Of a stretch of DNA of 64,000 nucleotides, positions 1 through 64,000 are shown piece by piece. The stretch comes from Bacillus sp. N1-1 (GTDB taxonomy: Bacteria > Bacillota > Bacilli > Bacillales > Guptibacillaceae): assembly GCF_009818105.1 (NCBI RefSeq), contig NZ_CP046564.1:4278001-4342000 (forward strand), given 5' to 3'. Position 1 is the first letter of the stretch. The number at the start of each line of letters is the position of its first letter. A program made the position numbers and the translations under genes. The notes under the pieces are model-generated. The model saw nothing but the letters and a program-made list of their open reading frames with translations. It was not told where the DNA came from and made no database searches.

Positions 1-429
1 ACTGAACTCCGCTCTCACGTAACGCTTGAAAATGACGACAAAACCTATACTGCACTGGAAACGTTAGAAGCCTGTGAGCAAACCGGTGTGCCGTTTATTT
101 TCGATTACCATCATCATATGGCGAATCCAGGGGATGGCCTTCCTAACCGTTTCTTCGAGCGCGTTTATAAGACGTGGGAATCTCGCGGCATTCGACCAAA
201 ATTCCATCTCTCTTCACCAAAATCAACGAGTGCGTATCGCAGTCACGCTGATTATGTGGACAGTGAGTTTGCCATTCCGTTTATCAACATGTTAAAACAA
301 CACGGAGAAGATGCAGACATTATGATTGAAGCAAAGAAAAAAGACCTCGCAGCGCTTCAGCTTGTCGAAGATCTTTCAGCCGTTCGCGGTGTAAAGCGAC
401 TTAACGGCGGTTCAATTCAATGGAAGTAG
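1..429 (+). CDS. uvsE: UV DNA damage endonuclease, C-terminal part (5' end outside window)
   Basis: The frame is open from base 1 to the stop at 427-429, giving 142 residues that lack the N-terminus. The visible part has the UvsE/UvdE TIM-barrel features FDYHHH around residues 35-40 and FHLSSPK around 68-74, which carry metal-binding His residues, and it ends in the short basic tail typical of the family. UvsE nicks DNA 5' of UV photoproducts and starts an excision pathway independent of UvrABC. The gene converges on the alpha/beta hydrolase gene and their 3' ends overlap by 29 bp, leaving no room for a separate terminator. Family assignment is from recognised motifs. Truncation is due to the window edge. 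Confidence 0.85.
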   Translation, partial: TELRSHVTLENDDKTYTALETLEACEQTGVPFIFDYHHHMANPGDGLPNRFFERVYKTWESRGIRPKFHLSSPKSTSAYRSHADYVDSEFAIPFINMLKQHGEDADIMIEAKKKDLAALQLVEDLSAVRGVKRLNGGSIQWK

Positions 430-1174
430 CAAATTGACGAAGAATCTGATTTAGCTCTCTCCATGATTTTGTAGGCAGCTCATGATACGAATTCGAGACG
501 CGTATGAGCTTGCTTTCCGGTACATACTTTTTGTAAATCTGTTGATAACGATGAAAATAAAAGGCGCGCTCTCCCGTTACGTGTAGAAACGGAATATTGA
601 GCGTGCTTAATTTGTTTGTACACACATAGCGACGCCCTTTTTCGTAAAAGTTCTCAAGAAGATATGGATCCGTGCTAACGATGTACGAACGTAACATTTT
701 GAACTCTGCTTCGGTTCTCGCATGCCCTTTCGCAATAATCCACGACAGAAGCCTTATATTATGAACAAGCGCTTTCCCGGCTCGGAATTCAGCTTGCAGA
801 AATGGATCGCTCACCTCAGAAAAGCCACCACATAAAATGAGTCCGGCTACTTTTTCTTGATGCTGAATGGCAAACTCCTGAGCAACACTTCCTCCGCTAG
901 AATAGCCGATCAGCACCGCTTCTTTAATGCTAAGCGCCTCCATTAGAAGGTTTAAATCATTTGCTAACAGAGCAATCGAAAATTCCTTTGAACCTAATCC
1001 GCTTCTACCATGACCTCGCATATCGAAAACGATAATGCGAAAATGATCCGCAAGCTTTGCCTGTTCATGAAAGACAACATGCCCCATCCCCGGTGGATGA
1101 AGAAAGATTAGCGGTAGCCCGCTCCCTTTCTCTTCATAAAATAAGTCGATATCGTCTACCTTTACATACCCCAA
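401..1174 (-). CDS. alpha/beta hydrolase
   Basis: A 257-residue alpha/beta-hydrolase fold protein. The oxyanion-hole region HPPGMGH lies near residue 27, the DMRGHGRSG strand-loop near 52, and the nucleophile elbow GYSSGGS near 89-95, with Ser as the predicted nucleophile. A late His (SYHELP) is the likely catalytic histidine. The start is a TTG: the only ATGs just upstream are out of frame, an in-frame stop lies 18 bases upstream, and a GAGG Shine-Dalgarno precedes the TTG. It sits 18 bases after the XapX gene and is probably co-transcribed with it. The substrate cannot be inferred. Esterase or C-C hydrolase activity are both possible. Confidence 0.8.
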   Translation of the reverse strand: MGYVKVDDIDLFYEEKGSGLPLIFLHPPGMGHVVFHEQAKLADHFRIIVFDMRGHGRSGLGSKEFSIALLANDLNLLMEALSIKEAVLIGYSSGGSVAQEFAIQHQEKVAGLILCGGFSEVSDPFLQAEFRAGKALVHNIRLLSWIIAKGHARTEAEFKMLRSYIVSTDPYLLENFYEKGRRYVCTNKLSTLNIPFLHVTGERAFYFHRYQQIYKKYVPESKLIRVSNSYHELPTKSWRELNQILRQFATSIELNRR

Positions 1175-1192
1175 TCCATTAACCTCATTTCC

Positions 1193-1363
1193 TTATAATG
1201 AAAAAAATCCCGTCATCCACTCGTACGCTTTAAATCCAAGGTAAATGCCAACTATGCCGGCAATTCCCGCGAAAGCAGGCGGAGCTGGAATCGGAAGTTT
1301 TAAGAAAGCAAAGATAAGCCCTACTAAAAATCCCGTTAATGTTGCGATTAATACAGTCTTCAT
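1193..1363 (-). CDS. XapX domain (DUF1427) small membrane protein
   Basis: A 56-residue protein that is short but well supported. It has a strong ribosome site (AGAGGTGATGGG before ATG), starts MKTVLIATLTGFLVG, and has two hydrophobic helices separated by the LKLPIPAPPAFAGIAGI segment that is characteristic of XapX/DUF1427 proteins. No enzymatic role is known for the family. It is probably an inner-membrane protein. It lies directly upstream of the alpha/beta hydrolase on the same strand and is separated from argS by that gene's terminator. Confidence 0.75.
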   Translation of the reverse strand: MKTVLIATLTGFLVGLIFAFLKLPIPAPPAFAGIAGIVGIYLGFKAYEWMTGFFSL

Positions 1364-1439
1364 CCCATCACCTCTTCTTTAAAGTATGACCGAATGAATG
1401 AATCATTATAATAAATGATTGGAACTTCGTAGTGATTAA

Positions 1440-1473
1440 GAAAAAAAGTCCTGTCGCAAAAGCGACAGGACTT
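1440..1473 (-). terminator. Rho-independent terminator of ywiB-argS
   Basis: An 11-bp perfect stem, AGTCCTGTCGC paired with GCGACAGGACT around an AAAA loop. On the minus strand it is followed by seven T residues just after the argS stop. Confidence 0.9.
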
Positions 1474-1478
1474 CGTTA

Positions 1479-3140
1479 CTACATTTTCTCTGGAGCTGTG
1501 ACCCCGATAATCTCAAGCGTGTTTTGAATCGTTTGACGAACGGCTTTCATGAGCTTAAAGCGCGCTGCGCTTTTCGCAAGATCTTCTGAATCCAGAACGC
1601 GTTCCGCATTATAGAAGCTGTGAAGCGCCTGAGCAAGCTCAAATGCATAGTTTGTGATGCGGTGCGTCATGCGCTTATCCGCTGCTTCTGCAATCGCCTC
1701 AGGAAGTTCACCGAGCTTCTTAAGAAGGTCCATTTCTTTCTCAGATGTAATAAGAGAAAGATCTGCGTCTTCTGTTAAGCCCATTTCTTCGCCTTGACGA
1801 AGAATGCTGCACACACGAGCATGCGCATACTGCACGTAATACACAGGGTTTTCGTTCGAACGAGATACAGCAAGATCCATATCAAAATCAAGATGTGAAT
1901 CCGAGCTTCTCATGGAGAAGAAATAGCGCATCGCATCGATACCCACTTCATCCATTAATTCACGAAGGGTAACGGCTTTCCCTGTTCGTTTACTCATCTT
2001 CATTTTCTCGCCGTCTTTAAAGAGATTTACCATCTGGATGATTTCCACTTCAAGCTGCTCACGCTTATAGCCAAGCGCTTCAATGGCTGCTTTCATTCTA
2101 GGGATGTAGCCGTGATGGTCTGCTCCCCAGATGTTGATCAACTTATCAAACCCACGAGAAAGTTTATCTTGGTGGTAGGCAATATCCGGCGTTAAGTACG
2201 TATAAGAGCCGTCACCTTTAATCAAAACGCGATCTTTGTCATCGCCGTAAGTAGTTGAGCGGAACCAAGTTGCACCGTCCTGCTCAAACGTTTCACCACG
2301 CTCTTTCAATTTCGCAAGGACGTTATCGATCTTGTTTGATTGATAAAGAGATGTTTCAGAGAACCAGACATCAAATTCAACGCCAAATTCCTTCAAATCT
2401 TTTTTAAGCTTTTCAAGCTCGCGCTCAAGGCCATATTCACGGAAGTAAGCATAGCGCTGTTTGTCATCAAGTTGAAGGAGACGGTCGCCTTCTTTCTCAA
2501 CAAGATCTTTCCCGAACTGCACAATATCCTGTCCTTGATAGCCATCTTCAGGCATGTCTTTTTCTTTTCCAAGTGCCTGCATGTAGCGCGCTTCAAGGGA
2601 TACAGTAAGGTTATGAATCTGGTTTCCAGCGTCATTGATGTAATATTCACGTGATACATCATAACCAGCACGGTCTAGTACGTTACATAACGTATCACCT
2701 ACTGCCGCTCCTCGCGCGTGACCAAGGTGCAAGCTTCCAGTCGGATTGGCTGAAACGAACTCGACCTGGATTTTTTCATTCTTGTCAGCTGAACGACCGT
2801 AGTTATTCCCTTTATCAAGAATCGTTGGAATAAGCTCTGTTAAATAAGCCGTATCCATGAAAAAGTTAATAAAACCTGGACCCGCAATATCAATTTGTTT
2901 AATGCCTGCTTTTGTCATATCAAGATTCGCCTTTAAATCTTCTGCAATGGCACGAGGTGCTTTCTTCGCAATACGAGCAAGCTGCATCGCCATGTTCGTT
3001 GCATAATCACCGTGTGCTTTATCTTTCGGTGATTCCAGAATCACTTCAGGAATTTCACTTTCGGATGCAAGGTTCGCTTTGATGACGGCCTGCTTAATCT
3101 CTTCTTTTAACTGCTCTTTCTTTTGTTCCACACTGTTCAT
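1479..3140 (-). CDS. argS: arginyl-tRNA synthetase
   Basis: A class I aminoacyl-tRNA synthetase of 553 residues, the usual length for bacterial ArgRS. The N-terminal Add-1 tRNA-recognition domain covers roughly residues 1-110. The HIGH-type signature HLGH sits near residues 138-141 within [15 protein letters not shown], and the KMSKRTG loop lies near residue 385. The C-terminal anticodon-binding helical domain ends in APEKM. It charges tRNA-Arg with arginine in an ATP-dependent reaction in the cytoplasm. The ATG overlaps the ywiB stop (ATGA) and is preceded by AAGGAG inside ywiB, so the two are translationally coupled, the same pairing as in B. subtilis. Confidence 0.97.
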
Positions 3141-3568
3141 TGACTTGCTCCTTTCCAGCTAAGCGACAGCTCATGTCGCTGCGTTTCATCTTGTTCAAGG
3201 TAAAGCAAATAGCGAAGTGTTAACCGGCCTTTCTGATTTTCCATATCCACCAGCTGCTCAATTCGTTCTGTTCGGATTTGCATCGGCATCGCTCCGAACG
3301 GCGTTTTATAAAGAGATTCTGACACTTGCCCCGGCGCAAACTGCTGACGCATGGAAAGTGCCCCTCTTCGAATCACGGTCACTTGTTCTTGATCTATTTT
3401 CACCGTTGTTGAAACCTTCCCAATCTCAAGGCTTTCTTCATAACGCAAATAAAGCGCTTCGCCTTTCTCAACAAGGTTTCCCTGAACGGAATAATTTGTA
3501 GACTCTTTCTCTTTCCCTGACTGAATCCGGGAATCAATCGTTATTTCAATCGGATGATCACTCATCAC
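3137..3568 (-). CDS. ywiB: DUF1934 (YwiB) beta-barrel protein
   Basis: A 143-residue protein of the DUF1934/YwiB family, predicted to be a small lipocalin-like beta barrel. Alternating beta strands run through [19 protein letters not shown] and [13 protein letters not shown]. The function is unknown. In Bacillaceae it stands directly upstream of argS, as here, with a 4-base overlap. Start choice: GTG at 3568 lies 7 bases after a GAGG site. An ATG immediately follows (3565) and would shorten the protein by one residue. A strong sigma-A promoter (3600-3629) drives the pair. Confidence 0.8.
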
Positions 3569-3599
3569 TTCACGTCCTCACTAAAGCATTAACTTTCTT

Positions 3600-3629
3600 A
3601 TTATAAGAAAAGCGTAGGTGGCTTGTCCA
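3600..3629 (-). promoter_or_regulatory. sigma-A promoter of ywiB-argS
   Basis: Minus-strand TGGACA, an 18-bp spacer and a perfect TATAAT, ending 32 bases before the ywiB start. Confidence 0.75.
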
Positions 3630-3732
3630 CCCCCGACCAGCTTAAGGTCACTCTCACTGTGACGTCCTTTGTCACAATGAGAGGGGGGAGGCTTTGGAAT
3701 AACGCCCACTAAAAGTTCTTCCATTCTTTCCA

Positions 3733-3766
3733 ATAAGAAAAGACTGTATTCAAATAGAATACAGCC
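3733..3766 (-). terminator. Rho-independent terminator of speE-speB
   Basis: A 10-bp stem (GGCTGTATTC with GAATACAGTC, one G-U pair) with a short loop, followed on the minus strand by TTTTCTT. It starts 9 bases after the speB stop. Confidence 0.8.
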
Positions 3767-3774
3767 TCTACGCT

Positions 3775-4659
3775 TTATTTCTTATGTGTCCAGCCAAGCA
3801 GCATTTCACGGATAAATTTACTAGCCGCAATTGGCGTTTGTTCAGATGGATCGTATGCCGGAGCCACTTCAACAAGATCGGCTCCGACCACGTTAATTTC
3901 CGAACCTGCAATCGACGCAATCGCTTCAAGTAATTCTTTGGATGTAATTCCACCTGCTTCAGCCGTGCCTGTTCCAGGTGCATGAGCAGGGTCAAGCACA
4001 TCAATATCGATCGTAACGTACACGTTGCGTCCTTTTAACGTTGGGAGCACCTTTTTCAGAGGCTCTACTACGTCGAACTTATGCATGTGCATGCCCGACT
4101 CCTTCGCAAATTGAAACTCTTCACGCATGCCAGAGCGAATTCCGAACGAGTACACGTTCTCTGCACCAATCAAACCACAAATTTTACGAACAGGTGTGGA
4201 ATGAGAAAGCGGTTCGCCTTCATACTCCTCACGCAAATCAGCGTGCGCGTCAATGTGAATCAACGCAAGATCGTCGTATTTTTTATGAAATGCTTTAAGG
4301 ATTGGCCACGTCACAAGGTGCTCACCACCCATACCAAGTGGAAACTTACCAGCTTCAAGCAACGAATCGATGTATTCTTCAATCATATCGATGCTTCGCT
4401 GGGGATTTCCGAATGGAAGTGGAATATCTCCTGCATCAAAGTACCGAATTTCTTCAAGATGACGATCCGCATAAGGACTATATTCTTCAAGACCAAGAGA
4501 AGCCTCGCGAATGCGACCTGGTCCAAAGCGAGAACCTGGTCGGAAGCTAACCGTCCAGTCCATCGGCATGCCGTAGATCACAACGTTACTTTCATCAAAA
4601 GACGGATTGCTTAGGATAAAAACGTTACCTGAATAAGCTTCATCAAACTTCATGCTCAT
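3775..4659 (-). CDS. speB: agmatinase
   Basis: A ureohydrolase of 294 residues. It has all three binuclear-manganese motifs: GGEH at 111-114, DAHAD at 137-141, and DIDVLDP near 220. The substrate-loop region [12 protein letters not shown] matches agmatinase rather than arginase. It hydrolyses agmatine to putrescine and urea, supplying putrescine to SpeE. The ATG overlaps the speE stop as ATGA, so translation is coupled. An alternative ATG two codons later is also possible (MKFDEAYSG aligns with the B. subtilis N-terminus). The speE-speB order is that of B. subtilis. Confidence 0.95.
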
Positions 4660-5483
4660 TTAATGAGATCCTGTACGAATTTCGGAAGTGCGAAGCTAGC
4701 CGTATGAAGCTCTTTTGTGTAGTATTTTGTGTCAATCTCATGGAAGCGACTTTCAGGTACTTCAAGCGGATCGTTCTTTTTCGAACCAATCGTAAATGTC
4801 CAGAGACCGCTTGGATACGTAGGAATGTTCGCTGTATAAACGCGCGTAATCGGGAAAATCTCTCTTACGTCTTTGGATACTTGTGTAATTAAGTCTGCTT
4901 TAAACCATGGATTGTCCGTCTGTGCAACGAAAATACCATCTTCTTTTAAAGCTTTTGAAATGCCTTCATAAAAGCCACGCTCAAAAAGCTTTGCAGCTGG
5001 TCCAACCGGTTCCGTTGAATCAACCATAATCACATCGTATTCTCCTTCACTTTTCGCGATATGCATAAAGCCGTCATCAACCAGCACTTCAACACGCTCG
5101 TTATCTAATGCTCCAGCGATGGAAGGCAAGTATTTCTTGGAATACTCGATCACTTTGCCATCGATTTCAACAAGCGTTGCTTTTTCAACAGATGGGTGCT
5201 TCAATACTTCACGAATGACGCCACCATCTCCACCGCCAACAACAAGAACGTGTTTTGGATTCGGATGGGTAAATAACGGTACGTGAGCAACCATTTCATG
5301 ATAGACGAACTCATCTTTTTCCGTCGTCATTACCATGCCATCAAGAACGAGCATGTTTCCGAACTCTTCTGTTTCAATCATATCCAGACGCTGAAAGTCA
5401 GTTTGTTCTGTGTGCAACGTCTGTTTAATTTTCGCCGTAATTCCAAAGCTTTCTGTCTGTTTCTCTGTGTACCATAATTCCAT
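4656..5483 (-). CDS. speE: spermidine synthase (polyamine aminopropyltransferase)
   Basis: 275 residues. The N-terminal beta-strand domain ([11 protein letters not shown]) is followed by a Rossmann fold with the glycine loop GGGDGG at 84-89, the acidic LVEIDG strand for decarboxylated SAM binding, and the catalytic region [11 protein letters not shown]. It transfers an aminopropyl group to putrescine to make spermidine. I chose the ATG at 5483 because GAGGAG lies 8 bases upstream. A GTG at 5492 falls just after that site and would be badly spaced. It is the first gene of speE-speB. The 270-base leader contains a plausible -10 and two tiny ORFs (see findings). Confidence 0.95.
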
Positions 5484-5755
5484 GTAAACCACTCCTCTAT
5501 GTCAAATTGCTACACTAAGACCGTTCCCGAACCGCATAGGTCCAAACACCTTTAGTATGTAGCAAAAAAATGGATCTAAGCATTAGGAAAGCTTGCCATC
5601 AAGCGGAAGCCATCGTTCTCCTTATCCTTTAGTACCTTTAAAAAGTTTCTTAAAGCACAAGAAAAGTATAGTCGACTCTGCGTAAAAAGCAAGAGAATTT
5701 TATACATTCATTTCTTGTTTCAAAAAGTTATGAATTTGCCCTTCTTCCATTCATG

Positions 5756-6535
5756 CTAAAACAACACCATCCAAACAAAGAGAGCGAGTACAAACCGATA
5801 GATCGCAAAAGGGATCAATCGGACGCGTTCAATGAATTTAATAAATGTTACAATAGCGAAAAGCGCAACGACAAAGGCTGCTAAAAAGCCTGTCGCGAAT
5901 ACTGGAATATCAGATACGGATAAAAACTGGTAGCTTTTCAATAAATCATATCCGCTTGCCGCCACCATCATCGGAACCGCTAAAATAAACGAAAATTCAG
6001 CCGCTGTTTTGTGATTTGTTCCTAGTAAGACGCCGCCTGAAATCGTGGCGCCTGAACGTGAAAATCCTGGCCACAGTGCTAAGCATTGAAAGAGACCAAT
6101 CGAGAAAGCTTGCTTCAGCGTTAAGTCATCTAAACTTGAACTAACAGGGGCACGTTTTTTTAGATCAGCGAAAATCATCAACACGCCACCAACAATAAGT
6201 CCAATCACAACGGTATATGGCGAGAACAGATAACTTTTAATAAAACCATGAAGAAGAAAGCCCGCCACGACAGCTGGAATCATTCCAAGGATGAGATGAA
6301 CAAGGGTTAACCCTTCACTTGATTTTGGTGATAATAACGCAACAAATCTTTTTCGATACATGACAACCACCGCAAGAATCGACCCAAGTTGAATGACGAT
6401 TTCAAACGTCTTTGCCCTCTCTCCAGTGAAATCGAGCCAGTATCCTGTTAAAATCAAATGCCCTGTTGATGAAACTGGTAAAAATTCTGTTAGTCCTTCT
6501 ACAATCCCGAGTATGATTGCAATAATGATCTCCAT
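5756..6535 (-). CDS. uppP: undecaprenyl-diphosphatase
   Basis: An integral membrane protein of 259 residues with about eight hydrophobic helices. The family signatures are [14 protein letters not shown] near the N-terminus and PGFSRSGAT near residue 157, which carry the catalytic Glu, Ser and Arg. It dephosphorylates undecaprenyl pyrophosphate to recycle the cell-wall lipid carrier and gives bacitracin resistance when overproduced. It has no overlapping partner. It lies between the speE promoter region and divergent pbpG, another peptidoglycan gene. Confidence 0.95.
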
Positions 6536-6722
6536 ACGTTTCTCTCCCCGCTCTCAGTTAACATTGAGTATAGTTCATCTTATTCAAAAACTGGACAACT
6601 ATTTTCAAACTTATCGCTACCGTCGTTCGTTTTTAAAAAACAAGTATCTTTCATCGGGAAACGTGTTTAAGAGTTTCTAGATTGTTACATACTAGATTTA
6701 AGACGATGTGGGGGTGAACCAC

Positions 6723-8780
6723 ATGAAATGGCTCAAGGATGAGCGATTCCATTATTGGAAGCGATGGACCATGCTTCTAAGTAAATTAATGATGATTGGC
6801 ATCGTGTTAATCGGCATGTCTATGGGGATGCTTTATTTGCTAACGGTGTTTATGGGGGCACCCGAGCTTCAAGTCCCACAAACAACGATATACTATGATC
6901 ATGATGAAAATGTTATAAGCGAATCAAATCAAGATGGTCAGAACCGCTATTGGGTTGACCTTGAACATATTTCTCCTAACGTAATTGATGCAACAATCGC
7001 CATTGAAGACAAGCACTTTTATGAACATATGGGGTTTGATTTTAGACGGATCGGTGGGGCCATCCTTGCTGATTTAAAAGCAATGGCAAAAGTTCAAGGA
7101 GCTAGTACCATTACACAGCAATATGCGCGAAATCTCTTTTTAGAACATGATAAAACGTGGAAACGAAAAATCGCAGAAGCCTTTTACGCTTACCGACTCG
7201 AGGTTCATTATTCAAAAGAAGAGATTCTTGAAGGATATTTAAACACGATCTACTATGGCCACGGCTCTTACGGGATTGAGTCTGCAGCAAGAACTTACTT
7301 TGGCAAAAACGCGGAGGAACTTTCTCTTCCAGAAGCGGCGATGCTAGCCGGTATTCCAAAAGGACCTGGCTATTACTCTCCTTATGCCGATGCCGAGCGG
7401 GCAGAGGAACGACAAAGCACCGTTCTCCAAGCGATGGTATCGAACGATATGTTATCTGAAGCGGAAGCAATGCAAGCAGAAACAGAAAACATGGCGCTCC
7501 AAACGTTCACGGAAGAAACGAAGTCCGAAATCGCACCATATTTTGCTCAGGAAGTAAAAAAGGAATTAAGATCGGTGCTTTCACTTGATGAGCGTGTTAT
7601 TGAGCAAGGAGGACTTCATGTTTATACGACGCTTGATGCTCAGATGCAAAAAACAGCTGAAAAGTGGGTAGCCTCCTCCATTGACCAAAAAAGCGACATT
7701 CAGGCAGCGCTCGTCGCCATGGAACCGACGTCAGGAGCCGTTAAGGTGATGATCGGAGGTCGTGATTATTCAGAAAGTAAATTCAACCGTGCCACGATGG
7801 CAAAGCGTACGCCAGGCTCCACGTTTAAACCGCTGTTGTATTATGCGGCTATCAAAAATGGCTTCACGCCTTCGACGCTTGTGCGAAGTGAGCCAACAAC
7901 TTTCTACTATGATAATGAAAAGAAAACCTATTCTCCACACAACTATGGAGACGTTTATGCGAATGAGGAAATTACCCTTGCACAAGCTTTAGCACTTTCT
8001 GATAATGTTGTCGCGGTAAAAACACATATGTTTTTGGAGGAAAAAACGCTCGTTAATACGGCAAAATCATTTGGGATTACGAGTAAACTATCAGCCATCC
8101 CTTCCCTTGCGCTTGGAACAAAGCCTGTTGGGATGATGGAAATGACAGAAGCGTATAGCATGCTAGCAAATGGTGGCTATAGTGTTGCTCCTTACTACAT
8201 CGAGAAAGTAACGGATCGCGACGGCAAAGTGATTTATGAGCATTCATCACAATCTGAACTCGTTTTAGATCCTGAGGCCGCTTTTGTAACGACCAGTATG
8301 ATGACCGGAGTCTTCGATGAATCACTCAATGATTACACTCGCGTAACGGGGTCTGGAATTGATCACCTCTTAACGCGACCGGCAGCCGCCAAAACAGGAT
8401 CAACTTCTACAGATAGTTGGATGGTAGGATTTACACCGCAGCTTACCGCAGCAGTTTGGGTTGGATACGATAAAGGAGAGACATTGAATCATCGAAACGA
8501 TGGCTCTTATACGAAAAAGATTTGGGCAAATTTCATCGAAGAGGCGCTTGCAGAAGAAGAAGCGACTGATTTTAAGAAACCAGAAAATGTTGTTGGGATA
8601 GAGGTCGATCCTCAAACAGGGCTGATCGCGACTGACAATTGCCCTGTGAAGCGCTTAACTTATTATATAGAAGGAACTGAGCCTTCACACCTTTGTGAAG
8701 ATCATCCCGGAACGCCTTCTTCAGAGCAAGAAAAGCAGAAAAAAGGCATTTTCGATCGGTTCTTTAATTGGATTAGATAA
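6723..8780 (+). CDS. pbpG: class A penicillin-binding protein (PBP2d type)
   Basis: A bifunctional peptidoglycan synthase of 685 residues. It has a cytoplasmic basic stretch and one membrane helix near residues 20-42. The glycosyltransferase family 51 domain contains EDKHFYEH, GASTITQQYARN and RKIAEAFYAYRLE. The transpeptidase domain has the active-site GSTFKP (SxxK), a SDN triad and KTGST. It polymerises lipid II and cross-links stem peptides outside the membrane. I chose the ATG at 6723 because GGGGGTGA lies 6 bases upstream. The GTG at 6708 has no such site. B. subtilis has pbpG (ywhE) next to ywhD and the spe genes, as here. The B. subtilis gene is sporulation-controlled, but no sigma-F/G promoter was certain here. 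Confidence 0.92.
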   Translation: MKWLKDERFHYWKRWTMLLSKLMMIGIVLIGMSMGMLYLLTVFMGAPELQVPQTTIYYDHDENVISESNQDGQNRYWVDLEHISPNVIDATIAIEDKHFYEHMGFDFRRIGGAILADLKAMAKVQGASTITQQYARNLFLEHDKTWKRKIAEAFYAYRLEVHYSKEEILEGYLNTIYYGHGSYGIESAARTYFGKNAEELSLPEAAMLAGIPKGPGYYSPYADAERAEERQSTVLQAMVSNDMLSEAEAMQAETENMALQTFTEETKSEIAPYFAQEVKKELRSVLSLDERVIEQGGLHVYTTLDAQMQKTAEKWVASSIDQKSDIQAALVAMEPTSGAVKVMIGGRDYSESKFNRATMAKRTPGSTFKPLLYYAAIKNGFTPSTLVRSEPTTFYYDNEKKTYSPHNYGDVYANEEITLAQALALSDNVVAVKTHMFLEEKTLVNTAKSFGITSKLSAIPSLALGTKPVGMMEMTEAYSMLANGGYSVAPYYIEKVTDRDGKVIYEHSSQSELVLDPEAAFVTTSMMTGVFDESLNDYTRVTGSGIDHLLTRPAAAKTGSTSTDSWMVGFTPQLTAAVWVGYDKGETLNHRNDGSYTKKIWANFIEEALAEEEATDFKKPENVVGIEVDPQTGLIATDNCPVKRLTYYIEGTEPSHLCEDHPGTPSSEQEKQKKGIFDRFFNWIR

Positions 8781-8806
8781 AAGACGGGTGCTATACCCGT
8801 CTTTCT
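8781..8806. terminator. Bidirectional terminator between pbpG and the DUF2164 gene
   Basis: A 9-bp stem AAGACGGGT / ACCCGTCTT with a 5-base loop. T-rich flanks lie on both strands (TTTCTT on plus, TTTTATCT on minus). Confidence 0.8.
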
Positions 8807-9066
8807 TAGCGATTCACTTCTGGATCTGGCTTCTTTAAAGCCTCAAGGTCTTGTTCGATACTAATCCATTTTTGTTCTGTCATACCAATTGCATCAGAAA
8901 TTCCAGCGTTATAGATTGTCGGACCGATTTCGGACATCACAAAATGCAAAACGTTTTCAGCCGCAAGCTCACCAATTTCTTCATTTCGCTCTTCATAGAA
9001 AAATGTTTGGATGCGCTCAATTAATTCTTTCTTTTTCTCACGTGAGATTTGATACACCTTGCTCAT
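8806..9066 (-). CDS. DUF2164 family protein
   Basis: A small acidic, mainly helical protein of 86 residues. It carries the DUF2164 core: EEIGELAAENVLHFVMSEIGP followed by IYNAGISDAIG. The function is unknown. The start is uncertain: the ATG at 9066 directly abuts GAGAGG, which is too close for normal initiation, while an in-frame GTG three codons later has a 9-base spacing. It is a single gene between two terminators. Confidence 0.75.
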   Translation of the reverse strand: MSKVYQISREKKKELIERIQTFFYEERNEEIGELAAENVLHFVMSEIGPTIYNAGISDAIGMTEQKWISIEQDLEALKKPDPEVNR

Positions 9067-9112
9067 CCTCTCTAAGCAAACGCTTACGAAATCTTCCCTA
9101 GAACCAGAACAA

Positions 9113-9132
9113 CCCGGGGAAAATTCCCCGGG
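9113..9132 (-). terminator. Terminator of ywhD
   Basis: A 20-bp near-perfect palindrome with 9-bp GC-rich arms (CCCGGGGAA / TTCCCCGGG). On the minus strand it is followed by TTGTTCTGGTTC. It lies 100 bases past the ywhD stop. Confidence 0.65.
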
Positions 9133-9234
9133 CTGTTTTGGGTCCTAGCTATATGTGTTGCGTACCCATAAGTTTACGCTCAGTTTCAGGAAACCTCAAG
9201 GGATTTTATCAATTAGTCAGAAAACAACTGAAAG

Positions 9235-9762
9235 TTAGTCTTGAAGTCCTGCTTTCACTTCATCACTAGAACGTTCATAGACATCTTTATCAAACTCAAT
9301 TAAATAGTTACGGAGCATTTGTTTTGATTTAGCATCCATATGATCCACAACGACTTTACCCTTCATGGATTTATCCATATTGTTCACATGCTCTGGCATG
9401 CTTTTCCATGCGCGTTTCGCTTCTGCATTAAAGAAAAATTCACACGCGCCAATGCCGTAATAGTGTGGTCCTTCTTCAGTACGTTGTAGGGTAACCCATA
9501 CAATCCACGCTGTATGACCATCTGGCACTTCTTCGCGCGTCTTAACGAGCTTCTTGCGTTTTTCAAGAGCACTACGCGCGTGAAGCGCACCTACATCTAC
9601 ATAAATTTCGTCCGTTGTTGGATCGATAATGACAGGTGAAACGTTATCGAGGTTAATCGTACCTACTCCATAACCTCCGTGTCCGTCAGTAGAATCACCA
9701 CTTAAAATGTTAAAACCTGTTGAAGGCTTCTTTTTCGGATTCTTTTCTTCTTCATTTGCCAT
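9235..9762 (-). CDS. ywhD: YwhD family protein
   Basis: A 175-residue protein recognised as YwhD. It has a Lys-rich leader, then GFNILSGDSTDGHGGYGVGT, LDNVSPVIID, VGALHARSALEK, and the C-terminal MPEHVNNMDKS and KVVVDHMDAKSK. The function is unknown. The conserved DGHGG and several His/Asp residues suggest a metal or nucleotide site, but that is inference. AAGGAGG precedes the ATG at good spacing. It stands next to pbpG (with only the DUF2164 gene between), as in B. subtilis, which supports the identification. Confidence 0.85.
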   Translation of the reverse strand: MANEEEKNPKKKPSTGFNILSGDSTDGHGGYGVGTINLDNVSPVIIDPTTDEIYVDVGALHARSALEKRKKLVKTREEVPDGHTAWIVWVTLQRTEEGPHYYGIGACEFFFNAEAKRAWKSMPEHVNNMDKSMKGKVVVDHMDAKSKQMLRNYLIEFDKDVYERSSDEVKAGLQD

Positions 9763-9875
9763 TCCTTAGTACCTCCTTCAATCGCAATTGTCCGCTATCA
9801 TTTTATCACAATTACCTGAATGGATTCATGTCACAGCCATTCACGGTTTTATCGGAATTGATTTTAGATTACCCC

Positions 9876-9904
9876 TTGTCAAACGCGTTTATTACGAATA
9901 TTAT
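9876..9904 (+). promoter_or_regulatory. sigma-A promoter of the purine permease gene
   Basis: TTGTCA, a 17-bp spacer and TATTAT, each one mismatch from consensus. It sits 46 bases before the ATG and overlaps the upstream PurBox half. Confidence 0.7.
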
Positions 9905-9933
9905 AGTATTTGTGCTTAAAAAACGTTCGTATT
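9889..9933 (+). promoter_or_regulatory. PurBox pair (PurR operator)
   Basis: Two inverted boxes with CGAA (9895-9898) and TTCG (9926-9929) cores flanked by A/T runs, 27 bases apart. The B. subtilis pur operon boxes have the same arrangement with about 26 bases between cores. The first box overlaps the -10 and the second lies in the early leader, fitting repression by PurR in the absence of PRPP. Confidence 0.65.
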
Positions 9934-9949
9934 TAATGGAGGTCTTACC

Positions 9950-11266
9950 ATGTTTAACTCCTTTTTCCGCTTGAAAGAAAATGGAACAAACGTTAAAACA
10001 GAATTTCTTGCAGGATTAACCACTTTCCTTACAATGGTATATATCGTAATTGTTAACCCAATTATCCTATCTTCAACAGGGGTTCCGTTCGATACTGTCT
10101 TTATCGCAACGATTATTGCAGCCGTTGTCGGAACACTGTGGATGGGATTATTCGCAAATTACCCAATCGCAATCGCACCTGGTATGGGTCTAAATGCTTA
10201 CTTCGCATTTTCCGTCGTAGGTGGACAGGCAGGCGTATCCTATCAAGTCGCCTTTGGCGCTGTTTTCATTGCGGGATTATTATTTATTATTCTTTCTCTA
10301 ACCCCATTCCGTGAGAAACTAATTGAAGCGATTCCGACAAATCTTAAGCTTGGTATCACAGCTGGAATTGGCTTATTCATTGCGTTTATCGGCCTTCGCA
10401 TGACAGGTATTATCGTCGCTGATGAAGAGAACCTTGTTGGTCTTGGAAACCTTCATTCTCCTGAAGTGCTTTTAGCGCTTGTTGGCCTGATCATTACGCT
10501 CATTCTCATGGTGCGTAACGTTCCTGGGGCACTATTCTTCGGCATGATTGTCACTGCGATGATTGCGATCTTCACAGGACAGCTTGAATTTAAAGAAGGC
10601 TTCATGCAAACACCTTCGGCTCCTGAATTCTTCATTTTCGGAAGCCCACTTCAGGCGATTAAAGATATGGTTGAATACGGCTTATACGCCGTTGTGTTCT
10701 CCTTCTTACTCGTTACTTTATTTGATACGACCGGTACGATGGTTGGCGTTGCTGAGCAAGCTGGTTTAATGAAAGGGAAGAAAATGCCGCGTGCACGTCA
10801 GGCACTTCTTGCTGACTCGATCGGCACAACAGTTGGAGCCATTTTTGGAACAAGCCCTACAAGTGCTTATCTTGAATCCTCTGCAGGCGTTGCGGCTGGT
10901 GGTAGAACTGGTTTAACATCTGTCGTCGTTTCAATCTTGTTCATCGTCTCTGCGTTCTTTGGCCCACTCGTCGGCTCTCTATCAGGTCTTGCGGCGATTA
11001 CAGCACCAACGCTCATTATCGTCGGAAGCTTAATGATTGGCGCCGTTGGCAAAATTGATTGGAGTGAGTTTGACGAAGCATTTCCAGCTTTCTTAATCAT
11101 TCTTACAATGCCGCTAACCGCAAGTATTGCAACAGGAATCGCTCTTGGCTTTATTACGTACCCTATTTTAAAAGTTGTTAAAGGAAAATGGCGCGACGTT
11201 CATCCGCTTCTGTATCTTTTCGCCGTACTATTCTTCTATCAACTTGCTTTTCTGCCTCATGCATAA
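9950..11266 (+). CDS. NCS2-family purine permease (guanine/hypoxanthine type, PbuO/PbuG-like)
   Basis: A polytopic transporter of 438 residues with about 12-14 hydrophobic segments. The signatures are ANYPIAIAPGMGLNAYFAFSVV near residues 70-90, TLFDTTGTMVGVAEQAGLM near 255, and GTSPTSAYLESSAGVAAGGRTG near 300, which define the AzgA/PbuG branch of NCS2. It imports hypoxanthine/guanine (or adenine) with protons. TTMVYIVIVNPIILS and the following region read closer to PbuO than to PbuG, but I cannot settle this without alignment. AATGGAGG precedes the ATG. PurR control is suggested by the PurBox pair. There is no guanine riboswitch in the 187-base leader. Confidence 0.88.
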   Translation: MFNSFFRLKENGTNVKTEFLAGLTTFLTMVYIVIVNPIILSSTGVPFDTVFIATIIAAVVGTLWMGLFANYPIAIAPGMGLNAYFAFSVVGGQAGVSYQVAFGAVFIAGLLFIILSLTPFREKLIEAIPTNLKLGITAGIGLFIAFIGLRMTGIIVADEENLVGLGNLHSPEVLLALVGLIITLILMVRNVPGALFFGMIVTAMIAIFTGQLEFKEGFMQTPSAPEFFIFGSPLQAIKDMVEYGLYAVVFSFLLVTLFDTTGTMVGVAEQAGLMKGKKMPRARQALLADSIGTTVGAIFGTSPTSAYLESSAGVAAGGRTGLTSVVVSILFIVSAFFGPLVGSLSGLAAITAPTLIIVGSLMIGAVGKIDWSEFDEAFPAFLIILTMPLTASIATGIALGFITYPILKVVKGKWRDVHPLLYLFAVLFFYQLAFLPHA

Positions 11267-11268
11267 TC

Positions 11269-11300
11269 AAAAGCTCTGCCCTCGCGGCAGAGCTTTTTTT
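11269..11300 (+). terminator. Terminator of the purine permease gene
   Basis: Stem AAAGCTCTGCC / GGCAGAGCTTT with a 5-base loop, then a run of T residues. Confidence 0.9.
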
Positions 11301-11409
11301 ATCTTCTGAAAAATCGACTTAATGTGTTACCATGGCTTCTATTTGTGAAAAATTGCTTAGAGAAGAGCCCGTTTCTAATACAGGTAACGTCCTTGTGATC
11401 AATGATGAC

Positions 11410-12441
11410 CTATACCCAGCGCATCATTTTCTTCTCTTCACTGCTCTTTAATGCAAGCTCAATTACTTTAATAACGTTAAGCGCTTCTTCAGCAGTGACC
11501 GGTGGCGAACTATTTTCTTTCAGTGCCTGATAAACTTCCTTGTAGTACGTTTGATAAGATCCAGGTAAGGTCTTCACAACGTGATCACCTTCTTCATTCG
11601 AAAGCACACCGAACTGCTCTCGCGCTTCTTCTCCCCAACCTGCGTCCCCGGGAACTCTTCCCGCTATCAACGCTTTCTCTTGAGGATCAATGCCCCATTT
11701 TAAGAATGAGCCCTTAATTCCATGAATTTGATAACGCGGCCCATGTTTATTTACGAGAGAGCCACCATGAAGAATCACTCTCTTTTTTCCATAATGCAGA
11801 ATAAGATGAAAGTAGTCATCTGTTTTGCCTTCTTCGCGCTGGGCCATGATATCCGCATAAACGCCGTCCGGTTTCCCAAAGAGGGTGAGCGCCTGGTCAA
11901 TTAAATGGGAACCGAGGTCAAATAGGATGCCAGAACCTTTCTTGTCTTGTTCTCGCCAGCGATCACGTACCTCCGCACGATAGCGATCATAATGAGCCTC
12001 GTAAGTGGTGACCGACCCAAGCTGCTCTTCCTTTACGAGCTGCTGAATAGTGAGAAAATCACTATCGTAGCGTCTGTTATGGTACACGCTTAACAAACGG
12101 TCATTTTCTTCTGCAACCGCAATGAGGCGCTCCCCTTCTTCTACACTAACAGTGAATGGCTTTTCAAGAACAACATGCTTTCCTGCTTCAAGAGCCTGTT
12201 TGGCCATTGGAAAATGAAACTCATTCGGTGTCGTAATAATGACCAGCTCGATTTCCTCATCGGTTAACAACTCCTCCATAGACGACACAACATTCATTTC
12301 TGGAAATGAACGATGGACCTTGTCTGCATTCGAAGAAACGACTGTTGAAATCGTTAATCCCTCTACCGCTTCAATGACTGGTGCATGAAACGTTGCCCCT
12401 GAAAATCCAAAACCAACTAAACCTACTTTTACTTCTCTCAT
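11410..12441 (-). CDS. Gfo/Idh/MocA family oxidoreductase (scyllo-inositol dehydrogenase-like)
   Basis: 343 residues from the ATG at 12441, chosen because GGGAGTGAG lies upstream. The N-terminal Rossmann fold has VGLVGFGFSGATFHAPVI. The conserved EKPFTV motif (catalytic Lys) lies near residue 97, followed by YHNRRYDSDFLT and the C-terminal beta-sheet domain with the GSHLIDQALTLFG active-site His. The sequence resembles NADP-dependent IolW (YvaA) of B. subtilis. It probably oxidises or reduces a cyclitol or sugar in the cytoplasm. No sugar-utilisation neighbours are present, so the substrate is open. Confidence 0.82.
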   Translation of the reverse strand: MREVKVGLVGFGFSGATFHAPVIEAVEGLTISTVVSSNADKVHRSFPEMNVVSSMEELLTDEEIELVIITTPNEFHFPMAKQALEAGKHVVLEKPFTVSVEEGERLIAVAEENDRLLSVYHNRRYDSDFLTIQQLVKEEQLGSVTTYEAHYDRYRAEVRDRWREQDKKGSGILFDLGSHLIDQALTLFGKPDGVYADIMAQREEGKTDDYFHLILHYGKKRVILHGGSLVNKHGPRYQIHGIKGSFLKWGIDPQEKALIAGRVPGDAGWGEEAREQFGVLSNEEGDHVVKTLPGSYQTYYKEVYQALKENSSPPVTAEEALNVIKVIELALKSSEEKKMMRWV

Positions 12442-12613
12442 TTTTCTCACTCCCATGTTATAAGTCTTTTGAACCCTTTTTCCAATTCGACAAGAAAGCA
12501 CAAATTACTCGACTTCTTTTTCCAAATTTTGATGCTAATAAACGATTATACTAATGTTCAGACGGGTATTTATGTAATGAATTCGAAACATTTGTAAAGA
12601 AGGTGGCTTTATT

Positions 12614-13042
12614 ATGAAAAAAACCCTTTATTCCCCTATTATGATCAGTTTCATTCTTGGATTACTTGCTTCTCTCATTTATACGATCATTCTAGCAGCA
12701 GGCGGCTATCATCACACTGGATTAGCTGGCTTCTTTTCAATTCTCACCATCCTGGTAGCTTATCTTCTACTTTCGACGTACTGGCTTCCTACCCTTCTTG
12801 AAATAAAAACGACGATTGCGCTCGGAGCCGGAATTACGTTCCATGTTATTAGTTCTTTCACACTCGTCGTTATGATGGCAGGTACGTTACCGGAGATTTC
12901 AGAACTGCTTCTCCCTTACTTAAGTACACTCCTTATTTCTTTTCTAATCATGATCATCATTCTTATCGCTGGAATGATTGTTGGAAAAGTTGATTTCACG
13001 AAGTTTACTACTAGAGATAAGAAAATGTCGATGAAAGGTTAA
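12614..13042 (+). CDS. four-helix membrane protein, unknown function
   Basis: 142 residues with four clear hydrophobic helices at roughly 8-30, 38-58, 68-92 and 100-127, and a short charged C-terminal tail (KFTTRDKKMSMKG). AAGGTGG precedes the ATG. I do not recognise a family. It is a single gene with its own strong terminator, divergent from the Gfo/Idh/MocA gene. No motif suggests transport or enzyme activity. Confidence 0.65.
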   Translation: MKKTLYSPIMISFILGLLASLIYTIILAAGGYHHTGLAGFFSILTILVAYLLLSTYWLPTLLEIKTTIALGAGITFHVISSFTLVVMMAGTLPEISELLLPYLSTLLISFLIMIIILIAGMIVGKVDFTKFTTRDKKMSMKG

Positions 13043-13046
13043 TTTC

Positions 13047-13087
13047 AACAACAAAAGGTGCCCGGACCGGGGCACCTTTTGTTGTTT
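13047..13087. terminator. Strong bidirectional terminator between the membrane protein gene and ywgA
   Basis: A 17-bp perfect stem (AACAACAAAAGGTGCCC and its complement) with a GC-rich top. The T/A-rich lower stem supplies a U-tract in both directions. Confidence 0.85.
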
Positions 13088-13112
13088 ATTAATCTATTGT
13101 GCCAAAATGGCA

Positions 13113-13607
13113 TTAACAGCCAAGCTTTTCCATAAAAGCGTAGGCTTGCTCAATTTCATCTTCAGAATAATTTTGCTTCCGTTTAATCGTATGAACCTTC
13201 TCAACAACTTCTTCTTTTGTCAGGCGATCGAAAAAAAGAATCGTTGAAACGAGTTCAAGAAAACGGGAGCTCTGGCTATTAATTTCACTGATACACTGAC
13301 GAAGCTCTGGCAATTCAAAATCGTAATGACCTAGAAATTCGTCGCCTTCTTCCGTTACTGCATACTTATATTGGTAATAGTTCCCTTTACTTTCTTTCAC
13401 TTCTGTGACAAGACCAAGGTTACAAAGTTCCTCTACTCTTAGTGTTAACTCTTCAGAGTAAGGACCATAGAAATGAAATTGATATTTCTCGTTAAATGGA
13501 AACTGCAACTTTTTGCAAATGTAGATGATCTTTTGTAGTTTCTTACGTCCAATGACCTCTCCGGCTTCTTTCAACACAGCTATCACTTTCGCGTGATCTT
13601 CTAGCAA
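13113..13607 (-). CDS. ywgA: YwgA family protein
   Basis: 164 residues starting with LLEDHAKVIAVLKEAGEVIGRKK. I place the start at TTG 13607 because GGGAGGGG lies 6 bases upstream and homology to YwgA begins there. The longer frame to 13658 runs through the ribosome site. Conserved features are KKLQKIIYICKKL and FHFYGPYSEEL, with a winged-helix-like layout (GLVTEV...YQYKYAVTEEG) resembling PadR/DUF4065-type helix-turn-helix proteins. The function is unknown. It lies downstream of ywfO as in B. subtilis. Confidence 0.8.
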   Translation of the reverse strand: MLEDHAKVIAVLKEAGEVIGRKKLQKIIYICKKLQFPFNEKYQFHFYGPYSEELTLRVEELCNLGLVTEVKESKGNYYQYKYAVTEEGDEFLGHYDFELPELRQCISEINSQSSRFLELVSTILFFDRLTKEEVVEKVHTIKRKQNYSEDEIEQAYAFMEKLGC

Positions 13608-13671
13608 CCTGCACCCCTCCCATGTACTTTTTACAGGTTGTCCAAAAAGCAATCTCACTTTATCAGATGAG

Positions 13672-13713
13672 GTTCAAAAGCAATGAAGGCGATCCACGCC
13701 ACTTCTTTTGAAC
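13672..13713 (-). other. Imperfect hairpin between ywfO and ywgA
   Basis: Nine-bp outer arms GTTCAAAAG / CTTTTGAAC, an internal loop, then an inner GGCG/CGCC helix. It follows ywfO by 65 bases but has no U-tract, so it is only a possible terminator or RNA stabiliser. Confidence 0.4.
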
Positions 13714-13777
13714 ACAAACCAGCATAACCTGTAGCGGAAGCGAACTTCATGCCAGGACTGCCTTTCTTTTTGAACAG

Positions 13778-15061
13778 CTAATCGATTTGAAGCAATGACT
13801 TAATACGACGAGTAGCATCTGTATTTCCTTCAAGAATAAAGTCTGCAGGGAAATACAGTTTATGATCGGTTCTTTTTTTACCGGAAATGGCTTCCACCAC
13901 ATCAGATTCACGCGAAAGCTCACGTAAATCGCCACCAGGTTTTAATAGATGTATCGGTAACCGTTCTTCTTCTTCACCGGGCCGATAGAAATCATACGGC
14001 AAATCGGAAGATGAATCAACCACTAGATAATAATCAGGGTCAATCCCCGCTTCGTGAAAGGAATCATGTAGCTCTCTCCACGCATTCATCTGCTGCATCG
14101 GGTTAAATTCGATGTATTTAAATAACCTACGATTCATAAACCGTTCGCATAGATCGCTCAGGATATGGTCATTCTCCTCCTGCCAGATCTGGAAATAAAA
14201 CATCACAACAGAATCATCCAACTTCAAAAAATCTTCAAGACTAATATCTTCTTTAAAAAGTGAATAGAAGTGAATCGGATCATGTTGAAAGTGATAGCCC
14301 TGCTCAAATAAAGCCTTTGCGCGATGAAGAATTTTACTTAAAATCACCTCTGCACTTCGCGTCACAGGATGAAAATAAATTTGCCAGTACATTTGATAGC
14401 GACTCATAATATAGTCTTCTACAGCATGCATACCACTTTGCTTTATGACGATTTGATCGTCACCCGGGCGCATCACGCGTAGAATACGCTCAATATCAAA
14501 TTGACCATAACTTACCCCTGTAAAATAAGCATCGCGAAGAAGATAGTCCATTCGATCCGCATCGATTTGGCTTGATATTAAGCTAACAACAAGTTTATTA
14601 TCATGCGTTTTGGCAATCACATCAGCAACTTGAAGCGGGAAATCATCGCTCACCCTTCGTAGTACCTTGTTGATCTCAGTGTCACCTAGAATAACCATCC
14701 GCGTAAAATCTTCATGATCAAGGTTAAATACTTTTTCAAAGGAGTGTGAAAAAGGCCCATGCCCAACGTCATGCAATAGAGCTGCGCACATGCTTAACAG
14801 CCTATTCTTTTCATCCCATCCCTCATATTGAGAGAAAATCTCGTTAATACGCCTCACAATCTCATAAACACCGAGTGAGTGACTGAAGCGACTATGTTCT
14901 GCCCCGTGAAAAGTAAGATACGTTGTTCCGAGCTGGCGAACTCTACGCAAACGCTGGAATTCTTTCGTGCCAATCAGATCCCAGATTAAACGGTATCGAA
15001 CATGGATATAGCGATGGACAGGGTCTTTAAATACTTTTTCTTCGTTTAATCGTTCGAGCAT
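13778..15061 (-). CDS. ywfO: HD-domain phosphohydrolase YwfO (dNTPase-like)
   Basis: 427 residues. The HD-type metal site is formed by H61 (EHSRFSHSLG), H97-D98 (LLHDVGHGPFSHS) and a later Asp in SSQIDADRMDYLLRD. This matches the dGTPase-like/SAMHD1-related family of YwfO, reported to act on phosphates of deoxynucleotides and related nucleotides. Start choice: the frame is open to 15220, but a promoter -10 lies at 15098-15103, so the ATG at 15091 would sit at the transcript 5' end. The ATG at 15061 has AAGGAG 11 bases upstream and aligns with the family N-terminus (LNEEKVFKDPVH). Confidence 0.88.
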   Translation of the reverse strand: MLERLNEEKVFKDPVHRYIHVRYRLIWDLIGTKEFQRLRRVRQLGTTYLTFHGAEHSRFSHSLGVYEIVRRINEIFSQYEGWDEKNRLLSMCAALLHDVGHGPFSHSFEKVFNLDHEDFTRMVILGDTEINKVLRRVSDDFPLQVADVIAKTHDNKLVVSLISSQIDADRMDYLLRDAYFTGVSYGQFDIERILRVMRPGDDQIVIKQSGMHAVEDYIMSRYQMYWQIYFHPVTRSAEVILSKILHRAKALFEQGYHFQHDPIHFYSLFKEDISLEDFLKLDDSVVMFYFQIWQEENDHILSDLCERFMNRRLFKYIEFNPMQQMNAWRELHDSFHEAGIDPDYYLVVDSSSDLPYDFYRPGEEEERLPIHLLKPGGDLRELSRESDVVEAISGKKRTDHKLYFPADFILEGNTDATRRIKSLLQID

Positions 15062-15097
15062 TCCGCGGCAGGCTCCTTCCGTCAAATTCATCCCTTC

Positions 15098-15126
15098 ATT
15101 ATATACCACCCCATAACAAATGAAAA
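15098..15126 (-). promoter_or_regulatory. sigma-A promoter of ywfO
   Basis: Minus-strand TTTTCA, a 17-bp spacer and a perfect TATAAT. The -35 coincides with the U-tract of the upstream terminator. Confidence 0.65.
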
Positions 15127-15154
15127 CCTTCCCCCGGGCTGTGATGGGAGAAGG
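15121..15154 (-). terminator. Terminator of the symporter gene
   Basis: Minus-strand stem CCTTCTCCC / GGGGGAAGG with one G-U pair and a 10-base loop, followed by TTTTCATTTG. A second GC-rich hairpin (15225-15244, AGAGGGG/CCCCTCT) lies closer to the stop but has no U-tract. Confidence 0.6.
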
Positions 15155-15253
15155 CTCATGTTGTTTGGGTAGATAAAAAGAATGGAAACGAATAAAGCTG
15201 ATCGTCAAATCATTCTGCATATAGAGAGGGGGACGTGCCCCTCTTAATCCATG

Positions 15254-16486
15254 TTATAGAACAGTTTCAACTTTTTTCCCGTCCCGTTTTTCTTCTGATT
15301 TTGCGACATACATCGCACAAGCCGCGTCACCTGTAATGTTAACAGCTGTACGCGTCATATCGAGAAGACGGTCAACGGCAAGAATTAAGCCGATCGGTTC
15401 GACAGGTAAACCTACTTGCTTTAGAACCATTGCGAGCATAATGAGTCCTACTCCTGGTACACCTGCAGTACCGATACTAGCGAGTGTCGCCGTAACTACA
15501 ACAATAATAAGCTGTGTAAAGGTTAAATCAACACCGGTAATTTGAGCAATAAATATCGTTGCAACACCTTGCATAATCGCCGTTCCGTCCATGTTGATTG
15601 TCGCTCCAAGCGGTTGGACAAAACTACTGATTTGCTTTGGTACTTTCAGATTTTCCTGAGCGGTTTTCATTGAAACTGGAAGCGTACCGCTACTAGAAGA
15701 AGTACTGAAAGCAACTGCCATCGCTGGCGCAAAAGCTTTGTAGAATTTAATTGGATTCTCTTTACATAAGAAGTAAATCGCACTACCATATGTGAAGAGA
15801 AAATGAATGAGCAAAGCTCCTAGTACAACGAGGAAATACATTCCCATCGATTGTAGCGCTTCTTTCCCCTGTCCACCAACGGCAGAAGCGATTAGCGCAA
15901 AAGCACCGTATGGCGCTGTTTCCATAATGATTTTAACAAGATACATCATAACGTCGTTACCTTGTTCAAACAGATTACGTAGTGCTTTCGTGCGTTCTCC
16001 AAGAATCGCAAGGGCAAAACCTACGAAAATAGCAAATGCGATAATTTGAAGCATGTTTCCTTCAACCATCGCTTGAATGGGATTGGTTGGAATGATATTA
16101 ATAATTGTATCCAATACAGGAGGTGCTTCTTCAGCTTTAAAGTCTGAGTTTCCTGAGAACGATCCTTCAACACCTGGTTTAATTAAGTAAGCAAGTGCCA
16201 TTGCAATCGAAATGGCAATCGTTGTTGTAACAAGGAAAAACGCAACTGTTTTTCCGCCCATTCGGCCAAGCTTCTTCGGATCGCTTATTCCGGCTGTTCC
16301 TACTACGATAGAGAAGAATACGATTGGTACAACGAGCATCTTAATTAAGTTCAGAAAGATTTGCCCAACAGGACCAAATAAATATTGATCGACAGGTCCG
16401 AAGGCATCTGGTGCAAATAGATTAAAGATCACACCAACAAGAATACCTAGAACAAGACCTGCAATAATTTTAACTGTTAGCTTCAT
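15254..16486 (-). CDS. dicarboxylate/amino acid:cation symporter (GltP/DctP family)
   Basis: 410 residues with eight membrane helices and two re-entrant loops. The DAACS signatures are the serine-rich loop AFSTSSSSGTLP near residue 258, GATINMDGTAIMQG near 295, and the tip motif GVPGVGLIML near 345. It imports glutamate/aspartate or C4-dicarboxylates with protons or sodium. I chose the second ATG (16486) because AAAGGGG lies 8 bases upstream. The first ATG (16492) is only 2 bases from that site. A sigma-A promoter lies about 200 bases upstream. Confidence 0.92.
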   Translation of the reverse strand: MKLTVKIIAGLVLGILVGVIFNLFAPDAFGPVDQYLFGPVGQIFLNLIKMLVVPIVFFSIVVGTAGISDPKKLGRMGGKTVAFFLVTTTIAISIAMALAYLIKPGVEGSFSGNSDFKAEEAPPVLDTIINIIPTNPIQAMVEGNMLQIIAFAIFVGFALAILGERTKALRNLFEQGNDVMMYLVKIIMETAPYGAFALIASAVGGQGKEALQSMGMYFLVVLGALLIHFLFTYGSAIYFLCKENPIKFYKAFAPAMAVAFSTSSSSGTLPVSMKTAQENLKVPKQISSFVQPLGATINMDGTAIMQGVATIFIAQITGVDLTFTQLIIVVVTATLASIGTAGVPGVGLIMLAMVLKQVGLPVEPIGLILAVDRLLDMTRTAVNITGDAACAMYVAKSEEKRDGKKVETVL

Positions 16487-16682
16487 AAACATGTCCCCTT
16501 TCGTCTCATCGACTTAGATACCATCATCGTGTGCATAATACGGACCGCACAATGCTGGCTAATTTCTGCTTTATGTAGATTTTTCTTATGATCTTAGTCA
16601 TACATGAAAGCTCTTACATAGATTACCATTTCTTTTTTATCTATACCCGCTCGCTCGCTAACTTGAAACTACCGTAATTATC

Positions 16683-16710
16683 ATTATATCATTTTAGACA
16701 ATTCTCGCAA
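16683..16710 (-). promoter_or_regulatory. sigma-A promoter of the symporter gene
   Basis: Minus-strand TTGCGA, a 16-bp spacer and a perfect TATAAT. Confidence 0.6.
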
Positions 16711-16854
16711 TTTCCTTTTTTTCGCAAGCCCTCATTTTCCTTTAGAAATCGAAGTTTTATAGGAAAATAAGGGGTGAAATTGGGTAAAAAGGATCAGCGG
16801 TTTTGTCATCACCCGGGAAATACTGTCGGATGATGTCTTAAAACTCCTTTCGTC

Positions 16855-16863
16855 TGCTATAAT
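16855..16863 (+). promoter_or_regulatory. extended -10 promoter of lipL
   Basis: TGCTATAAT is an extended -10 (TGn plus perfect TATAAT) 34 bases before the lipL ATG. The -35 region is poor, as is common for extended -10 promoters. Confidence 0.65.
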
Positions 16864-16897
16864 AAGAACGATTAGTACGTGAAAAAGGGGTAAGAAA

Positions 16898-17734
16898 ATG
16901 GGAAACAACGATTCAATTCTTTATCAGCCAAAATGGCGGATTATTGATCAATCAACCCTTGGCCCGTCGTTTGATGCTCTCCAATCGTTCGCAATGGATG
17001 ATACGCTTTGCAATTCCGCTGGAAGCGGCGAATCACCACCAATTTTGCGCTCATGGGTTCATCACAATACGATTGTCCTTGGCATACAAGATACGCGCCT
17101 TCCTTATTTTGAAGAGGCCGTTCACTATTTAAAATCTCTAGGGTATCGAGTAATCGTAAGAAACTCCGGAGGCCTTGCCGTCGTCCTTGATGCAGGCGTC
17201 TTAAATCTCTCACTCGTCTTAGCTGAAAAGCAACAGCAAATTGATATTGATACAGGGTACGAAGCGATGGTCGATTTTGTACAGGAAATGCTAGCACCGT
17301 ACAATGTCACCATCGAAGACCGTGAAATTGTTGGTAGTTACTGTCCTGGTCGCTATGACTTAAGCGTTAATGGAAAAAAATTCGCCGGTATTTCCCAGCG
17401 CAGACTTCGCGGAGGGGTCGCTGTACAAGTCTACTTATGCGTTGATGGAAGCGGAGCGGGGCGAGCATCTGTGATCCAGGAGTTTTATAAACGAGGTGTG
17501 GATGGAGAAGCAACGAAATTCACCTATCCCGAAATTGTTCCAGAAACAATGGCTTCGTTAAGTGAATTAATTGGAGAAGAATTAACCGTTTCAGACATGA
17601 TGATGAAAACGCTGAAAACGCTAAAGACGTATTCCGAATCAATGACAACGGCACACCTTTCGATTCCTGAGCTTTCTCTTTATGATTACAATTACCAGCG
17701 CGTCTTTACGCGTAATGAAAAAGTGCTCGGTTAA
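16898..17734 (+). CDS. lipL: octanoyl-[GcvH]:protein N-octanoyltransferase
   Basis: 278 residues of the LplA/LipB/LipL cofactor-transferase fold. [19 protein letters not shown] (residues 88-106) forms the acyl pocket. Cys149 in GSYCPGRYD is at the position of the catalytic cysteine of LipL, followed by the Lys of [10 protein letters not shown]. LipL moves octanoyl groups from GcvH to E2 subunits of 2-oxoacid dehydrogenases by amidotransfer, as required in firmicutes lacking a direct LipB route. A ribosome site AAGGGG precedes the ATG. It converges on pta over a shared terminator. In B. subtilis it is ywfL, close to pta. Confidence 0.9.
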
Positions 17735-17739
17735 TTTAA

Positions 17740-17775
17740 AAAAAGTCCCCTGAAGGAATGCCTTCAGGGGATTTT
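17740..17775. terminator. Bidirectional terminator between lipL and pta
   Basis: Perfect 11-bp stem TCCCCTGAAGG / CCTTCAGGGGA with an AATG loop. TTTT follows on plus and AAAAAA precedes it, giving a U-tract on minus. Confidence 0.9.
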
Positions 17776-17781
17776 CATATC

Positions 17782-18756
17782 TTATAGGCTTTGCATTGCA
17801 GTAATCAATGCTAGCTTGTACACGTCTTCCTCACTACATCCGCGAGAAAGGTCGTTAACTGGTTTGTTTAATCCTTGAAGAACCGGACCAACGGCTTCAT
17901 AGCCACCAAGGCGCTGAACCATTTTGTAGCCAATGTTTCCTGCTTCAAGACTAGGGAATACAAATACATTCGCTTCCCCTTTAAGCGGCGATTCAGGTGC
18001 TTTCTTTTGAGCAACTTCTGGAACGAAGGCAGCATCAAATTGGAATTCACCATCAATGACAAGATCAGGCGCCATTTCTTTCGCAAGACGTGTTGCTTCT
18101 TCAACCTTCTCTGTTTCAGGAGATTTTGCAGATCCTTTTGTCGAGAAGCTTAGCATCGCTACTTTTGGCTCAATGCCAAACATTTTTGCTGTTTCCGCAC
18201 TGCTTACGCCGATTTCAGCCAAATCATTGCTGTCAGGAGAGATATTAATCGCACAGTCAGCAAAGACGTACTTCTCATCACCTTTTACCATAACGAATGC
18301 GCCAGATGTTTTCTTCACGCCTTCTTTCGTTTTGATGATTTGAAGTGCTGGACGAACCGTATCACCAGTCGAGTGAGCAGCACCACTTACTAGGCCGTCT
18401 GCTTTGCCTGTGTGAACGAGCATTGTCCCAAAGTAGTTTACATTAAGAAGAATTTCCTGCGCCTGTTCTGCTGTTGCTTTTCCTTTACGACGTTCAACAA
18501 ATGATTCAACAAGTCCATCCATTTCAGAATAAGTCGCTGGATCCATCACAGTTAGATCACTGTGCAATGTAAGGTTTAAGCTTGTCGCTTTATCTTGAAT
18601 GGCATTTTCTCCCCCAATAACGATTGGCTTTAGGATGCCATCCTCTGCAAGACGGTTAGCCGCTACTAATACGCGCTCATCTGTTCCTTCTGGAAAAACG
18701 ATTGTCGGATAGCCTGCTTTTACCTGGTCTTTCATGCTTGTAAAAAGATCACTCAT
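17782..18756 (-). CDS. pta: phosphate acetyltransferase
   Basis: 324 residues of the short Pta class, which lacks the N-terminal P-loop/DRTGG domains of enteric enzymes. Motifs include VFPEGTDERVL, ADGLVSGAAHSTGDTVRPALQ (phosphate and CoA site) and VFVFPSLEAGNIGYKMVQRLG near the C-terminus. It converts acetyl-CoA plus phosphate to acetyl phosphate in overflow metabolism with AckA. I chose the ATG at 18756 because GAGGTG lies 8 bases upstream and the B. subtilis protein begins at the matching DLF. A near-perfect cre site lies about 80 bases upstream, fitting CcpA activation. Confidence 0.95.
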   Translation of the reverse strand: MSDLFTSMKDQVKAGYPTIVFPEGTDERVLVAANRLAEDGILKPIVIGGENAIQDKATSLNLTLHSDLTVMDPATYSEMDGLVESFVERRKGKATAEQAQEILLNVNYFGTMLVHTGKADGLVSGAAHSTGDTVRPALQIIKTKEGVKKTSGAFVMVKGDEKYVFADCAINISPDSNDLAEIGVSSAETAKMFGIEPKVAMLSFSTKGSAKSPETEKVEEATRLAKEMAPDLVIDGEFQFDAAFVPEVAQKKAPESPLKGEANVFVFPSLEAGNIGYKMVQRLGGYEAVGPVLQGLNKPVNDLSRGCSEEDVYKLALITAMQSL

Positions 18757-19185
18757 TATTTTCACCTCATTATTATTAATATCCAACTCCTACGATAACC
18801 CTTTTTCCCACAAAACGAAAATAAATCCCTTATTGTAAGCTCTTTCATATAAAAGTTCTATTTTTCAGACGAATTTAAAGTGTCTGAGTAGCGCTCATTC
18901 TTATTACTCTTCTAAATATAATCTAACTCTGCTGTAATTAAACATCCGTACTGATTTTCTATCCGATTTCTCAGTGTCTTTATTCATCCAATCGTCACTC
19001 TCAATCGCTTTTAAAGAGGGACAAGTATTGGTATAGTGGGTAGTGGATATAGTGAAACTTCCATCAGAATGAGCATTGCTTGATTTCCTCTGATGGTTAG
19101 TTGAACCAATCAGACCTTTAGGGGCAGTTGTCACCGTAAGTAACCTGCCTTAATGGTGTGATAAAACATAAGGAGTGAATCAGAT
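18757..19185. other. 430-base divergent intergenic region (pta / hemQ)
   Basis: It contains the cre site for pta and an A/T-rich stretch with two TATAGT-like hexamers near 19030-19055. A minus-strand open frame at 18904-19134 has no ribosome site and no recognisable protein features. I see no confident hemQ promoter. Confidence 0.4.
18834..18847 (-). promoter_or_regulatory. cre site (CcpA operator) upstream of pta
   Basis: Minus-strand TGAAAGAGCTTACA matches the consensus TGWAANCGNTNWCA at 13 of 14 positions (A for the central C). It lies 78-91 bases before the pta start, an activating position as known for pta and ackA in B. subtilis. Confidence 0.65.
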
Positions 19186-19932
19186 ATGAACCAAGCAGCA
19201 GTTACTCTTGATGGCTGGTATTGCCTCCATGACTTCCGTACTATGAACTGGACAGCATGGAAACAGCTTTCAAGCGAAGAACGCGATCTTGCGATGAATG
19301 AATTTCTAACGTTCCTTGAAAAATGGGAAGTCACAGCAGGCCATAAGCAAGGAAGTCATACGCTTTATTCCATCCTTGGTCAGAAAGCGGACTTTATGTT
19401 GATGCTTCTCCGCCCAACTATGGAAGAGTTAAATGAAATTGAAAATGCTTTTAACAAAACGACATTAGCTGAATATACGGTTAAAGAATACTCATACGTT
19501 TCTGTCGTTGAGCTTAGTAACTATATGGCTGGAAAAGATAGCGATCCTGATAATGATCCGCGCATTCAGGCTCGTTTGAAACCTGAATTAGCAGAAGCGC
19601 CTTACGTGTGCTTCTACCCAATGAACAAAAAACGTGAAGGAAACGACAACTGGTACATGCTTTCAATGGACGAGCGTCGTGAAATGATGCGTAGTCACGG
19701 ACTTATCGGACGTAGCTATGCAGGCAAAGTGAAGCAGATCATCACAGGCTCTGTTGGCTTTGACGACTGGGAATGGGGCGTTACCCTCTTCGCAGACGAC
19801 GTGCTTCAGTTTAAAAAGCTTGTCTATGAAATGCGCTTCGATGAAGTTAGTGCCCGTTATGGCGAATTTGGTAGCTTCTACGTTGGAACTCACCTTCCAA
19901 AAGAACGCCTTCCACAATTCTTATACGTATAA
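19186..19932 (+). CDS. hemQ: coproheme decarboxylase (HemQ/ChdC)
   Basis: 248 residues of the chlorite-dismutase-like ChdC family. It has [12 protein letters not shown] at the N-terminus, Tyr144 in CFYPMNKKR at the position of the catalytic radical tyrosine, and His171 in [13 protein letters not shown] as proximal haem ligand. The C-terminal half [15 protein letters not shown] and [14 protein letters not shown] is highly conserved. It oxidatively decarboxylates coproheme to haem b using peroxide in the firmicute haem pathway. AAGGAG is 10 bases before the ATG. It is divergent from pta, as in B. subtilis (ywfI/ywfJ). Confidence 0.95.
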
Positions 19933-19938
19933 TCTTGC

Positions 19939-19980
19939 AAGCTCTTCTAACACTTTTTTGTGTTCAGGAGAGCTTTTTTG
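19939..19980 (+). terminator. Terminator of hemQ
   Basis: Stem AAGCTCT(TCT)AACAC / GTGTT(CAGG)AGAGCTT with a T6 loop and a T6 tail. Confidence 0.85.
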
Positions 19981-20005
19981 TTTCTCTGAGCGATTTTCCT
20001 CATAG

Positions 20006-20033
20006 GCATATTCTTTCATTTCGTACATACAAT
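20006..20033 (+). promoter_or_regulatory. sigma-E type promoter of gerQ
   Basis: GCATATT, 13 bases, then CATACAAT. The -10 equals the B. subtilis sigma-E consensus (CATACAnT) and the -35 fits KMATATT. The spacer is about one base shorter than usual. It would give a leader of about 200 bases before gerQ. Confidence 0.6.
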
Positions 20034-20240
20034 GAGTTACGTAGAGCCATGGCATTATCCTTTCTTATTTGCGTGCCAGAAACATCAATTTGCTAGCTAT
20101 TCGCTCTGGTTCTTTAATTCTGGCGGCGCCTAGCGTGGAAAGCGGGACGCTTTAAGTCACACTGTTTCACCAAGCCTACCGAAAGCAATTGTGCGGGAAT
20201 TTACAACAGTTTGAAAGAGAACGCTTTAAGGAGGGTTATG

Positions 20241-20684
20241 ATGAATAATCAATACTGGAAAACCCCACAGTCACAAAACATGGGCGGCTATGGTCAAATG
20301 CCGCAGCAACCGCAAGGCGGAGGGCAAATGGCACAGTATCCTTCAGGCTTCCCTGGTCAAGGACAACAAGTTCAAGGAGCATCCATGGGCGTAGGCTTTC
20401 CTGGACAGCTTGCCGTTGAACAATCCTACATTGAAAACATCCTGCGCCTGAATTTAGGAAAAATCGCCACCGTTTATATGACGTTCGAAAACAATGAGAA
20501 ATGGAATGCAAAAGTGTTCAAAGGGGTTGTCGAAGCAGCAGGAAGAGATCATATTATTCTTTCGGATCCCCAAACAGGCAAACGGTATATTTTACTCATG
20601 GTTTATTTAGACTATATTACATTTGATGAAGAGCTCGAGTACAACTACCCTCTTCAACAAACAACGCAATATTCCCCGCGTTAG
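20241..20684 (+). CDS. gerQ: spore coat protein GerQ
   Basis: 147 residues. A Gln/Gly/Pro-rich N-terminal half (QMPQQPQGGGQMAQYPS) is followed by the conserved domain YIENILRLNLGKIATVYMTFE, HIILSDPQTGKRYILLMVYLDYITFDEE. GerQ is a coat protein cross-linked by the spore transglutaminase Tgl and needed to localise the cortex hydrolase CwlJ. The Gln-rich arm supplies cross-link sites. I chose the ATG at 20241, which is 5 bases after AAGGAGGG. The ATG one codon earlier is too close. It is a sporulation marker for the organism, and the sigma-E promoter upstream agrees with mother-cell expression. Confidence 0.92.
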   Translation: MNNQYWKTPQSQNMGGYGQMPQQPQGGGQMAQYPSGFPGQGQQVQGASMGVGFPGQLAVEQSYIENILRLNLGKIATVYMTFENNEKWNAKVFKGVVEAAGRDHIILSDPQTGKRYILLMVYLDYITFDEELEYNYPLQQTTQYSPR

Positions 20685-20693
20685 CGGGTATGG

Positions 20694-20725
20694 AAAAAAG
20701 CTGCCGGATTTCCGGCAGCTTTTTG
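20694..20725 (+). terminator. Terminator of gerQ
   Basis: Stem AAAAAGCTGCCGG / CCGGCAGCTTTTT with an ATTT loop. Confidence 0.9.
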
Positions 20726-20726
20726 T

Positions 20727-20806
20727 TTTGGCCAATATATTGTGAGTTTGGCCAATATAATCCCGTTTTGACCAATATCCTGAGAATTTAGCCAATAAAC
20801 CGCACC
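20727..20806. repeat. Four tandem 20-bp repeats with a CCAATA core
   Basis: Four units of exactly 20 bp start at 20727, 20747, 20767 and 20787. Positions 1-11 are conserved as TTTGGCCAATA (TTTGACCAATA in unit 3, TTTAGCCAATA in unit 4), while positions 12-20 differ in every copy. It lies directly after the gerQ terminator. See findings. Confidence 0.85.
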
Positions 20807-20878
20807 CATCCGCCATGGTTCGACATATAGCGAGCGGTGACAGGCACTCGCGAACTCGCGAGCAATGCGTAAACCGCG

Positions 20879-21247
20879 CTACGCCTTAAACGCCGCTACC
20901 ACAACCAAAATCCACGCTGTAATAAACGCGACGCCACCAAGTGGCGTGATCGCACCAAGAATCTTGATTCCGCTCAGGCTAAGCACGTACAAGCTTCCGG
21001 AAAACAGCACGATTCCGGCAAACATAAGCCAGCCAGCCCATTGCATCAACCCTGCGGATTGGAGCTTATCTGCCGCAATGGCCACTCCAACTAAACCAAG
21101 CGCATGATACATGTGATATTGAACACCTGTTTTGAACGTTTCTAGCATTTTCTCTGATAGTCGTCCTTCTAATCCATGTGCACCGAATGCGCCAAGTCCA
21201 ACCGCAAGCGCCGCATTAATCGCACCAATAATTAAAAATATCTTCAT
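20879..21247 (-). CDS. ywdK: DUF423 membrane protein (YwdK family)
   Basis: 122 residues with four membrane helices. The DUF423 signature GAINAALAVGLGAFGAHGL is at the N-terminus, then QYHMYHALGLVGV and a glycine-rich LGAITPLGGVAFITAW. The function is unknown. I chose the ATG at 21247. The frame continues upstream to 21337, but the added residues are charged and unlike the family. GGGAG precedes the ATG at about 11 bases. It neighbours gerQ as ywdK neighbours ywdL in B. subtilis. Confidence 0.85.
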   Translation of the reverse strand: MKIFLIIGAINAALAVGLGAFGAHGLEGRLSEKMLETFKTGVQYHMYHALGLVGVAIAADKLQSAGLMQWAGWLMFAGIVLFSGSLYVLSLSGIKILGAITPLGGVAFITAWILVVVAAFKA

Positions 21248-21329
21248 CTCATTATCCGCTCCCTCGTCTGAATCTTCTCTCTCATCATAGCGGAAAGCGC
21301 TTGAATGAAGCAACGAATTCTGATATTGT

Positions 21330-22592
21330 TCATACACCTTTCGAATCTTTCCACTTCATCTCACTTGTCTGCATACTTCTGTTCACAATTAGAACACTTT
21401 CTTTAAAAGCAAACCAGCCGCCTAGTGGAAATAGTAACAGCCCGATCCATCCAGGGAATGAAAAGCCAGTTACCAAACATAGCAAGAGAAAACTCGGCAT
21501 CGCCACTAGTTTTAACGCTTGTTTCCCCGCTTGCTCACGTAGCGACGTCTCCCACTGGAAAAGCTGAGCATAGCTACCTTCTGAGAACTCACGCCAGTCA
21601 GCTCTCGATAGCCCGATCAACGCATAAAGTGCAAACAGAAGCACCACCACTTTCACAACGAGCGGCAACAAAAGGATCGCTGCCGTTCCCCAGCCGATCA
21701 CTTGTAGGTAATATTGTATTTTTCCAATCGATCGAAGCACCCATTTCGTATAAAGATCAATCATCCTTGCCTCCGGGGAACGTTTCTTACGTATTCGCTT
21801 GGATCCTCGAAAAAGAAAAGGCTGTTTTCGAACAATCAGAGTCGCCGGCGCGACCCCAACGTTTCCCATCAAAAATTTCGTTATACTCTGCTTATGCCCC
21901 CGCTCGATGACTGCATCGTGAAAAAAGGTTCCCCTTATCTTCACACGCGCCTGTAGCTGAACAAACAACAAAAGAAGCAAACTCCCGCTCCCGGCAACAA
22001 CCGCCCATTCGTACTGCCAACCGACCTGACTCACTACAAACAGGGTTACAATGGAAAGCAGGTTCACAAATCCAACCGGGATCCATTTCACCCAAATAGA
22101 AGGCACGAACAGATCGATAAAATACCGACTCGTTTTCACATTCCAACTTATTAAAAGTAGAAATAGTCCGGTAACAGCAATTCGCTCCAAACTCCACCCC
22201 CATCCTGTCACGAGTAGCGGCAGAGCAACACCAATTCCAATAGACGTTACGAGCAGTCCTTTTGTAAGCGAATGCGCCATGCCCCACTTTTTCAAACCCT
22301 CACTCAGAACTGCATTTTGCAACAAATACACCTGATCCGCTTCTTCTGTATAAATCCGTAGCGACCAGGTTGTTGCGATTAAGAATAGCGGAAAAACAGC
22401 GGCCTGATCCGGAATTTCTGCCAGCCAGTCTGGTGCGATCAGCCACCAGGAGCGGTAATAGGCCACACCGATAACGAGCGCCGGAACTAGAATATAGAGC
22501 CAAACCGTCCAATCAAGCGCAGCCTTTAGATCACGAATTTTATAACGACGATCGTCACTTACTCGCTTTCGTAACAGTTGTAGCGATGTCAT
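21330..22592 (-). CDS. ABC transporter permease (YthQ/EcsB-like)
   Basis: 420 residues with about eight to ten membrane helices in two blocks (roughly residues 28-200 and 290-400), separated by a basic cytoplasmic loop (RKQPFLFRGSKRIRKKRSPEAR). Its start overlaps the ATPase stop by 4 bases (ATGA), so the two form one exporter. Sequence style and the pairing resemble YthP-YthQ and the Ecs transporter of Bacillus, for which the substrate is not established. It overlaps ywdK's spurious upstream extension only, not the real ywdK start. Confidence 0.75.
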   Translation of the reverse strand: MTSLQLLRKRVSDDRRYKIRDLKAALDWTVWLYILVPALVIGVAYYRSWWLIAPDWLAEIPDQAAVFPLFLIATTWSLRIYTEEADQVYLLQNAVLSEGLKKWGMAHSLTKGLLVTSIGIGVALPLLVTGWGWSLERIAVTGLFLLLISWNVKTSRYFIDLFVPSIWVKWIPVGFVNLLSIVTLFVVSQVGWQYEWAVVAGSGSLLLLLFVQLQARVKIRGTFFHDAVIERGHKQSITKFLMGNVGVAPATLIVRKQPFLFRGSKRIRKKRSPEARMIDLYTKWVLRSIGKIQYYLQVIGWGTAAILLLPLVVKVVVLLFALYALIGLSRADWREFSEGSYAQLFQWETSLREQAGKQALKLVAMPSFLLLCLVTGFSFPGWIGLLLFPLGGWFAFKESVLIVNRSMQTSEMKWKDSKGV

Positions 22593-23293
22593 ATACGTCG
22601 CTCCATTAACGTATCAACACAATCGAGAAGCGAACTTTCGATGCCTGTACCCGACCACTCACGCATTTCTTGAAGCGACCCTTTTGCAAGAATCGTTCCG
22701 TTCGACAGTAAAACAAAGCGATCACATACCCGCTCCGCTGTATCTAACACGTGCGTACACATTAAGATTGCCGCACCTCGCGCTCGTTCTTTTTCAATCA
22801 GCTTTAAAAAGTCCTTTGTCGCGCGCGGATCCAGGCCTAGAAACGGTTCATCAATAATATAGACGTCAGGTTTCAGCATAAAAGCGGTAATCAGCATCAC
22901 CTTTTGTCTCATTCCTTTTGAAAAGCTTGATGGAAGATGATGAAGCACGTGCTCAAGTTGAAAGTAACGGATCAAGTCCTGTGCACACCCCTGCCAGTTC
23001 TCATCAGCTAGTGACGTTGCCGCTGCCGCAAGCTCTAGATGCTCCCAAAGCGTTAAACTATCATAGAAAACTGGCTGCTCTGGTACGTAAGCATAGCGAG
23101 TCCCATTTTCAAACGTGACGCTTCCTTTCCACTCTTTCAACAACCCTAGAATCGTCTTAATCGTCGTGCTTTTGCCCGCTCCGTTTGATCCTAATAACCC
23201 GAGTAGCTCACCACTCTTCACTTCGAATTCAATCTCTCGAATTTTACTCTCTCTTTTTTCATAACCTGCTTCATCAATCGCAACCTTCAACAT
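22589..23293 (-). CDS. ABC transporter ATP-binding protein
   Basis: 234 residues. It has Walker A GSNGAGKST near residue 38, a Q-loop in YVPEQPVFYDSL, the ABC signature SFSKGMRQK, Walker B VYIIDEPFLGLD and the switch His in CTHVLD. The signature motif SKGMRQK is the variant seen in YthP/EcsA-type exporters. I chose the ATG at 23293 because GAGGTG lies 8 bases upstream. A GTG three codons earlier is less well placed. It acts with the membrane protein encoded downstream. The substrate is unknown. Confidence 0.88.
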   Translation of the reverse strand: MLKVAIDEAGYEKRESKIREIEFEVKSGELLGLLGSNGAGKSTTIKTILGLLKEWKGSVTFENGTRYAYVPEQPVFYDSLTLWEHLELAAAATSLADENWQGCAQDLIRYFQLEHVLHHLPSSFSKGMRQKVMLITAFMLKPDVYIIDEPFLGLDPRATKDFLKLIEKERARGAAILMCTHVLDTAERVCDRFVLLSNGTILAKGSLQEMREWSGTGIESSLLDCVDTLMERRI

Positions 23294-23341
23294 CAGCTTC
23301 ACCTCTATCCTTTTATACGAGATAAAATGGGTGGAAGTTTC

Positions 23342-23584
23342 CTATTTCTTACCTTTTTGAGCTTCAATAAACTGTTCAAAGTTTGGCACATCCTCCACCT
23401 TGTACTTTTCAACAGCTTCCATAACCTTAATCACTAATTCCTGACGTAAATCATCCCTGTTTTGAGGGGAGGTTTGCCTGAGCTCTGCTTCGATTTTTTT
23501 CTCAAACTGATTGAGGATCGCACTCAGTCCCTCTTTGTCTTCATTCTTAGCCTGCTGTAAAAGCGTATATAGTCTTTTTTCCAT
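23342..23584 (-). CDS. rsoA: RsoA-like co-sigma subunit (sigma region 2-like)
   Basis: 80 residues, helical and charged. It reads like sigma-factor region 1.2-2.1: LLQQAKNEDKEGLSAILNQF then RDDLRQELVIKVMEAVEKYK, which matches the DDLxQE pattern of sigma-70 region 2. In B. subtilis the small protein RsoA (79 residues as I recall) joins SigO to form a two-subunit sigma factor. Size, position and the SigO-like partner support the same here. I chose the ATG at 23584, 6 bases after GAAGGG. An ATG two codons earlier overlaps the YvrJ stop but abuts that site. Confidence 0.65.
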   Translation of the reverse strand: MEKRLYTLLQQAKNEDKEGLSAILNQFEKKIEAELRQTSPQNRDDLRQELVIKVMEAVEKYKVEDVPNFEQFIEAQKGKK

Positions 23585-23586
23585 AG

Positions 23587-23733
23587 TCATCCCTTCTTGT
23601 TTGTTTCCTTATCCTCCACTGCATTCGTGAGATCATCAATTTTCTTTTCAAGTCGAACGAGCAAATAAAGAGAGACCACAATCGGAAATCCTAAATCACC
23701 GATAATCGCGTTAACCACTGTTGTGATGCTCAT
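23587..23733 (-). CDS. yvrJ: YvrJ family small membrane protein
   Basis: A 48-residue protein: MSITTVVNAIIGDLGFPIVV, one membrane helix (SLYLLVRL) and a charged coil (EKKIDDLTNAVEDKE). This layout is characteristic of the YvrJ family. The ATG overlaps the sigma-factor stop by 4 bases (ATGA), and its own stop overlaps the next reading frame, so the three genes are tightly coupled. The function is unknown. A membrane anchor or sensor for the split sigma factor is only inference from position. Confidence 0.7.
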   Translation of the reverse strand: MSITTVVNAIIGDLGFPIVVSLYLLVRLEKKIDDLTNAVEDKETNKKG

Positions 23734-24287
23734 GAACTCCCCTCCTTTCCTGCAGCCCTTAACTTCTCAAGTGCTCGTTTACGCCTTCTGCTCACGGCTT
23801 GCTGTGAAATACCAGCCGTTCTAGCAATCTCCGTATCAGATAGCTCTATGCGATAAAAAAGATCTAGAACCTCTTTCTGCTTTGAAGTTAACCTGCTAAA
23901 TGCGAGATAAAGTGATTTCTGCTGAATACTCTCTTCAAACGTTGGTTCTCCATCACGCGTCGGACTTTCAACCAAATCAATCCAGGCAGCATCTGACGCT
24001 CCTACAGGCTGATCAAGTGTGAGAGGAAAACGAAGATGCCCAAGTCTACGCTTTCGATCAAAGTTAATCGCCGTGTAACGAATTAGCTTCGTCACATAAA
24101 CAATAAATCGAATTTCCGTGTAATACTTATGAAAAAGAGAATTGAGCGTATTTAACGATTCACGATCCTGCGATTCATAAGCGTCAATAAAACTTGTCCA
24201 ATGCGCTTCTTCTTGAATAAACGACTGAAACAAGAGATTTTCCTTTAACTCCTCAATCAGTTTATCTAACCGCCATTCATTATTCAT
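23730..24287 (-). CDS. sigO: RNA polymerase sigma factor, SigO (YvrI)-like
   Basis: 185 residues. The C-terminal third is a clear sigma region 4: FSRLTSKQKEVLDLFYRIELSDTEIA followed by the helix-turn-helix GISQQAVSRRRKRALEKLR. The N-terminal part lacks a proper region 2, which would be supplied by the RsoA-like protein two genes on. In B. subtilis SigO-RsoA responds to acid/cell-wall stress and controls oxdC-yvrL. Neither target gene is in this window. I chose the ATG at 24287 because AGGAGAG lies 6 bases upstream. An alternative is an ordinary ECF-like or phage-type sigma fragment. Confidence 0.68.
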   Translation of the reverse strand: MNNEWRLDKLIEELKENLLFQSFIQEEAHWTSFIDAYESQDRESLNTLNSLFHKYYTEIRFIVYVTKLIRYTAINFDRKRRLGHLRFPLTLDQPVGASDAAWIDLVESPTRDGEPTFEESIQQKSLYLAFSRLTSKQKEVLDLFYRIELSDTEIARTAGISQQAVSRRRKRALEKLRAAGKEGSS

Positions 24288-24356
24288 CCTCACCTCTCCT
24301 TTCTCTGTCTGTAGGAATGAAAGTATGTTGAAAGATAAAAATCACAACCATTATTT

Positions 24357-24370
24357 CGAACGTATGTTCT
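24357..24370. promoter_or_regulatory. LexA (DinR)-type SOS box in front of the sigO-like operon
   Basis: CGAACGTATGTTCT matches the firmicute LexA consensus CGAACRNRYGTTYC at 13 of 14 positions. It lies 70 bases before the sigma-factor ATG, just downstream of a TATAAT hexamer on the minus strand (24378-24383). Confidence 0.5.
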
Positions 24371-24383
24371 TATTTTAATTATA

Positions 24384-24411
24384 GAAAAAACTCATGCAAA
24401 TAACCATGAGT
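24384..24411 (-). terminator. Terminator of the large flagellar operon
   Basis: Minus-strand stem ACTCATGG..CATGAGT with a short T-rich loop, followed by TTTTTTC. It lies about 30 bases after the yaaR stop and ends the operon that begins at flgB. Confidence 0.8.
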
Positions 24412-24443
24412 CAATACTTCCTATTTTAGATAGGTCGATCGAA

Positions 24444-24881
24444 CTAGAGAGAAAGATCAACAAGCAGCCCTTTTATTTCACCAACTAGCGATAATAAGGT
24501 CATACCATTCTTCTCTTTCTCTCTCATCTCTTCCTGAATTTCAATGAGCTTGTTCTCTACCGTTTCCACAAGCTTGTACGTTCGACTTCTACCGTAATGA
24601 TCCATGCTCTTTTTCTCCGATAGCGTAAGGCCCTGGCTAACCGCTTCTTCAAGAAACTGTTTTACCATCCGTTTGTATGCGGATAAGTTCTGAAACGTTC
24701 GTTCCTTTCCAAGTAGCTCACCCTGACGATCAATTTGTTGCAGAAGACGCTGAAGTTCAGCCCCTTTCAGCTCTTTAGACGCCTCCTGAATCACAGACTG
24801 AAACGCAACCTGCTTGTTTCCTTTTGGCAAATCTAGCTTTAAAGGATCAACTGATGGTTTGCCATGCTGGTGAATTTTCAT
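24444..24881 (-). CDS. yaaR: DUF327 (YaaR) family protein
   Basis: 145 residues, nearly all helical. The YaaR/DUF327 pattern includes FQSVIQEASKELKGAELQRLLQQIDRQGELL, LSAYKRMVKQFLEEAVSQGL, RSRTYKLVETVENKLIEIQEEM and a hydrophobic last helix (LSLVGEIKGLLVDLSL). The function is unknown. It is the last gene of the fla operon, overlapping the swrB stop by 4 bases (ATGA), which suggests a motility-linked role. In B. subtilis yaaR lies near the replication origin, away from fla genes. Confidence 0.8.
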   Translation of the reverse strand: MKIHQHGKPSVDPLKLDLPKGNKQVAFQSVIQEASKELKGAELQRLLQQIDRQGELLGKERTFQNLSAYKRMVKQFLEEAVSQGLTLSEKKSMDHYGRSRTYKLVETVENKLIEIQEEMREKEKNGMTLLSLVGEIKGLLVDLSL

Positions 24882-25309
24882 CGCTGTTCAGACCTTCCAT
24901 GCAAATTAACGATCAGCTCTACTTCTCCGATCCCGCAGTTTAATATCCGAGCAATGTCTGCTACTGAAAAGCCCTGCTGGTGAAGCTGAACGGCTTTTTG
25001 GTTTCGTTCATTATGAGCGGAAGGATGCTGAACAATATCCGGTTTCGTTGGCTCTTCGACTTCAGGGGCCTTACCCTGCTCTAAAACGCGAAGGCGCGTA
25101 TCCAGCTGGTTTTCACGTTTATCGACGTAGGATTTCACTTCGTTTAAGAGACGGTCATTCTCTTCCTCTAGCTGTTCGATATAGACTTCCATACTGGCCG
25201 CGATCTCTTCTCGTACTTCCGTTCCCTTCGTTTGCTTTAGAAAAAGAAGCACGATACATAGAAAGCTAACAAGATGAAGCGCAATGCTAATAAAAATGAA
25301 TGGATACAT
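24878..25309 (-). CDS. swrB: swarming motility protein SwrB-like
   Basis: 143 residues. It has an N-terminal membrane helix (FIFISIALHLVSFLCIVLLFL), a long coiled coil (EVYIEQLEEENDRLLNEVKSYV), a Pro/Glu linker, and a C-terminal helix-turn-helix-like segment (KAVQLHQQGFSVADIARILNCGIGEVELIVNLH). This is the SwrB (YlxL) layout, and the gene stands directly after sigD as in B. subtilis, where SwrB promotes assembly of the flagellar export apparatus. I chose the ATG at 25309 with GGAG 8 bases upstream. Confidence 0.8.
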   Translation of the reverse strand: MYPFIFISIALHLVSFLCIVLLFLKQTKGTEVREEIAASMEVYIEQLEEENDRLLNEVKSYVDKRENQLDTRLRVLEQGKAPEVEEPTKPDIVQHPSAHNERNQKAVQLHQQGFSVADIARILNCGIGEVELIVNLHGRSEQR

Positions 25310-25323
25310 AAGGATCACTCCGA

Positions 25324-26109
25324 TTACATTGATTGAACATGTTCTTTGTTAGCGCGGAGGACACCCTTCATCCGAAGGAGCGCTCTCGAGTGTAGCTGGG
25401 AAATTCGACTTGTTGATAACTCTAGAATTCTTGCAATCTCAGTAAGCGTCAATTCTTCAAAATATACGAGTGAGACGACAAGCTTTTCCTTCTCAGGTAA
25501 GCGGTCAATCGTTTCAGCTAATAGTTCTTTAATAAAATGGTGGTGTAGATGCTTTTCTGGTAAATCAGCATGCTCGTTTTCAATCACGCTATACCGTTCG
25601 ATTTTTTGCTGCTCATCCTCTGGCACAGGCTCATCGACTGATACCATTGTTGATAAAGATGCATCTTGAATCACACGCTGCACTTCTTCAATTGTCATAC
25701 CAAGGAACTCGGCCACATCATGGTCACTGCTGGATGTTTGATTTCGCTGTTCTAAAACAGCATAAGCTTCTTCAATTTTACGCGCCTTGTCTCGAACAGA
25801 GCGTGGCACCCAATCATTTTGACGAAGGCCATCAATGATCGCGCCTTTAATCCGCCAGCCGGCGTACGTTTCAAATTTCAAATCACGTTCTGGCTCGAAT
25901 TTTTCAAGTGCATCAAGAAGCCCCTGATAGGCGAAACTCGTAAGGTCATCCCGCTGAACGGTAGATGGGAGAGCGGCAGCATATCGTTGCACAGCGAAAT
26001 CAACAAGCGGACGATAAAGCAAAATAAGATGGTTACCCGCCTCTTCCTGATTCTCCTCTTTCCACGCTCTCCAATATTCGGTTGTCTGTTTATCCATTCT
26101 GGATTTCAT
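25324..26109 (-). CDS. sigD: flagellar RNA polymerase sigma factor SigD (FliA)
   Basis: 261 residues. It has sigma regions 2 (RDDLTSFAYQGLLDALEKFEPERDLKFETYAGWRI with the WVPRSVRD extension), 3 and 4 (LPEKEKLVVSLVYFEELTLTEIARILELSTSRISQLHSRAL). It directs transcription of late flagellar genes and is held by FlgM, encoded at 50830-51090. Near-consensus sigma-D promoters are visible before flgM, fliD and hag in this window. I chose the ATG at 26109 because AGGTGG lies 8 bases upstream. The genes usually found between flhG and sigD (cheBAWCD) are missing. Confidence 0.95.
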   Translation of the reverse strand: MKSRMDKQTTEYWRAWKEENQEEAGNHLILLYRPLVDFAVQRYAAALPSTVQRDDLTSFAYQGLLDALEKFEPERDLKFETYAGWRIKGAIIDGLRQNDWVPRSVRDKARKIEEAYAVLEQRNQTSSSDHDVAEFLGMTIEEVQRVIQDASLSTMVSVDEPVPEDEQQKIERYSVIENEHADLPEKHLHHHFIKELLAETIDRLPEKEKLVVSLVYFEELTLTEIARILELSTSRISQLHSRALLRMKGVLRANKEHVQSM

Positions 26110-26139
26110 GAAGTTCACCACCTGAAAAATTCTTCCCGC

Positions 26140-27003
26140 TTATTTATGAAACAGTATCTTTGTCAAAAACCCTTTCACGCCAAGCTTATAAACAGAAGGA
26201 AGGTTTAAATACGATCGAACCAATTCGTCTATTGCCTTTGCCGCTTTCGAATTTGGATATTCGAGTAAATAGGGTGACTGTGCGATAACCGCTTTTCGCA
26301 CATGAGGATCATCTGGAATCGACCCAAGCAAATCAATCGACTTATTTAAAAACTGAACAGAGGCTTTTTGGAAATTAAGGGACGTACGTTCAGCCTCTTC
26401 CTTAGTAAGGGATCGATTCACGATCAGTTTGACAGAGGCTTGTTTATTTTTTTCATAGAGCGCTTTTAGAACGCTATATCCATCTGTAATCGAAGGTGGT
26501 TCAGGATTAATGACAAGAAAAACATCATCAGCCGCTTGAAGAAATCTCATTCCTTCATAAGTGAGCCCGGCTCCTGTATCGAGAATAATGTAATCAACTT
26601 TGCCTTGTAGTGAACCCACTTCTTTAAAAAAGTGATTTAATTGCTGGCCGTCTAACGTAAGAATTTTCCCGATTCCATGACCACCTGCTAAATATTGAAG
26701 ACCATTTATCCCTGTTTCAACGACGGCTTCAAGTGATAGCTGTTTCTCAAGCATCGTCATAATGGTTTCTTTCGGCGTAACCCCCATTAGCACATCAAGG
26801 TTCGCCATACCGACATCTAAATCAAAAATTACCACTTTTTTATTTAACGCAACAAGACTAAGGGCAAAATTAAGCGATACATTCGACTTTCCAACGCCGC
26901 CTTTTCCACTTGTTACAGCGATCACTTTTGTTTTTCGATTACTTGAACCAGAATGAAGGCGCCGCTTCACTTCTTGACGTAGTTGATTCGCTTGATCAGC
27001 CAT
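26140..27003 (-). CDS. flhG: flagellar number regulator FlhG (MinD-like ATPase)
   Basis: 287 residues with a deviant Walker A SGKGGVGKSNVSLN near residue 31, FDLDVGMANLDVLMG and ILDTGAGLTY, the ParA/MinD pattern. A short basic N-terminal leader (LRQEVKRRLHS) may stimulate FlhF as in B. subtilis. It controls flagellar placement and number together with FlhF and interacts with FliM/FliY at the C-ring. The ATG lies one base after the flhF stop. Confidence 0.92.
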   Translation of the reverse strand: MADQANQLRQEVKRRLHSGSSNRKTKVIAVTSGKGGVGKSNVSLNFALSLVALNKKVVIFDLDVGMANLDVLMGVTPKETIMTMLEKQLSLEAVVETGINGLQYLAGGHGIGKILTLDGQQLNHFFKEVGSLQGKVDYIILDTGAGLTYEGMRFLQAADDVFLVINPEPPSITDGYSVLKALYEKNKQASVKLIVNRSLTKEEAERTSLNFQKASVQFLNKSIDLLGSIPDDPHVRKAVIAQSPYLLEYPNSKAAKAIDELVRSYLNLPSVYKLGVKGFLTKILFHK

Positions 27004-27004
27004 C

Positions 27005-28147
27005 TCATCGTCCCTCCATCAGCAGATCAAGGAGGAACTCTGGTGTCGTTCTCACGAGATCATCGGGTACGTTCTGCCCAGTTGTTAGGATCGTAATCGG
27101 AAGGTTGTAATCTTCCATAAAATTAAAAATCGGACCTCGAACTGTCGTTTCATCCATCTTCGTCATGATCACTTCCGACACCCCAAGCGAATGAAAATTA
27201 TCGGCAATCAATTTCATATCAGAATAACGATGGGTAAGGCTTAGCATAAGCGTAATCGACATTTCCTGACCGGATAAAAGCGTTTCTAGCTGTGTAATAT
27301 AGCTATACTGCTGATAATTCCGTCCCGCCGTGTCCATAAGAATGATGTCACATGAGGAAAGGCGTTCAAGTGACTGCCCTAAATCTGCAGGAGACTGGAC
27401 GACTTCCATTGGTATTCCTAAGATATCGGCATAGGTTCGAAGCTGTTCGACTGCCGCAATCCGGTACGTATCTGACGTAATAAGGCCAACGGATTGACGC
27501 TCTTTTAATAATAAATTCCCAGCTATTTTTGCAATTGTCGTTGTTTTTCCCACTCCTGTTGGACCAACGAAGCACCGTATTTTCTTCGGTTCACTTCTTA
27601 TACTAGGATAATTCTTTATTCGTTTCACAAATTCCTGTCTCATCCATGTAAAAGCATCTTCTTTTGTATAACTTGGATAAGATTTTGATTTAATGAGCAG
27701 TTCCGCCATGACACTTGAGCGAATCGCCTGCGAGAATTCCTGTGTTTCTAAAAACGCCTGTACCTGCTTTAACTGTTTCGGTAAGCGCTCATTCTCCATC
27801 ATTTGCATCATGATTTCTTTCATCGACTTTAGCTCACCAAGCACCTGAGCATCAGCTTCTACAGGCTGTTTGTCCACTTTAGGTTTCTGCTCTTCTACTC
27901 GTTCAGGCGCCTCTTCCCGACGCTTTTTTTCTGACTGTAGTAGCGTCGCAAACTCTGTCTCTTCTTTCGCTACTTTTTCCTCATCAAGAGCGGCGAGCAC
28001 TTCAAGACGCTGTTTTCGAAATAAGCCGAAGATCCCGCCTACTTTTACTTTTTTCGTATTTAAAATGACAGCATCCTGGCCGAGCTCCTGCCTAATAAGG
28101 GGCATAGCTTCGCGAAGATGAGTGACCACATAGCGTTTGATCTTCAT
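27005..28147 (-). CDS. flhF: flagellar SRP-type GTPase FlhF
   Basis: 380 residues: a basic N-terminal B domain with a Glu-rich linker (EKKRREEAPERVEEQKPKVD), then an NG domain with GPTGVGKTTTIAKIAGN, DTYRIAAVEQLRTYA, DTAGRN and TKMDETTVRG. This GTPase of the SRP family sets the flagellar assembly site and forms a heterodimer or cycle with FlhG. The start overlaps the flhA stop as ATGA. Confidence 0.95.
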   Translation of the reverse strand: MKIKRYVVTHLREAMPLIRQELGQDAVILNTKKVKVGGIFGLFRKQRLEVLAALDEEKVAKEETEFATLLQSEKKRREEAPERVEEQKPKVDKQPVEADAQVLGELKSMKEIMMQMMENERLPKQLKQVQAFLETQEFSQAIRSSVMAELLIKSKSYPSYTKEDAFTWMRQEFVKRIKNYPSIRSEPKKIRCFVGPTGVGKTTTIAKIAGNLLLKERQSVGLITSDTYRIAAVEQLRTYADILGIPMEVVQSPADLGQSLERLSSCDIILMDTAGRNYQQYSYITQLETLLSGQEMSITLMLSLTHRYSDMKLIADNFHSLGVSEVIMTKMDETTVRGPIFNFMEDYNLPITILTTGQNVPDDLVRTTPEFLLDLLMEGR

Positions 28148-30177
28148 GGTAGATTAATCACTCCTACACTTTGGACTTCAACATCAGGCTCTAGCTCGCT
28201 ATATGAAAGAATCGTGAGCTCAGGCATATAGCGCTCTAAAAATTGGCGTAAATACATGCGGATCGCAGGTGACGTTAATAGGATTGGCTGAATGCCTGAC
28301 TGCTGAAGGCGACTTACCTGCTGCAGCACTTCCTGATAAATGGTTTGTGATGTTTCAGGATCAAGCGCTAAGTAACTACCCTGATCCGATTGCTGAACCG
28401 ATTCCGCGAAGCGCTTTTCAAGTCGCGCTCCTGCTGTTAAGACTTTCACAGGCTCACCAGGTATCGCTACTTGTGACGTAATCTGGCGAGATAATGACTG
28501 ACGCACATATTCCGCTAATACATCAGTATCTTTCGTTCGCACGCCGTTATCGGCTAACGATTCAAGAATCATATCCAATGATCGAATCGATACTTTTTCT
28601 TTCAAAAGTCTCATCAGCACTTTCTGCACATCACCGATTGTCAGGATATTTGGAATCAGTTCTTCTAGAACAGCTGGAGATGATTCTCTGACGTTATCGA
28701 GCAAGTGCTTCACTTCCTGACGACTTAACAACTCATGCGCATGGCGCTTGATCACTTCCGTTAAATGCGTCGAAACAACTGACGGTGGATCAACAATCGT
28801 GTATCCCGATAGCTCGGCGCGATCTTTCATTTCTTCCGTTACCCATAGAGCCGGAAGTCCGAAAGCCGGTTCCACCGTTTCGATCCCTGTAATGGTTTCA
28901 TCTTCTAAACCGCTACTCATCGCAAGGTATTGATCCAACCGAACCTCTCCGCCAGCTACGCGGTTTCCTTTTATTTTAATCACGTACTCGTTCGGTTCGA
29001 GCTGGATATTGTCGCGAATTCGAATAACAGGCACGACAATCCCAAATTCAAGGGCGATTTGTCTGCGAATCATGATGACACGATCGAGAAGATCACCGCC
29101 CTGCTTTTGATCGGCCAGTGGAATGAGTCCGTATCCAAACTCAAACTCAATTGGATCGACTTGAAGAAGACTCGTCACGCTTTCTGGCTTTTTCATTTCT
29201 TCGACCTCTTCGTCGCCTGCGGCTAATTCGACTTCTTTCGTTTGATCCAGATTCTTTTGCATCGTCCAGCCTCCATAGACAAGGAGCCCTGCGATTGGAA
29301 ATGTGAGAAGCGGATTAATCGGTGTCGCAAGTCCGAGGAGCGTCACAACCGCTCCAACAACGTAAAGAAGCTTCGGATAAGCAAAGATTTGTGCAGTGAT
29401 ATCAGACCCTAGATTGCCATCTGACGCTGCTCGCGTCACGACAATTCCCGTCGCTGTTGAAATGAGCAGCGCAGGAATTTGACTAACAAGGCCATCCCCA
29501 ATCGAGAGAAGCGTAAACGTCGTTGCCGCATCACCCACTGGCATACCATGAACGACCATTCCAATAATGAGTCCGCCGATAATATTAATTAACGTAATGA
29601 CAATCCCGGCAATCGCATCGCCTTTTACGAACTTACTGGCTCCGTCCATCGCCCCATAAAAGTCAGCTTCGCGCGCAATCTTTTCTCGGCTTACTTTCGC
29701 CTCCCGATCTGAAATCATACCTGCGTTCAAATCAGCATCAATGCTCATTTGCTTCCCTGGCATCGCGTCGAGCGTAAATCGAGCGGCTACTTCAGCCACT
29801 CGTTCGGATCCTTTTGTAATAACAATGAATTGAATAATAACAAGAATCAGGAAAACAAGGAGTCCGATCACAACACTTCCGCCAACAACAAAGGAACCAA
29901 ACGTTTCAATCACCTGTCCGCCTGTTTTGTTCGTTAAAATGGAGCGCGTCGTCGAGACGTTTAAGCCTAGGCGGAAGAGCGTTGTTAATAACAACAGCGA
30001 TGGAAAAATCGAGAACTGGAGTGCTTCTTTCGTATTCATCGCAACAAGGATGATCGTGAGCGCAAGGCTAATGTTCATCATAATGAGAAAATCGAGTAAG
30101 AGCGGAGGGAACGGGATCACCATCATGATCACAATCATAATGACGGATACGAGCACGGCATAATCTTTTATTTTCAT
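28144..30177 (-). CDS. flhA: flagellar export gate protein FlhA
   Basis: 677 residues: eight membrane helices in the first half, the FHIPEP-type signature with PGKQMSIDADLNAGMI and READFYGAMDGASKFVKGDA near residues 140-190, then a large cytoplasmic domain that docks chaperone-substrate complexes. It is the core of the flagellar type III export gate. Here it would serve FliS-Hag, FliT-FliD and FlgN-FlgK/L complexes encoded in the same island. Confidence 0.97.
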   Translation of the reverse strand: MKIKDYAVLVSVIMIVIMMVIPFPPLLLDFLIMMNISLALTIILVAMNTKEALQFSIFPSLLLLTTLFRLGLNVSTTRSILTNKTGGQVIETFGSFVVGGSVVIGLLVFLILVIIQFIVITKGSERVAEVAARFTLDAMPGKQMSIDADLNAGMISDREAKVSREKIAREADFYGAMDGASKFVKGDAIAGIVITLINIIGGLIIGMVVHGMPVGDAATTFTLLSIGDGLVSQIPALLISTATGIVVTRAASDGNLGSDITAQIFAYPKLLYVVGAVVTLLGLATPINPLLTFPIAGLLVYGGWTMQKNLDQTKEVELAAGDEEVEEMKKPESVTSLLQVDPIEFEFGYGLIPLADQKQGGDLLDRVIMIRRQIALEFGIVVPVIRIRDNIQLEPNEYVIKIKGNRVAGGEVRLDQYLAMSSGLEDETITGIETVEPAFGLPALWVTEEMKDRAELSGYTIVDPPSVVSTHLTEVIKRHAHELLSRQEVKHLLDNVRESSPAVLEELIPNILTIGDVQKVLMRLLKEKVSIRSLDMILESLADNGVRTKDTDVLAEYVRQSLSRQITSQVAIPGEPVKVLTAGARLEKRFAESVQQSDQGSYLALDPETSQTIYQEVLQQVSRLQQSGIQPILLTSPAIRMYLRQFLERYMPELTILSYSELEPDVEVQSVGVINLP

Positions 30178-30179
30178 CG

Positions 30180-31280
30180 TCAGTTCCCTCCTCCCGGGTA
30201 GCCTTTTATGCTATAAACGTAAGCAAGTATTTCTGCGACAGCCTTGAACAGCTCTTCTGGCACCCCATCACCAATCTCCACCTGATAATAAAGCGCACGC
30301 GCAAGCTGGACATTTTCCGTCGTAATAATCTCGTGCTCTTTCGCTTTTTCTTTAATCTTTTGCGCCACGTAGTCCATCCCTTTCGCTACGACTGTCGGCT
30401 TATCCATTTCTTTCGGATCGTACCGAAGTGCAACAGCAAAGTGCGTAGGGTTAGTAATAACAACGTCCGCATTTGGAATTTCCGAGATCATGCGGTTCAT
30501 TCCAAGTGCACGCTGCTTTTCTTTAATCTTTGATTTAATGAGCGGGTCACCCTCGCTCTTTTTATATTCATCTTTAATGTCCTGTTTTGACATGCGGATG
30601 TTTTTTTCAAAGTCATATTTCTGATAAACATAGTCTAATAGGGCTAAGAATAATAATAGAATTCCTACAGCTAAGCCCGTTTGGACGATGAGTGAGCCTA
30701 CAAGAGCAGTTGCTTCCCCAATCGACTTTTGCGAAATGAGCATCACTTCATCTCGCTTATTCCAAAGAACAATGAATGTAACAGCTGAAATAAAGGTGAT
30801 TTTAATTAGTGATTTTAAAAGTTCCACGAGCGTTCGAGCTGAAAAAATCCTCTTCGCTCCTTTTAACGGGTCAATTCGTTCAAGCTTTGCCTGGAGCGGA
30901 TCAGTAGAAACGAGAAAACCAACCTGCATATAGTTTCCTAGCACGCCCATGATAAGGGAGATTCCCATAAGCGGTGCTGCAATCAGCGCCGCTTGCCAGA
31001 CGTTTTCTTTTAACATGCGATCGACGTTTTGCTCTGTGGGCGTCCAGTCAGTGATGTGAACAAGGTTACCTCGAATCATCGATTGAAGACTTTCAATCAT
31101 CCATCCACCAATGAACGACATAAATAAAAAAACGCCTATCATCATAAATGCGGATGGAATCTCAGCACTTCTTGCCACCTGACCTTTTTTACGAGATTCT
31201 TGTTTCTTTTGCGGTGTTGCTTTCTCCGTCTTTTCTTGTGAAAAGAACTGAAGATCCATCTGGAAGCGATATGTTCGCAT
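30180..31280 (-). CDS. flhB: flagellar export switch protein FlhB
   Basis: 366 residues: the N-terminal MDLQFFSQEKTEKATPQKKQ signature, four membrane helices, and a cytoplasmic domain with the autocleavage site NPTH (VVITNPTHFAVAL) near residue 265. Cleavage changes export specificity from rod/hook to filament substrates, together with FliK. I chose the ATG at 31280 with GGGTGG 8 bases upstream. A GTG at 31292 would overlap fliR by 8 bases. Confidence 0.96.
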   Translation of the reverse strand: MRTYRFQMDLQFFSQEKTEKATPQKKQESRKKGQVARSAEIPSAFMMIGVFLFMSFIGGWMIESLQSMIRGNLVHITDWTPTEQNVDRMLKENVWQAALIAAPLMGISLIMGVLGNYMQVGFLVSTDPLQAKLERIDPLKGAKRIFSARTLVELLKSLIKITFISAVTFIVLWNKRDEVMLISQKSIGEATALVGSLIVQTGLAVGILLLFLALLDYVYQKYDFEKNIRMSKQDIKDEYKKSEGDPLIKSKIKEKQRALGMNRMISEIPNADVVITNPTHFAVALRYDPKEMDKPTVVAKGMDYVAQKIKEKAKEHEIITTENVQLARALYYQVEIGDGVPEELFKAVAEILAYVYSIKGYPGGGN

Positions 31281-31284
31281 CGTA

Positions 31285-32061
31285 CTACCCACCCAATAGT
31301 TGAATAAGCCGGCCCATCGTATCCAGCATCTCTTGAAACACCCCGCGCAGTAAAAAGAAAAACGTTGGAATGGTTACGAGAATCAGAACGAATCCGACAA
31401 ATATTTTTAACGGCAATCCGACAACAAATATGTTCACCTGCGGGACGGCCCTCGCAAGAAGCCCTAGTGCAACATCGACTAGGAAAAGAGAGGCAACGAT
31501 CGGTAGCGCCAGCTGAAACGCAGAGAAAAACATCCCAGCGAAAACTTCAGCGATAAATCGAGCCAGTGACTGACTGTCCGCCTGACTAAGGAGCGCATCA
31601 GCCGGTAAAAGCTCATAACTCCTTACAAGTCCATCAAGCATCATATGATGACCATCAACGGAAACGAGAAAAAGCAGCGCAAGCATGTATTTAAAATTCC
31701 CAATAATCGGCACCTGCGTCCTCGTCTGAGGATCAATCACGTTCGCAATCACAAAACCCATTTGAAAATCGATAAACGCGCCTGCGACTTGTACCGTATA
31801 AAGGATGAGGGAAGCGATAAACCCAAGCGACAACCCGATAAACAATTCTTTTAAAATGTAGATGATAAATGTCAGATCAAGCGTTAGCTCTGTTTCTGCT
31901 CCTAACCCGGCTGTTACAATTAAAGCAATAAAAAAACCAAGTCCCACTTTAAAGCGGTTTGGAACGCTTCTTGTTGAGAAAACTGGTGCGGTTATGAAAA
32001 AAGACGTTGCCCTCATAAAGACGAGTAAAAACAAGGGCAGAGCGTTAACGATACTTTCCAT
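31285..32061 (-). CDS. fliR: flagellar export protein FliR
   Basis: 258 residues with about six membrane helices, starting MESIVNALPLFLLVFMRATSFFITAP. It contains FQMGFVIANVIDPQTRTQVPIIGNF, typical of FliR. It forms the FliPQR export channel. The ATG at 32061 is two bases after the fliQ stop. The frame extends further upstream, but that part lies inside fliQ and does not resemble FliR. Confidence 0.95.
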   Translation of the reverse strand: MESIVNALPLFLLVFMRATSFFITAPVFSTRSVPNRFKVGLGFFIALIVTAGLGAETELTLDLTFIIYILKELFIGLSLGFIASLILYTVQVAGAFIDFQMGFVIANVIDPQTRTQVPIIGNFKYMLALLFLVSVDGHHMMLDGLVRSYELLPADALLSQADSQSLARFIAEVFAGMFFSAFQLALPIVASLFLVDVALGLLARAVPQVNIFVVGLPLKIFVGFVLILVTIPTFFFLLRGVFQEMLDTMGRLIQLLGG

Positions 32062-32063
32062 CT

Positions 32064-32333
32064 TTAGCCGATAAACCTGTACAGATTTTGGTATAAGTTT
32101 GTAGTGTAATCGAGTAGCGTTGTGAGCATCCACGGTCCAAACAGAACGATCGTTAACAGAACTGCAACGATTTTTGGTATAAACGCTAGCGTCTGTTCTT
32201 GAATTTGCGTCATTGCCTGAAACACGCTGACGATTAACCCCACGCCAAGAGCGATTAACAGAAGTGGAGCTGAAATAATAATCACGGTATAAACGGCATC
32301 TTCTGCAAGTGAAATGACCATATCCGGCGTCAT
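32064..32333 (-). CDS. fliQ: flagellar export protein FliQ
   Basis: 89 residues, two membrane hairpin helices, with the family segment GLIVSVFQAMTQIQEQTLAFIPKI. It is part of the FliPQR channel complex. A strong AAGGAGG site precedes the ATG. Confidence 0.95.
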   Translation of the reverse strand: MTPDMVISLAEDAVYTVIIISAPLLLIALGVGLIVSVFQAMTQIQEQTLAFIPKIVAVLLTIVLFGPWMLTTLLDYTTNLYQNLYRFIG

Positions 32334-32344
32334 CGTCGTCCTCC

Positions 32345-33028
32345 TTAAAAGCTTAATAGAAGTGATTCGACGACCAGATACCAGCCATCGACAAGCACAA
32401 ATAATAGAATTTTAAACGGCAGAGAAATCATAACGGGCGGTAGCATCATCATCCCCATCGCCATGAGGGTAGAGGCGACTACCATGTCGATAATAAGAAA
32501 TGGAATAAAGATAATAAATCCAATCTGAAACGCCGTTTTCAGTTCTGAAATCGCAAATGCGGGAACGAGTGCGGTTAAGCGAATGTCTTCCACTGATTCC
32601 GGCTTCTCTAGCTCTGCGTACTTATAAAAAAGAGCAAGATCTTTTTCGCGCGTATGCCCCGCCATAAACTCTTTGATCGGCAGTTCGGCCGCATCGAGCG
32701 CTTTTTCCTGTCCGATATCTTCATTCAAATACGGCTGTAGCGCCTCACTATTAATCTCTGAAAGAACAGGTGACATGACGAAAAAGGTTAGAAACAGAGC
32801 GAGTCCAATGAGCACCTGATTCGGGGGCATTGACTGCGTCGCAAGCGCTGAGCGAACGAAGGAAAGAACAACAACGATTCTCGTAAAACAGGTCATCAAT
32901 ACTAGAATTGCTGGGGCAAGTGAGAGAACGGTTAAGAGAAGGACGAGCTGAATGGTGACGGACACATCTTCTGTGGCGTTTGATCCGAAGTCAAGGCCAG
33001 GAATCGTTAAGTTTATGAGCAAATCCAT
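32345..33028 (-). CDS. fliP: flagellar export protein FliP
   Basis: 227 residues. It has [38 protein letters not shown] and the C-terminal signature [20 protein letters not shown], both hallmarks of FliP. The periplasmic loop is the usual length. It is the founding subunit of the export channel. The ATG overlaps the fliZ stop by one base (TAATG). Confidence 0.96.
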
Positions 33029-33609
33029 TACTTATCGTCCCTTCTATCGCCGTCGTCCCAATAGTTCTTACGTTTATTTCGCTGTTTCTTTAAGCTTGCT
33101 TGAATCAACTCTTGAATGCCCGTTTGTTTATGATTCATAAACGAAAAGCCTGTTTTCTGCTCTTCCGCCTGCTCTAAGATGCGCTCCACTTCTTCCTTAT
33201 CTTCAATTTCTTTCAGCAAATTCACGTTGTCACCAACGCCAATCATATAGAGCGAATCGCCAACCTTCACCATTTGAACAGATTTATTGTTACCGAGCGG
33301 CGTCCCGCCAATCGGCGTAAAAACCGAATGATGCTGAAGCTTTTGCTGCCGTTTTGATAGAAACCGAATGAGTAAATAGATCAGCCCGACGACTACGATT
33401 GTATAGAAAACAAGCTTGATAAGAAGAAAGAAAATGTTCGTGTTCGCCCCTACCTCAGCCGGCTCTTCTTGAGGTTCAGAAGGCTCGTCCTCATCTTCCG
33501 TTAGCCAGTCTGTTACGCTCCCGTTATTAGTAGCTGCTGCAACAGGATCAGGCAGAAAGATTACAAGGCAAAAGAGGAGTGTTATGATGCTAATCACATG
33601 CTGTCTCAT
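33028..33609 (-). CDS. fliZ: flagellar biosynthesis protein FliZ (FliO family)
   Basis: 193 residues: a signal peptide (residues 1-25, ending AAA), an acidic extracytoplasmic stretch ([15 protein letters not shown]), one membrane helix ([25 protein letters not shown]) and a small cytoplasmic SPOA-like domain ([20 protein letters not shown]). It corresponds to FliZ of B. subtilis, a FliO relative that assists FliP assembly. The gene upstream is fliY, with only 15 bases between. The cheY gene expected here in Bacillus is absent. Confidence 0.88.
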
Positions 33610-33624
33610 CTGTAAACACTCCTT

Positions 33625-34734
33625 CTAACGCAGCTTTGACAAACGCTCGGCTGCACTTAAAATATCTGTTACTCTAACACCAAAGTTTTCATCAATCACG
33701 ACAACTTCACCTTTGGCAATGAGTTTACTATTAATCAAAATATCGACCGGCTCTCCTGCAAGCTTATCTAGCTCTAAAATCGATCCATGAGAAAGTTCAA
33801 GAATGTCTTTTACAATGCGCTTCGTTCGGCCTAGCTCGACCGTCACCTGAAGCGGAATATCAAGTAACATATTCAAATTGCGTTGCTCACCGTACGGGTG
33901 ATCTTCCTGGCTGAAATTTGTAAACTGAACGTTTTGGATATTCGGTTCAGGCTCTTTCACTCGTGAATCAAAAGTGACTGGTTCCTTTTCTTCGTTAACC
34001 TGTTCAGAATGATTTGATTGCTGCAATTCGGCCTCCTGCTCCTTTGCCTTCTGTGTCTCTTGCTGCTCTGCTGCTTGAAGGTCTTCTGCACTGACGAGCA
34101 GTTCGCTAATTTGCTTTGCTACGGTTGCTGGCACTACATGGTGGACAACAGTTTGTACAATCGAACCGATTGAAAGTTCGAACGTAATATCCATATAAAT
34201 CGGTTCTGTTCCTTTTTCTACAAGTACGGAGTTTGCTGATTCAGAAACAACCTGAAGATTCGTAAACGACCCAGAAAAAGAAGAGCCTGAAGCCATGCTC
34301 AGCCCCTTATGGATGCTGTCCATCATGCCTGTCATCACAGCGGTTAAACTTTTATCCACGCTTCCATTGCCGTCATCCCCTTTGGCTACTTGCCAAATAT
34401 CAGCCATATCCTGAGCATCAGGAGGGTTCACCATCATGATTGTTTCTCCAGCCGCCGCTCCCTCATAGCGAATCGCTGCTTCTACGTAAGGGAGAGACAC
34501 TTCTTGCTGAAAACGATCTTCAGGAAGAATCTGCATTGTAATATTGGATACAAACACATCTTGCATAAAAACAGATGAAAGTGTTGTTGTAAGACTGCCG
34601 ATCGCGACGCTAAACAGCTCGCTCAGCGCTTCCTTTTCAACTTCATGAAAATGCACGACGTCTTCCTCCTTCCCTGCTGCTGCTTCTTGAAATAACGCAT
34701 TGATTTCTTCTTTTGAAAGGCGATCATCCGTCAT
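33625..34734 (-). CDS. fliY: flagellar motor switch protein FliY (degenerate CheC-type domain)
   Basis: 369 residues. The N-terminal peptide [11 protein letters not shown] is a CheY-docking-like motif. A CheC-like middle domain spans about residues 30-215, then an acidic Gln/Glu-rich linker, and a C-terminal SPOA/FliN domain ([34 protein letters not shown]). It forms the C-ring with FliM and FliG. In active FliY two ExxN motifs hydrolyse CheY-P. Here the first reads E39-L-F-S42 and the second has T135 and M138 in place of E and N, so both sites look dead. It overlaps fliM by 11 bases. Confidence 0.93.
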
Positions 34735-35710
34735 GTCCTATTTCCTCCTCTTCCTTCACTTCAGTGATTTGTACGGCCATTCGACCCTTTGACGTTCCAG
34801 GCTGTCCGTGAAATTTCACGCGATTATCAACCTTGACGATGAGTGGATCAGAAACAGTTTGATTCAATCGAATTACGTCTCCATCTTCTAAATTTAAAAA
34901 TTCTTCAATGGTTATTTCAGAATGACCAAGCTCTGCGACAATGCCTAAATTGGTTTTTTTTAGTCTCTTCTCAAGTTCCTTGCTTTCCTGCGGCTCGCGA
35001 TCCTTTTTTTGATTGGATAGCCAGTGATGAGCCGAAAGTCTTGGCATGATTGGTTCAAGAACGACGTGTGGAAGACAGAGACGAATATTGCCACTAACTT
35101 CTCCTACTTTTACACGTAGCGTAACGGTTACGACCGTTTCGTTCGGTGATACAATTTGAAGAAAATGCGGATTAACTTCAAGCTCCTTCAATTCCGTTTT
35201 CAGCTTAAGGACAGACGTCCAGGCGTCTTGAAAGCTTTCAAGAATTTTACTGAAAATCCGCTCAATCACCATCGTCTCAATTTCGGTTAAATGGGAGAGC
35301 TTATCCGGTTGAACACCTTGACCTCCAAGCATGCGATCAAGCATCGCATACGCGAGCTCTGGCGCCACCTCAAGCACCATCTGTCCTTGTAATGGTGAAG
35401 CAACAAAGAGACTAATAATCGAGTTCTCTGTTATCGACTTCACAAATTCTTCAAATGGCATCTGATCAACAGAATGAACGGAGGCTTGAATGATCGTCCG
35501 AAGCTGAGCGGATGAATAGGTCGTCATAAGCCGCGCATAGTTCTCATGAATACGCGTTAAAATTCGAATGTGGTCTTGAGAAAAGCGAAGCGCTCTTTTA
35601 AAATCATACGTTTCTACTTTTCTCTCTTTCATTGGCTTCTTCTGCCCAGGTTCATCAATAACAGCAAGAAGCGCATCTACAGTTGCTGGCGATAGCATAT
35701 CAGACAACAT
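34724..35710 (-). CDS. fliM: flagellar motor switch protein FliM
   Basis: 328 residues with the CheC-like middle domain ([41 protein letters not shown]) and C-terminal SPOA domain ([24 protein letters not shown]). The N-terminal peptide, usually LSQ-x-EIDALL, which binds CheY-P, reads [10 protein letters not shown] at residues 6-15. It has lost the acidic and Ile residues, and the linker to the middle domain is short. I chose the ATG at 35710 with GGGGGTGA 5 bases upstream. The fliL gene that usually separates swrD from fliM is elsewhere (51203-51634). Confidence 0.95.
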
Positions 35711-35726
35711 GGTCACCCCCGTTCGT

Positions 35727-35921
35727 CTATTTTTTCTCTAATACGTTAATGTTACGGTAAAATTCCGTAACGAGCTGTTTCACTTCATCGATTGATTCCA
35801 TCACCACATAGCGTTTTCCATTCGTTAATAGAATCATCGTATCCGGCGTTGATTCAATCGTTTCAATATAAATCGCATTCAACATCATCGTTTCTCGATT
35901 TAATTTCGTTAACGGTATCAT
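35727..35921 (-). CDS. swrD: SwrD (FlbD family) flagellar protein
   Basis: 64 residues: MIPLTKLNRETMMLNAIYIETIESTPDTMILLTNGKRYVV, the FlbD/SwrD signature. In B. subtilis SwrD (YlzI) increases flagellar torque through the stators. It lies between flgE and fliM, in its usual operon position apart from the missing fliL. Confidence 0.9.
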   Translation of the reverse strand: MIPLTKLNRETMMLNAIYIETIESTPDTMILLTNGKRYVVMESIDEVKQLVTEFYRNINVLEKK

Positions 35922-35968
35922 ATGAACAGAGCAGGCCGAGGGAAAAATAGCCCCTCAGCCCTTACCCC

Positions 35969-36724
35969 CTATCGTTTTAAATTGACGATTTCTTGAAGGA
36001 TCTCATCTGAAGTTGTAATCACTCTTGAGTTTGCCTGGAAGCCACGCTGCGCCACAATCATTTCCGTAAACTCTTCGGTTAAGTCAACGTTGGACATTTC
36101 GAGTTGACCGGCAACGACGCGCGAGCCTTCTGGTAGGCCACCAGCAGCTACCCCAGATTTTTCTGTTTCAATAAATAGGGAGTTTCCAACTTTATTAAGA
36201 CCTGCTGGGTTTGGTACTGTATCAATCGCTAAATTGATTGTTTGCTGAGGGGCGCCATTATTATCTGTATACGTAATTTGGCCAGCTGCATTAATACTAG
36301 AAATCTGGCCAATATTTGAAATTGGATTCCCAGCGTCATCTAAAACCGCGTACCCTTGAGTGGTTACAAGATTCCCTTCAGGATCTAGCTGAAAAGATCC
36401 CGAACGAGCAAGGTATTCAGTGCCACCTTCAGCCTGCACTCTAAAATACCCATCTCCTTGAATGCTAAGATCCGTCTGAACACCTGTCGTCATCGGTGAT
36501 CCCGGGCTATCTATCATATTAATGGCAGAAACAGATGAACCAAGCCCTACTTGCATTGAGTTCACGGAGTTTCCAGCTACGCTTTGACTAAGCATATCTT
36601 CAAACAACACTCTACTTTTCTGGTAACCTACTGTATTCACGTTCGCAATATTATTCCCAATCACGTCTAGCTTCGTTTGAAAGCCTCTCATTCCCGAAAC
36701 GCCTGAGTACATTGAATTTAACAA
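35969..36724 (-). CDS. flgE: flagellar hook protein FlgE
   Basis: 251 residues. The N-terminal helix MLNSMYSGVSGMRGFQTKLDVIGNNIANVNTVGYQKSR and C-terminal helix GQLEMSNVDLTEEFTEMIVAQRGFQANSRVITTSDEILQEIVNLKR are the axial D0 parts. It is as short as the B. subtilis hook protein, which databases often label FlgG. Its place after flgD in the operon identifies it as the hook subunit. FlhO and FlhP at 46.5-48.1 kb are the rod homologues. Confidence 0.9.
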   Translation of the reverse strand: MLNSMYSGVSGMRGFQTKLDVIGNNIANVNTVGYQKSRVLFEDMLSQSVAGNSVNSMQVGLGSSVSAINMIDSPGSPMTTGVQTDLSIQGDGYFRVQAEGGTEYLARSGSFQLDPEGNLVTTQGYAVLDDAGNPISNIGQISSINAAGQITYTDNNGAPQQTINLAIDTVPNPAGLNKVGNSLFIETEKSGVAAGGLPEGSRVVAGQLEMSNVDLTEEFTEMIVAQRGFQANSRVITTSDEILQEIVNLKR

Positions 36725-36797
36725 GTTGTTTCCCCCTCTAATTGTGTCGCTGCTTCAATCGGTCCACAGCGATTGGGCCTCCTGCTCGGTCCGGCCA

Positions 36798-37160
36798 CTA
36801 TAAAATAAGTGCTGAATCAATGTTTGTTACGATTTGGTTTTCCATATTGTCCTGTTTCATGGCGGTAATCACTTTGTTGTTTTTAACGCTAACAACAAAT
36901 GCGAGATCCTTCATCAACATGAGCGATTCTTTTGAACCTTTTTCTCGCGCTTTCTCCACTCCGTCATTTAACTGTTGGAGCTGCTGATCTGAAAGCGAAA
37001 TACCGTTTTGCTCGAGTCGAACTTGAGCGTGATGACTAAACGAAACTTGGGACTCAATCGTTTGTTTTAGCTGATCTGCAAAAGAACTGGCTTCCTGCTT
37101 TTTAACCGATTGAATTGGCTGCTTCGGATAATATGCCTGATTGACTTGAATATTTGCCAC
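36798..37160 (-). CDS. flagellar operon protein, TIGR02530 family
   Basis: 120 residues: SFADQLKQTIESQVSFSHHAQVRLEQNGISLSDQQLQQLNDGVEKAREKGSKESLMLMKDLAFVVSVKNNKVITAM. This is the conserved small protein encoded between flgD and flgE in firmicute fla operons. The exact role is unknown. It is one base from the flgD stop, so it is coupled to flgD. Confidence 0.85.
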   Translation of the reverse strand: MANIQVNQAYYPKQPIQSVKKQEASSFADQLKQTIESQVSFSHHAQVRLEQNGISLSDQQLQQLNDGVEKAREKGSKESLMLMKDLAFVVSVKNNKVITAMKQDNMENQIVTNIDSALIL

Positions 37161-37161
37161 G

Positions 37162-37578
37162 CTATTCCCTCGTTTCGATACGCTCTATAAGGGAAACGTC
37201 TACTTGTTTACCACTATCAAGTTCTGCGAGTACATTGCCTTCTTTGTATAAAACGGCCTGAACCTTTCCAGAGCTAACCTTGTTATTCTCTTGCCACTGA
37301 ACACTTTTCCCAATCAAATCCGCGTAATCTGTCATCGAGCTTTGTAGCTGACGATCAAAAAATTTATTCATCGATGTACCCATGTTTGTCATTTGTTCGA
37401 GTGAACTAAATTGCGCCATTTGGCCGATAAATTCAGTGTCCTGCATCGGCTTCATTGGATCTTGGTTCGAAAGCTGGGCAACAAGAATTTTCAGAAAATC
37501 ATTTTTTCCAAGCTGACCTGGTGCCTCTGTCTTTTGTGTTTGTGTTGCTTGGGATGCTGTAATGGAGTTTGTATTCAT
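37162..37578 (-). CDS. flgD: flagellar hook-capping protein FlgD
   Basis: 138 residues, the short form of the Bacillus type. [40 protein letters not shown] is the FlgD N-terminal signature and a small beta domain follows. It caps the growing hook for FlgE polymerisation. Confidence 0.93.
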
Positions 37579-37588
37579 CTAATCCTCC

Positions 37589-38971
37589 TTATATGGCGTA
37601 GTTAATTCCGCCGGACGTGCTTTCTTCTCTTTCGTTTGTTACGAGCGGATTGTCTTCTAACTCATATTCACCTTTTCCACGGCGCTGTTTTCCTTGATGA
37701 AACTGCTGTCCCTGCTCTCCACGTCCATCCTGCATGAAGGTGTTTTGGGACCCCTGCGGCTGCTGAACTACTTCCACTTTATCCAGCTGAATGCCCTGCT
37801 GAACGAGCGTATGACGAAGCTGATGAAGCTGTGATTCGATCAATTCTTTTGCGCCTGCAGTGACTGTAACGATGTGCGCTGTTACTTTCCCTTCTGATGT
37901 CGTTAACCGAATATCAAGCTGTCCGAGATTTTCTGGAGAAAGCTTAATCCTAATGTTCGTTTCATCACCATTTTTGGAAACGTGCATGCGCTCCGTGATC
38001 ATTTCACTTAGCTCTGTGCTCAAGTAACGAGCTTGCACGGGGACTTCTTTAACGGGTGTGTCACTTTGCTTTACTAGCGGAAGAGCGTCTGGCTTTTCCT
38101 CCAATTGAACGTCATCTACCAACGTTTCATTTGATGTTTGTTCCAAATTCTCCAGTTGCTCTGTTACTTCTGTGCGATCAACTGATGGCTTTGCTTTTTC
38201 TCCTCTATCCAGGACAGGCCTTTGCTGATTATCTTCCACAATAGCTTCTTGCTCTTCTAGCTGAGGAGTTTGATCGACTGTTACATCAAGATTTTTTTGT
38301 GATGAAGATTGCTCAGCTGTCAATTTCTTTATCATCTGGAGTGGCTCGCCTGACTCTTGCACCTTCGCAGTTTCAACCAGCTTCGTTGCTTCGAACGGCT
38401 TCTCTCCTAACGGATCAGCGAGAATTTTTGTTGCACCTTGCTGCATTTTCAACCATTCTTGCTTCGAAAATCCAGGTAAGATTTCTTCGCCCTTATGAAA
38501 AATGGTTTTTTCTTGTAACTGCACACTCGATTCATTACTCAAAGGTAACTTGGAAACTACTGACTCAAGAGGTGTTTGCTTTCCAACCTGCTCAAGGGTC
38601 TCTAACTCCTGCTTCGTAAAACCCGTTAAGATGAATCCTTGCTGGCTTCCACTTTTCATCTGTATGGTCTCAGCGCTTTCACGATTTCCCTGAAGCTTAG
38701 TCGAACTAGACTCTTGGCTACCTTGAACGTCTAACGGATGTGCTCCGTTAGTTATCATCAGAAGATTGAGCGGTAGTTCAGCTTCACCGTATGGAACCTT
38801 ACCATCACCCTGCTCCAATTCACTCTCGCCTGCAGTTCCTTGATCTCTACCCGCTTCTTGTTCATTTACCTTTACTCCTAAAGCACTTAACAAAGTTGAA
38901 AAGTTAGTTGAATTGGCTGTTGGCTTAGGCTGCACGATAACGCTTTTTCCAAGTGACTGGATGGCGTTCAC
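37589..38971 (-). CDS. fliK: flagellar hook-length control protein FliK
   Basis: 460 residues. The first 300 are a low-complexity Gln/Glu/Ser/Thr-rich ruler region and the C-terminal domain near residues 340-425 has the FliK core (IRIKLSPENLGQLDIRLTTSEGKVTAHIV...LVQQGI). It measures hook length and triggers the FlhB switch. It starts with GTG, 6 bases after GAGGAGGTG. The window shows no separate gene fragment, so the length is intact. Confidence 0.92.
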   Translation of the reverse strand: MNAIQSLGKSVIVQPKPTANSTNFSTLLSALGVKVNEQEAGRDQGTAGESELEQGDGKVPYGEAELPLNLLMITNGAHPLDVQGSQESSSTKLQGNRESAETIQMKSGSQQGFILTGFTKQELETLEQVGKQTPLESVVSKLPLSNESSVQLQEKTIFHKGEEILPGFSKQEWLKMQQGATKILADPLGEKPFEATKLVETAKVQESGEPLQMIKKLTAEQSSSQKNLDVTVDQTPQLEEQEAIVEDNQQRPVLDRGEKAKPSVDRTEVTEQLENLEQTSNETLVDDVQLEEKPDALPLVKQSDTPVKEVPVQARYLSTELSEMITERMHVSKNGDETNIRIKLSPENLGQLDIRLTTSEGKVTAHIVTVTAGAKELIESQLHQLRHTLVQQGIQLDKVEVVQQPQGSQNTFMQDGRGEQGQQFHQGKQRRGKGEYELEDNPLVTNEREESTSGGINYAI

Positions 38972-38985
38972 TTTTTCACCTCCTC

Positions 38986-39831
38986 TCAGTTCGCTAGATC
39001 GGCGACGTAACTAGATGAAACCGATTTTTCCATTTCTGCGAGTAAAGCCTTTCGCTTGTCATCTCCAAGTTCCTTAAGGATTGAGAGTCCCACTTCTTTC
39101 TCTTCTGCAGACTGAGCCATCTTTGAAAGAATATCAGCCGCTTCATCTTCAGGCATTTCGGATAAATCTTTTGCGACATCTGAAGTGGAAAGTGAACTTT
39201 TTTCACGATCGATCGCATTCATAAGAAGAGTCACTCTTTCCTGCATCGCCGCAAGCTCCGGATCGTCCGCTCTTTCTAGATCTTTTAAAGCTATTGTCAA
39301 ATCAGCGGCTACGGCCGAATTCATTTTACCGAGCACTGCCGCCTGCTCTGTACTTCCCATCGCATCAAGTAAGAGAGCAGCCTCATTTAACGTGAGGTTT
39401 TCCATAATCGAAGCTGACTTTGAAGCTGACATGCCTTCATACGTATTGGCTAATTGCTGAAGCTTCTTCTCGCGCTCTTCTTTGTCGGCTAATTCACTTT
39501 TGATTTCTTCCGATAGCGATTCAAGCTCAGACTGCTTCTTCCCTAGCTCAATTTCTTTTTCGTCCAACTGCTTTTTTAATCCAGATATTTCGGTATCTTT
39601 CTCATCGATTTCTTTCTTAAGCAGCTCTTCTTCATTTTGATCAGTAGCTTCAGCCGTTAAATTGTTCTCAACATAAGCGATCGGCTTTTTTGTAAGTGAA
39701 GTTGCCACTGCGAACAGATCATAGCCAAGAAACGGCAGAACGACGAGCAGCACGGTGGCCATAAAGGCAAGCGGTAAAAGAAAACCGTGAATGATGCGTT
39801 CTTTCCATGAACTTTTCTGTCGCTTTCGCAT
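38986..39831 (-). CDS. ylxF: YlxF/MotE family protein (MgtE N-terminal-like domain)
   Basis: 281 residues: a basic N-terminus, one membrane helix (FLLPLAFMATVLLVVLPFLGY), a long coiled coil (about residues 65-125), and a helical MgtE-N-like superhelix (NLTLNEAALLLDAMGSTEQAAVLGKM...SEMPEDEAADILSKM). Located between fliJ and fliK as in other Bacillaceae. MotE relatives in other phyla act as MotC chaperones, but that function is not shown here. I chose the ATG at 39831, 8 bases after AAGGGGAG. Confidence 0.85.
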   Translation of the reverse strand: MRKRQKSSWKERIIHGFLLPLAFMATVLLVVLPFLGYDLFAVATSLTKKPIAYVENNLTAEATDQNEEELLKKEIDEKDTEISGLKKQLDEKEIELGKKQSELESLSEEIKSELADKEEREKKLQQLANTYEGMSASKSASIMENLTLNEAALLLDAMGSTEQAAVLGKMNSAVAADLTIALKDLERADDPELAAMQERVTLLMNAIDREKSSLSTSDVAKDLSEMPEDEAADILSKMAQSAEEKEVGLSILKELGDDKRKALLAEMEKSVSSSYVADLAN

Positions 39832-39845
39832 CCCTCTCACTCCCC

Positions 39846-40298
39846 TTAGCCGTTTCTTGTCAGCATATACGCTCGCACGGTGTTTAAATCGTCCAATTCA
39901 TTTTGTTCAATCATTTTCATATCGTGATAAAACTCTTCTTTTCTCGTTTCTTTGATCGATTGCCACGTTTTCTCTTCTCTTACTTTTGAAGCAAGGGTAT
40001 CCTGTTGTTCGCTTACCTTATGTTCAACCTGACTCAGCTGGATTCGCTTTTGCTCAAGCTGCTTTTCGAGATAAGCAATGTGCTCTTCTTCTTTTAAAAG
40101 CTCGATGATCGGAAGGCCCTCTAACTGACGTTGTTCAAGTCGGAGGCGCTTAGAATGAATTTCTTCTTCAAACAGTTGTGCTGAGTGCTCGAGATCGACC
40201 TGTACTTTGAGCGACTCCGCCATTTCAAGCTGCGCCTGAGATTTTTCGTTTTCTTTCACATCCAAAATTCGTTGAAATGGAAATTGAAAAGCTGCGAT
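39846..40298 (-). CDS. fliJ: flagellar export protein FliJ, apparent AUC start
   Basis: 150 residues if translation starts at the ATC codon 40298-40296. The family N-terminus (aromatic-rich, then ILDVKENEK) is fully encoded as AAFQFPFQRILDVKENEK, but the only codons between the in-frame TGA and this segment are CTA, ACC and ATC. ATC lies 9 bases after AAAGGA at the end of fliI. A TTG at 40265 would give 139 residues but has no ribosome site and loses the conserved leader. The rest is one long coiled coil. FliJ links the FliH-FliI ATPase to the FlhA gate. A base error (ATG to ATC) is the alternative. Confidence 0.85.
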   Translation of the reverse strand: MAAFQFPFQRILDVKENEKSQAQLEMAESLKVQVDLEHSAQLFEEEIHSKRLRLEQRQLEGLPIIELLKEEEHIAYLEKQLEQKRIQLSQVEHKVSEQQDTLASKVREEKTWQSIKETRKEEFYHDMKMIEQNELDDLNTVRAYMLTRNG

Positions 40299-40300
40299 GG

Positions 40301-41620
40301 TTAGTCATCCTTTCCAAATCGTGATAGTAGCCGATCCTTACTTTCTTCATATGAAGCCTGATCATCAATGCCCTGCTTAATATACTTTTCAATCTCTGGA
40401 TGAATCGAGATTGCTTTATCGATGTTGCTGTTTGTTCCTGCTTTATATGCGCCAATGTTAATTAAATCTTCCGATGACACATAGACGGCAAGTAGCCGCT
40501 TAAACTCTTCTGCTGACTTCATATGTGCGGGCGTTACGATTTCTTTCATAACACGACTGACGCTTTGAGGAACGTTAATGGCTGGATACTGCCCTTTTTG
40601 TGCGAGCTTTCGATCCAGAACGATGTGCCCGTCCAAAATGCCTCGTACCGCATCTGCAATTGGCTCATTCATATCATCGCCATCAACAAGAACCGTGTAG
40701 AAAGCGGTAATCGATCCCGTCTCTGCCGTCCCTGATCGCTCTAATAGTTTTGGCAAAAGTGCAAAGACGCTTGGCGTGTAACCTTTACTCGTCGGAGGCT
40801 CCCCAATCGCAAGCCCCACTTCCCGCTGTGCCATTGCAAATCGCGTCACCGAGTCCATCATAAGCATGACGTTCTTTCCTTGATCTCGAAAAAATTCTGC
40901 AATTGACGTTGCCGTTAGTGCGCCCTTAATCCGCTGTAGTGGCGGCTGATCCGATGTAGCTACAACGACAACGGATTTCTTTAAGCCCTCTTCACCAAGA
41001 TCGCGTTCAATAAAATCTCTCACTTCACGTCCACGCTCACCGATAAGCGCAATCACGTTTACATCCGCTTCTGAGTTTCGTGCTGCCATACCCATTAACG
41101 TACTTTTACCAACGCCGCTTCCTGCAAAAATACCGATGCGCTGACCCTGCCCAACTGTTAACAAACCATCAATCGCGCGAACGCCAAGTTGAAAAGGCGT
41201 CGTAATCCGCGGTCTCGTCATCGGATTTGGTGGCTTTCGGTTTGTGGAAACGGCCTTTAATCCGCCTGGCAGATCTGTTTGATCAAGCGGCCTACCGCGT
41301 CCATCAAGAATCGTACCTAACAGCGAATAGCCGACCTTCACTTCAAGCGGCTGTCCTGTTGCCACAACGAGACACCCAGGGCCAATTTCTGATAAATCAT
41401 GCATAGGCATAAGGAGAACGCGATTTTCACGAAAGCCTACTACTTCCGCCTCGATCGGTTCCTTTAATGGCGCTGGGTAAAGGTAGCAAAGCTCACCGAT
41501 TTTCACTTCTGGTCCAAGCGATTCAATTGTCAGTCCGATGACCTGCGTGACTTTTCCATATTTCTGAACGGTTTCGATTGCTTGAATTTGTGACAGATAA
41601 GGTTCAACATTAATGCTCAT
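40301..41620 (-). CDS. fliI: flagellar export ATPase FliI
   Basis: 439 residues, an F1-beta-like ATPase. Walker A is GSGVGKST (near residue 165), with GERGREVRDFIERDLGEEGLKKSVVVVATSD, Walker B VMLMMDSVTRFAMAQREVGLAIGEPPTSKGYTPSVF and the C-terminal helical domain. It powers and energises unfolding of export substrates. I chose the ATG at 41620 (MSINVEPYL). The frame continues upstream inside fliH. GAGGAG precedes at 10 bases. It overlaps the fliH 3' end by 11 bases. Confidence 0.96.
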   Translation of the reverse strand: MSINVEPYLSQIQAIETVQKYGKVTQVIGLTIESLGPEVKIGELCYLYPAPLKEPIEAEVVGFRENRVLLMPMHDLSEIGPGCLVVATGQPLEVKVGYSLLGTILDGRGRPLDQTDLPGGLKAVSTNRKPPNPMTRPRITTPFQLGVRAIDGLLTVGQGQRIGIFAGSGVGKSTLMGMAARNSEADVNVIALIGERGREVRDFIERDLGEEGLKKSVVVVATSDQPPLQRIKGALTATSIAEFFRDQGKNVMLMMDSVTRFAMAQREVGLAIGEPPTSKGYTPSVFALLPKLLERSGTAETGSITAFYTVLVDGDDMNEPIADAVRGILDGHIVLDRKLAQKGQYPAINVPQSVSRVMKEIVTPAHMKSAEEFKRLLAVYVSSEDLINIGAYKAGTNSNIDKAISIHPEIEKYIKQGIDDQASYEESKDRLLSRFGKDD

Positions 41621-42407
41621 CGATCGTTCGCTCCTCAAACATCCCAAGCAGCTGTTTTTTCATTTCAGAAAGCTGGCTATGAATCGAAATATCGTACGAT
41701 CCACTTGGCGTATGAACAAGCCCAGAGCCGACCTCCAAATCATTCATAGGAACGAGTTTAAGACTAGCGTTTACATCTAGCTGTTTTTCTAGCTCGTCCA
41801 CCATCGGCATGACGTGTTGGTAGTCTTCTGTCGACACTTGAAAAACGACTTCACCACGATCCTGCACTTTTTTCAGCGTATCCTGGACAATGCCAAGTAG
41901 CACTTCAGGACGTTGTTCCAATTCTTTCAAAATAATTTTCTTCGCAATGGCCGTGCTTAGCGAGAGAAGAAACGGCTCAGCGCTTTGAATCAACTCTTCT
42001 TTTTTGTCATAAGCGGCCTTCACCATCTGTTCCATCTCTTTCTTTTGCTGATCGAACTCGAAATGAATTTGCTGCATGCCAGCTTCATATCCAGCCGCAT
42101 AGCCGCTTTCTTCTGCTTCTCGCACGGTTTTTTTCGTGATTTCCTGCCACTCCAGCTCTTTTTCCTGCTGCTTCTTCTCTAAATGCTGATGAACATTTGC
42201 TTCTTCTTCCCCAAGCCTCGTTCGAATCGTATGATAGAGGTCTTCAAGACGAATCATCATTTCAAGAAGCTGAGATTTTTTCTCTTCAACTGTCATCGTT
42301 CGCGTTGGGAGGACGCGACTACGCTTTGGCTCTCTTACCATTCTCTGTTCAATGACCTTAGGAACAGCTCGTTTTTCTCCAGAGGTTTTTCGGATGATGT
42401 TAGACAA
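41610..42407 (-). CDS. fliH: flagellar export ATPase regulator FliH
   Basis: 265 residues: a basic N-terminus, a long coiled coil with GYAAGYEAGMQ, and a C-terminal globular domain (LSTAIAKKIILKELEQRPEVLLGIVQDTLKKV) like the ATP synthase delta/b stalk. The start is a TTG 9 bases after GGAGGAG, overlapping the fliG stop by 8 bases. It dimerises and links FliI to the C-ring. Confidence 0.9.
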   Translation of the reverse strand: MSNIIRKTSGEKRAVPKVIEQRMVREPKRSRVLPTRTMTVEEKKSQLLEMMIRLEDLYHTIRTRLGEEEANVHQHLEKKQQEKELEWQEITKKTVREAEESGYAAGYEAGMQQIHFEFDQQKKEMEQMVKAAYDKKEELIQSAEPFLLSLSTAIAKKIILKELEQRPEVLLGIVQDTLKKVQDRGEVVFQVSTEDYQHVMPMVDELEKQLDVNASLKLVPMNDLEVGSGLVHTPSGSYDISIHSQLSEMKKQLLGMFEERTIDEH

Positions 42408-43413
42408 TCAAATCATCTCCTCCACCGCGCGCAATCATGACGTCTCCTGTTTCTTCAAGGTAGCGAATGACGGAAACGATGCGCGTCTGGGCTTCTTCCA
42501 CTTCACGAAGTCTAAGCGGCCCCATTAATTCGATCTCTTCTTTTACGGTATCGACGCGGCGATTCGACATATTTCTGAAAATCGTACCCTTCACATCGTC
42601 ACTAGCGACTTTCAACGCAATCGAGAGATCTTCATCCTTCACTTCGCTAATCACAAGGCGAATCGAACGATCATCAAGCGTGACGATATCTTCAAATACA
42701 AACATCCGCTTTTTAATCTCTTCTGCTAGCGTTGGATCATCTTTTTCAAGTGAACTTAAAATCGTTCGTTCTGTGCTTCGATCAACGCTGCTCAGCACCT
42801 GAACAATCGCTTCCACTCCACCTGTAAATGTGTAGTCTTGAGAGCCCGTGGCATTAAGTTTTCCTTCGATAATCGTCTCAAGATGACTAATCACTTCTGG
42901 TGATGTGCTATCCATTAGCGCGATGCGGCGAGCGACGTCTGCCTGACTTTCTTGCGGCAGCGAGGAAAGGATATGAGACGACTGCTTTGCATCAAGGTAG
43001 GAAAGAACAAGGGCAATCGTCTGTGGATGCTCCTGCTGTAAAATATTTAAAATTTGATCAGGATCCGCTTTTCGTGCAAACGCAAAAGGTTTTACTTTTA
43101 GGTTCGCTTTCAAACGTGTCAAAATCTCTTCTGCTTTCTTAGATCCAAGCGCCTGTTCAAGAATATGCTGTGCATATTCAATGCCACCAACGGCAATGTA
43201 GTCTTTTGCTTTTACCATTTGGATAAACTCGTCCACAACTGCCTCTCGCTCATCAGGCTCTACTTTTCGAAGCTCTGAGATCCCGAGCGCTAGCTGATCG
43301 ATTTCTTTTTCCGATAAATGTTTAAAGGTTTGTACAGATAAGTCTGGTCCTAAAGAAGTAAGAAGGATTGCCGCTTTCTGAGTTCCCGTTAATTCTTCTG
43401 TCGTGCTCACCAT
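42400..43413 (-). CDS. fliG: flagellar motor switch protein FliG
   Basis: 337 residues. The N-terminal FliF-binding domain opens with LTGTQKAAILLTSLG. The EHPQTIALVLSYL motif lies near residue 128 in the middle domain. The C-terminal torque domain has MFVFEDIVTLDDRSIRLVISEVKDEDL, with the charged residues that contact MotA. It looks normal, in contrast to the CheY-facing parts of FliM and FliY. A strong GGAGGGG precedes the ATG. Confidence 0.96.
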   Translation of the reverse strand: MVSTTEELTGTQKAAILLTSLGPDLSVQTFKHLSEKEIDQLALGISELRKVEPDEREAVVDEFIQMVKAKDYIAVGGIEYAQHILEQALGSKKAEEILTRLKANLKVKPFAFARKADPDQILNILQQEHPQTIALVLSYLDAKQSSHILSSLPQESQADVARRIALMDSTSPEVISHLETIIEGKLNATGSQDYTFTGGVEAIVQVLSSVDRSTERTILSSLEKDDPTLAEEIKKRMFVFEDIVTLDDRSIRLVISEVKDEDLSIALKVASDDVKGTIFRNMSNRRVDTVKEEIELMGPLRLREVEEAQTRIVSVIRYLEETGDVMIARGGGDDLIV

Positions 43414-43423
43414 CCAACCCCTC

Positions 43424-45055
43424 CTATTCTTCTTTCATCCATAGTCTCAGAAGTTTCACAAATTCTTCAGGATCATTTTTTGCAAGACTTTCAATCTCGT
43501 CTTTTCCTACAAGCGTTTCTGGGGTCATATCGACTTCGCGCTCTTCGCGTGGTAAATAATGATCTTCCGGAGGACTATAAGACTGCTCAAACTCCATGAA
43601 GTCTTCATCTTCTTTACTTCCCCGGCGTCGGAAAAGTAGAAAAATTCCTCCTATAACGAGAATCCCCACTCCACCTGCAATAGCGTAAAGCACCCAGGCT
43701 GGAATGCTATCCATCATCGTTGAAAAGATGCCTTCGGTTGGCTCTTCATAGTCGGCCCGTCCCTTAAATTCATTCGCAAATACCGAGATCCGCTCTTCAA
43801 GAGCCGCATCATCAAGCGGAACTTCACTTTCACTTAACGAAGTACGGACAACATTTTTTAATACAGTACGAATATCTTCTATATCAGCTGCAGTTAACGT
43901 CGTGATATCATCAGCCACAGGTGGCTCTACACCAACGTTTATCGTGATATCATCAATAAGATATGGGCTTTCTTCGATCTCTTTATGAATGCGATTCACT
44001 TCACGGTTAATACGGTCTTCTACTTTTTCATAAGAACCGTCACCCTGGGCGTCCGGATCATCTGCGTTATAGTTTGGAATTTCGCCTTCATCTGTACCCG
44101 TTCCATCCTGAGCAGCGGCTTGATCGCCAGAATACGATTCCATGATTTTCTCAACGCTAATATCAATGCCTTCACCTGTTTCTTCATCGACAGGTTCAAC
44201 AAGATCTTCCGTGCGTTTTTCTTTTGTAAAATCAACGCTAGCCATGACGGAGACAACCACTTTGTCTTGACCAAGAATCATGCCAAGCATTTGTTGGAGT
44301 TCCTGCTGCATGTCTTTTTCAATACCGTTACGAATATCTTCTTGTTGCTGGTAGGCAGATAATGTTGTATCAACACCACCTTCACCATAGTCAAAAGCCG
44401 TTCCGTTCTGATCCATGATTACGATGTTTTCAACTGGAAGATTCGGAACACTTTTACTGATGAGATGATAGAGACCCGTGATTTGACCTTGATCAAGCTG
44501 AACGCCGGGATCTCGCGTTAGGACAACGGAAGCAGAAGCGGTTTCACCCGTTTCATCTAGCCATACGCTTTCAGCCGGTAGGGTAATCATCACTTTTGAT
44601 TCCTTAATACCGCCAATTTGCTCAATGAGGTAGCTTAATTCATTTTGCATTGCATCGCGTTCAACGACATCAAACTGTCGATCCGTCATTCCCATACCCA
44701 TGTTTTCACTAAAAATGCTGTAATTCACATTACCGCTTTTTGGAATGCCCTCTGCAGCAAGACTTACTTTTAAATCAGAGGCCTGGTCTTTTGGCACACT
44801 AATTGTTGTACCATCTGCTGAAACTTCTACAGGAATACCCTTTTGTTCAATCGCGCTCTTGATCTCGCCAGCTTCTGTCGGCGTCAAATTCGCATATATT
44901 GGTGTTAAATTAGGTTTAGACATCCAAAAAACAAGGAATAGAAGTAGAAGAAGAGTGACGAGAAACGTCCCTCCGATCAGCCATTTGGTTTTTGTGGGAT
45001 AGCTTCCCCACGTTTCCTGCCAGCGACTTTTAAAGTTCAGTAGTTGTTGGTTCAT
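43424..45055 (-). CDS. fliF: flagellar MS-ring protein FliF
   Basis: 543 residues: an N-terminal helix (residues 25-47), the YscJ/FliF secretin-like ring domains (TPIYANLTPTEAGEIKSAIEQKGIP), a variable acidic loop (GTGTDEGEIPNYNADDPDAQG), a second membrane helix (PAWVLYAIAGGVGILVIGGIFLLF) and the C-terminal FliG-binding tail (ESLAKNDPEEFVKLLRLWMKEE). It is the scaffold of the basal body. Confidence 0.96.
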   Translation of the reverse strand: MNQQLLNFKSRWQETWGSYPTKTKWLIGGTFLVTLLLLLFLVFWMSKPNLTPIYANLTPTEAGEIKSAIEQKGIPVEVSADGTTISVPKDQASDLKVSLAAEGIPKSGNVNYSIFSENMGMGMTDRQFDVVERDAMQNELSYLIEQIGGIKESKVMITLPAESVWLDETGETASASVVLTRDPGVQLDQGQITGLYHLISKSVPNLPVENIVIMDQNGTAFDYGEGGVDTTLSAYQQQEDIRNGIEKDMQQELQQMLGMILGQDKVVVSVMASVDFTKEKRTEDLVEPVDEETGEGIDISVEKIMESYSGDQAAAQDGTGTDEGEIPNYNADDPDAQGDGSYEKVEDRINREVNRIHKEIEESPYLIDDITINVGVEPPVADDITTLTAADIEDIRTVLKNVVRTSLSESEVPLDDAALEERISVFANEFKGRADYEEPTEGIFSTMMDSIPAWVLYAIAGGVGILVIGGIFLLFRRRGSKEDEDFMEFEQSYSPPEDHYLPREEREVDMTPETLVGKDEIESLAKNDPEEFVKLLRLWMKEE

Positions 45056-45076
45056 CTTTTATCCATCCCTGATTGT

Positions 45077-45367
45077 CTACATTTGCATGCGCATGATTTC
45101 CTGGTATGATTCAATAACCTTATTTCTCACTTCAACTGTTAAATTTAGAGATAGTGAGGCTTTTTGTGCTGCAAGCATGACTTCATGAACATCCTGTACT
45201 TCTCCAGTTACGAGCTTATTTGTCATTTGTTCTGATGCGACCTGGTTATCGTTCACCTGTTTAATCGCATTCTGCAGCATTTGACCGAAATCAGCTGTCG
45301 CTTCCCCAGAAGTAGCCTGCTGCTTTGCTTGAGCAGGAAGCTGCTGAAGTGCACTAATTGTATTCAT
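45077..45367 (-). CDS. fliE: flagellar hook-basal body protein FliE
   Basis: 96 residues: FGQMLQNAIKQVNDNQVASEQMTNKLVTGEVQDVHEVMLAAQKASLSLNLTVEVRNKVIESYQEIMRMQM, the complete FliE pattern. It joins the MS ring to the rod. Confidence 0.95.
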   Translation of the reverse strand: MNTISALQQLPAQAKQQATSGEATADFGQMLQNAIKQVNDNQVASEQMTNKLVTGEVQDVHEVMLAAQKASLSLNLTVEVRNKVIESYQEIMRMQM

Positions 45368-45391
45368 ATAATCCTCCTATGCTCGCCATCA

Positions 45392-45832
45392 CTACTTCCC
45401 AAGTTCGAGCGCTTTCATATACATACTTTTTGTGGCGTTTAGCGCCGTTACGTTTGCTTCATATGAACGAGAGGCTGACATAAGATCAACCATTTCCTTC
45501 ACCATATCGACATTCGGCATATCTACGTATCCCTCTTCATTCGCATCGGGATGAGCGGGATTATAAACGAGCTTATTAGGCGCATTATCTTCTTTGATAT
45601 TCGTTACTTTCACTCCAGAAGGTGACTCATTCCCCATTGCAGCTTGAAGCTTGCTTTCAAACGAATTTTCCTCTAGCTCTACTACTTTTCGCTTGTACGG
45701 CTGCCATTCACCATCAACAAGTTCTGAACGCGTCGTCTCAGCATTGGCGATATTGGAAGAGACGACATCCATTCGAAGGCGGTTTGCTGTTAACGCTGAA
45801 GCGCTCGCATTGAATCCATTAAATAAATTCAT
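45392..45832 (-). CDS. flgC: flagellar rod protein FlgC
   Basis: 146 residues with N-terminal SASALTANRLRMDVVSSNIANAETTR and C-terminal YVDMPNVDMVKEMVDLMSASRSYEANVTALNATKSMYMKALELG, the FlgC signature. A proximal rod component exported by the T3SS. Confidence 0.95.
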   Translation of the reverse strand: MNLFNGFNASASALTANRLRMDVVSSNIANAETTRSELVDGEWQPYKRKVVELEENSFESKLQAAMGNESPSGVKVTNIKEDNAPNKLVYNPAHPDANEEGYVDMPNVDMVKEMVDLMSASRSYEANVTALNATKSMYMKALELGK

Positions 45833-45838
45833 TTTTCA

Positions 45839-46240
45839 TTAGCTCCCTCGAATTGCGGTTTGTAAGTCCCGGAATTGGCTATTCGTCTTCTCAACCATCG
45901 CATTGTACCAGAGCTGGTTTTTCGCGAGTTCTGCCATTTCAACATCCATGTCAACGTTGTTTCCATTCGATTGATTTACTGTACTTTGATCCGTCTTAAC
46001 AACGGGATTTAATGAATTTTTTTCGTTACTAAAAGGGACATGTTTGGGGTTAGATTTGTAGCTCTGCAGATTTTGGGTAGCTTCCTGCAGGTTATCTTGA
46101 AATGAAACGGTTTGTCGTTTGTAATTAGGGGTATCAACATTTGAAATATTTGACGTAATGGTTCGCTGCTGTACCATTGACGCATTTAATGCTTGTTCAA
46201 GCGGTTTGATCGATTGAAAAACATTCACGAAGGTTTCCAC
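45839..46240 (-). CDS. flgB: flagellar rod protein FlgB
   Basis: 133 residues: ITSNISNVDTPNYKRQTVSFQDNL and the C-terminal NNVDMDVEMAELAKNQLWYNAMVEKTNSQFRDLQTAIRG. First gene of the large flagellar operon. Start uncertain: GTG 46240 has AAGGAG only one base upstream, while an in-frame GTG at 46228 would be 13 bases away. Neither spacing is typical. It is divergent from flhO. The codY gene that precedes flgB in most Bacillaceae is not here. Confidence 0.92.
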   Translation of the reverse strand: METFVNVFQSIKPLEQALNASMVQQRTITSNISNVDTPNYKRQTVSFQDNLQEATQNLQSYKSNPKHVPFSNEKNSLNPVVKTDQSTVNQSNGNNVDMDVEMAELAKNQLWYNAMVEKTNSQFRDLQTAIRGS

Positions 46241-46471
46241 ACTCCTTGTATAAATGTGTTTTTATAGGTAAATATTGGTTTTAAAGCCATAAGTATACTC
46301 ATTCGACAATTTTTTCGATATTGTTAGCATAGCATTGTCAAAAATAATAGTAAATGAGTGTTTTCACCTAAAAAACGACTTTTTTCACTTAATTTTCCCA
46401 CATCTAAGCGGTATAATAGAGGTATAAATTTCAAGGTACGCGTTCGATAGTACTACGATGGGAGCGAAAAA
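46241..46471. promoter_or_regulatory. divergent control region flgB / flhO
   Basis: For flhO the plus strand has a perfect TATAAT at 46412-46417, with TTAATT 17 bases upstream as a weak -35. For flgB the minus strand has a TTGACA at 46339-46344 but no good -10 at 16-18 bases, and a TATACT at 46289-46294. An AT-rich imperfect dyad lies at about 46304-46322. I could not find a sigma-D motif with correct spacing. Confidence 0.45.
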
Positions 46472-47290
46472 ATGTTTAAAGGCATGTATACGGCTACGTC
46501 CGGCATGATGGCAAGTGAGCGAAAGCAGCAGTTCTTAACGAATAACCTCTCAAATGCTGAAACACCAGGCTTTAAGCAGGATGAAGCAACTTTCCGTTCC
46601 TTCCCTGAATACTTAATGAAAGAAAGAAATACGAACACGCCCCCTAACTCTTCCATTGGCACGCTCCAAACTGGCGTCTACACACAGGAAGGTATTCCCA
46701 ATTTTTCAAGCGGATCTCTTAAAGAAACTAGCAAACAAACAGATTTGGCCCTTATCGATGAGAATCTCCCAATCGACGAAGAAACTAGTAAAAAAGGACT
46801 ACTTTTATTTGGTGTTCGTCTTGAGGATAACTCGATTCGCTACACAAGAAATGGAAATTTCTCTATCGATGAAGAGGGTTTTCTTTCGACAAGTGAGGGC
46901 TATCAAGTAATTGGCGAAGATCTTCAGCCGATTCAACTAACGAGCGACTCGTTCACTGTGACAGATGATGGCACGATTCTCGAGGAAAATGGCAACGAAC
47001 AGCAGCTATGGATTGGCTATACCGATGACCCTACTAATCTCACTCAGCAAGGAAATGGCGTTTTTGCATGGGAAGGCGATGAAGCTGATGCGCCAATAAA
47101 TATTCAAACAACTGATATCACCGAGTATGCTGTGAAACAAGGCTACCTCGAAGGTTCGAACGTGGATATGACGACAACGATGACGGATATGCTTAACACG
47201 TATCGCTTATATGAAGCAAACCAAAAAGTACTACAAACGTACGATCAAAGTATCGACAAAGCTGTAAATGATGTCGGTCGCGTTTACTAG
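46472..47290 (+). CDS. flhO: flagellar rod protein FlhO (FlgF/FlgG family)
   Basis: 272 residues: MFKGMYTATSGMMASERKQQFLTNNLSNAETPGFKQDEATFRSFPEYLM at the N-terminus, RYTRNGNFSIDEEGFLSTSEGYQV in the middle, and YLEGSNVDMTTTMTDMLNTYRLYEANQKVLQTYDQSIDKAVNDVGRVY at the end. This is the B. subtilis FlhO pattern, a distal rod subunit. GGGAG precedes the ATG. It is 11 bases from flhP. In B. subtilis flhO-flhP are separate from the fla operon, while here they are divergent from flgB. Confidence 0.9.
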   Translation: MFKGMYTATSGMMASERKQQFLTNNLSNAETPGFKQDEATFRSFPEYLMKERNTNTPPNSSIGTLQTGVYTQEGIPNFSSGSLKETSKQTDLALIDENLPIDEETSKKGLLLFGVRLEDNSIRYTRNGNFSIDEEGFLSTSEGYQVIGEDLQPIQLTSDSFTVTDDGTILEENGNEQQLWIGYTDDPTNLTQQGNGVFAWEGDEADAPINIQTTDITEYAVKQGYLEGSNVDMTTTMTDMLNTYRLYEANQKVLQTYDQSIDKAVNDVGRVY

Positions 47291-47301
47291 GAGGGTTACG
47301 A

Positions 47302-48102
47302 TTGAATATTCAAATGGCTACCTCATCTTCTTCACTTAGTCAGACACAAAAGAAAATCGATACGATCGCAAATAACATCGCAAACGTGAACACAGCAGGT
47401 TTTAAAAGCCGAGAAGCGACGTTCCAGAATCTCTTAACCCAAACGTATACAAATCAAACAGGAGAAGCAACTGAGCCTGGAAGAGAAACGCCTGAGAACC
47501 TTCGCGTCGGTTTTGGATCAAAAGTTGGTTTAACGGCCCTTAACAACAAGCAGGGATCTGCTCAGGAAACAGGGCGTGATCTTGACGTGATGCTTGAAGG
47601 AGAGAACGTTTACTTCCGTGTTCAAAACGGCGATGCCGTAAACTATACGAGAGATGGCTCTTTTGAGATTCAAAATCAGAACGGAGCATTTTCACTCGTA
47701 ACAAGCCGTGGGAACGCGATTCTGGATACGAACGGTAATGCGATTACGTTTGATCGTAATCCATCAGAAATCACGATCTCTGATGCAGGAGAACTGGTAG
47801 CGACGGATGCAAACGGCAATGACCAAACGTTTCAGCTCAGCATCGCTAAAATCGATCGCCCACAGTCGCTCGTGAACGTCGGAGGAAATGAATTTTCTCT
47901 TCAAGAGAACAGCGAGCTTGAGCTCGTCGCGGTTAATGGAGACGAATATAAAACAAGACAGGGCTACCTTGAAACGTCGAACGTGGATTTAACGAATGAA
48001 ACAACGGAGATGATCTCGACACAGCGACTCCTCCAATTCCAGAGCCAGGCAATTAAAATGGCGGATGAAATGATGGGGCTTGCAAATACGATTAAAAGAT
48101 AA
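47302..48102 (+). CDS. flhP: flagellar rod protein FlhP (FlgG family)
   Basis: 266 residues: SLSQTQKKIDTIANNIANVNTAGFKSREATFQNLLTQTY, NYTRDGSFEIQNQNGAFSLVTSRG and the C-terminal YLETSNVDLTNETTEMISTQRLLQFQSQAIKMADEMMGLANTIKR. It starts with TTG, 8 bases after AGGAGGG. The N-terminal MATSSSSLSQ is short compared with FlgG of enterics but normal for FlhP. Terminated by a hairpin shared with flgL. Confidence 0.9.
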   Translation: MNIQMATSSSSLSQTQKKIDTIANNIANVNTAGFKSREATFQNLLTQTYTNQTGEATEPGRETPENLRVGFGSKVGLTALNNKQGSAQETGRDLDVMLEGENVYFRVQNGDAVNYTRDGSFEIQNQNGAFSLVTSRGNAILDTNGNAITFDRNPSEITISDAGELVATDANGNDQTFQLSIAKIDRPQSLVNVGGNEFSLQENSELELVAVNGDEYKTRQGYLETSNVDLTNETTEMISTQRLLQFQSQAIKMADEMMGLANTIKR

Positions 48103-48112
48103 GTCAATAAAC

Positions 48113-48142
48113 AAAATCCCTCTCGCATGAGAGGGATTTTAT
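48113..48142. terminator. Bidirectional terminator between flhP and flgL
   Basis: Perfect stem AAAATCCCTCTC / GAGAGGGATTTT with a GCAT loop. Confidence 0.9.
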
Positions 48143-49018
48143 TTATCTAAGAAAGTCTAATAGAGATGGCTGAATGATTTTCGCGCTTGCGGCAAGAGAA
48201 GCCTGGTAGACGCTTTCTTCGGTTTTTAGTTTCATGATGGCTTCGGCAAAATCCACGTCATCATTTTTAGAAACGAGCGTTTGTAGGGAAAGGTTTTCTT
48301 CCTTCAAGCGTTGATTCATCCCCTCCACTCTCGACTGCTTTGCGCCAAGGGTGGTCCAGCTGTTTAACACTTGCTCTTTACCTGTCTCAATCTGTTCCAG
48401 TGCACTGCTAACGCCTTCCTGATCCCCACTCGCTAATGCGCCTGAAAGTTGATCAAGTGTCTTAAACAGGTTCACATTCCCATCAAACAATTCTCCCGTA
48501 ACGTTCATTTCAATCGTATTGCTAGAAGACATACGCTGCATCAGTGGCTGGTTGTTATACGTTAAATCGCCATTCGCTGCAATTTGAATCGGTTGATCTG
48601 TTTTCTGTCCATTGAAGATGTACTTTCCATCAAACTTTGTATTGGCAATATCCTGAATCTCAGCGCGTAATTGTTCAATTTCTTTTCCAATCGTTTGCTG
48701 ATCTTCTGGTGAGTTCGTTCCGTTCGACGCCTGTAAGCCTAGCTCATTTGCCCGCTGAAGCGCATTAGAGATGCTGTTAAGGGCCTGGTCTGTTGTTTCC
48801 ATCCAGGAAAGAGCATAATCGGTATTACGTTCATACTGCTCATTATCAGCTAACTGAGATGCCAGCTTCAAAGATTTCTGAACACCAATGGGATCATCAG
48901 AAGGCGTATTGATCTTTTTTCCTGTTGAAACCTGTTCATTCGCCTTTTCATAGCGCGAGAGGTTCTGCTGTAACTGAGAGGTGATGTTTGAGCTAAGCAT
49001 TTGTTGTGTAATTCTCAT
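48143..49018 (-). CDS. flgL: flagellar hook-filament junction protein FlgL
   Basis: 291 residues: MRITQQMLSSNITSQLQQNLSRYEKANEQVSTGKKINTPSDDPIG and the C-terminal LKTEESVYQASLAASAKIIQPSLLDFL, the FlgL (HAP3) pattern. It joins hook and filament. Last gene of flgM-flgN-flgK-flgL under the sigma-D promoter at 51171-51197. Confidence 0.94.
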   Translation of the reverse strand: MRITQQMLSSNITSQLQQNLSRYEKANEQVSTGKKINTPSDDPIGVQKSLKLASQLADNEQYERNTDYALSWMETTDQALNSISNALQRANELGLQASNGTNSPEDQQTIGKEIEQLRAEIQDIANTKFDGKYIFNGQKTDQPIQIAANGDLTYNNQPLMQRMSSSNTIEMNVTGELFDGNVNLFKTLDQLSGALASGDQEGVSSALEQIETGKEQVLNSWTTLGAKQSRVEGMNQRLKEENLSLQTLVSKNDDVDFAEAIMKLKTEESVYQASLAASAKIIQPSLLDFLR

Positions 49019-49036
49019 ATGATGATCTCCTTTCTA

Positions 49037-50317
49037 CTAAACGCCCATGCGATTAATAATGACGTCAAGAAGCTCATCGGTTGTGCTTACATAGCGAGCT
49101 GCTGCATTATAAGCATGTTGAAATTGAATGAGGTTTGACATCTCTTCATCAAGCGAGACGCCGCTTACTGACATCCGATTTTGATCTATTGACTTTAAGA
49201 CGGCCTGGTGACTTTCCACTGATCGTTCCGAAGCCTGTGACTTTGCACCAATTTTTGAAATAAGCATACCGTAAAAGTCGCCAACGCTAGCTTCTGCATT
49301 TATATTTGAATTTGCCACATCAAACGAAAGTGTTTCGTTTTTTAAATCGCTTATTGTAGTGGCAATATCACCATTACTAACTGCACTATTAGTAGAAGAA
49401 GCAGCGATCGTAGCTGGATTGGCCTTTACTTCTTGATTCACACTGACTTTTTCAAGAAATGTATCGCCAGTCCCACTCGTATCAAACATCGCCTTGCCTT
49501 GTTGCATCGTACCGTTGCCATCTTTAACTAGTGAAAAGCCCGACGTCATAAGATTATTCATACCAGATCCATTAATAAGTTGATTAAACACTTCATTTAG
49601 ATCACTTTGAAACTGATCCACTTCACTTAGTGACTGCTTCAGGCCTTCAAGCTTTCCTGTATTTTGTGCATTCAGCCCTGACATTTCATCCATTAATAGA
49701 TCACGTCGGTCTTTTAACTCGTTCGCTTCAGGTTTTAAAGCAATCTCTTTGTTTAAACTATCAATCTGTGAGGAGATGGCATTGATCTGATCATTCACCG
49801 CTGTCACTTGGTCATTCAAACTTTTTGATAGACTCGCTAACCCATCATTTAACGTTTTCCCCTGTGATAGGAGTTCTTCTGAACGTTCCACAAGAACTGC
49901 ACGAGCCGCAAGACTATCTGGGTTTGAAGCAAGATCTTCCCACGCTGAGAAGAAGCGATCGAGGGACGCGCTTAGTCCGTTGCCTGGTTCCCTCGTCATT
50001 TCTTCGATTTGTTGAAGCGTTTCAAGTTTCGTCGAATCAGCTCCTAACTGACCATTTCGCTCGCGATACTGGCTGTCCAGATATTCAGAACGAACACGTT
50101 CGATCGATTCAACACTTACACCAGTCCCAAGCTGTGAGGATGAGCTACCAGTTTGATAAGGATACGTAATGGAAGACGTTGCTTGCATATCCACTCGCTG
50201 CCTTGAATATCCGGGAGTATTCGCATTTGAGATATTATTACCTGTTGTCGTAAGAGCTGTTTGTTGCGTATAAAGACTTCTCTTACCGACTTCTAATCCA
50301 TGAAACGTAGACGTCAT
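49037..50317 (-). CDS. flgK: flagellar hook-associated protein FlgK (short form)
   Basis: 426 residues: MTSTFHGLEVGKRSLYTQQTALTTTGNNISNANTPGYSRQRVDMQA, then PGNGLSASLDRFFSAWEDLASNPDSLAARAVLVERSEEL, and the C-terminal GVSLDEEMSNLIQFQHAYNAAARYVSTTDELLDVIINRMG. Both axial ends are intact. It is about 80 residues shorter than B. subtilis FlgK (507 from memory). The shortfall falls in the exposed middle domain, so it is probably functional. Confidence 0.93.
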   Translation of the reverse strand: MTSTFHGLEVGKRSLYTQQTALTTTGNNISNANTPGYSRQRVDMQATSSITYPYQTGSSSSQLGTGVSVESIERVRSEYLDSQYRERNGQLGADSTKLETLQQIEEMTREPGNGLSASLDRFFSAWEDLASNPDSLAARAVLVERSEELLSQGKTLNDGLASLSKSLNDQVTAVNDQINAISSQIDSLNKEIALKPEANELKDRRDLLMDEMSGLNAQNTGKLEGLKQSLSEVDQFQSDLNEVFNQLINGSGMNNLMTSGFSLVKDGNGTMQQGKAMFDTSGTGDTFLEKVSVNQEVKANPATIAASSTNSAVSNGDIATTISDLKNETLSFDVANSNINAEASVGDFYGMLISKIGAKSQASERSVESHQAVLKSIDQNRMSVSGVSLDEEMSNLIQFQHAYNAAARYVSTTDELLDVIINRMGV

Positions 50318-50347
50318 TCAAATCCGTTCCTTTCTCAACCTGATACC

Positions 50348-50815
50348 TCAGGCTTTCGTATCAAAATATCCTCGCGGTGTTTGCATTGGCTTCTGGTTGG
50401 GCCTGCCGTAAGTGATCGATTGATTGGATGTCGTTAAATGGCCAATCATATGATGGACAAATGCCATCCCATCCCTTAACAGATCTTCATTTACATCATT
50501 CATACTCTGAAGTTTTTCCGCTTTTTCTTTTAAATCAGCCGCTCTATTTTCGACCATTCTTTTAACAGGCGGACTTAATAAGCCTAGAACTTGTTTAAGC
50601 GTTTGGTCTCGTCCTGCAAGCTTTTCTGTAATCTGCTGCCGCTTCTCTTCACTAACACGAAGTTTTTGAAGAAGCTCCTTTTCTTTGTTGATTACTTCTG
50701 TCAATCGCTTCACGTCTCGTTCTACTAACGCCTCTTGTTTTTCTTCAGAAAGAACGATTAACTTATCATGAAGAAGAATCATTTCACCCATAACCTCTAA
50801 AAGTTCCTGTCCCAT
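50348..50815 (-). CDS. flgN: flagellar export chaperone FlgN
   Basis: 155 residues, one long helical hairpin (LLHDKLIVLSEEKQEALVERDVKRLTEVINKEKELLQKLRVSEEKR), the FlgN pattern. It is the secretion chaperone for FlgK and FlgL, which are encoded downstream. I chose the ATG at 50815 because AGGAGG lies 8 bases upstream. The frame extends to 50839. Confidence 0.88.
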   Translation of the reverse strand: MGQELLEVMGEMILLHDKLIVLSEEKQEALVERDVKRLTEVINKEKELLQKLRVSEEKRQQITEKLAGRDQTLKQVLGLLSPPVKRMVENRAADLKEKAEKLQSMNDVNEDLLRDGMAFVHHMIGHLTTSNQSITYGRPNQKPMQTPRGYFDTKA

Positions 50816-50829
50816 CGTGCCGCCTCCTG

Positions 50830-51090
50830 TTAAAACCACTGATCAAACAGCTTCTCAGCTGTTTTCTGACTGTCGACACGATACGTACCTTCTTCAATCT
50901 GCTTCTTGATTGCCGTTACTTTCGCTTCGCGATCTTGTTCGGTCTTCATGTCGTATAATTCTCTCGCTTTGTTTGAAATTTGAAGCTCATCTTCTCGAGG
51001 AGCCTTTTTCACCTGCTCAACTTTCGTAACAGGATTATGCTTCTGGTAAGGGTTTACAATGGGTGGTGCTGATGGTTTATTAACATTCAT
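50830..51090 (-). CDS. flgM: anti-sigma-D factor FlgM
   Basis: 86 residues: APPIVNPYQKHN near the N-terminus and the C-terminal sigma-binding helices LQISNKARELYDMK and KVTAIKKQIEEGTYRVDSQKTAEKLFDQW. It holds SigD until the hook is finished and FlgM is secreted. It is first in flgMNKL behind a sigma-D promoter. Confidence 0.93.
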   Translation of the reverse strand: MNVNKPSAPPIVNPYQKHNPVTKVEQVKKAPREDELQISNKARELYDMKTEQDREAKVTAIKKQIEEGTYRVDSQKTAEKLFDQWF

Positions 51091-51170
51091 CTCCGGTCAC
51101 CTCTTTCCGATCGTTTATCATACTACTCCTATTCTATTATTCGTACCCGAATTTGAGGATTATACCGTTA

Positions 51171-51197
51171 TTATCGGAAATTTCTTGAAAAAAGTTA
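51171..51197 (-). promoter_or_regulatory. sigma-D promoter of flgMNKL
   Basis: Minus-strand TAAC, 15 bases, TCCGATAA, against the consensus TAAA-15-GCCGATAA/T. One mismatch in each element. Confidence 0.75.
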
Positions 51198-51202
51198 ACC
51201 GC

Positions 51203-51634
51203 TTACTGAATTTTAAAGTCCGTTACGAGAACGCGTTCTACCTTTCCATCATGCAGCACTTGATTCACTTCATTTTTGATCGATTCTTCAAACGTTTTAA
51301 GACCTTCAGAGCCTTTCAAATCCTCTTTTGTGAGACCGGCTAACGTTGAGATCACGATCGCTTTTAATTCGGGATTACGAACTTCAAGTTCTTTATAGCT
51401 CTTCTCATGATCAGCTAGCAAGTTCAGCTGCACAATCGCAAAATGATCTGATGATAAATTTGTTGTTAGTGGTTCCATCGTAAGGCTTCTTGCTGCAAGC
51501 TCTTCCGCTGTTGGTTCTTTCTCTTCCTGCGCCACCACTTTCTTCAAATCGATATCGAGAAAAAACACTGCCGCGGCAGCCCCAGCCCCGACAATACCAA
51601 GAGCTGTTAGGAAGATTATTAGAATCCGTTTCAT
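51203..51634 (-). CDS. fliL: flagellar basal-body protein FliL, relocated beside motAB
   Basis: 143 residues: a single N-terminal membrane helix (ILIIFLTALGIVGAGAAAAVFFL) and a periplasmic domain (LTTNLSSDHFAIVQLNLLADHEKSYKELEVRNPELKAIVISTLAGLTKEDLKGSEGLKTFEESI), the FliL/SPFH-like pattern. FliL surrounds the stator and supports torque. In Bacillus it normally lies between swrD and fliM. Here it is the last gene after motA-motB, 16 bases from motB. Confidence 0.9.
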   Translation of the reverse strand: MKRILIIFLTALGIVGAGAAAAVFFLDIDLKKVVAQEEKEPTAEELAARSLTMEPLTTNLSSDHFAIVQLNLLADHEKSYKELEVRNPELKAIVISTLAGLTKEDLKGSEGLKTFEESIKNEVNQVLHDGKVERVLVTDFKIQ

Positions 51635-51650
51635 TCTTTCACCTCTTGTT

Positions 51651-52427
51651 CTAATTTTCTACGTTGTATGGAAGAATAAGCACTTCAACTCTTCGGTTCT
51701 TTGCTCTGCCTTCTTCCGTTTTATTTGAATCGATCGGACGATATTCTCCGTATCCTGTAAAACTAAATAACTTTGGATCAAGCTTCTTATTATTCAATAG
51801 CTCTGTCATAAAATTCAACGCGCGCTCGGAACTTAAATGCCAGTTCGATGGATACTGCGATGTTTTAATCGGGCGATCATCCGTATGACCGGTAACCGTA
51901 ATCCGACGCGGTGGATCCGTAACGAGAAGATCTGAAATTTGCTTGGCCAGTGGTCTCGCATCTCCTGTTAACACGGCTTTTCCGCTTTGAAACAGCGCTG
52001 CTTCTTTTATCGTAATCAAAAGTCCTTCTTCCGTTAACTTCGTTTTTAAATAAGAGTCAAGATCTTGATCAGCGATATATTCATCAATACGACCTTGTAA
52101 TTTCTGAAGCTTATTCTGATCCTGTTCGAACGCTTTTTCTTCTGAATCGTCCTCTTTTGACTCTTCTTTTTCTGGCTCATCCGTCATGCCTACAAAGGAA
52201 CCATCTTCTGGGTCGAGCATCGCCGGTTCGCCTTCTAAAATCCCAGTTCCTCCACTTAATACTTCCTGAAAGGATTGAGACATCGCTTCATACTTTTTCA
52301 CATCAACCGTACTTGCCGCAAAAAGAACGATAAAAAGAGCCAGTAGAAGCGTTAACATATCGGCATATGGAATGAGCCAGCTTTCGTCGACGTGATCCTC
52401 ATGCTCCTCATGTCTCTTCTTACGCAT
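51651..52427 (-). CDS. motB: flagellar stator protein MotB
   Basis: 258 residues: basic N-terminus, membrane helix with the proton-carrying Asp23 (SWLIPYADMLTLLLALFIVLFA), an acidic linker, and the OmpA-like peptidoglycan-binding domain (ITVTGHTDDRPI, NWHLSSERALNFM, GYGEYRPIDSNKTEEGRAKNRRVEV). It resembles proton-type MotB rather than sodium-type MotS. The ATG overlaps the motA stop by 8 bases. Confidence 0.95.
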   Translation of the reverse strand: MRKKRHEEHEDHVDESWLIPYADMLTLLLALFIVLFAASTVDVKKYEAMSQSFQEVLSGGTGILEGEPAMLDPEDGSFVGMTDEPEKEESKEDDSEEKAFEQDQNKLQKLQGRIDEYIADQDLDSYLKTKLTEEGLLITIKEAALFQSGKAVLTGDARPLAKQISDLLVTDPPRRITVTGHTDDRPIKTSQYPSNWHLSSERALNFMTELLNNKKLDPKLFSFTGYGEYRPIDSNKTEEGRAKNRRVEVLILPYNVEN

Positions 52428-53235
52428 CAGCGCCTACTCCTTCTACCTCTGATTGACTTGATTTCTTTTCAGCGTCAAGGTTTCGTTCCTTACTTGGCAA
52501 GTAGACGAGAAGCTTGTCTTCTACCATGCGTGGCGATGCACCTGACTGAACTGCCAGAAGTCCTTCAAGCATGATCATTTTAATACGAGCTTCAGCGTTG
52601 GATTTACGCTTTAGCTTATTCGCGAACGGATGCCAGAGAACGTAACCTGTGAAAATCCCAAAAAGCGTGGCGATAAATGCCGCCGCAATGGACTTCCCAA
52701 GGAGCTCCATATCGCCAAGATGACTGAGTGCCGCGACAAGCCCAACAACCGCCCCAAGCACACCGAGCGTCGGGGCATACGTACCAGCCTGAGTAAAGAT
52801 CCCCGCTCCCATCCTGTGACGTTCTTTCATCGCTTCAATATCTTCTACTAAAATTTCCTCAATCGCTTCATGTGAATGACCATCAATCACCATTTGGAAG
52901 CCGCCTTTTAGAAAATCATCATCAATGCTTTCAAGATTATTTTCAAGGGAAAGGAGTCCTTCACGACGAGCAACAGTTGCCCATTCACGAAACATTGGAA
53001 TCAGCTCTTTTTCAGTAAGAAGCTTCTGATTAGAGAAGATAATTTTTAATAATGTTGGAAATTTCTTAATCTCGTTAAATGGAAACGCGATAAGTAGTGC
53101 TGCCGCTGTCCCAACAAAAATGATCACGAGGGCAGCGGGATTTAATAGAGCAGCCGGATTTGCACCCTTGAGAATTAATCCGCCCACTAGGACGAAAAAA
53201 CCGAGGAGCACACCGAACAGAGATGTTTTTTCCAT
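52420..53235 (-). CDS. motA: flagellar stator protein MotA
   Basis: 271 residues with four membrane helices. The cytoplasmic loop has WATVARREGLLSLENNLESIDDDFLKGGFQMVIDG, then the helix pair GIFTQAGTYAPTLGVLGAVVGLVAALSHL and SIAAAFIATLFGIFTGYVLWHPFANKLKRKS. It interacts with FliG to generate torque. I chose the ATG at 53235, 6 bases after GAGGGTG. It follows fliS by 23 bases and probably belongs to fliD-fliT-fliS-motA-motB-fliL. Confidence 0.95.
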   Translation of the reverse strand: MEKTSLFGVLLGFFVLVGGLILKGANPAALLNPAALVIIFVGTAAALLIAFPFNEIKKFPTLLKIIFSNQKLLTEKELIPMFREWATVARREGLLSLENNLESIDDDFLKGGFQMVIDGHSHEAIEEILVEDIEAMKERHRMGAGIFTQAGTYAPTLGVLGAVVGLVAALSHLGDMELLGKSIAAAFIATLFGIFTGYVLWHPFANKLKRKSNAEARIKMIMLEGLLAVQSGASPRMVEDKLLVYLPSKERNLDAEKKSSQSEVEGVGADA

Positions 53236-53258
53236 TGCCTTCACCCTCTTTATTTAAC

Positions 53259-53633
53259 TTACTTCTTTGCCTGTTCCATCGCTTGCTTCCACGTATTTCG
53301 GAACTCTTCAGCTAATGTCTCGACTTCTTTTAAAATGCTAGTGTCGTTTTGAATGTTCGCAGTGACTAGCTGTGAAATCATATAGTCATAGAGAGCGTCC
53401 ATCGATTGTGAGAGATCGATTTCCATGTTTAAAGTCGAACGCAATTCATAAAGGATGTTTTGCGCTTTAATGATATTCGTGTTCTTCGCTTCCATATCGC
53501 CTTCTCCCATCGCAATAGAGGAAAGACGAATAAATTTGATGCAGCCGTTATAAAGCATTAACGTTAATTCCTGAGGCGATGACGTTGCGACCGCATTAGT
53601 TTGATACGTTTGATATGGATTTTTCATAGCCAT
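53259..53633 (-). CDS. fliS: flagellin export chaperone FliS
   Basis: 124 residues: NPYQTYQTNAVATSSPQELTLMLYNGCIKFI and NIIKAQNILYELRSTLNMEIDLSQSMDALYDYMISQLVTANIQND, the FliS pattern. It binds the flagellin C-terminus, which is the segment duplicated around the hag intron, keeps it unfolded for export, and in Bacillus also tunes FliW-CsrA. Confidence 0.95.
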   Translation of the reverse strand: MAMKNPYQTYQTNAVATSSPQELTLMLYNGCIKFIRLSSIAMGEGDMEAKNTNIIKAQNILYELRSTLNMEIDLSQSMDALYDYMISQLVTANIQNDTSILKEVETLAEEFRNTWKQAMEQAKK

Positions 53634-53644
53634 AAAAATCCCTC

Positions 53645-54022
53645 CTATTTACGCTGATCGAAAAAGGCGCCGTCCGTATATGCAGCCGACTTATACTTAT
53701 TTGCAGCTGCCTTGCCATTCTGCAGGCGTCTCATTTGATCGGAAAAGGCAGCATAAAGCTCTGAAAGTTTCGGTTGAATCGTTTCTTCTAGGATGTTCAG
53801 CTGTTGCAGGAGTCCCTGCTCGTCTTCCGTCCAATTCTTTCCTTCCTTCACCATGGCTTCATCTAAAAGTTTAATCGTCTCTTCGCGTCGCGTAATCATA
53901 TGATTAATCCCTTCAAGCTGTTCAGATCCTTGATCATCCATTGAAGGACTTACGATTTCAAGAGACTTTGCGATTTGATTTGTCACAACATGCAGTTGAT
54001 TTAAGGCATCAATTCTTCTCAT
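53645..54022 (-). CDS. fliT: flagellar chaperone FliT
   Basis: 125 residues, helical: LNQLHVVTNQIAKSLE, INHMITRREETIKLLDEAM, EEDEQGLL-like acidic turn, LNILEETIQPKLSELYAAFSDQMRRLQNGKAAANKY. The size and position between fliD and fliS, as in B. subtilis, identify the FliD export chaperone. I chose the ATG at 54022, one base after the fliD stop. The last segment of fliD carries GGTGGG as its ribosome site. Confidence 0.82.
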   Translation of the reverse strand: MRRIDALNQLHVVTNQIAKSLEIVSPSMDDQGSEQLEGINHMITRREETIKLLDEAMVKEGKNWTEDEQGLLQQLNILEETIQPKLSELYAAFSDQMRRLQNGKAAANKYKSAAYTDGAFFDQRK

Positions 54023-54023
54023 T

Positions 54024-55496
54024 TTACATCCCACCAAGTAAGTTTTGTTGTACCCATGCGCTTTGCTGATTAAGCTGACTCATCGCCGTTTCAAGCGCCG
54101 AGAATTGCTTCCAATACCGATCTTCAATCGTAACGAGCTTATCTTCCCAGTTTTCCATCTGTTCATCTAAATCTTTTAATCTCGTTGAAAGAAAGCTACT
54201 ATCAACAAGCGTTCCTGGTGTCCCTGCTTTTTTTCCTAGCTGATCGATCCCTTTGTTAACGGAGTCGTAAAGACGATCGCCAATCCCATCTGTGCCGCTC
54301 GTAAACAGATTCATGACCTCTTCAGGCTTTTGTTCTAGGGCACTCTTAAGTTTCGCTTCATCAATAAAGAGCTTTCCACCATCCTGATACGAACCGGTAT
54401 TGATCCCTACTTGCGAAAGCATGCTAAGTTCACCTGCGGGAATTCCGCTAACCGACGACATCCAGGCACTTCGAAGATCACTCACAATCCCCCGAACCGT
54501 CGCATCACTTTGAAGCATCCCGCTTTTCGCTTTCTCCTCCCAAAGTTCGATCTCTTTCTCAGTAAGATCTTCTCTTTGCGCATCTGTAAGCGGAGGGAAA
54601 TCCCGGTTTCGCTTTTCAGTCAGCATCCCCTGCGCTTTATCAATAAACTCGTTGTATTTCTCAACAAAGTTCTTAATCATGTCAAAAGGATCCTGAACAT
54701 CACTTTGGACCGAAACGGTAGAAGTCCCTTTTTGGACAAGGTCTAGCTTTAGATTATTAATCGTCGTAGTGTTCGTTTTCAGGTTATCGACAACAATGCC
54801 ATCAAACGTCACAGAACCATATTTTCCCTGTGCTGTATTGGCCGCGCCGCCGAGAATACGGCTTTCTACTGTTGGATCAGCAATCCCAAGCGTGAATGAC
54901 TCATCTCCTCCCATCGCTTTCGATGAAATGAAAAAGCGTGACGTTGTGTCATCAAAGCTTGCCCTTAATCCAAGTGATTCACCTGTCGTTCCGTCAGTCG
55001 CACCCGCAATTTTTTCGGCAAGACTTTTAAATGTGTCTGATGCAGTGATTGTAATGGAAGCCGTTTGCCCATTGCTATTAGTAAGCTGAAGCGTCGTTTC
55101 CGCTTCACCTGTTTGAAGTACTTTATCTGTTCCCTTTGCGGCAATGCCCGCTTCATTCTGAATGGCCTGTCCCGATGTGAATTTAGCGCTTTGTGCGAGT
55201 TCGTTAACGGTGACAGAATAAGAACCTGGGACAGAGGCAGATGTCGTTGTAGCAGTAACCGCTCCTGTGTTAGATGAAACAGTTTTAAAAGCATTGTAAC
55301 CAGACTGCAACCTCATCGATGAAGCCGTGCTTCGCATATCCGACATCATCGTATTCAATTCACGATACGACTCCTTCTGCCATTCCATCGTTTGCTTCTT
55401 TTGAGACAATTTATCGAGCGGGATTCGCTCCGCCATCATGAGATCTTTTACCATCTGATCTGTATCCATCCCCGTCGCTAACCCGGAAATTCTCAT
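54024..55496 (-). CDS. fliD: flagellar filament cap protein FliD
   Basis: 490 residues: MRISGLATGMDTDQMVKDLMMAERIPLDKLSQKKQTMEWQKESYRELN at the N-terminus, and the C-terminal SSFLSTRLKDLDEQMENWEDKLVTIEDRYWKQFSALETAMSQLNQQSAWVQQNL, the FliD coiled-coil ends. It caps the filament and promotes flagellin polymerisation. I chose the ATG at 55496, 6 bases after GGAGGAG. The ATG two codons earlier abuts that site. A sigma-D promoter lies 34 bases upstream. Confidence 0.95.
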   Translation of the reverse strand: MRISGLATGMDTDQMVKDLMMAERIPLDKLSQKKQTMEWQKESYRELNTMMSDMRSTASSMRLQSGYNAFKTVSSNTGAVTATTTSASVPGSYSVTVNELAQSAKFTSGQAIQNEAGIAAKGTDKVLQTGEAETTLQLTNSNGQTASITITASDTFKSLAEKIAGATDGTTGESLGLRASFDDTTSRFFISSKAMGGDESFTLGIADPTVESRILGGAANTAQGKYGSVTFDGIVVDNLKTNTTTINNLKLDLVQKGTSTVSVQSDVQDPFDMIKNFVEKYNEFIDKAQGMLTEKRNRDFPPLTDAQREDLTEKEIELWEEKAKSGMLQSDATVRGIVSDLRSAWMSSVSGIPAGELSMLSQVGINTGSYQDGGKLFIDEAKLKSALEQKPEEVMNLFTSGTDGIGDRLYDSVNKGIDQLGKKAGTPGTLVDSSFLSTRLKDLDEQMENWEDKLVTIEDRYWKQFSALETAMSQLNQQSAWVQQNLLGGM

Positions 55497-55529
55497 CAAC
55501 ATCTCCTCCGTTCATACCTTCTATTCATA

Positions 55530-55556
55530 CTATCGGCAGGGGGAGGGATTTGTTTA
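55530..55556 (-). promoter_or_regulatory. sigma-D promoter of fliD-fliT-fliS-motA-motB-fliL
   Basis: Minus-strand TAAA, 15 bases, GCCGATAG. Consensus apart from the last base. Confidence 0.85.
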
Positions 55557-55571
55557 AGGTGTAAAAAGACC

Positions 55572-55601
55572 TAAAAAAGAACCCTCCATAGAGAGTTCAA
55601 C
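55572..55601 (-). terminator. Terminator of flaG
   Basis: Minus-strand stem GAACTCTC / GAGGGTTC with one G-U pair and a short loop, followed by TTTTTT. Confidence 0.75.
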
Positions 55602-55604
55602 CAC

Positions 55605-55943
55605 TTAGATTTTCTGATCGACCATAAAGCCGAGAAGCTCAGCCGTTGCTGCGTAGCGATCAAGGAACTTTTTTGAAGGGATTTCTTTAATGATTTCATC
55701 AGTCTTTGTGTCGATAATCTGAACGTAGTATTCGTTTAATTTGTCATGGAGTTGGAATTTGAGTGAGGTTTGAGATGGTTCGAGGTAGGTGTTCAGGGTG
55801 TTGATGTGGTGTTTGACGGTTTCTTTTGAAAAAGTACTCCCCTCTACCTCACGCTTTTCGATCGTCTTTTTCATTTCAGTATTCTTTATTTGAGTTAATT
55901 TAGTTGGTCCAATAGGTGTGATTGAAACGTCTCTTATTTCCAT
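55605..55943 (-). CDS. flaG: FlaG family flagellar protein
   Basis: 112 residues: a variable, charged N-terminal half and the FlaG core LKFQLHDKLNEYYVQIIDTKTDEIIKEIPSKKFLDRYAATAELLGFMVDQK. The family affects filament length, but the mechanism is unclear. GGAG precedes the ATG at 8 bases. No promoter of its own is visible between it and the hag terminator, so it may be expressed by read-through from hag. Confidence 0.88.
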   Translation of the reverse strand: MEIRDVSITPIGPTKLTQIKNTEMKKTIEKREVEGSTFSKETVKHHINTLNTYLEPSQTSLKFQLHDKLNEYYVQIIDTKTDEIIKEIPSKKFLDRYAATAELLGFMVDQKI

Positions 55944-55974
55944 CAGCTAATCTCCAATTCCGTATCAATTTGTT

Positions 55975-56008
55975 TTAAAAAAGGCAGCCTTCAATTGAAG
56001 ACCACCTT
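55975..56008 (-). terminator. Terminator of hag (after the intron and second C-terminal segment)
   Basis: Minus-strand stem AAGG-GG-CTTCAATTGAAG-CC-CCTT with small bulges, followed by TTTTTT. It lies 10 bases after the second flagellin stop (56018-56020), so the hag transcript includes the intron and this segment. Confidence 0.75.
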
Positions 56009-56017
56009 GTGAGTAAA

Positions 56018-56068
56018 TTAACGTAGAAGTTGTAGTACAGCTTGAGGCTGTTGGTTGGCTTGCTTTGC
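56018..56068 (-). other. Second copy of the flagellin C-terminal coding segment (3' exon of the hag intron)
   Basis: Sixteen codons plus stop: GCA AAG then QANQQPQAVLQLLR and TAA. It repeats the C-terminus already encoded upstream (AQANQSSSAVLQLLR, 56386-56433), has the same length up to the stop, and matches typical flagellin ends even better. The nucleotide sequences differ at most third positions, so this is not a recent duplication. It starts right after the intron P9 hairpin, as expected for a 3' exon. It is expressed as protein only if the intron is spliced. Confidence 0.75.
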
Positions 56069-56385
56069 CGCTGTTCCTTTCGGATACAGAATAGACTATA
56101 TCTTCACCTCTCGTGTTCGAAAGGGCCGGGCACTTCGAATGGTGTTTGCCACCCTACGGATTTCATCACCATAGCTTTCGCCTTAGATGGTTTATCCTAG
56201 TCGTTGAACCTTCTCCACTCTTTCGAGACAGGAGCTTGGCTGCTGATTATCCAATCTTGATTCTTTTCAACCCATCACGCTCACCGTTTCCAGTCACGTT
56301 GTGGGGAATCAAACTTAAGGAAGTTCCAGCAATTCACCCGGTTATAATCTTACCCGTTACCAGATAAGACGCCCTGTACAATCAA
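56069..56385 (-). ncRNA. Group I intron (subgroup IA-like), ORF-less, at the 3' end of hag
   Basis: Minus-strand RNA with the full catalytic core. P2: GTCTTATC / GGTAAGAT. P3: CCGGGT (56336-56341) with GCCCGG (56126-56131). P4: AATTGCTGG (from 56334) with AATCAGCAG (from 56248). P6 has a GAAA tetraloop. P7: GACTA within GTTCAACGACTAGG (56196-56209) with TAGTC within AAGATATAGTC (56094-56104). P7.1 and P7.2 hairpins between P7 and P3 place it in subgroup IA. P8 closes AACA, and P9 (56071-56089) has a GAAA loop. The 3' splice site must lie at about 56068-56070. The 5' splice site is not fixed and may lie inside the last hag codons. No homing endonuclease is present. Confidence 0.88.
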
Positions 56386-57237
56386 TTATCTTAGCAGTTG
56401 AAGCACTGCAGAAGAACTTTGATTGGCTTGAGCTAACATTGCTTGTGACGCCTGGTTAAGAATGTTGTTCTTAGTGAAGTCCATCATTTCTTTTGCCATG
56501 TCTACGTCGCGGATACGGGATTCTGCGGCAGTAAGGTTTTGAGCAGTAGTACCAAGGTTGTTAATTGAATGTTCAAGACGATTTTGAACTGCACCTAATT
56601 TTGAGCGTTCTTCAGAAACTAAAGTTATTGCCGTATCGATGGTTGTTATTGCTGCACTTGCTACTGTATTAGTAGAAGAAATATCTATAGCATCTGCCGT
56701 CTCATCATCGGCAGTAGCTACACTAAGACCTGTACTACCAGTCATATTTGAGATAGTAATAGAAATTGTTTGATCTTGGTTTGCACCTACTTGGAAATTA
56801 AACGCTCCTGAGCCTGTGCTAGTTCCATCAAGAAGACTTTCTGTATTGAATTCAGTATTAGTAGTAATTCTGTTTAACTCTTTTGCTAACTGATTTGCTT
56901 CTGTTTGAAGAGCTTTTCTATCGTCTACATTATTAGTATCGTTGGAAGCCTGTACAGCTAATTCACGCATACGTTGTAAAATTGAATGCGACTCATTTAA
57001 ACCGCCCTCAGCAGTTTGAAGTAAAGAAATTCCATCTTGAGAATTTCGACTTGCCTGCTCAAGACCACGAATCTGACCACGCATTTTCTCGGAAATTGAA
57101 AGTCCCGCTGCATCGTCCCCAGCGCGGTTAATACGAAGACCAGAAGAAAGCTTCTCCATGTTCTTAGATGCGTTCAATTGGTTCGCACCCATCTGATTGT
57201 ACGTGTTCATTGCTGCTAAGTTGTGATTAATAATCAT
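56386..57237 (-). CDS. hag: flagellin
   Basis: 283 residues: MIINHNLAAMNTYNQMGANQLNASKNMEKLSSGLRINRAGDDAAGLSISEKMRGQIRGLEQASRNSQDGISLLQTAEGGL at the N-terminus, a short variable domain (about 125-215), and the C-terminal SKLGAVQNRLEHSINNLGTTAQNLTAAESRIRDVDMAKEMMDFTKNNILNQASQAMLAQANQSSSAVLQLLR. It forms the filament and is exported with FliS. I chose the ATG at 57237. The ATG at 57255 lies in the ribosome site (GGAGG). Transcribed from a perfect sigma-D promoter, translationally controlled by CsrA. A group I intron and a second C-terminal segment follow. Confidence 0.95.
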   Translation of the reverse strand: MIINHNLAAMNTYNQMGANQLNASKNMEKLSSGLRINRAGDDAAGLSISEKMRGQIRGLEQASRNSQDGISLLQTAEGGLNESHSILQRMRELAVQASNDTNNVDDRKALQTEANQLAKELNRITTNTEFNTESLLDGTSTGSGAFNFQVGANQDQTISITISNMTGSTGLSVATADDETADAIDISSTNTVASAAITTIDTAITLVSEERSKLGAVQNRLEHSINNLGTTAQNLTAAESRIRDVDMAKEMMDFTKNNILNQASQAMLAQANQSSSAVLQLLR

Positions 57238-57248
57238 TCCTAAATCTA

Positions 57249-57287
57249 CCTCCATGTAATGGTTTTATCAAGAAAATCCACATCCGT
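57249..57287 (-). promoter_or_regulatory. Probable CsrA binding sites in the hag leader
   Basis: The hag leader contains ACGGATG (57281-57287), a match to the CsrA AnGGA core, and ATGGAGG (57249-57255), which includes the ribosome site. Two such sites with one over the Shine-Dalgarno is the arrangement known for hag in B. subtilis. csrA and fliW are encoded 0.6-1.2 kb upstream. Confidence 0.55.
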
Positions 57288-57308
57288 TTGGACTTCCTAA
57301 CACCACTA

Positions 57309-57335
57309 TTATCGGCAGGCATTTTAGGATGTTTA
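57309..57335 (-). promoter_or_regulatory. sigma-D promoter of hag
   Basis: Minus-strand TAAA, 15 bases, GCCGATAA, a perfect match to the sigma-D consensus with standard spacing, about 72 bases before the hag ATG. Confidence 0.92.
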
Positions 57336-57353
57336 ATACTTTTCTGAAAAATA

Positions 57354-57390
57354 TTTAAAAAAGAAACGCATCCAATGATAGCGGTTCCTC
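57354..57390 (-). terminator. Possible terminator of fliW-csrA-VOC
   Basis: Minus-strand AACCGC / GCGTTT helix with one mismatch and a loop, followed by CTTTTTTAAA. Weak stem. Confidence 0.45.
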
Positions 57391-57418
57391 TTCTAATAAA
57401 GATTCACCTTAAATGCGC

Positions 57419-57799
57419 TTACTCTTCCTTCTCATAAATCCCAGGCAAATAAGCCTCAAGTCCATTCCCATCCGGATCATAAAACTTAAAATGAGCCACT
57501 CCAGCCTCTTCATCAACCGTGACGCCACGCTCTCGTAGCACATTCTTAAACGTTTTCGCATGCTTCTCTGCTAGATGAAGCACAGGATATGAGCTGCTCG
57601 ATTCAGCCGAAGGAAGCTCTTCCCCTTCCTTCAACTCAATCAAACAAATCGCCGTCTGCCCTTCACCAACGCCAAGCACCACGGTACCACCATAGTTCTT
57701 TGTCACATGAAGACCGAGCATTTCTTCATACCAGTTCACTGCATTCTTTATATCCCGTACACGAATGTTCACTTGATAAACGCCTTCAAAGAAACTCAT
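57419..57799 (-). CDS. VOC (glyoxalase/bleomycin-resistance fold) protein
   Basis: 126 residues with two beta-alpha-beta-beta-beta modules: VYQVNIRVRDIKNAVNWYEEMLGLHV and HFKFYDPDGNGLEAYLPGIYEKEE. Metal ligands are plausible (His in VLHLAEKH or AHFKF, Glu in GLEAY). Such proteins range from glyoxalases to non-enzymatic binders, and the substrate cannot be told. It starts 10 bases after csrA with GGAGGG 8 bases before the ATG, so it is co-transcribed with fliW-csrA just upstream of hag, an unusual place for this family. Confidence 0.82.
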   Translation of the reverse strand: MSFFEGVYQVNIRVRDIKNAVNWYEEMLGLHVTKNYGGTVVLGVGEGQTAICLIELKEGEELPSAESSSSYPVLHLAEKHAKTFKNVLRERGVTVDEEAGVAHFKFYDPDGNGLEAYLPGIYEKEE

Positions 57800-57809
57800 C
57801 AAGTCCCTC

Positions 57810-58043
57810 CTATGAACTCGTTTTTTTCCTGAACTCCTTCAAATCCTCCAGGCTAAACTCCTGCATCGCCGCAAGCTTATTTTCCGATTGAATCGCTTCA
57901 TATACTTCTTTTCGGTGGATGGCAATATTCTTCGGTGCTTCTACACCAAGCTTCACCGTATCGCCGTCAATGCTAATAATCTTAAGTTCTATTTCATCAT
58001 TAATGACAATCGATTCGCCTTTTTTACGTCCAAGTACGAGCAT
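57810..58043 (-). CDS. csrA: translational regulator CsrA
   Basis: 77 residues: [52 protein letters not shown], the complete CsrA fold with the RNA-binding [12 protein letters not shown] strand, and the longer C-terminal helix typical of FliW-regulated firmicute CsrA. It blocks hag translation when cytoplasmic flagellin is low-to-normal. FliW relieves or restores this by binding Hag or CsrA. Its ATG directly follows the fliW stop. Confidence 0.96.
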
Positions 58044-58493
58044 TTACTCCGCCTCCTCTGTGTTCACTTGCTTTAAGAGAGGTTCTTTGATGCCATACTC
58101 CTGTTTGAGGACAAGTTGTTTTCCAGTGCGTTCTTCGGTGTTAAATATAAGCGGTGCTTTTAAATTCATTGTCGCTTCTTTTAATGAGCCCTGAACCGTA
58201 AGAATCGAGAGCACGAGCGCGTGGGCTGGATCGGATAGATTTAGCTGAGCGAGCGTGCTGTCATCAAGGTTTACTTCATAATTTGGGTAAAAGGAAAACG
58301 GATCCGCGAGGAAAAAGCAAAGGCCGCTTTCTTCTGTTGATTGTAAAAAGTAAAAAGGAGACTCATCTTTGTCATCGGCGGGTAATAGACAGTAAGTTGT
58401 AAAGTGCTCAAGGCCAGGGATGCCACTTTCAAACGTGACGAGACGTTCTTCGGTGACGTCCATTTCTCCAAAGCGTGCAGTATGTAATTTCAT
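58044..58493 (-). CDS. fliW: flagellar assembly factor FliW
   Basis: 149 residues: FGEMDVTEERLVTFESGIPGLEHFTTYCLLP, ESPFYFLQSTEESGLCFFLADPFSFYPNYEVNL and LTVQGSLKEATMNLKAPLIFNTEERTGKQLVL, the FliW pattern. It binds either flagellin or CsrA, coupling flagellin synthesis to secretion. It is preceded by a sigma-A promoter 34-61 bases from the start. Confidence 0.95.
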   Translation of the reverse strand: MKLHTARFGEMDVTEERLVTFESGIPGLEHFTTYCLLPADDKDESPFYFLQSTEESGLCFFLADPFSFYPNYEVNLDDSTLAQLNLSDPAHALVLSILTVQGSLKEATMNLKAPLIFNTEERTGKQLVLKQEYGIKEPLLKQVNTEEAE

Positions 58494-58526
58494 AGCGATC
58501 TCCTTTGTTGATCAGTGTGTACCTTC

Positions 58527-58554
58527 ATTATAAGGCCTATAGCGCTTTTTTCCA
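58527..58554 (-). promoter_or_regulatory. sigma-A promoter of fliW-csrA-VOC
   Basis: Minus-strand TGGAAA, 16-bp spacer, perfect TATAAT. Confidence 0.65.
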
Positions 58555-58679
58555 TGGATAATTTGTTGTCTTTTTGAAATTTCGGTAAACTTAAGGTAAC
58601 AGACAACCGCTGAAAAAGAAGAATCGTGTCGAAGGTTTATTCTTAATTAACATAATGATCAACATGAAAGGGGAAAGCC

Positions 58680-59402
58680 ATGAAGATCACCTTTTATCCG
58701 CTCGGTGAAGCAGCTGTGAAATGCTGTTTTCATGAAGACGTTTCAACTGGCCTTACGAATAACATTCAATCGTTTTGTCAAAAGCTTCACCACAATCATG
58801 CTGGCATTACGGAATGGGTACCTGCCTATGACTCTGTGGCCGTTTACTATGATCCGTGGAAGCTTTCGTATGAAGAAATCACTAACGTCCTTCAACCTAT
58901 CGCAAACGAAATTGATGTAAATCACCAGAAAACGAATACGGTGATTACCATTCCAACTGTTTACGGGAGCGACTATGGTCCGGACCTTGAAAATCTCGCA
59001 GCTGCTACCAACCTTTCCACAACAGAAGTGATCGACTTACATACGAAGCGCCACTACCTCATTAATATGATCGGCTTTTTACCAGGCTTTCCTTACTTAA
59101 GCGGAATTGATGAACGACTCGCGATGCCGCGCCTTGAAAACCCAAGGAAGTCTGTTCCAGCCGGATCGGTTGGTATTGCGGAAAGTCAGACGGGCATTTA
59201 CCCGCTCGCTTCACCCGGCGGCTGGAATATTATCGGGCGCACACCGCTCAAGCTTTTTGATGCTGAAAAAGAAGAGCCGTTTCTGTTTGAGCAGGGCGAT
59301 TATTTACGGTTTACTTCGATCACAGAAGATGAATTTAAGCGCATTCAGCAAGAAATTGAGGATGGCACGTACGAACTTGAATGCAGGGAGGAATCCGAAT
59401 GA
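58680..59402 (+). CDS. pxpB: 5-oxoprolinase subunit PxpB
   Basis: 240 residues of the KipI/PxpB family: ITEWVPAYDSVAVYYDP near residue 38, IDLHTKRHYLINMIGFLPGFPYLSGIDERLAMPRLENPRKSVPAGSVGIAESQTGIYPLASPGGWNIIGRTPLKLFD in the middle. With PxpC and PxpA it hydrolyses 5-oxoproline to glutamate with ATP. In B. subtilis the same protein was named KipI for its effect on the KinA kinase. AAAGGGG precedes the ATG. Overlaps pxpA by 4 bases. Confidence 0.93.
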   Translation: MKITFYPLGEAAVKCCFHEDVSTGLTNNIQSFCQKLHHNHAGITEWVPAYDSVAVYYDPWKLSYEEITNVLQPIANEIDVNHQKTNTVITIPTVYGSDYGPDLENLAAATNLSTTEVIDLHTKRHYLINMIGFLPGFPYLSGIDERLAMPRLENPRKSVPAGSVGIAESQTGIYPLASPGGWNIIGRTPLKLFDAEKEEPFLFEQGDYLRFTSITEDEFKRIQQEIEDGTYELECREESE

Positions 59403-60166
59403 CGTTTCGTATTGATTTAAACAGTGACCTTGGAGAAAGCTTTGGTACTTATGTGGTCGGTCAGGATGAACAGGTGCTTGAACTTGTTTCTTCAGCAAAT
59501 ATTGCATGCGGCTATCATGCCGGAGACCCGCATATTATGAATAAAACGGTGGAATGGGCGAAAGAGCATCACGTTGGTATCGGCGCCCATCCTGGATTTC
59601 CGGACTTAGTTGGTTTTGGCCGCCGCAATATGAACATTACACCAGAGGATACTTACTCACTCGTTCTTTATCAAATCGGAGCACTGCACGGGTTCTGCAG
59701 GGCGCATGAAGTTCCACTTCAGCACGTCAAACCGCATGGTGCGCTTTACAATATGGCATCAAAGGATCCCGAACTCGCAAACGCCATTGCGCAGGCCGTA
59801 AAAGATTTTAATTCAGAGCTCATTCTATTCGGCCTTGCCAATTCAGAGCTCATTCGCGCTGCGCAGGATGCTGCACTTCCTTATGCTTCAGAAGTGTTTG
59901 CCGACAGGACGTATCAGCCTGACGGAACGCTTACACCGCGCGTTGAAAAAAATGCGATGATTCGTGATGAGCAGGCTGCGATGGAACAGGTGATTATGAT
60001 GGTTAAGGAAGGAACGGTAACAGCCGTTGATGGCTCGATCATTGCGATTGAAGCGGATACGGTTTGCGTGCACGGAGACGAATCGTCGGCGCTTGCGTTT
60101 ATTAAGGCGCTTCGGAAACGGTTTACAGAAGAAAATATTGAGATGGAAAGGATCGGAAACCGGTGA
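59399..60166 (+). CDS. pxpA: 5-oxoprolinase subunit PxpA (LamB/YcsF family)
   Basis: 255 residues: RIDLNSDLGESFGTYVVGQDEQVLELVSSANIACGYHAGDPHIMNKTVEWAKEHHVGIGAHPGFPDLVGFGRR, then HVKPHGALYN, the LamB/YcsF metal-dependent barrel. I chose the ATG at 59399, which overlaps the pxpB stop (ATGA) and has GGAGG upstream. PxpA carries out the ring opening. The gene order B-A-C is compact and coupled. Confidence 0.94.
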   Translation: MTFRIDLNSDLGESFGTYVVGQDEQVLELVSSANIACGYHAGDPHIMNKTVEWAKEHHVGIGAHPGFPDLVGFGRRNMNITPEDTYSLVLYQIGALHGFCRAHEVPLQHVKPHGALYNMASKDPELANAIAQAVKDFNSELILFGLANSELIRAAQDAALPYASEVFADRTYQPDGTLTPRVEKNAMIRDEQAAMEQVIMMVKEGTVTAVDGSIIAIEADTVCVHGDESSALAFIKALRKRFTEENIEMERIGNR

Positions 60167-61086
60167 AGTTATTTTCAGTCGAAAAGCCAGGATTGTATAC
60201 AACATATCAGGATTTAGGACGTGTCGGGTATTTAAAATACGGGGTTCCGGCATCTGGAGCGCTTGATCGCTTCGCTCTTCAGGTTGGCAATCTTTTAGTT
60301 GGCAACGAACGAGGTGCGGCGGGTCTTGAAGTGACGATGCAGGGGCCAGAATTAATCGCAAAAGAATCTTTTGTGATCGCTGTAACAGGAGGCGATTTAT
60401 CTCCGATGATCAACGGAAAGCGGATTGCGCTCTGGAAATCCGTCCATATTAAAAAAGGACAGGTGCTTGAATTTGGAAAGCCACGCAATGGCGTTCGCGC
60501 CTACCTCACCGTTTCAGGCGGATTTCAATCAAGTCAATATATGGGAAGTCGCTCCGTTTATGAACCAGCTGGTCTTGGACGTCCGCTTCAAAAGGGAGAT
60601 GAACTGGTAGGTGAACCGAGAAAACAAAAAGCAGGAACCGGGCTCTTTTTCACCGAGATTCCTGATTATGATCGTGATATAGAAGTACGCGTTGTGAAAG
60701 GACCTCATCATGAACAAATCTCGGATAAGGTCGTTTCGGACTTTTTCGCTATGAGTCATGAGGTGTCGCCGCAATCAAATCGTATGGGCTATCGCCTTCA
60801 ATCTGAGCTTAAAACAAATCATGAAGCGAACGTTGTTTCAGATGCAGTTCCAATTGGCGGTATTCAGCTACCTGGAAACGGTCAGCCGATCATCCTGCTT
60901 GCAGATCGTCAGACAACAGGTGGCTACACGCGGGTCGGAACAGTGATTGGTCCTGATTTGACGCTCATTGCCCAGCTTCCACCTGGTGGGAAAATTCGTT
61001 TTAAAGAAGTAACGGTAGAAGAAGCTCAAGGTGCGGCGAAACAGATTGAACAGAAGCTCCGTATTTGGGAGCGAATCCATCGCTAA
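60163..61086 (+). CDS. pxpC: 5-oxoprolinase subunit PxpC
   Basis: 307 residues of the KipA/PxpC (biotin-dependent carboxyltransferase-like) family: GLYTTYQDLGRVGYLKYGVPASGALDRFALQVGNLLVGN, EVTMQGPELIA, NRMGYRLQ, SDAVPIGGIQLPGNGQPIILLADRQTTGGYTRVGTVIGPDL. It starts with GTG overlapping the pxpA stop. With PxpB it phosphorylates or activates 5-oxoproline. It converges on the small gene at 61083-61352. Confidence 0.93.
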   Translation: MKLFSVEKPGLYTTYQDLGRVGYLKYGVPASGALDRFALQVGNLLVGNERGAAGLEVTMQGPELIAKESFVIAVTGGDLSPMINGKRIALWKSVHIKKGQVLEFGKPRNGVRAYLTVSGGFQSSQYMGSRSVYEPAGLGRPLQKGDELVGEPRKQKAGTGLFFTEIPDYDRDIEVRVVKGPHHEQISDKVVSDFFAMSHEVSPQSNRMGYRLQSELKTNHEANVVSDAVPIGGIQLPGNGQPIILLADRQTTGGYTRVGTVIGPDLTLIAQLPPGGKIRFKEVTVEEAQGAAKQIEQKLRIWERIHR

Positions 61087-61352
61087 TGCAGGCGGAGGTA
61101 GCTGTGAAGCTCGTCTTTCACAACCTCCCCCTGATCTTGTTCGGTCATTTGCAGGTGGTAATGATCTCCTTCGGCTTCAGCCTGGAAATTGTAAAAACCT
61201 TTACTATTTAAATAGTCGCTCAGATCTTCAATCTTTTCACACTGAGAGAACAAAATTTTATTGCCCACATAATCGTCATTCACATAAACGTTATACGTAT
61301 GTGCATTTTTCATCTCTTCCCCTTGATTAAAAAACGGGAATGTTTCCGGCAT
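61083..61352 (-). CDS. small protein of unknown function
   Basis: 89 residues, acidic and soluble: it contains HTYNVYVNDDYVGNKILFSQCEKIEDLSDYLNSKGFYNFQAEAEGDHYHLQM. The order of predicted strand and helix elements suggests a small alpha-beta fold. The ribosome site AAGGAGGG is strong, so I accept the gene. Its last 4 bases overlap the pxpC stop in convergent orientation. I do not recognise a family. Confidence 0.65.
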   Translation of the reverse strand: MPETFPFFNQGEEMKNAHTYNVYVNDDYVGNKILFSQCEKIEDLSDYLNSKGFYNFQAEAEGDHYHLQMTEQDQGEVVKDELHSYLRLH

Positions 61353-61412
61353 TCTGTCTCCCTCCTTTCTTTAGGGATTACTATCAATTTGTCCCTCCCT
61401 GCCGTTTTTATG

Positions 61413-61440
61413 TTGGTAAAACATTCATATGCGCTAGAAT
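61413..61440 (+). promoter_or_regulatory. sigma-A promoter of the aldehyde dehydrogenase gene
   Basis: TTGGTA, 16-bp spacer, TAGAAT, 58 bases before the ATG. Confidence 0.6.
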
Positions 61441-61498
61441 GTTTAATCCTTTAAGCATTCGGGAACCTTCTCTAACGTACACTAAAGGAGGATGACTC

Positions 61499-62956
61499 AT
61501 GGCTAACACATATACGAAGCAATATATTAACGGTGAATGGGTTACGGGTTCTAGTGACAAAACTGTAACAAATTATAATCCATTTTCCGGTGAGGAAATT
61601 TTTACATTAAACTCAGCATCAGAAGAAGATCTAGATAAAGCGTATCAAACAGCAAAAGAAGCACAAAAATCCTGGGCACAGACAACGCCAGGCAAGCGTC
61701 AGCAAATTCTTGATAAAGTAGCGGCGCTCATGACAGAACGTAAAGAAGAAATCGTTGACTGGCTTGTGAAAGAATCAGGCAGTACAAAAATCAAAGCGAA
61801 CGTCGAATGGGCGGCAGCCACTCGCGTTGTGAAAGAGTCTGCCTCATTCCCATATCGCATGAAAGGGCAAATCGCGCCTTCTGATACGCCAGGGAAAGAA
61901 AACCGTATTTATAAAAGCGCGAAAGGCGTGATCGGCGTGATTGGACCGTGGAACTTTCCGCTCCATCTTTCTATGCGTTCGGTTGCTCCAGCCATCGCAA
62001 CTGGGAACACGGTTGTCCTAAAACCAGCATCTGAAACGCCTGTTACAGCAGGCTTCCTAATCGCTGAACTATTTGAAGAAGCAGGACTTCCAAAAGGCGT
62101 GCTAAACGTCGTTGCAGGACGAGGTTCTGAGATCGGCGATGCGTTCGTCACGCACCCAATTCCGAAGTTGATTTCCTTCACAGGTTCAACGGAAGTCGGT
62201 CAGCATATCGGTGAGCTTGCAGGTAAGAACATTAAGGAAACCGCACTAGAACTTGGCGGTAACAACGTGTTTATCGTTCTTGATGATGCGGATATCGATC
62301 AGGCGGCTGAATCAGCGGCGTTCGGTAAGTTCTTGCATCAAGGTCAAATTTGCATGGCGATCAACCGTATTATCGTGCATGAAAGCATTCACGACAAGTT
62401 CGTTGAAGCGTTTAAAGAAAAAGTCGCTTCCCTTCAAGCTGGTGATCCTTCTGATGCAAAAACAGCTGTTGGTCCACTGATCAACAAAGATGCCGTTGAG
62501 CGTATCCAAGAATCTCTTAACGCGTCTCTTGAGCAAGGCGCAGAGAAAATTCTTGGCGGCGAAGTTGAAGGTAACGTGATGCATCCGGTTATTTTAACGA
62601 ACGTAACGAATGACATGCCCATTGCGAAAGATGAAATTTTCGGTGCCGTTGCGCCAATCATTAAATTTAGCACGGTAGACGAAGCGGTTGAAATCGCAAA
62701 CGGTTCTCCATACGGCCTTAGTGGCTCTGTACATTCTCGTGACTTAAACCGCGGTGTTCAGGTTGCGCATCAAATCGAAACAGGTATGGTACACATTAAT
62801 GACCAGCCGGTAAACGATGAAGCACACATGGCCTTCGGTGGCGAAAAAGAATCAGGCCTTGGTCGTTTTGGCGGCGAATGGGCTCTTGATAAATTTACAA
62901 CTGTGAAATGGATTTCCGTTCAGCAAGAACGTCGTCAATATCCATTTTTCCAATAA
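61499..62956 (+). CDS. NAD(P)-dependent aldehyde dehydrogenase (YfmT/vanillin dehydrogenase-like)
   Basis: 485 residues. The cofactor region has GVIGPWNFP with Asn152, FTGSTEVGQHIG, catalytic base Glu251 (LELGGNN) and nucleophile Cys285 (GQICMAINR). The C-terminal MAFGGEKESGLGRFGGEWALDKFT is typical of the benzaldehyde/vanillin-dehydrogenase branch of B. subtilis YfmT. It oxidises aldehydes to acids. AAAGGAGG precedes the ATG. Its own promoter and terminator make it a single-gene unit, and no aromatic-degradation neighbours are present. Confidence 0.9.
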   Translation: MANTYTKQYINGEWVTGSSDKTVTNYNPFSGEEIFTLNSASEEDLDKAYQTAKEAQKSWAQTTPGKRQQILDKVAALMTERKEEIVDWLVKESGSTKIKANVEWAAATRVVKESASFPYRMKGQIAPSDTPGKENRIYKSAKGVIGVIGPWNFPLHLSMRSVAPAIATGNTVVLKPASETPVTAGFLIAELFEEAGLPKGVLNVVAGRGSEIGDAFVTHPIPKLISFTGSTEVGQHIGELAGKNIKETALELGGNNVFIVLDDADIDQAAESAAFGKFLHQGQICMAINRIIVHESIHDKFVEAFKEKVASLQAGDPSDAKTAVGPLINKDAVERIQESLNASLEQGAEKILGGEVEGNVMHPVILTNVTNDMPIAKDEIFGAVAPIIKFSTVDEAVEIANGSPYGLSGSVHSRDLNRGVQVAHQIETGMVHINDQPVNDEAHMAFGGEKESGLGRFGGEWALDKFTTVKWISVQQERRQYPFFQ

Positions 62957-62963
62957 GTAGTAG

Positions 62964-62993
62964 AAAGCCCTCGATGCGCTCGAGGGCTTTTTT
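62964..62993 (+). terminator. Terminator of the aldehyde dehydrogenase gene
   Basis: Stem AAAGCCCTCGA / TCGAGGGCTTT with a short loop, T6 tail. Confidence 0.9.
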
Positions 62994-63118
62994 AGTGCAC
63001 TCCCTTTCCCTAGTAAAAATGAGTTACCCGGGAAATAATGGGAGAATACTTAAACGGCTATATTGTTGCTTTTTATTTTCATTTTTGAAAAAATAGAGAG
63101 AGAAAAGGGGATGGAAAC

Positions 63119-63631
63119 ATGATTGAAGTTCGTGAAGAGAAGGTACAGGATCATGAGGAAATCTCAACCATTTTACAAAAAGCGTTTGGTGGAGAAGATG
63201 AAGTCACGCTGGTCAAAGAAATGCGGAAGTCTGCCCACTTTGTCCCTGAGCTTTCTCTTGTGGCGCTACATAATCGACGTGATCCAGTCGGCTACATTCT
63301 TTTTAGTGAAATCACCATTTCAACGGAAAAAGAAAGCCTCACGTCCCTTGCGCTTGCTCCTCTCGCAGTCATGCCTGAGTTACAACGGGAAGGAATTGGG
63401 AGCATGCTCATTCAAGATGGTTTGATGAGAGCGACTTCGCTCGGATACCGACACGTTGTGGTCCTTGGTCACAAGGAGTATTACCCGCGATTCGATTTCG
63501 TTCCTGCTTCTGAAAAGAACATCTCGGGGCCGTTTGATGCAGGAGATGCGTTTATGGTGAAAGAACTTAAAAAGGACGCGCTGAAAGAGATTAGCGGAGA
63601 AGTTGTTTATCCGAAAGCGTTCGGCGTGTAA
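63119..63631 (+). CDS. GNAT family N-acetyltransferase
   Basis: 170 residues. Motif A LAPLAVMPELQREGIGSMLIQDGL (acetyl-CoA pyrophosphate loop REGIGS) near residue 93, and the C-terminal GHKEYYPRFDFVPAS typical of COG3153-type acetyltransferases. The substrate is unknown. AAAGGGG lies 8 bases before the ATG. The upstream region has a second copy of the ACCCGGGAAATA motif (63026). Confidence 0.85.
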   Translation: MIEVREEKVQDHEEISTILQKAFGGEDEVTLVKEMRKSAHFVPELSLVALHNRRDPVGYILFSEITISTEKESLTSLALAPLAVMPELQREGIGSMLIQDGLMRATSLGYRHVVVLGHKEYYPRFDFVPASEKNISGPFDAGDAFMVKELKKDALKEISGEVVYPKAFGV

Positions 63632-63639
63632 GACGGCAC

Positions 63640-63662
63640 ACAAAAAGCCGCTCTTGGGCGGC
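63640..63662. terminator. Bidirectional terminator between the acetyltransferase gene and ywdI
   Basis: Stem AGCCGC / GCGGCT. On the minus strand TTTTTG follows, on the plus strand CTTCTTT. Confidence 0.75.
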
Positions 63663-63668
63663 TCTTCT

Positions 63669-63959
63669 TTAAAAGTCAAAAATTGAATCTTCGTTCGCAT
63701 CATCGTCTTTCATCAGTTTTGATGGAAGAGATTGTTGAACGGGTGCGGCTTGTTGGAGCGGCTTAGGGGCAGGTGCAGAAGGAGTCTTTGGACGACTGCT
63801 TCCTGATGCCTGAAGTAGCATGTCGCAGTATGTTTTAATCGCAATGAGCTCTTCACGAATGCCGTTTACATCTGCATCATTTTCTTCAACGTTATAAGTA
63901 AGCTGTTTCATACGCGTATTCATTTGCTGAATCAGCTGATCAATCGGGATATCTTTCAT
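63669..63959 (-). CDS. ywdI: YwdI family protein (DUF5327)
   Basis: 96 residues: a helical N-terminal half (PIDQLIQQMNTRMKQL, IREELIAIKTYCDMLLQ), a Ser/Pro/Ala/Gln-rich linker, and the conserved acidic end DDANEDSIFDF, as in B. subtilis YwdI. The function is unknown. AAGGAG precedes the ATG. In B. subtilis ywdI is close to ywdK and gerQ. Here it lies 42 kb away, on the far side of the flagellar island. Confidence 0.8.
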   Translation of the reverse strand: MKDIPIDQLIQQMNTRMKQLTYNVEENDADVNGIREELIAIKTYCDMLLQASGSSRPKTPSAPAPKPLQQAAPVQQSLPSKLMKDDDANEDSIFDF

Positions 63960-64000
63960 ATCGGTAAACTCCTTTAGTGAAGGATCTTTTATCCCTAGTG

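What the first reader, a model, noticed from the sequence alone, without database searches (positions are those of the whole stretch)
56018..56440. Group I intron at the end of the flagellin gene, flanked by two alternative C-terminal coding segments
Seen directly: the minus-strand RNA from about 56385 to 56069 has P3, P4, P6, P7, P7.1, P7.2, P8 and P9 pairings of a subgroup IA group I intron. The hag frame reaches a full C-terminus (AQANQSSSAVLQLLR, stop at 56386-56388) before the core. Right after P9 a second segment encodes QANQQPQAVLQLLR and a stop, followed by the terminator. Group I introns are known in flagellin genes of thermophilic Bacillaceae, but here an unspliced transcript would already make complete flagellin. 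Two models: (a) the 5' splice site lies upstream of codon 268 or so, and splicing swaps SSSAVLQLLR for QQPQAVLQLLR, giving two flagellin tails and possibly different FliS binding; (b) the gene was repaired by recombination, and intron plus 3' exon are now a 3' UTR relic. I could not find a convincing P1 helix, which leaves (b) open.
Basis: partly seen in the sequence, partly recalled or inferred. Interest (0 to 1): 0.92.

Follow-up and report, generated by a model that had tools for sequence, protein, structure and literature searches.

The report
Flagellin intron with built-in spare ending
The flagellin gene of this bacterium holds a self-splicing-type (group I) intron whose first codons spell a second complete flagellin ending, so the gene would make whole flagellin whether or not the intron, as predicted, is spliced out, and the same arrangement recurs in flagellin genes of many Bacillus-like bacteria, conserved as protein.

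Summary
A full-length group I intron (Rfam 82.3 bits, E 2e-20) lies in hag. Intron-less sister species place it at 56430-56063, minus strand, 368 nt. The predicted 5' cut follows GCU (56431); the last intron base is G56063.

In a search blind to the tail, 70 of 73 readable hag introns carry an intact 14-codon tail and stop. The tail is under purifying selection (pN/pS 0.21; 0.10 over its last six codons) and never identical to its 3' exon (0 of 146). The intron fold covaries strongly.

Best reading: a fail-safe intron; spliced and unspliced mRNA would both yield whole flagellin. A sister intron elsewhere in related hag genes ends its unspliced frame in ssrA-like AA or VA (77 of 80), predicting degradation instead. 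Model (a) is supported, (b) is not. Splicing itself was not observed.

The parts
56431..57237 (-). 5' exon of hag (flagellin), from the likely start ATG (57237; the ORF tool starts 18 nt earlier) to the Ala codon GCT, whose last base is the predicted 5' splice site
   Evidence: ORF; Flagellin_N and Flagellin_C; start codon chosen by eye from the GGAGG before it; end from comparison with intron-less sister genes
56063..56430 (-). group I intron, 368 nt, predicted ends; G56063 is the predicted last intron base
   Evidence: Rfam; empty-site comparison; covariation
56386..56430 (-). spare tail inside the intron: QANQSSSAVLQLLR and stop
   Evidence: sequence; conservation; selection
56371..56374 (-). 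guide sequence GGGC, predicted to pair with GCU|C (56433-56430) as the P1 base
   Evidence: pairs invariant in 45 of 45 introns, so no covariation
56419..56425 (-). 5' arm of the P1 extension (CAAUCAA, tail codons 2-4)
   Evidence: duplex and partner-exchange test
56379..56385 (-). 3' arm of the P1 extension (UUGAUUG), just after the stop codon
56094..56369 (-). P2 to P8 and P7, catalytic core
56071..56089 (-). P9 hairpin
56057..56069 (-). small hairpin across the 3' splice site, GGC-AAAG|CAA-GCC
56018..56062 (-). 3' exon of hag: QANQQPQAVLQLLR and stop
58044..58493 (-). fliW
   Evidence: Pfam PF02623
57810..58043 (-). csrA
   Evidence: Pfam PF02599

Best explanation
The hag gene carries a group I intron whose first 45 nt encode a second complete flagellin ending, so unspliced mRNA would give flagellin ending QANQSSSAVLQLLR and the predicted spliced mRNA would give flagellin ending QANQQPQAVLQLLR. 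Shown: the intron fold, the in-frame spare tail, its recurrence in many related genera, and protein-level conservation of both endings. Predicted: a 5' cut after GCU (56431), held by P1 (GCU|C with GGGC, then a stem made partly of tail codons), and a 3' cut after G56063. Inferred: the tail is a fail-safe. Bacterial mRNA is translated while it is made; a ribosome that reaches the intron before splicing can finish a whole flagellin on the tail and stop shortly before the guide sequence, off the catalytic core, instead of making a defective filament subunit or unfolding the ribozyme. Translation of the tail and splicing should compete, because the ribosome would cover the 5' splice site and the guide sequence.
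For: Intron: Rfam E 2e-20; 47 of 84 pairs with two-sided changes in 45 introns. Ends: sister genes without the intron join the same two exons (G005 L222, G006 L246/L250); GCT at the junction in 73 of 73 intron genes against 23 of 42 genes without this intron that have Ala there (p 1.8e-10, relatedness not corrected). P1 extension: true arms -5.98 kcal/mol, exchanged arms -3.82 (sd 0.15, 125 distinct arm pairs). Tail: intact in 70 of 73 in a tail-blind sample; V-L-Q-L-L at residues 9-13 fixed in 142 of 142 with varying codons; pN/pS 0.209 for the tail, 0.101 for codons 9-14; in the window's genus 0 nonsynonymous and 5 synonymous codon changes in the tail, 0 and 3 in the 3' exon, over 7 genes. 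Stop codon 7-12 nt before the guide sequence in 69 of 70. Natural losses are one-sided: L150, L216 and L178 lack a good tail and keep the 3' exon; L172 lacks a good 3' exon and keeps the tail.
Against: No RNA or protein data. The four P1 base pairs beside the cut never vary, so they are not supported by covariation, and P1 has an unusually large loop. P10 was not established. P7.1a pairs in only 61.8% of cells. Tail and own 3' exon are slightly more alike overall than tail and other 3' exons (0.701 against 0.691, sd 0.003), although third positions show nothing (0.4316 against 0.4321). The tail always differs from the 3' exon (0 of 146 identical), which a pure spare part need not do. The exchange test and the codon test do not correct for relatedness.
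Confidence: 0.72

Rival explanations
1. Regulated alternative endings: the two tails do different jobs (for example chaperone binding or filament stability) and the cell sets their ratio through splicing, by temperature or by translation load through CsrA-FliW.
For: The two endings never coincide (0 of 146); tails have Ser at position 2 in 112 of 142 and 3' exons Ala in 141 of 142; fliW and csrA lie just upstream; a passage in PMC4853749 reports temperature-dependent splicing of thermophile flagellin introns.
Against: Both endings keep VLQLL and mostly the same last residue (138 of 142), so their function looks alike; the differences fall on codons that also form the P1 stem, which could explain them; genes that lost one ending exist.
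Confidence: 0.2
2. Relic: the gene was repaired by recombination, the tail is now the only ending, and intron plus 3' exon are a 3' UTR leftover.
For: Such relics exist in relatives (L172, L191, L199); hag without the intron is common among the relatives.
Against: Core pairs and the 3' exon are still constrained; the same layout is found in 115 of 117 stretches of a pattern scan that required the spacing and in 70 of 73 of the tail-blind set; no recent conversion at third positions.
Confidence: 0.05
3. The tail sequence is kept only as RNA, because it forms the P1 stem and loop; its coding sense is incidental.
For: Tail codons 2-4 form a covarying stem.
Against: Codons 9-14 lie in the loop and show the lowest pN/pS (0.101), with residues 9-13 fixed while codons vary; L178 shows a shorter P1 without the tail.
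Confidence: 0.03

Closest known systems
Flagellin group I introns of thermophilic Bacillus and Geobacillus (Hayakawa and Ishizuka 2009, 2012; seen only as citations and one describing passage in PMC3984707 and PMC4853749; originals not held)
   Same: Group I intron in a flagellin gene of Bacillales; reported as group IA2 and temperature dependent (passage in PMC4853749). Geobacillus, Anoxybacillus and Parageobacillus members turned up in the present family.
   Different: The passages say that splicing promotes motility at higher temperature; they do not mention a complete spare ending inside the intron or its spread to mesophiles. Whether the originals do, I could not check.
C.te.I1, an alternatively spliced group II intron in a surface-layer gene of Clostridium tetani (PMC3919590; abstract and Discussion read)
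   Same: A self-splicing intron near the 3' end of a surface-protein gene; unspliced and spliced mRNAs encode different C-termini.
   Different: Group II, four alternative downstream exons, known from one genome at the time of that paper; here group I, one 3' exon, an intron-borne ending of equal length and near-equal sequence, in many genera.
Bacterial group I introns with an early in-frame stop (review PMC3984707, passages)
   Same: A stop shortly after the 5' splice site, viewed there as letting the intron fold free of ribosomes.
   Different: Here the frame before the stop is a conserved working-type protein ending.
c-di-GMP controlled group I intron of Clostridioides difficile (passage in PMC8987985)
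   Same: A bacterial group I intron put to use in expression of its host gene.
   Different: There splicing restores a ribosome-binding site; here both RNA forms would be translated to a full protein.

Membership tests
Group I intron (subgroup IA) | Core P3-P9 with pseudoknotted P3/P7 | tested here: met
   Rfam; P3 99.7% and P7 100% of cells paired, whole structure 94.5%
Group I intron (subgroup IA) | Extra stems P7.1/P7.2 typical of IA (recalled criterion) | tested here: met
   P7.1 and P7.2 pair in 99.4% and 96.6% of cells with two-sided changes; P7.1a only 61.8%
Group I intron (subgroup IA) | U·G pair at the 5' splice site in P1 | tested here: met
   U56431 and G56373; UG in 45 of 45; GCT in 73 of 73
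Group I intron (subgroup IA) | Terminal G before the 3' exon | tested here: met
   G56063, located by the intron-less sister genes
Group I intron (subgroup IA) | P10 pairing of guide sequence and 3' exon | not tested
   Looked at by eye only; 3' exon start is nearly invariant, so covariation has no power
Group I intron (subgroup IA) | Self-splicing with guanosine | not testable with these tools
   Needs in vitro transcription or RNA-seq
Flagellin (Hag) | Flagellin_N and Flagellin_C domains | tested here: met
   E 7.8e-48 and 5.9e-30
Alternative splicing by a self-splicing intron (as C.te.I1) | More than one mRNA encoding a distinct full protein, seen in vivo | not testable with these tools
   Only the coding potential of the two forms is shown
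ssrA-type degron in the sister intron (not in the window) | C-terminal small residues, AA at the very end | tested here: met
   71 of 80 AA and 6 of 80 VA; degradation itself not tested

The most novel reading that the evidence does not exclude
Flagellin introns of the Bacilli are host-owned two-outcome devices. Each carries, in its own first codons, the fate of the protein made when splicing has not happened: at the C-terminal site a complete spare tail (use it), at the internal RDVD site an ssrA-like degron (destroy it). Because the terminating ribosome would sit on the guide sequence, the spliced to unspliced ratio reads out hag translation, set by CsrA-FliW encoded next door, so the C-terminal make-up of the filament reports translation load or temperature.
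Probability: 0.33. Interest if true: 0.94.

Novelty: new variant of a known kind. Interest (0 to 1): 0.87.

Why it matters
Self-splicing introns in bacterial protein genes face a standing problem: ribosomes reach the intron before it has folded. Here a widespread intron family appears to have answered it by encoding a working-type end of the host protein inside itself, which would make intron retention harmless in one of the most abundant proteins of a motile cell. That gives a directly testable case of long-term intron-host accommodation and of two protein forms from one bacterial gene. It would also mean that gene finders, which stop at the intron's stop codon, record the unspliced ending for many flagellins. 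The sister intron with a degron-like end suggests that the fate of unspliced products has been selected in more than one way.

Tried and rejected
5' splice sites inside the tail: I considered sites such as CTGCT|AAG, because GTACAG before the guide sequence matches CTGTAC in the 3' exon of the window; they give no sensible protein and the match is not conserved in relatives.

Recent copying of the 3' exon into the intron: not seen at third positions; a slight overall excess (0.701 against 0.691) remains and fits matched residues such as the last one (138 of 142).

Phage origin: 88 phage records match; the 20 listed cover at most 33% of the query, in the core, and no record covers 80%.

Rows dropped. 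One search lists 84 places in 73 of 397 genomes: 3 repeat copies in G017 were not examined separately, 4 are not hag (L160, L165, L192, L197), 4 have no readable 5' exon (L183, L191, L199, L213), leaving 73. Most of the 8 misses lie near the end of the DNA held; in L127 none was found. The set of 146 mixes both samples; 4 of it were left out of the 142 (L150, L172, L178, L216). For the Ala codon test 3 of 45 genes were dropped as relics. One search lists 83 places in 73 of 397 genomes, 82 distinct stretches, of which L275 and L276 are not introns; L004 was read in a wrong frame and is counted as YASVA.

Sister intron: its AA codons also pair with bases behind the stop (z -7.9), so part of their conservation may be RNA structure. 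My notebook calls some control introns recA; that name was never tested and is withdrawn.

Absence from print rests on nine searches, listings only, in an open-access library; the two Hayakawa papers are not held.

Full report
What is there. On the minus strand hag (Flagellin_N and Flagellin_C) runs into a group I intron. Rfam Intron_gpI matches 56394-56071 with 82.3 bits, E 2e-20, over the whole model; it is the only such match in the 4.5 Mb genome. The hag frame closes at 56388-56386 after QANQSSSAVLQLLR, and behind P9 a second ending, QANQQPQAVLQLLR and stop, lies at 56062-56018.

Where the intron begins and ends. Two intron-less sister species, G005 and G006, have hag ending AMLS-QANQQPQAVLQLLR followed by nearly the same 3' UTR as the window (L222; L246 and L250 are one genome). 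The window therefore has a 5' exon up to GCT (56431), 368 extra nt (56430-56063) and a 3' exon CAAGCCAACC. The base before the insert is U and its last base is G, as group I introns require (general knowledge). The first C-terminus is thus the first 45 nt of the intron. In the sister genes the junction codon is AGT or AGC, not GCT. In 73 of 73 tail-blind intron genes it is GCT, against 23 of 42 genes without this intron that have Ala there (Fisher p 1.8e-10, relatedness not corrected).

P1. The guide sequence GGGC (56374-56371) pairs with GCU|C (56433-56430), with U·G at the predicted cut. These four pairs are invariant in 45 of 45 introns, so covariation says nothing about them. Beyond an internal loop, tail codons form a second stem with bases behind the stop codon: in the window CAAUCAA (56425-56419) with UUGAUUG (56385-56379). 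Over 125 distinct arm pairs, true partners bind at -5.98 kcal/mol on average and exchanged partners at -3.82 (sd 0.15, z -14.7; relatedness not corrected). A small hairpin also spans the 3' splice site (GGC-AAAG|CAA-GCC); its outer pair is GC in 27, CG in 14 and GU in 1 of 45, unpaired in 3, and a TGC/GCA form occurs once in the larger set.

The fold is under selection. For 84 pairs in 45 diverse introns 94.5% of cells pair; 47 pairs show changes on both sides (29.0 in shuffles, at most 24 slid); the covariation score is 0.363 (0.143 shuffled, at most 0.090 slid). One stem, P7.1a, pairs in only 61.8%.

How general the spare tail is. A pattern at the 3' end of the intron, blind to the tail, matched 84 places in 73 of 397 genomes of the order. 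After fetching 73 distinct hag loci had both exons readable (the 11 other places are accounted for under Tried and rejected), and 70 have an intact 14-codon tail and stop. The exceptions are L150 (stops at codons 1 and 7), L216 (frame shifted) and L178 (no tail; the frame ends QFEQIAA); all three keep a whole 3' exon. In L172 the tail is whole but 3' exon and guide sequence have decayed. The window's genus is probably Pseudalkalibacillus: contigs of the same-genus genomes G011 and G001 have the lengths of named Pseudalkalibacillus contigs.

The tail is kept as protein. In 142 introns residues 9-13 (VLQLL) never change while their codons do. Mean pN/pS is 0.209 for 133 distinct tails, 0.365 for codons 2-8, 0.101 for codons 9-14, 0.119 for the 3' exon and 0.202 for the last 14 codons of exon 1. 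In the window's genus 7 genes show 0 nonsynonymous and 5 synonymous codon changes in the tail, and 0 and 3 in the 3' exon. Tail and 3' exon end in the same residue in 138 of 142, yet are never identical (0 of 146). At third positions tails are no closer to their own 3' exon than to others (0.4316 against 0.4321); over all positions they are slightly closer (0.701 against 0.691, sd 0.003). So the tail looks like an old, separately kept ending. The stop codon ends 7-12 nt before the guide sequence in 69 of 70 intact tails (the other is L172).

How it most likely works (inference). Unspliced mRNA would give whole flagellin; spliced mRNA would give whole flagellin with the ending usual in genes without this intron (QANQQPQ in 23 of 42). 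The genome's only other flagellin-like gene is 32% identical to hag with a weak C-terminal domain match, probably a hook-filament junction protein (recalled), so both endings would come from one filament gene. Defective ends in such an abundant protein should harm filaments; the tail removes that cost. The terminating ribosome should cover the guide sequence, so splicing and translation would compete. csrA and fliW, regulators of hag translation in B. subtilis (recalled), lie just upstream and could set the balance. A passage in PMC4853749 reports temperature-dependent splicing of thermophile flagellin introns.

The sister intron. Related hag genes, not the window's, can carry another group I intron after RDVD (GAT at 116 of 116 RDVD junctions; its P1 extension passes the exchange test, z -8.4). 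Read unspliced it ends YALAA or similar. A search blind to this ending matched 83 places in 73 of 397 genomes; of 80 distinct hag introns 71 end in AA, 6 in VA and one each in AV, VS and AS. tmRNA tags could be read in 13 of 27 genomes and all 13 end in AA; in 3 of 11 genomes compared (G031, G039, G044) the last five residues of intron end and tag agree, YALAA (G049's intron end). Of 9 non-hag RF00028 loci, 6 had a frame running into the intron and none ends in AA. This predicts that the truncated product would be degraded by a ClpXP-type protease. The AA codons also take part in RNA pairing (z -7.9), so selection on the protein is likely, not proven.

Verdict. Model (a) is supported with a corrected splice site; model (b) is not. 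The kind of element is known (flagellin group I introns, 2009 and 2012, seen here only as citations and one passage). The intron-borne spare ending was not found in nine listing searches of an open-access library that does not hold the two original papers.

Noticed in passing
L004, L005, L006, L020, L023, L025 and many others: hag after RDVD: A second group I intron site whose unspliced reading frame ends in AA or VA (77 of 80), like an ssrA tag; predicted to mark the truncated flagellin for degradation.
   Followed up: partly
L178 (genome G354), C-terminal intron site: An intron at the window's site without the spare tail; its unspliced frame ends QFEQIAA, also AA. The same genome has a copy with a tail, L151.
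   Followed up: partly
L172, L191, L199: Probable relics: L172 has a whole tail with decayed 3' exon and guide sequence; L191 and L199 have an intron-less hag and an orphan intron 3' end further on.
   Followed up: partly
G021:C7:15860-16141 and G040:C5:155762-156038: Weak group I intron matches that overlap the 3' end of the tmRNA gene; ARAGORN found no tmRNA in 14 of 27 loci, these two among them. tmRNA group I introns are mentioned in print (PMC11915505, listing only).
   Followed up: no
L036 versus others at window 56057-56069: The hairpin across the 3' splice site ties an intron base to the third base of the 3' exon's Ala codon (CGC with GCG, GGC with GCC, once TGC with GCA).
   Followed up: partly
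window 57419-57802 (-): A glyoxalase-family gene lies between csrA and hag.
   Followed up: no
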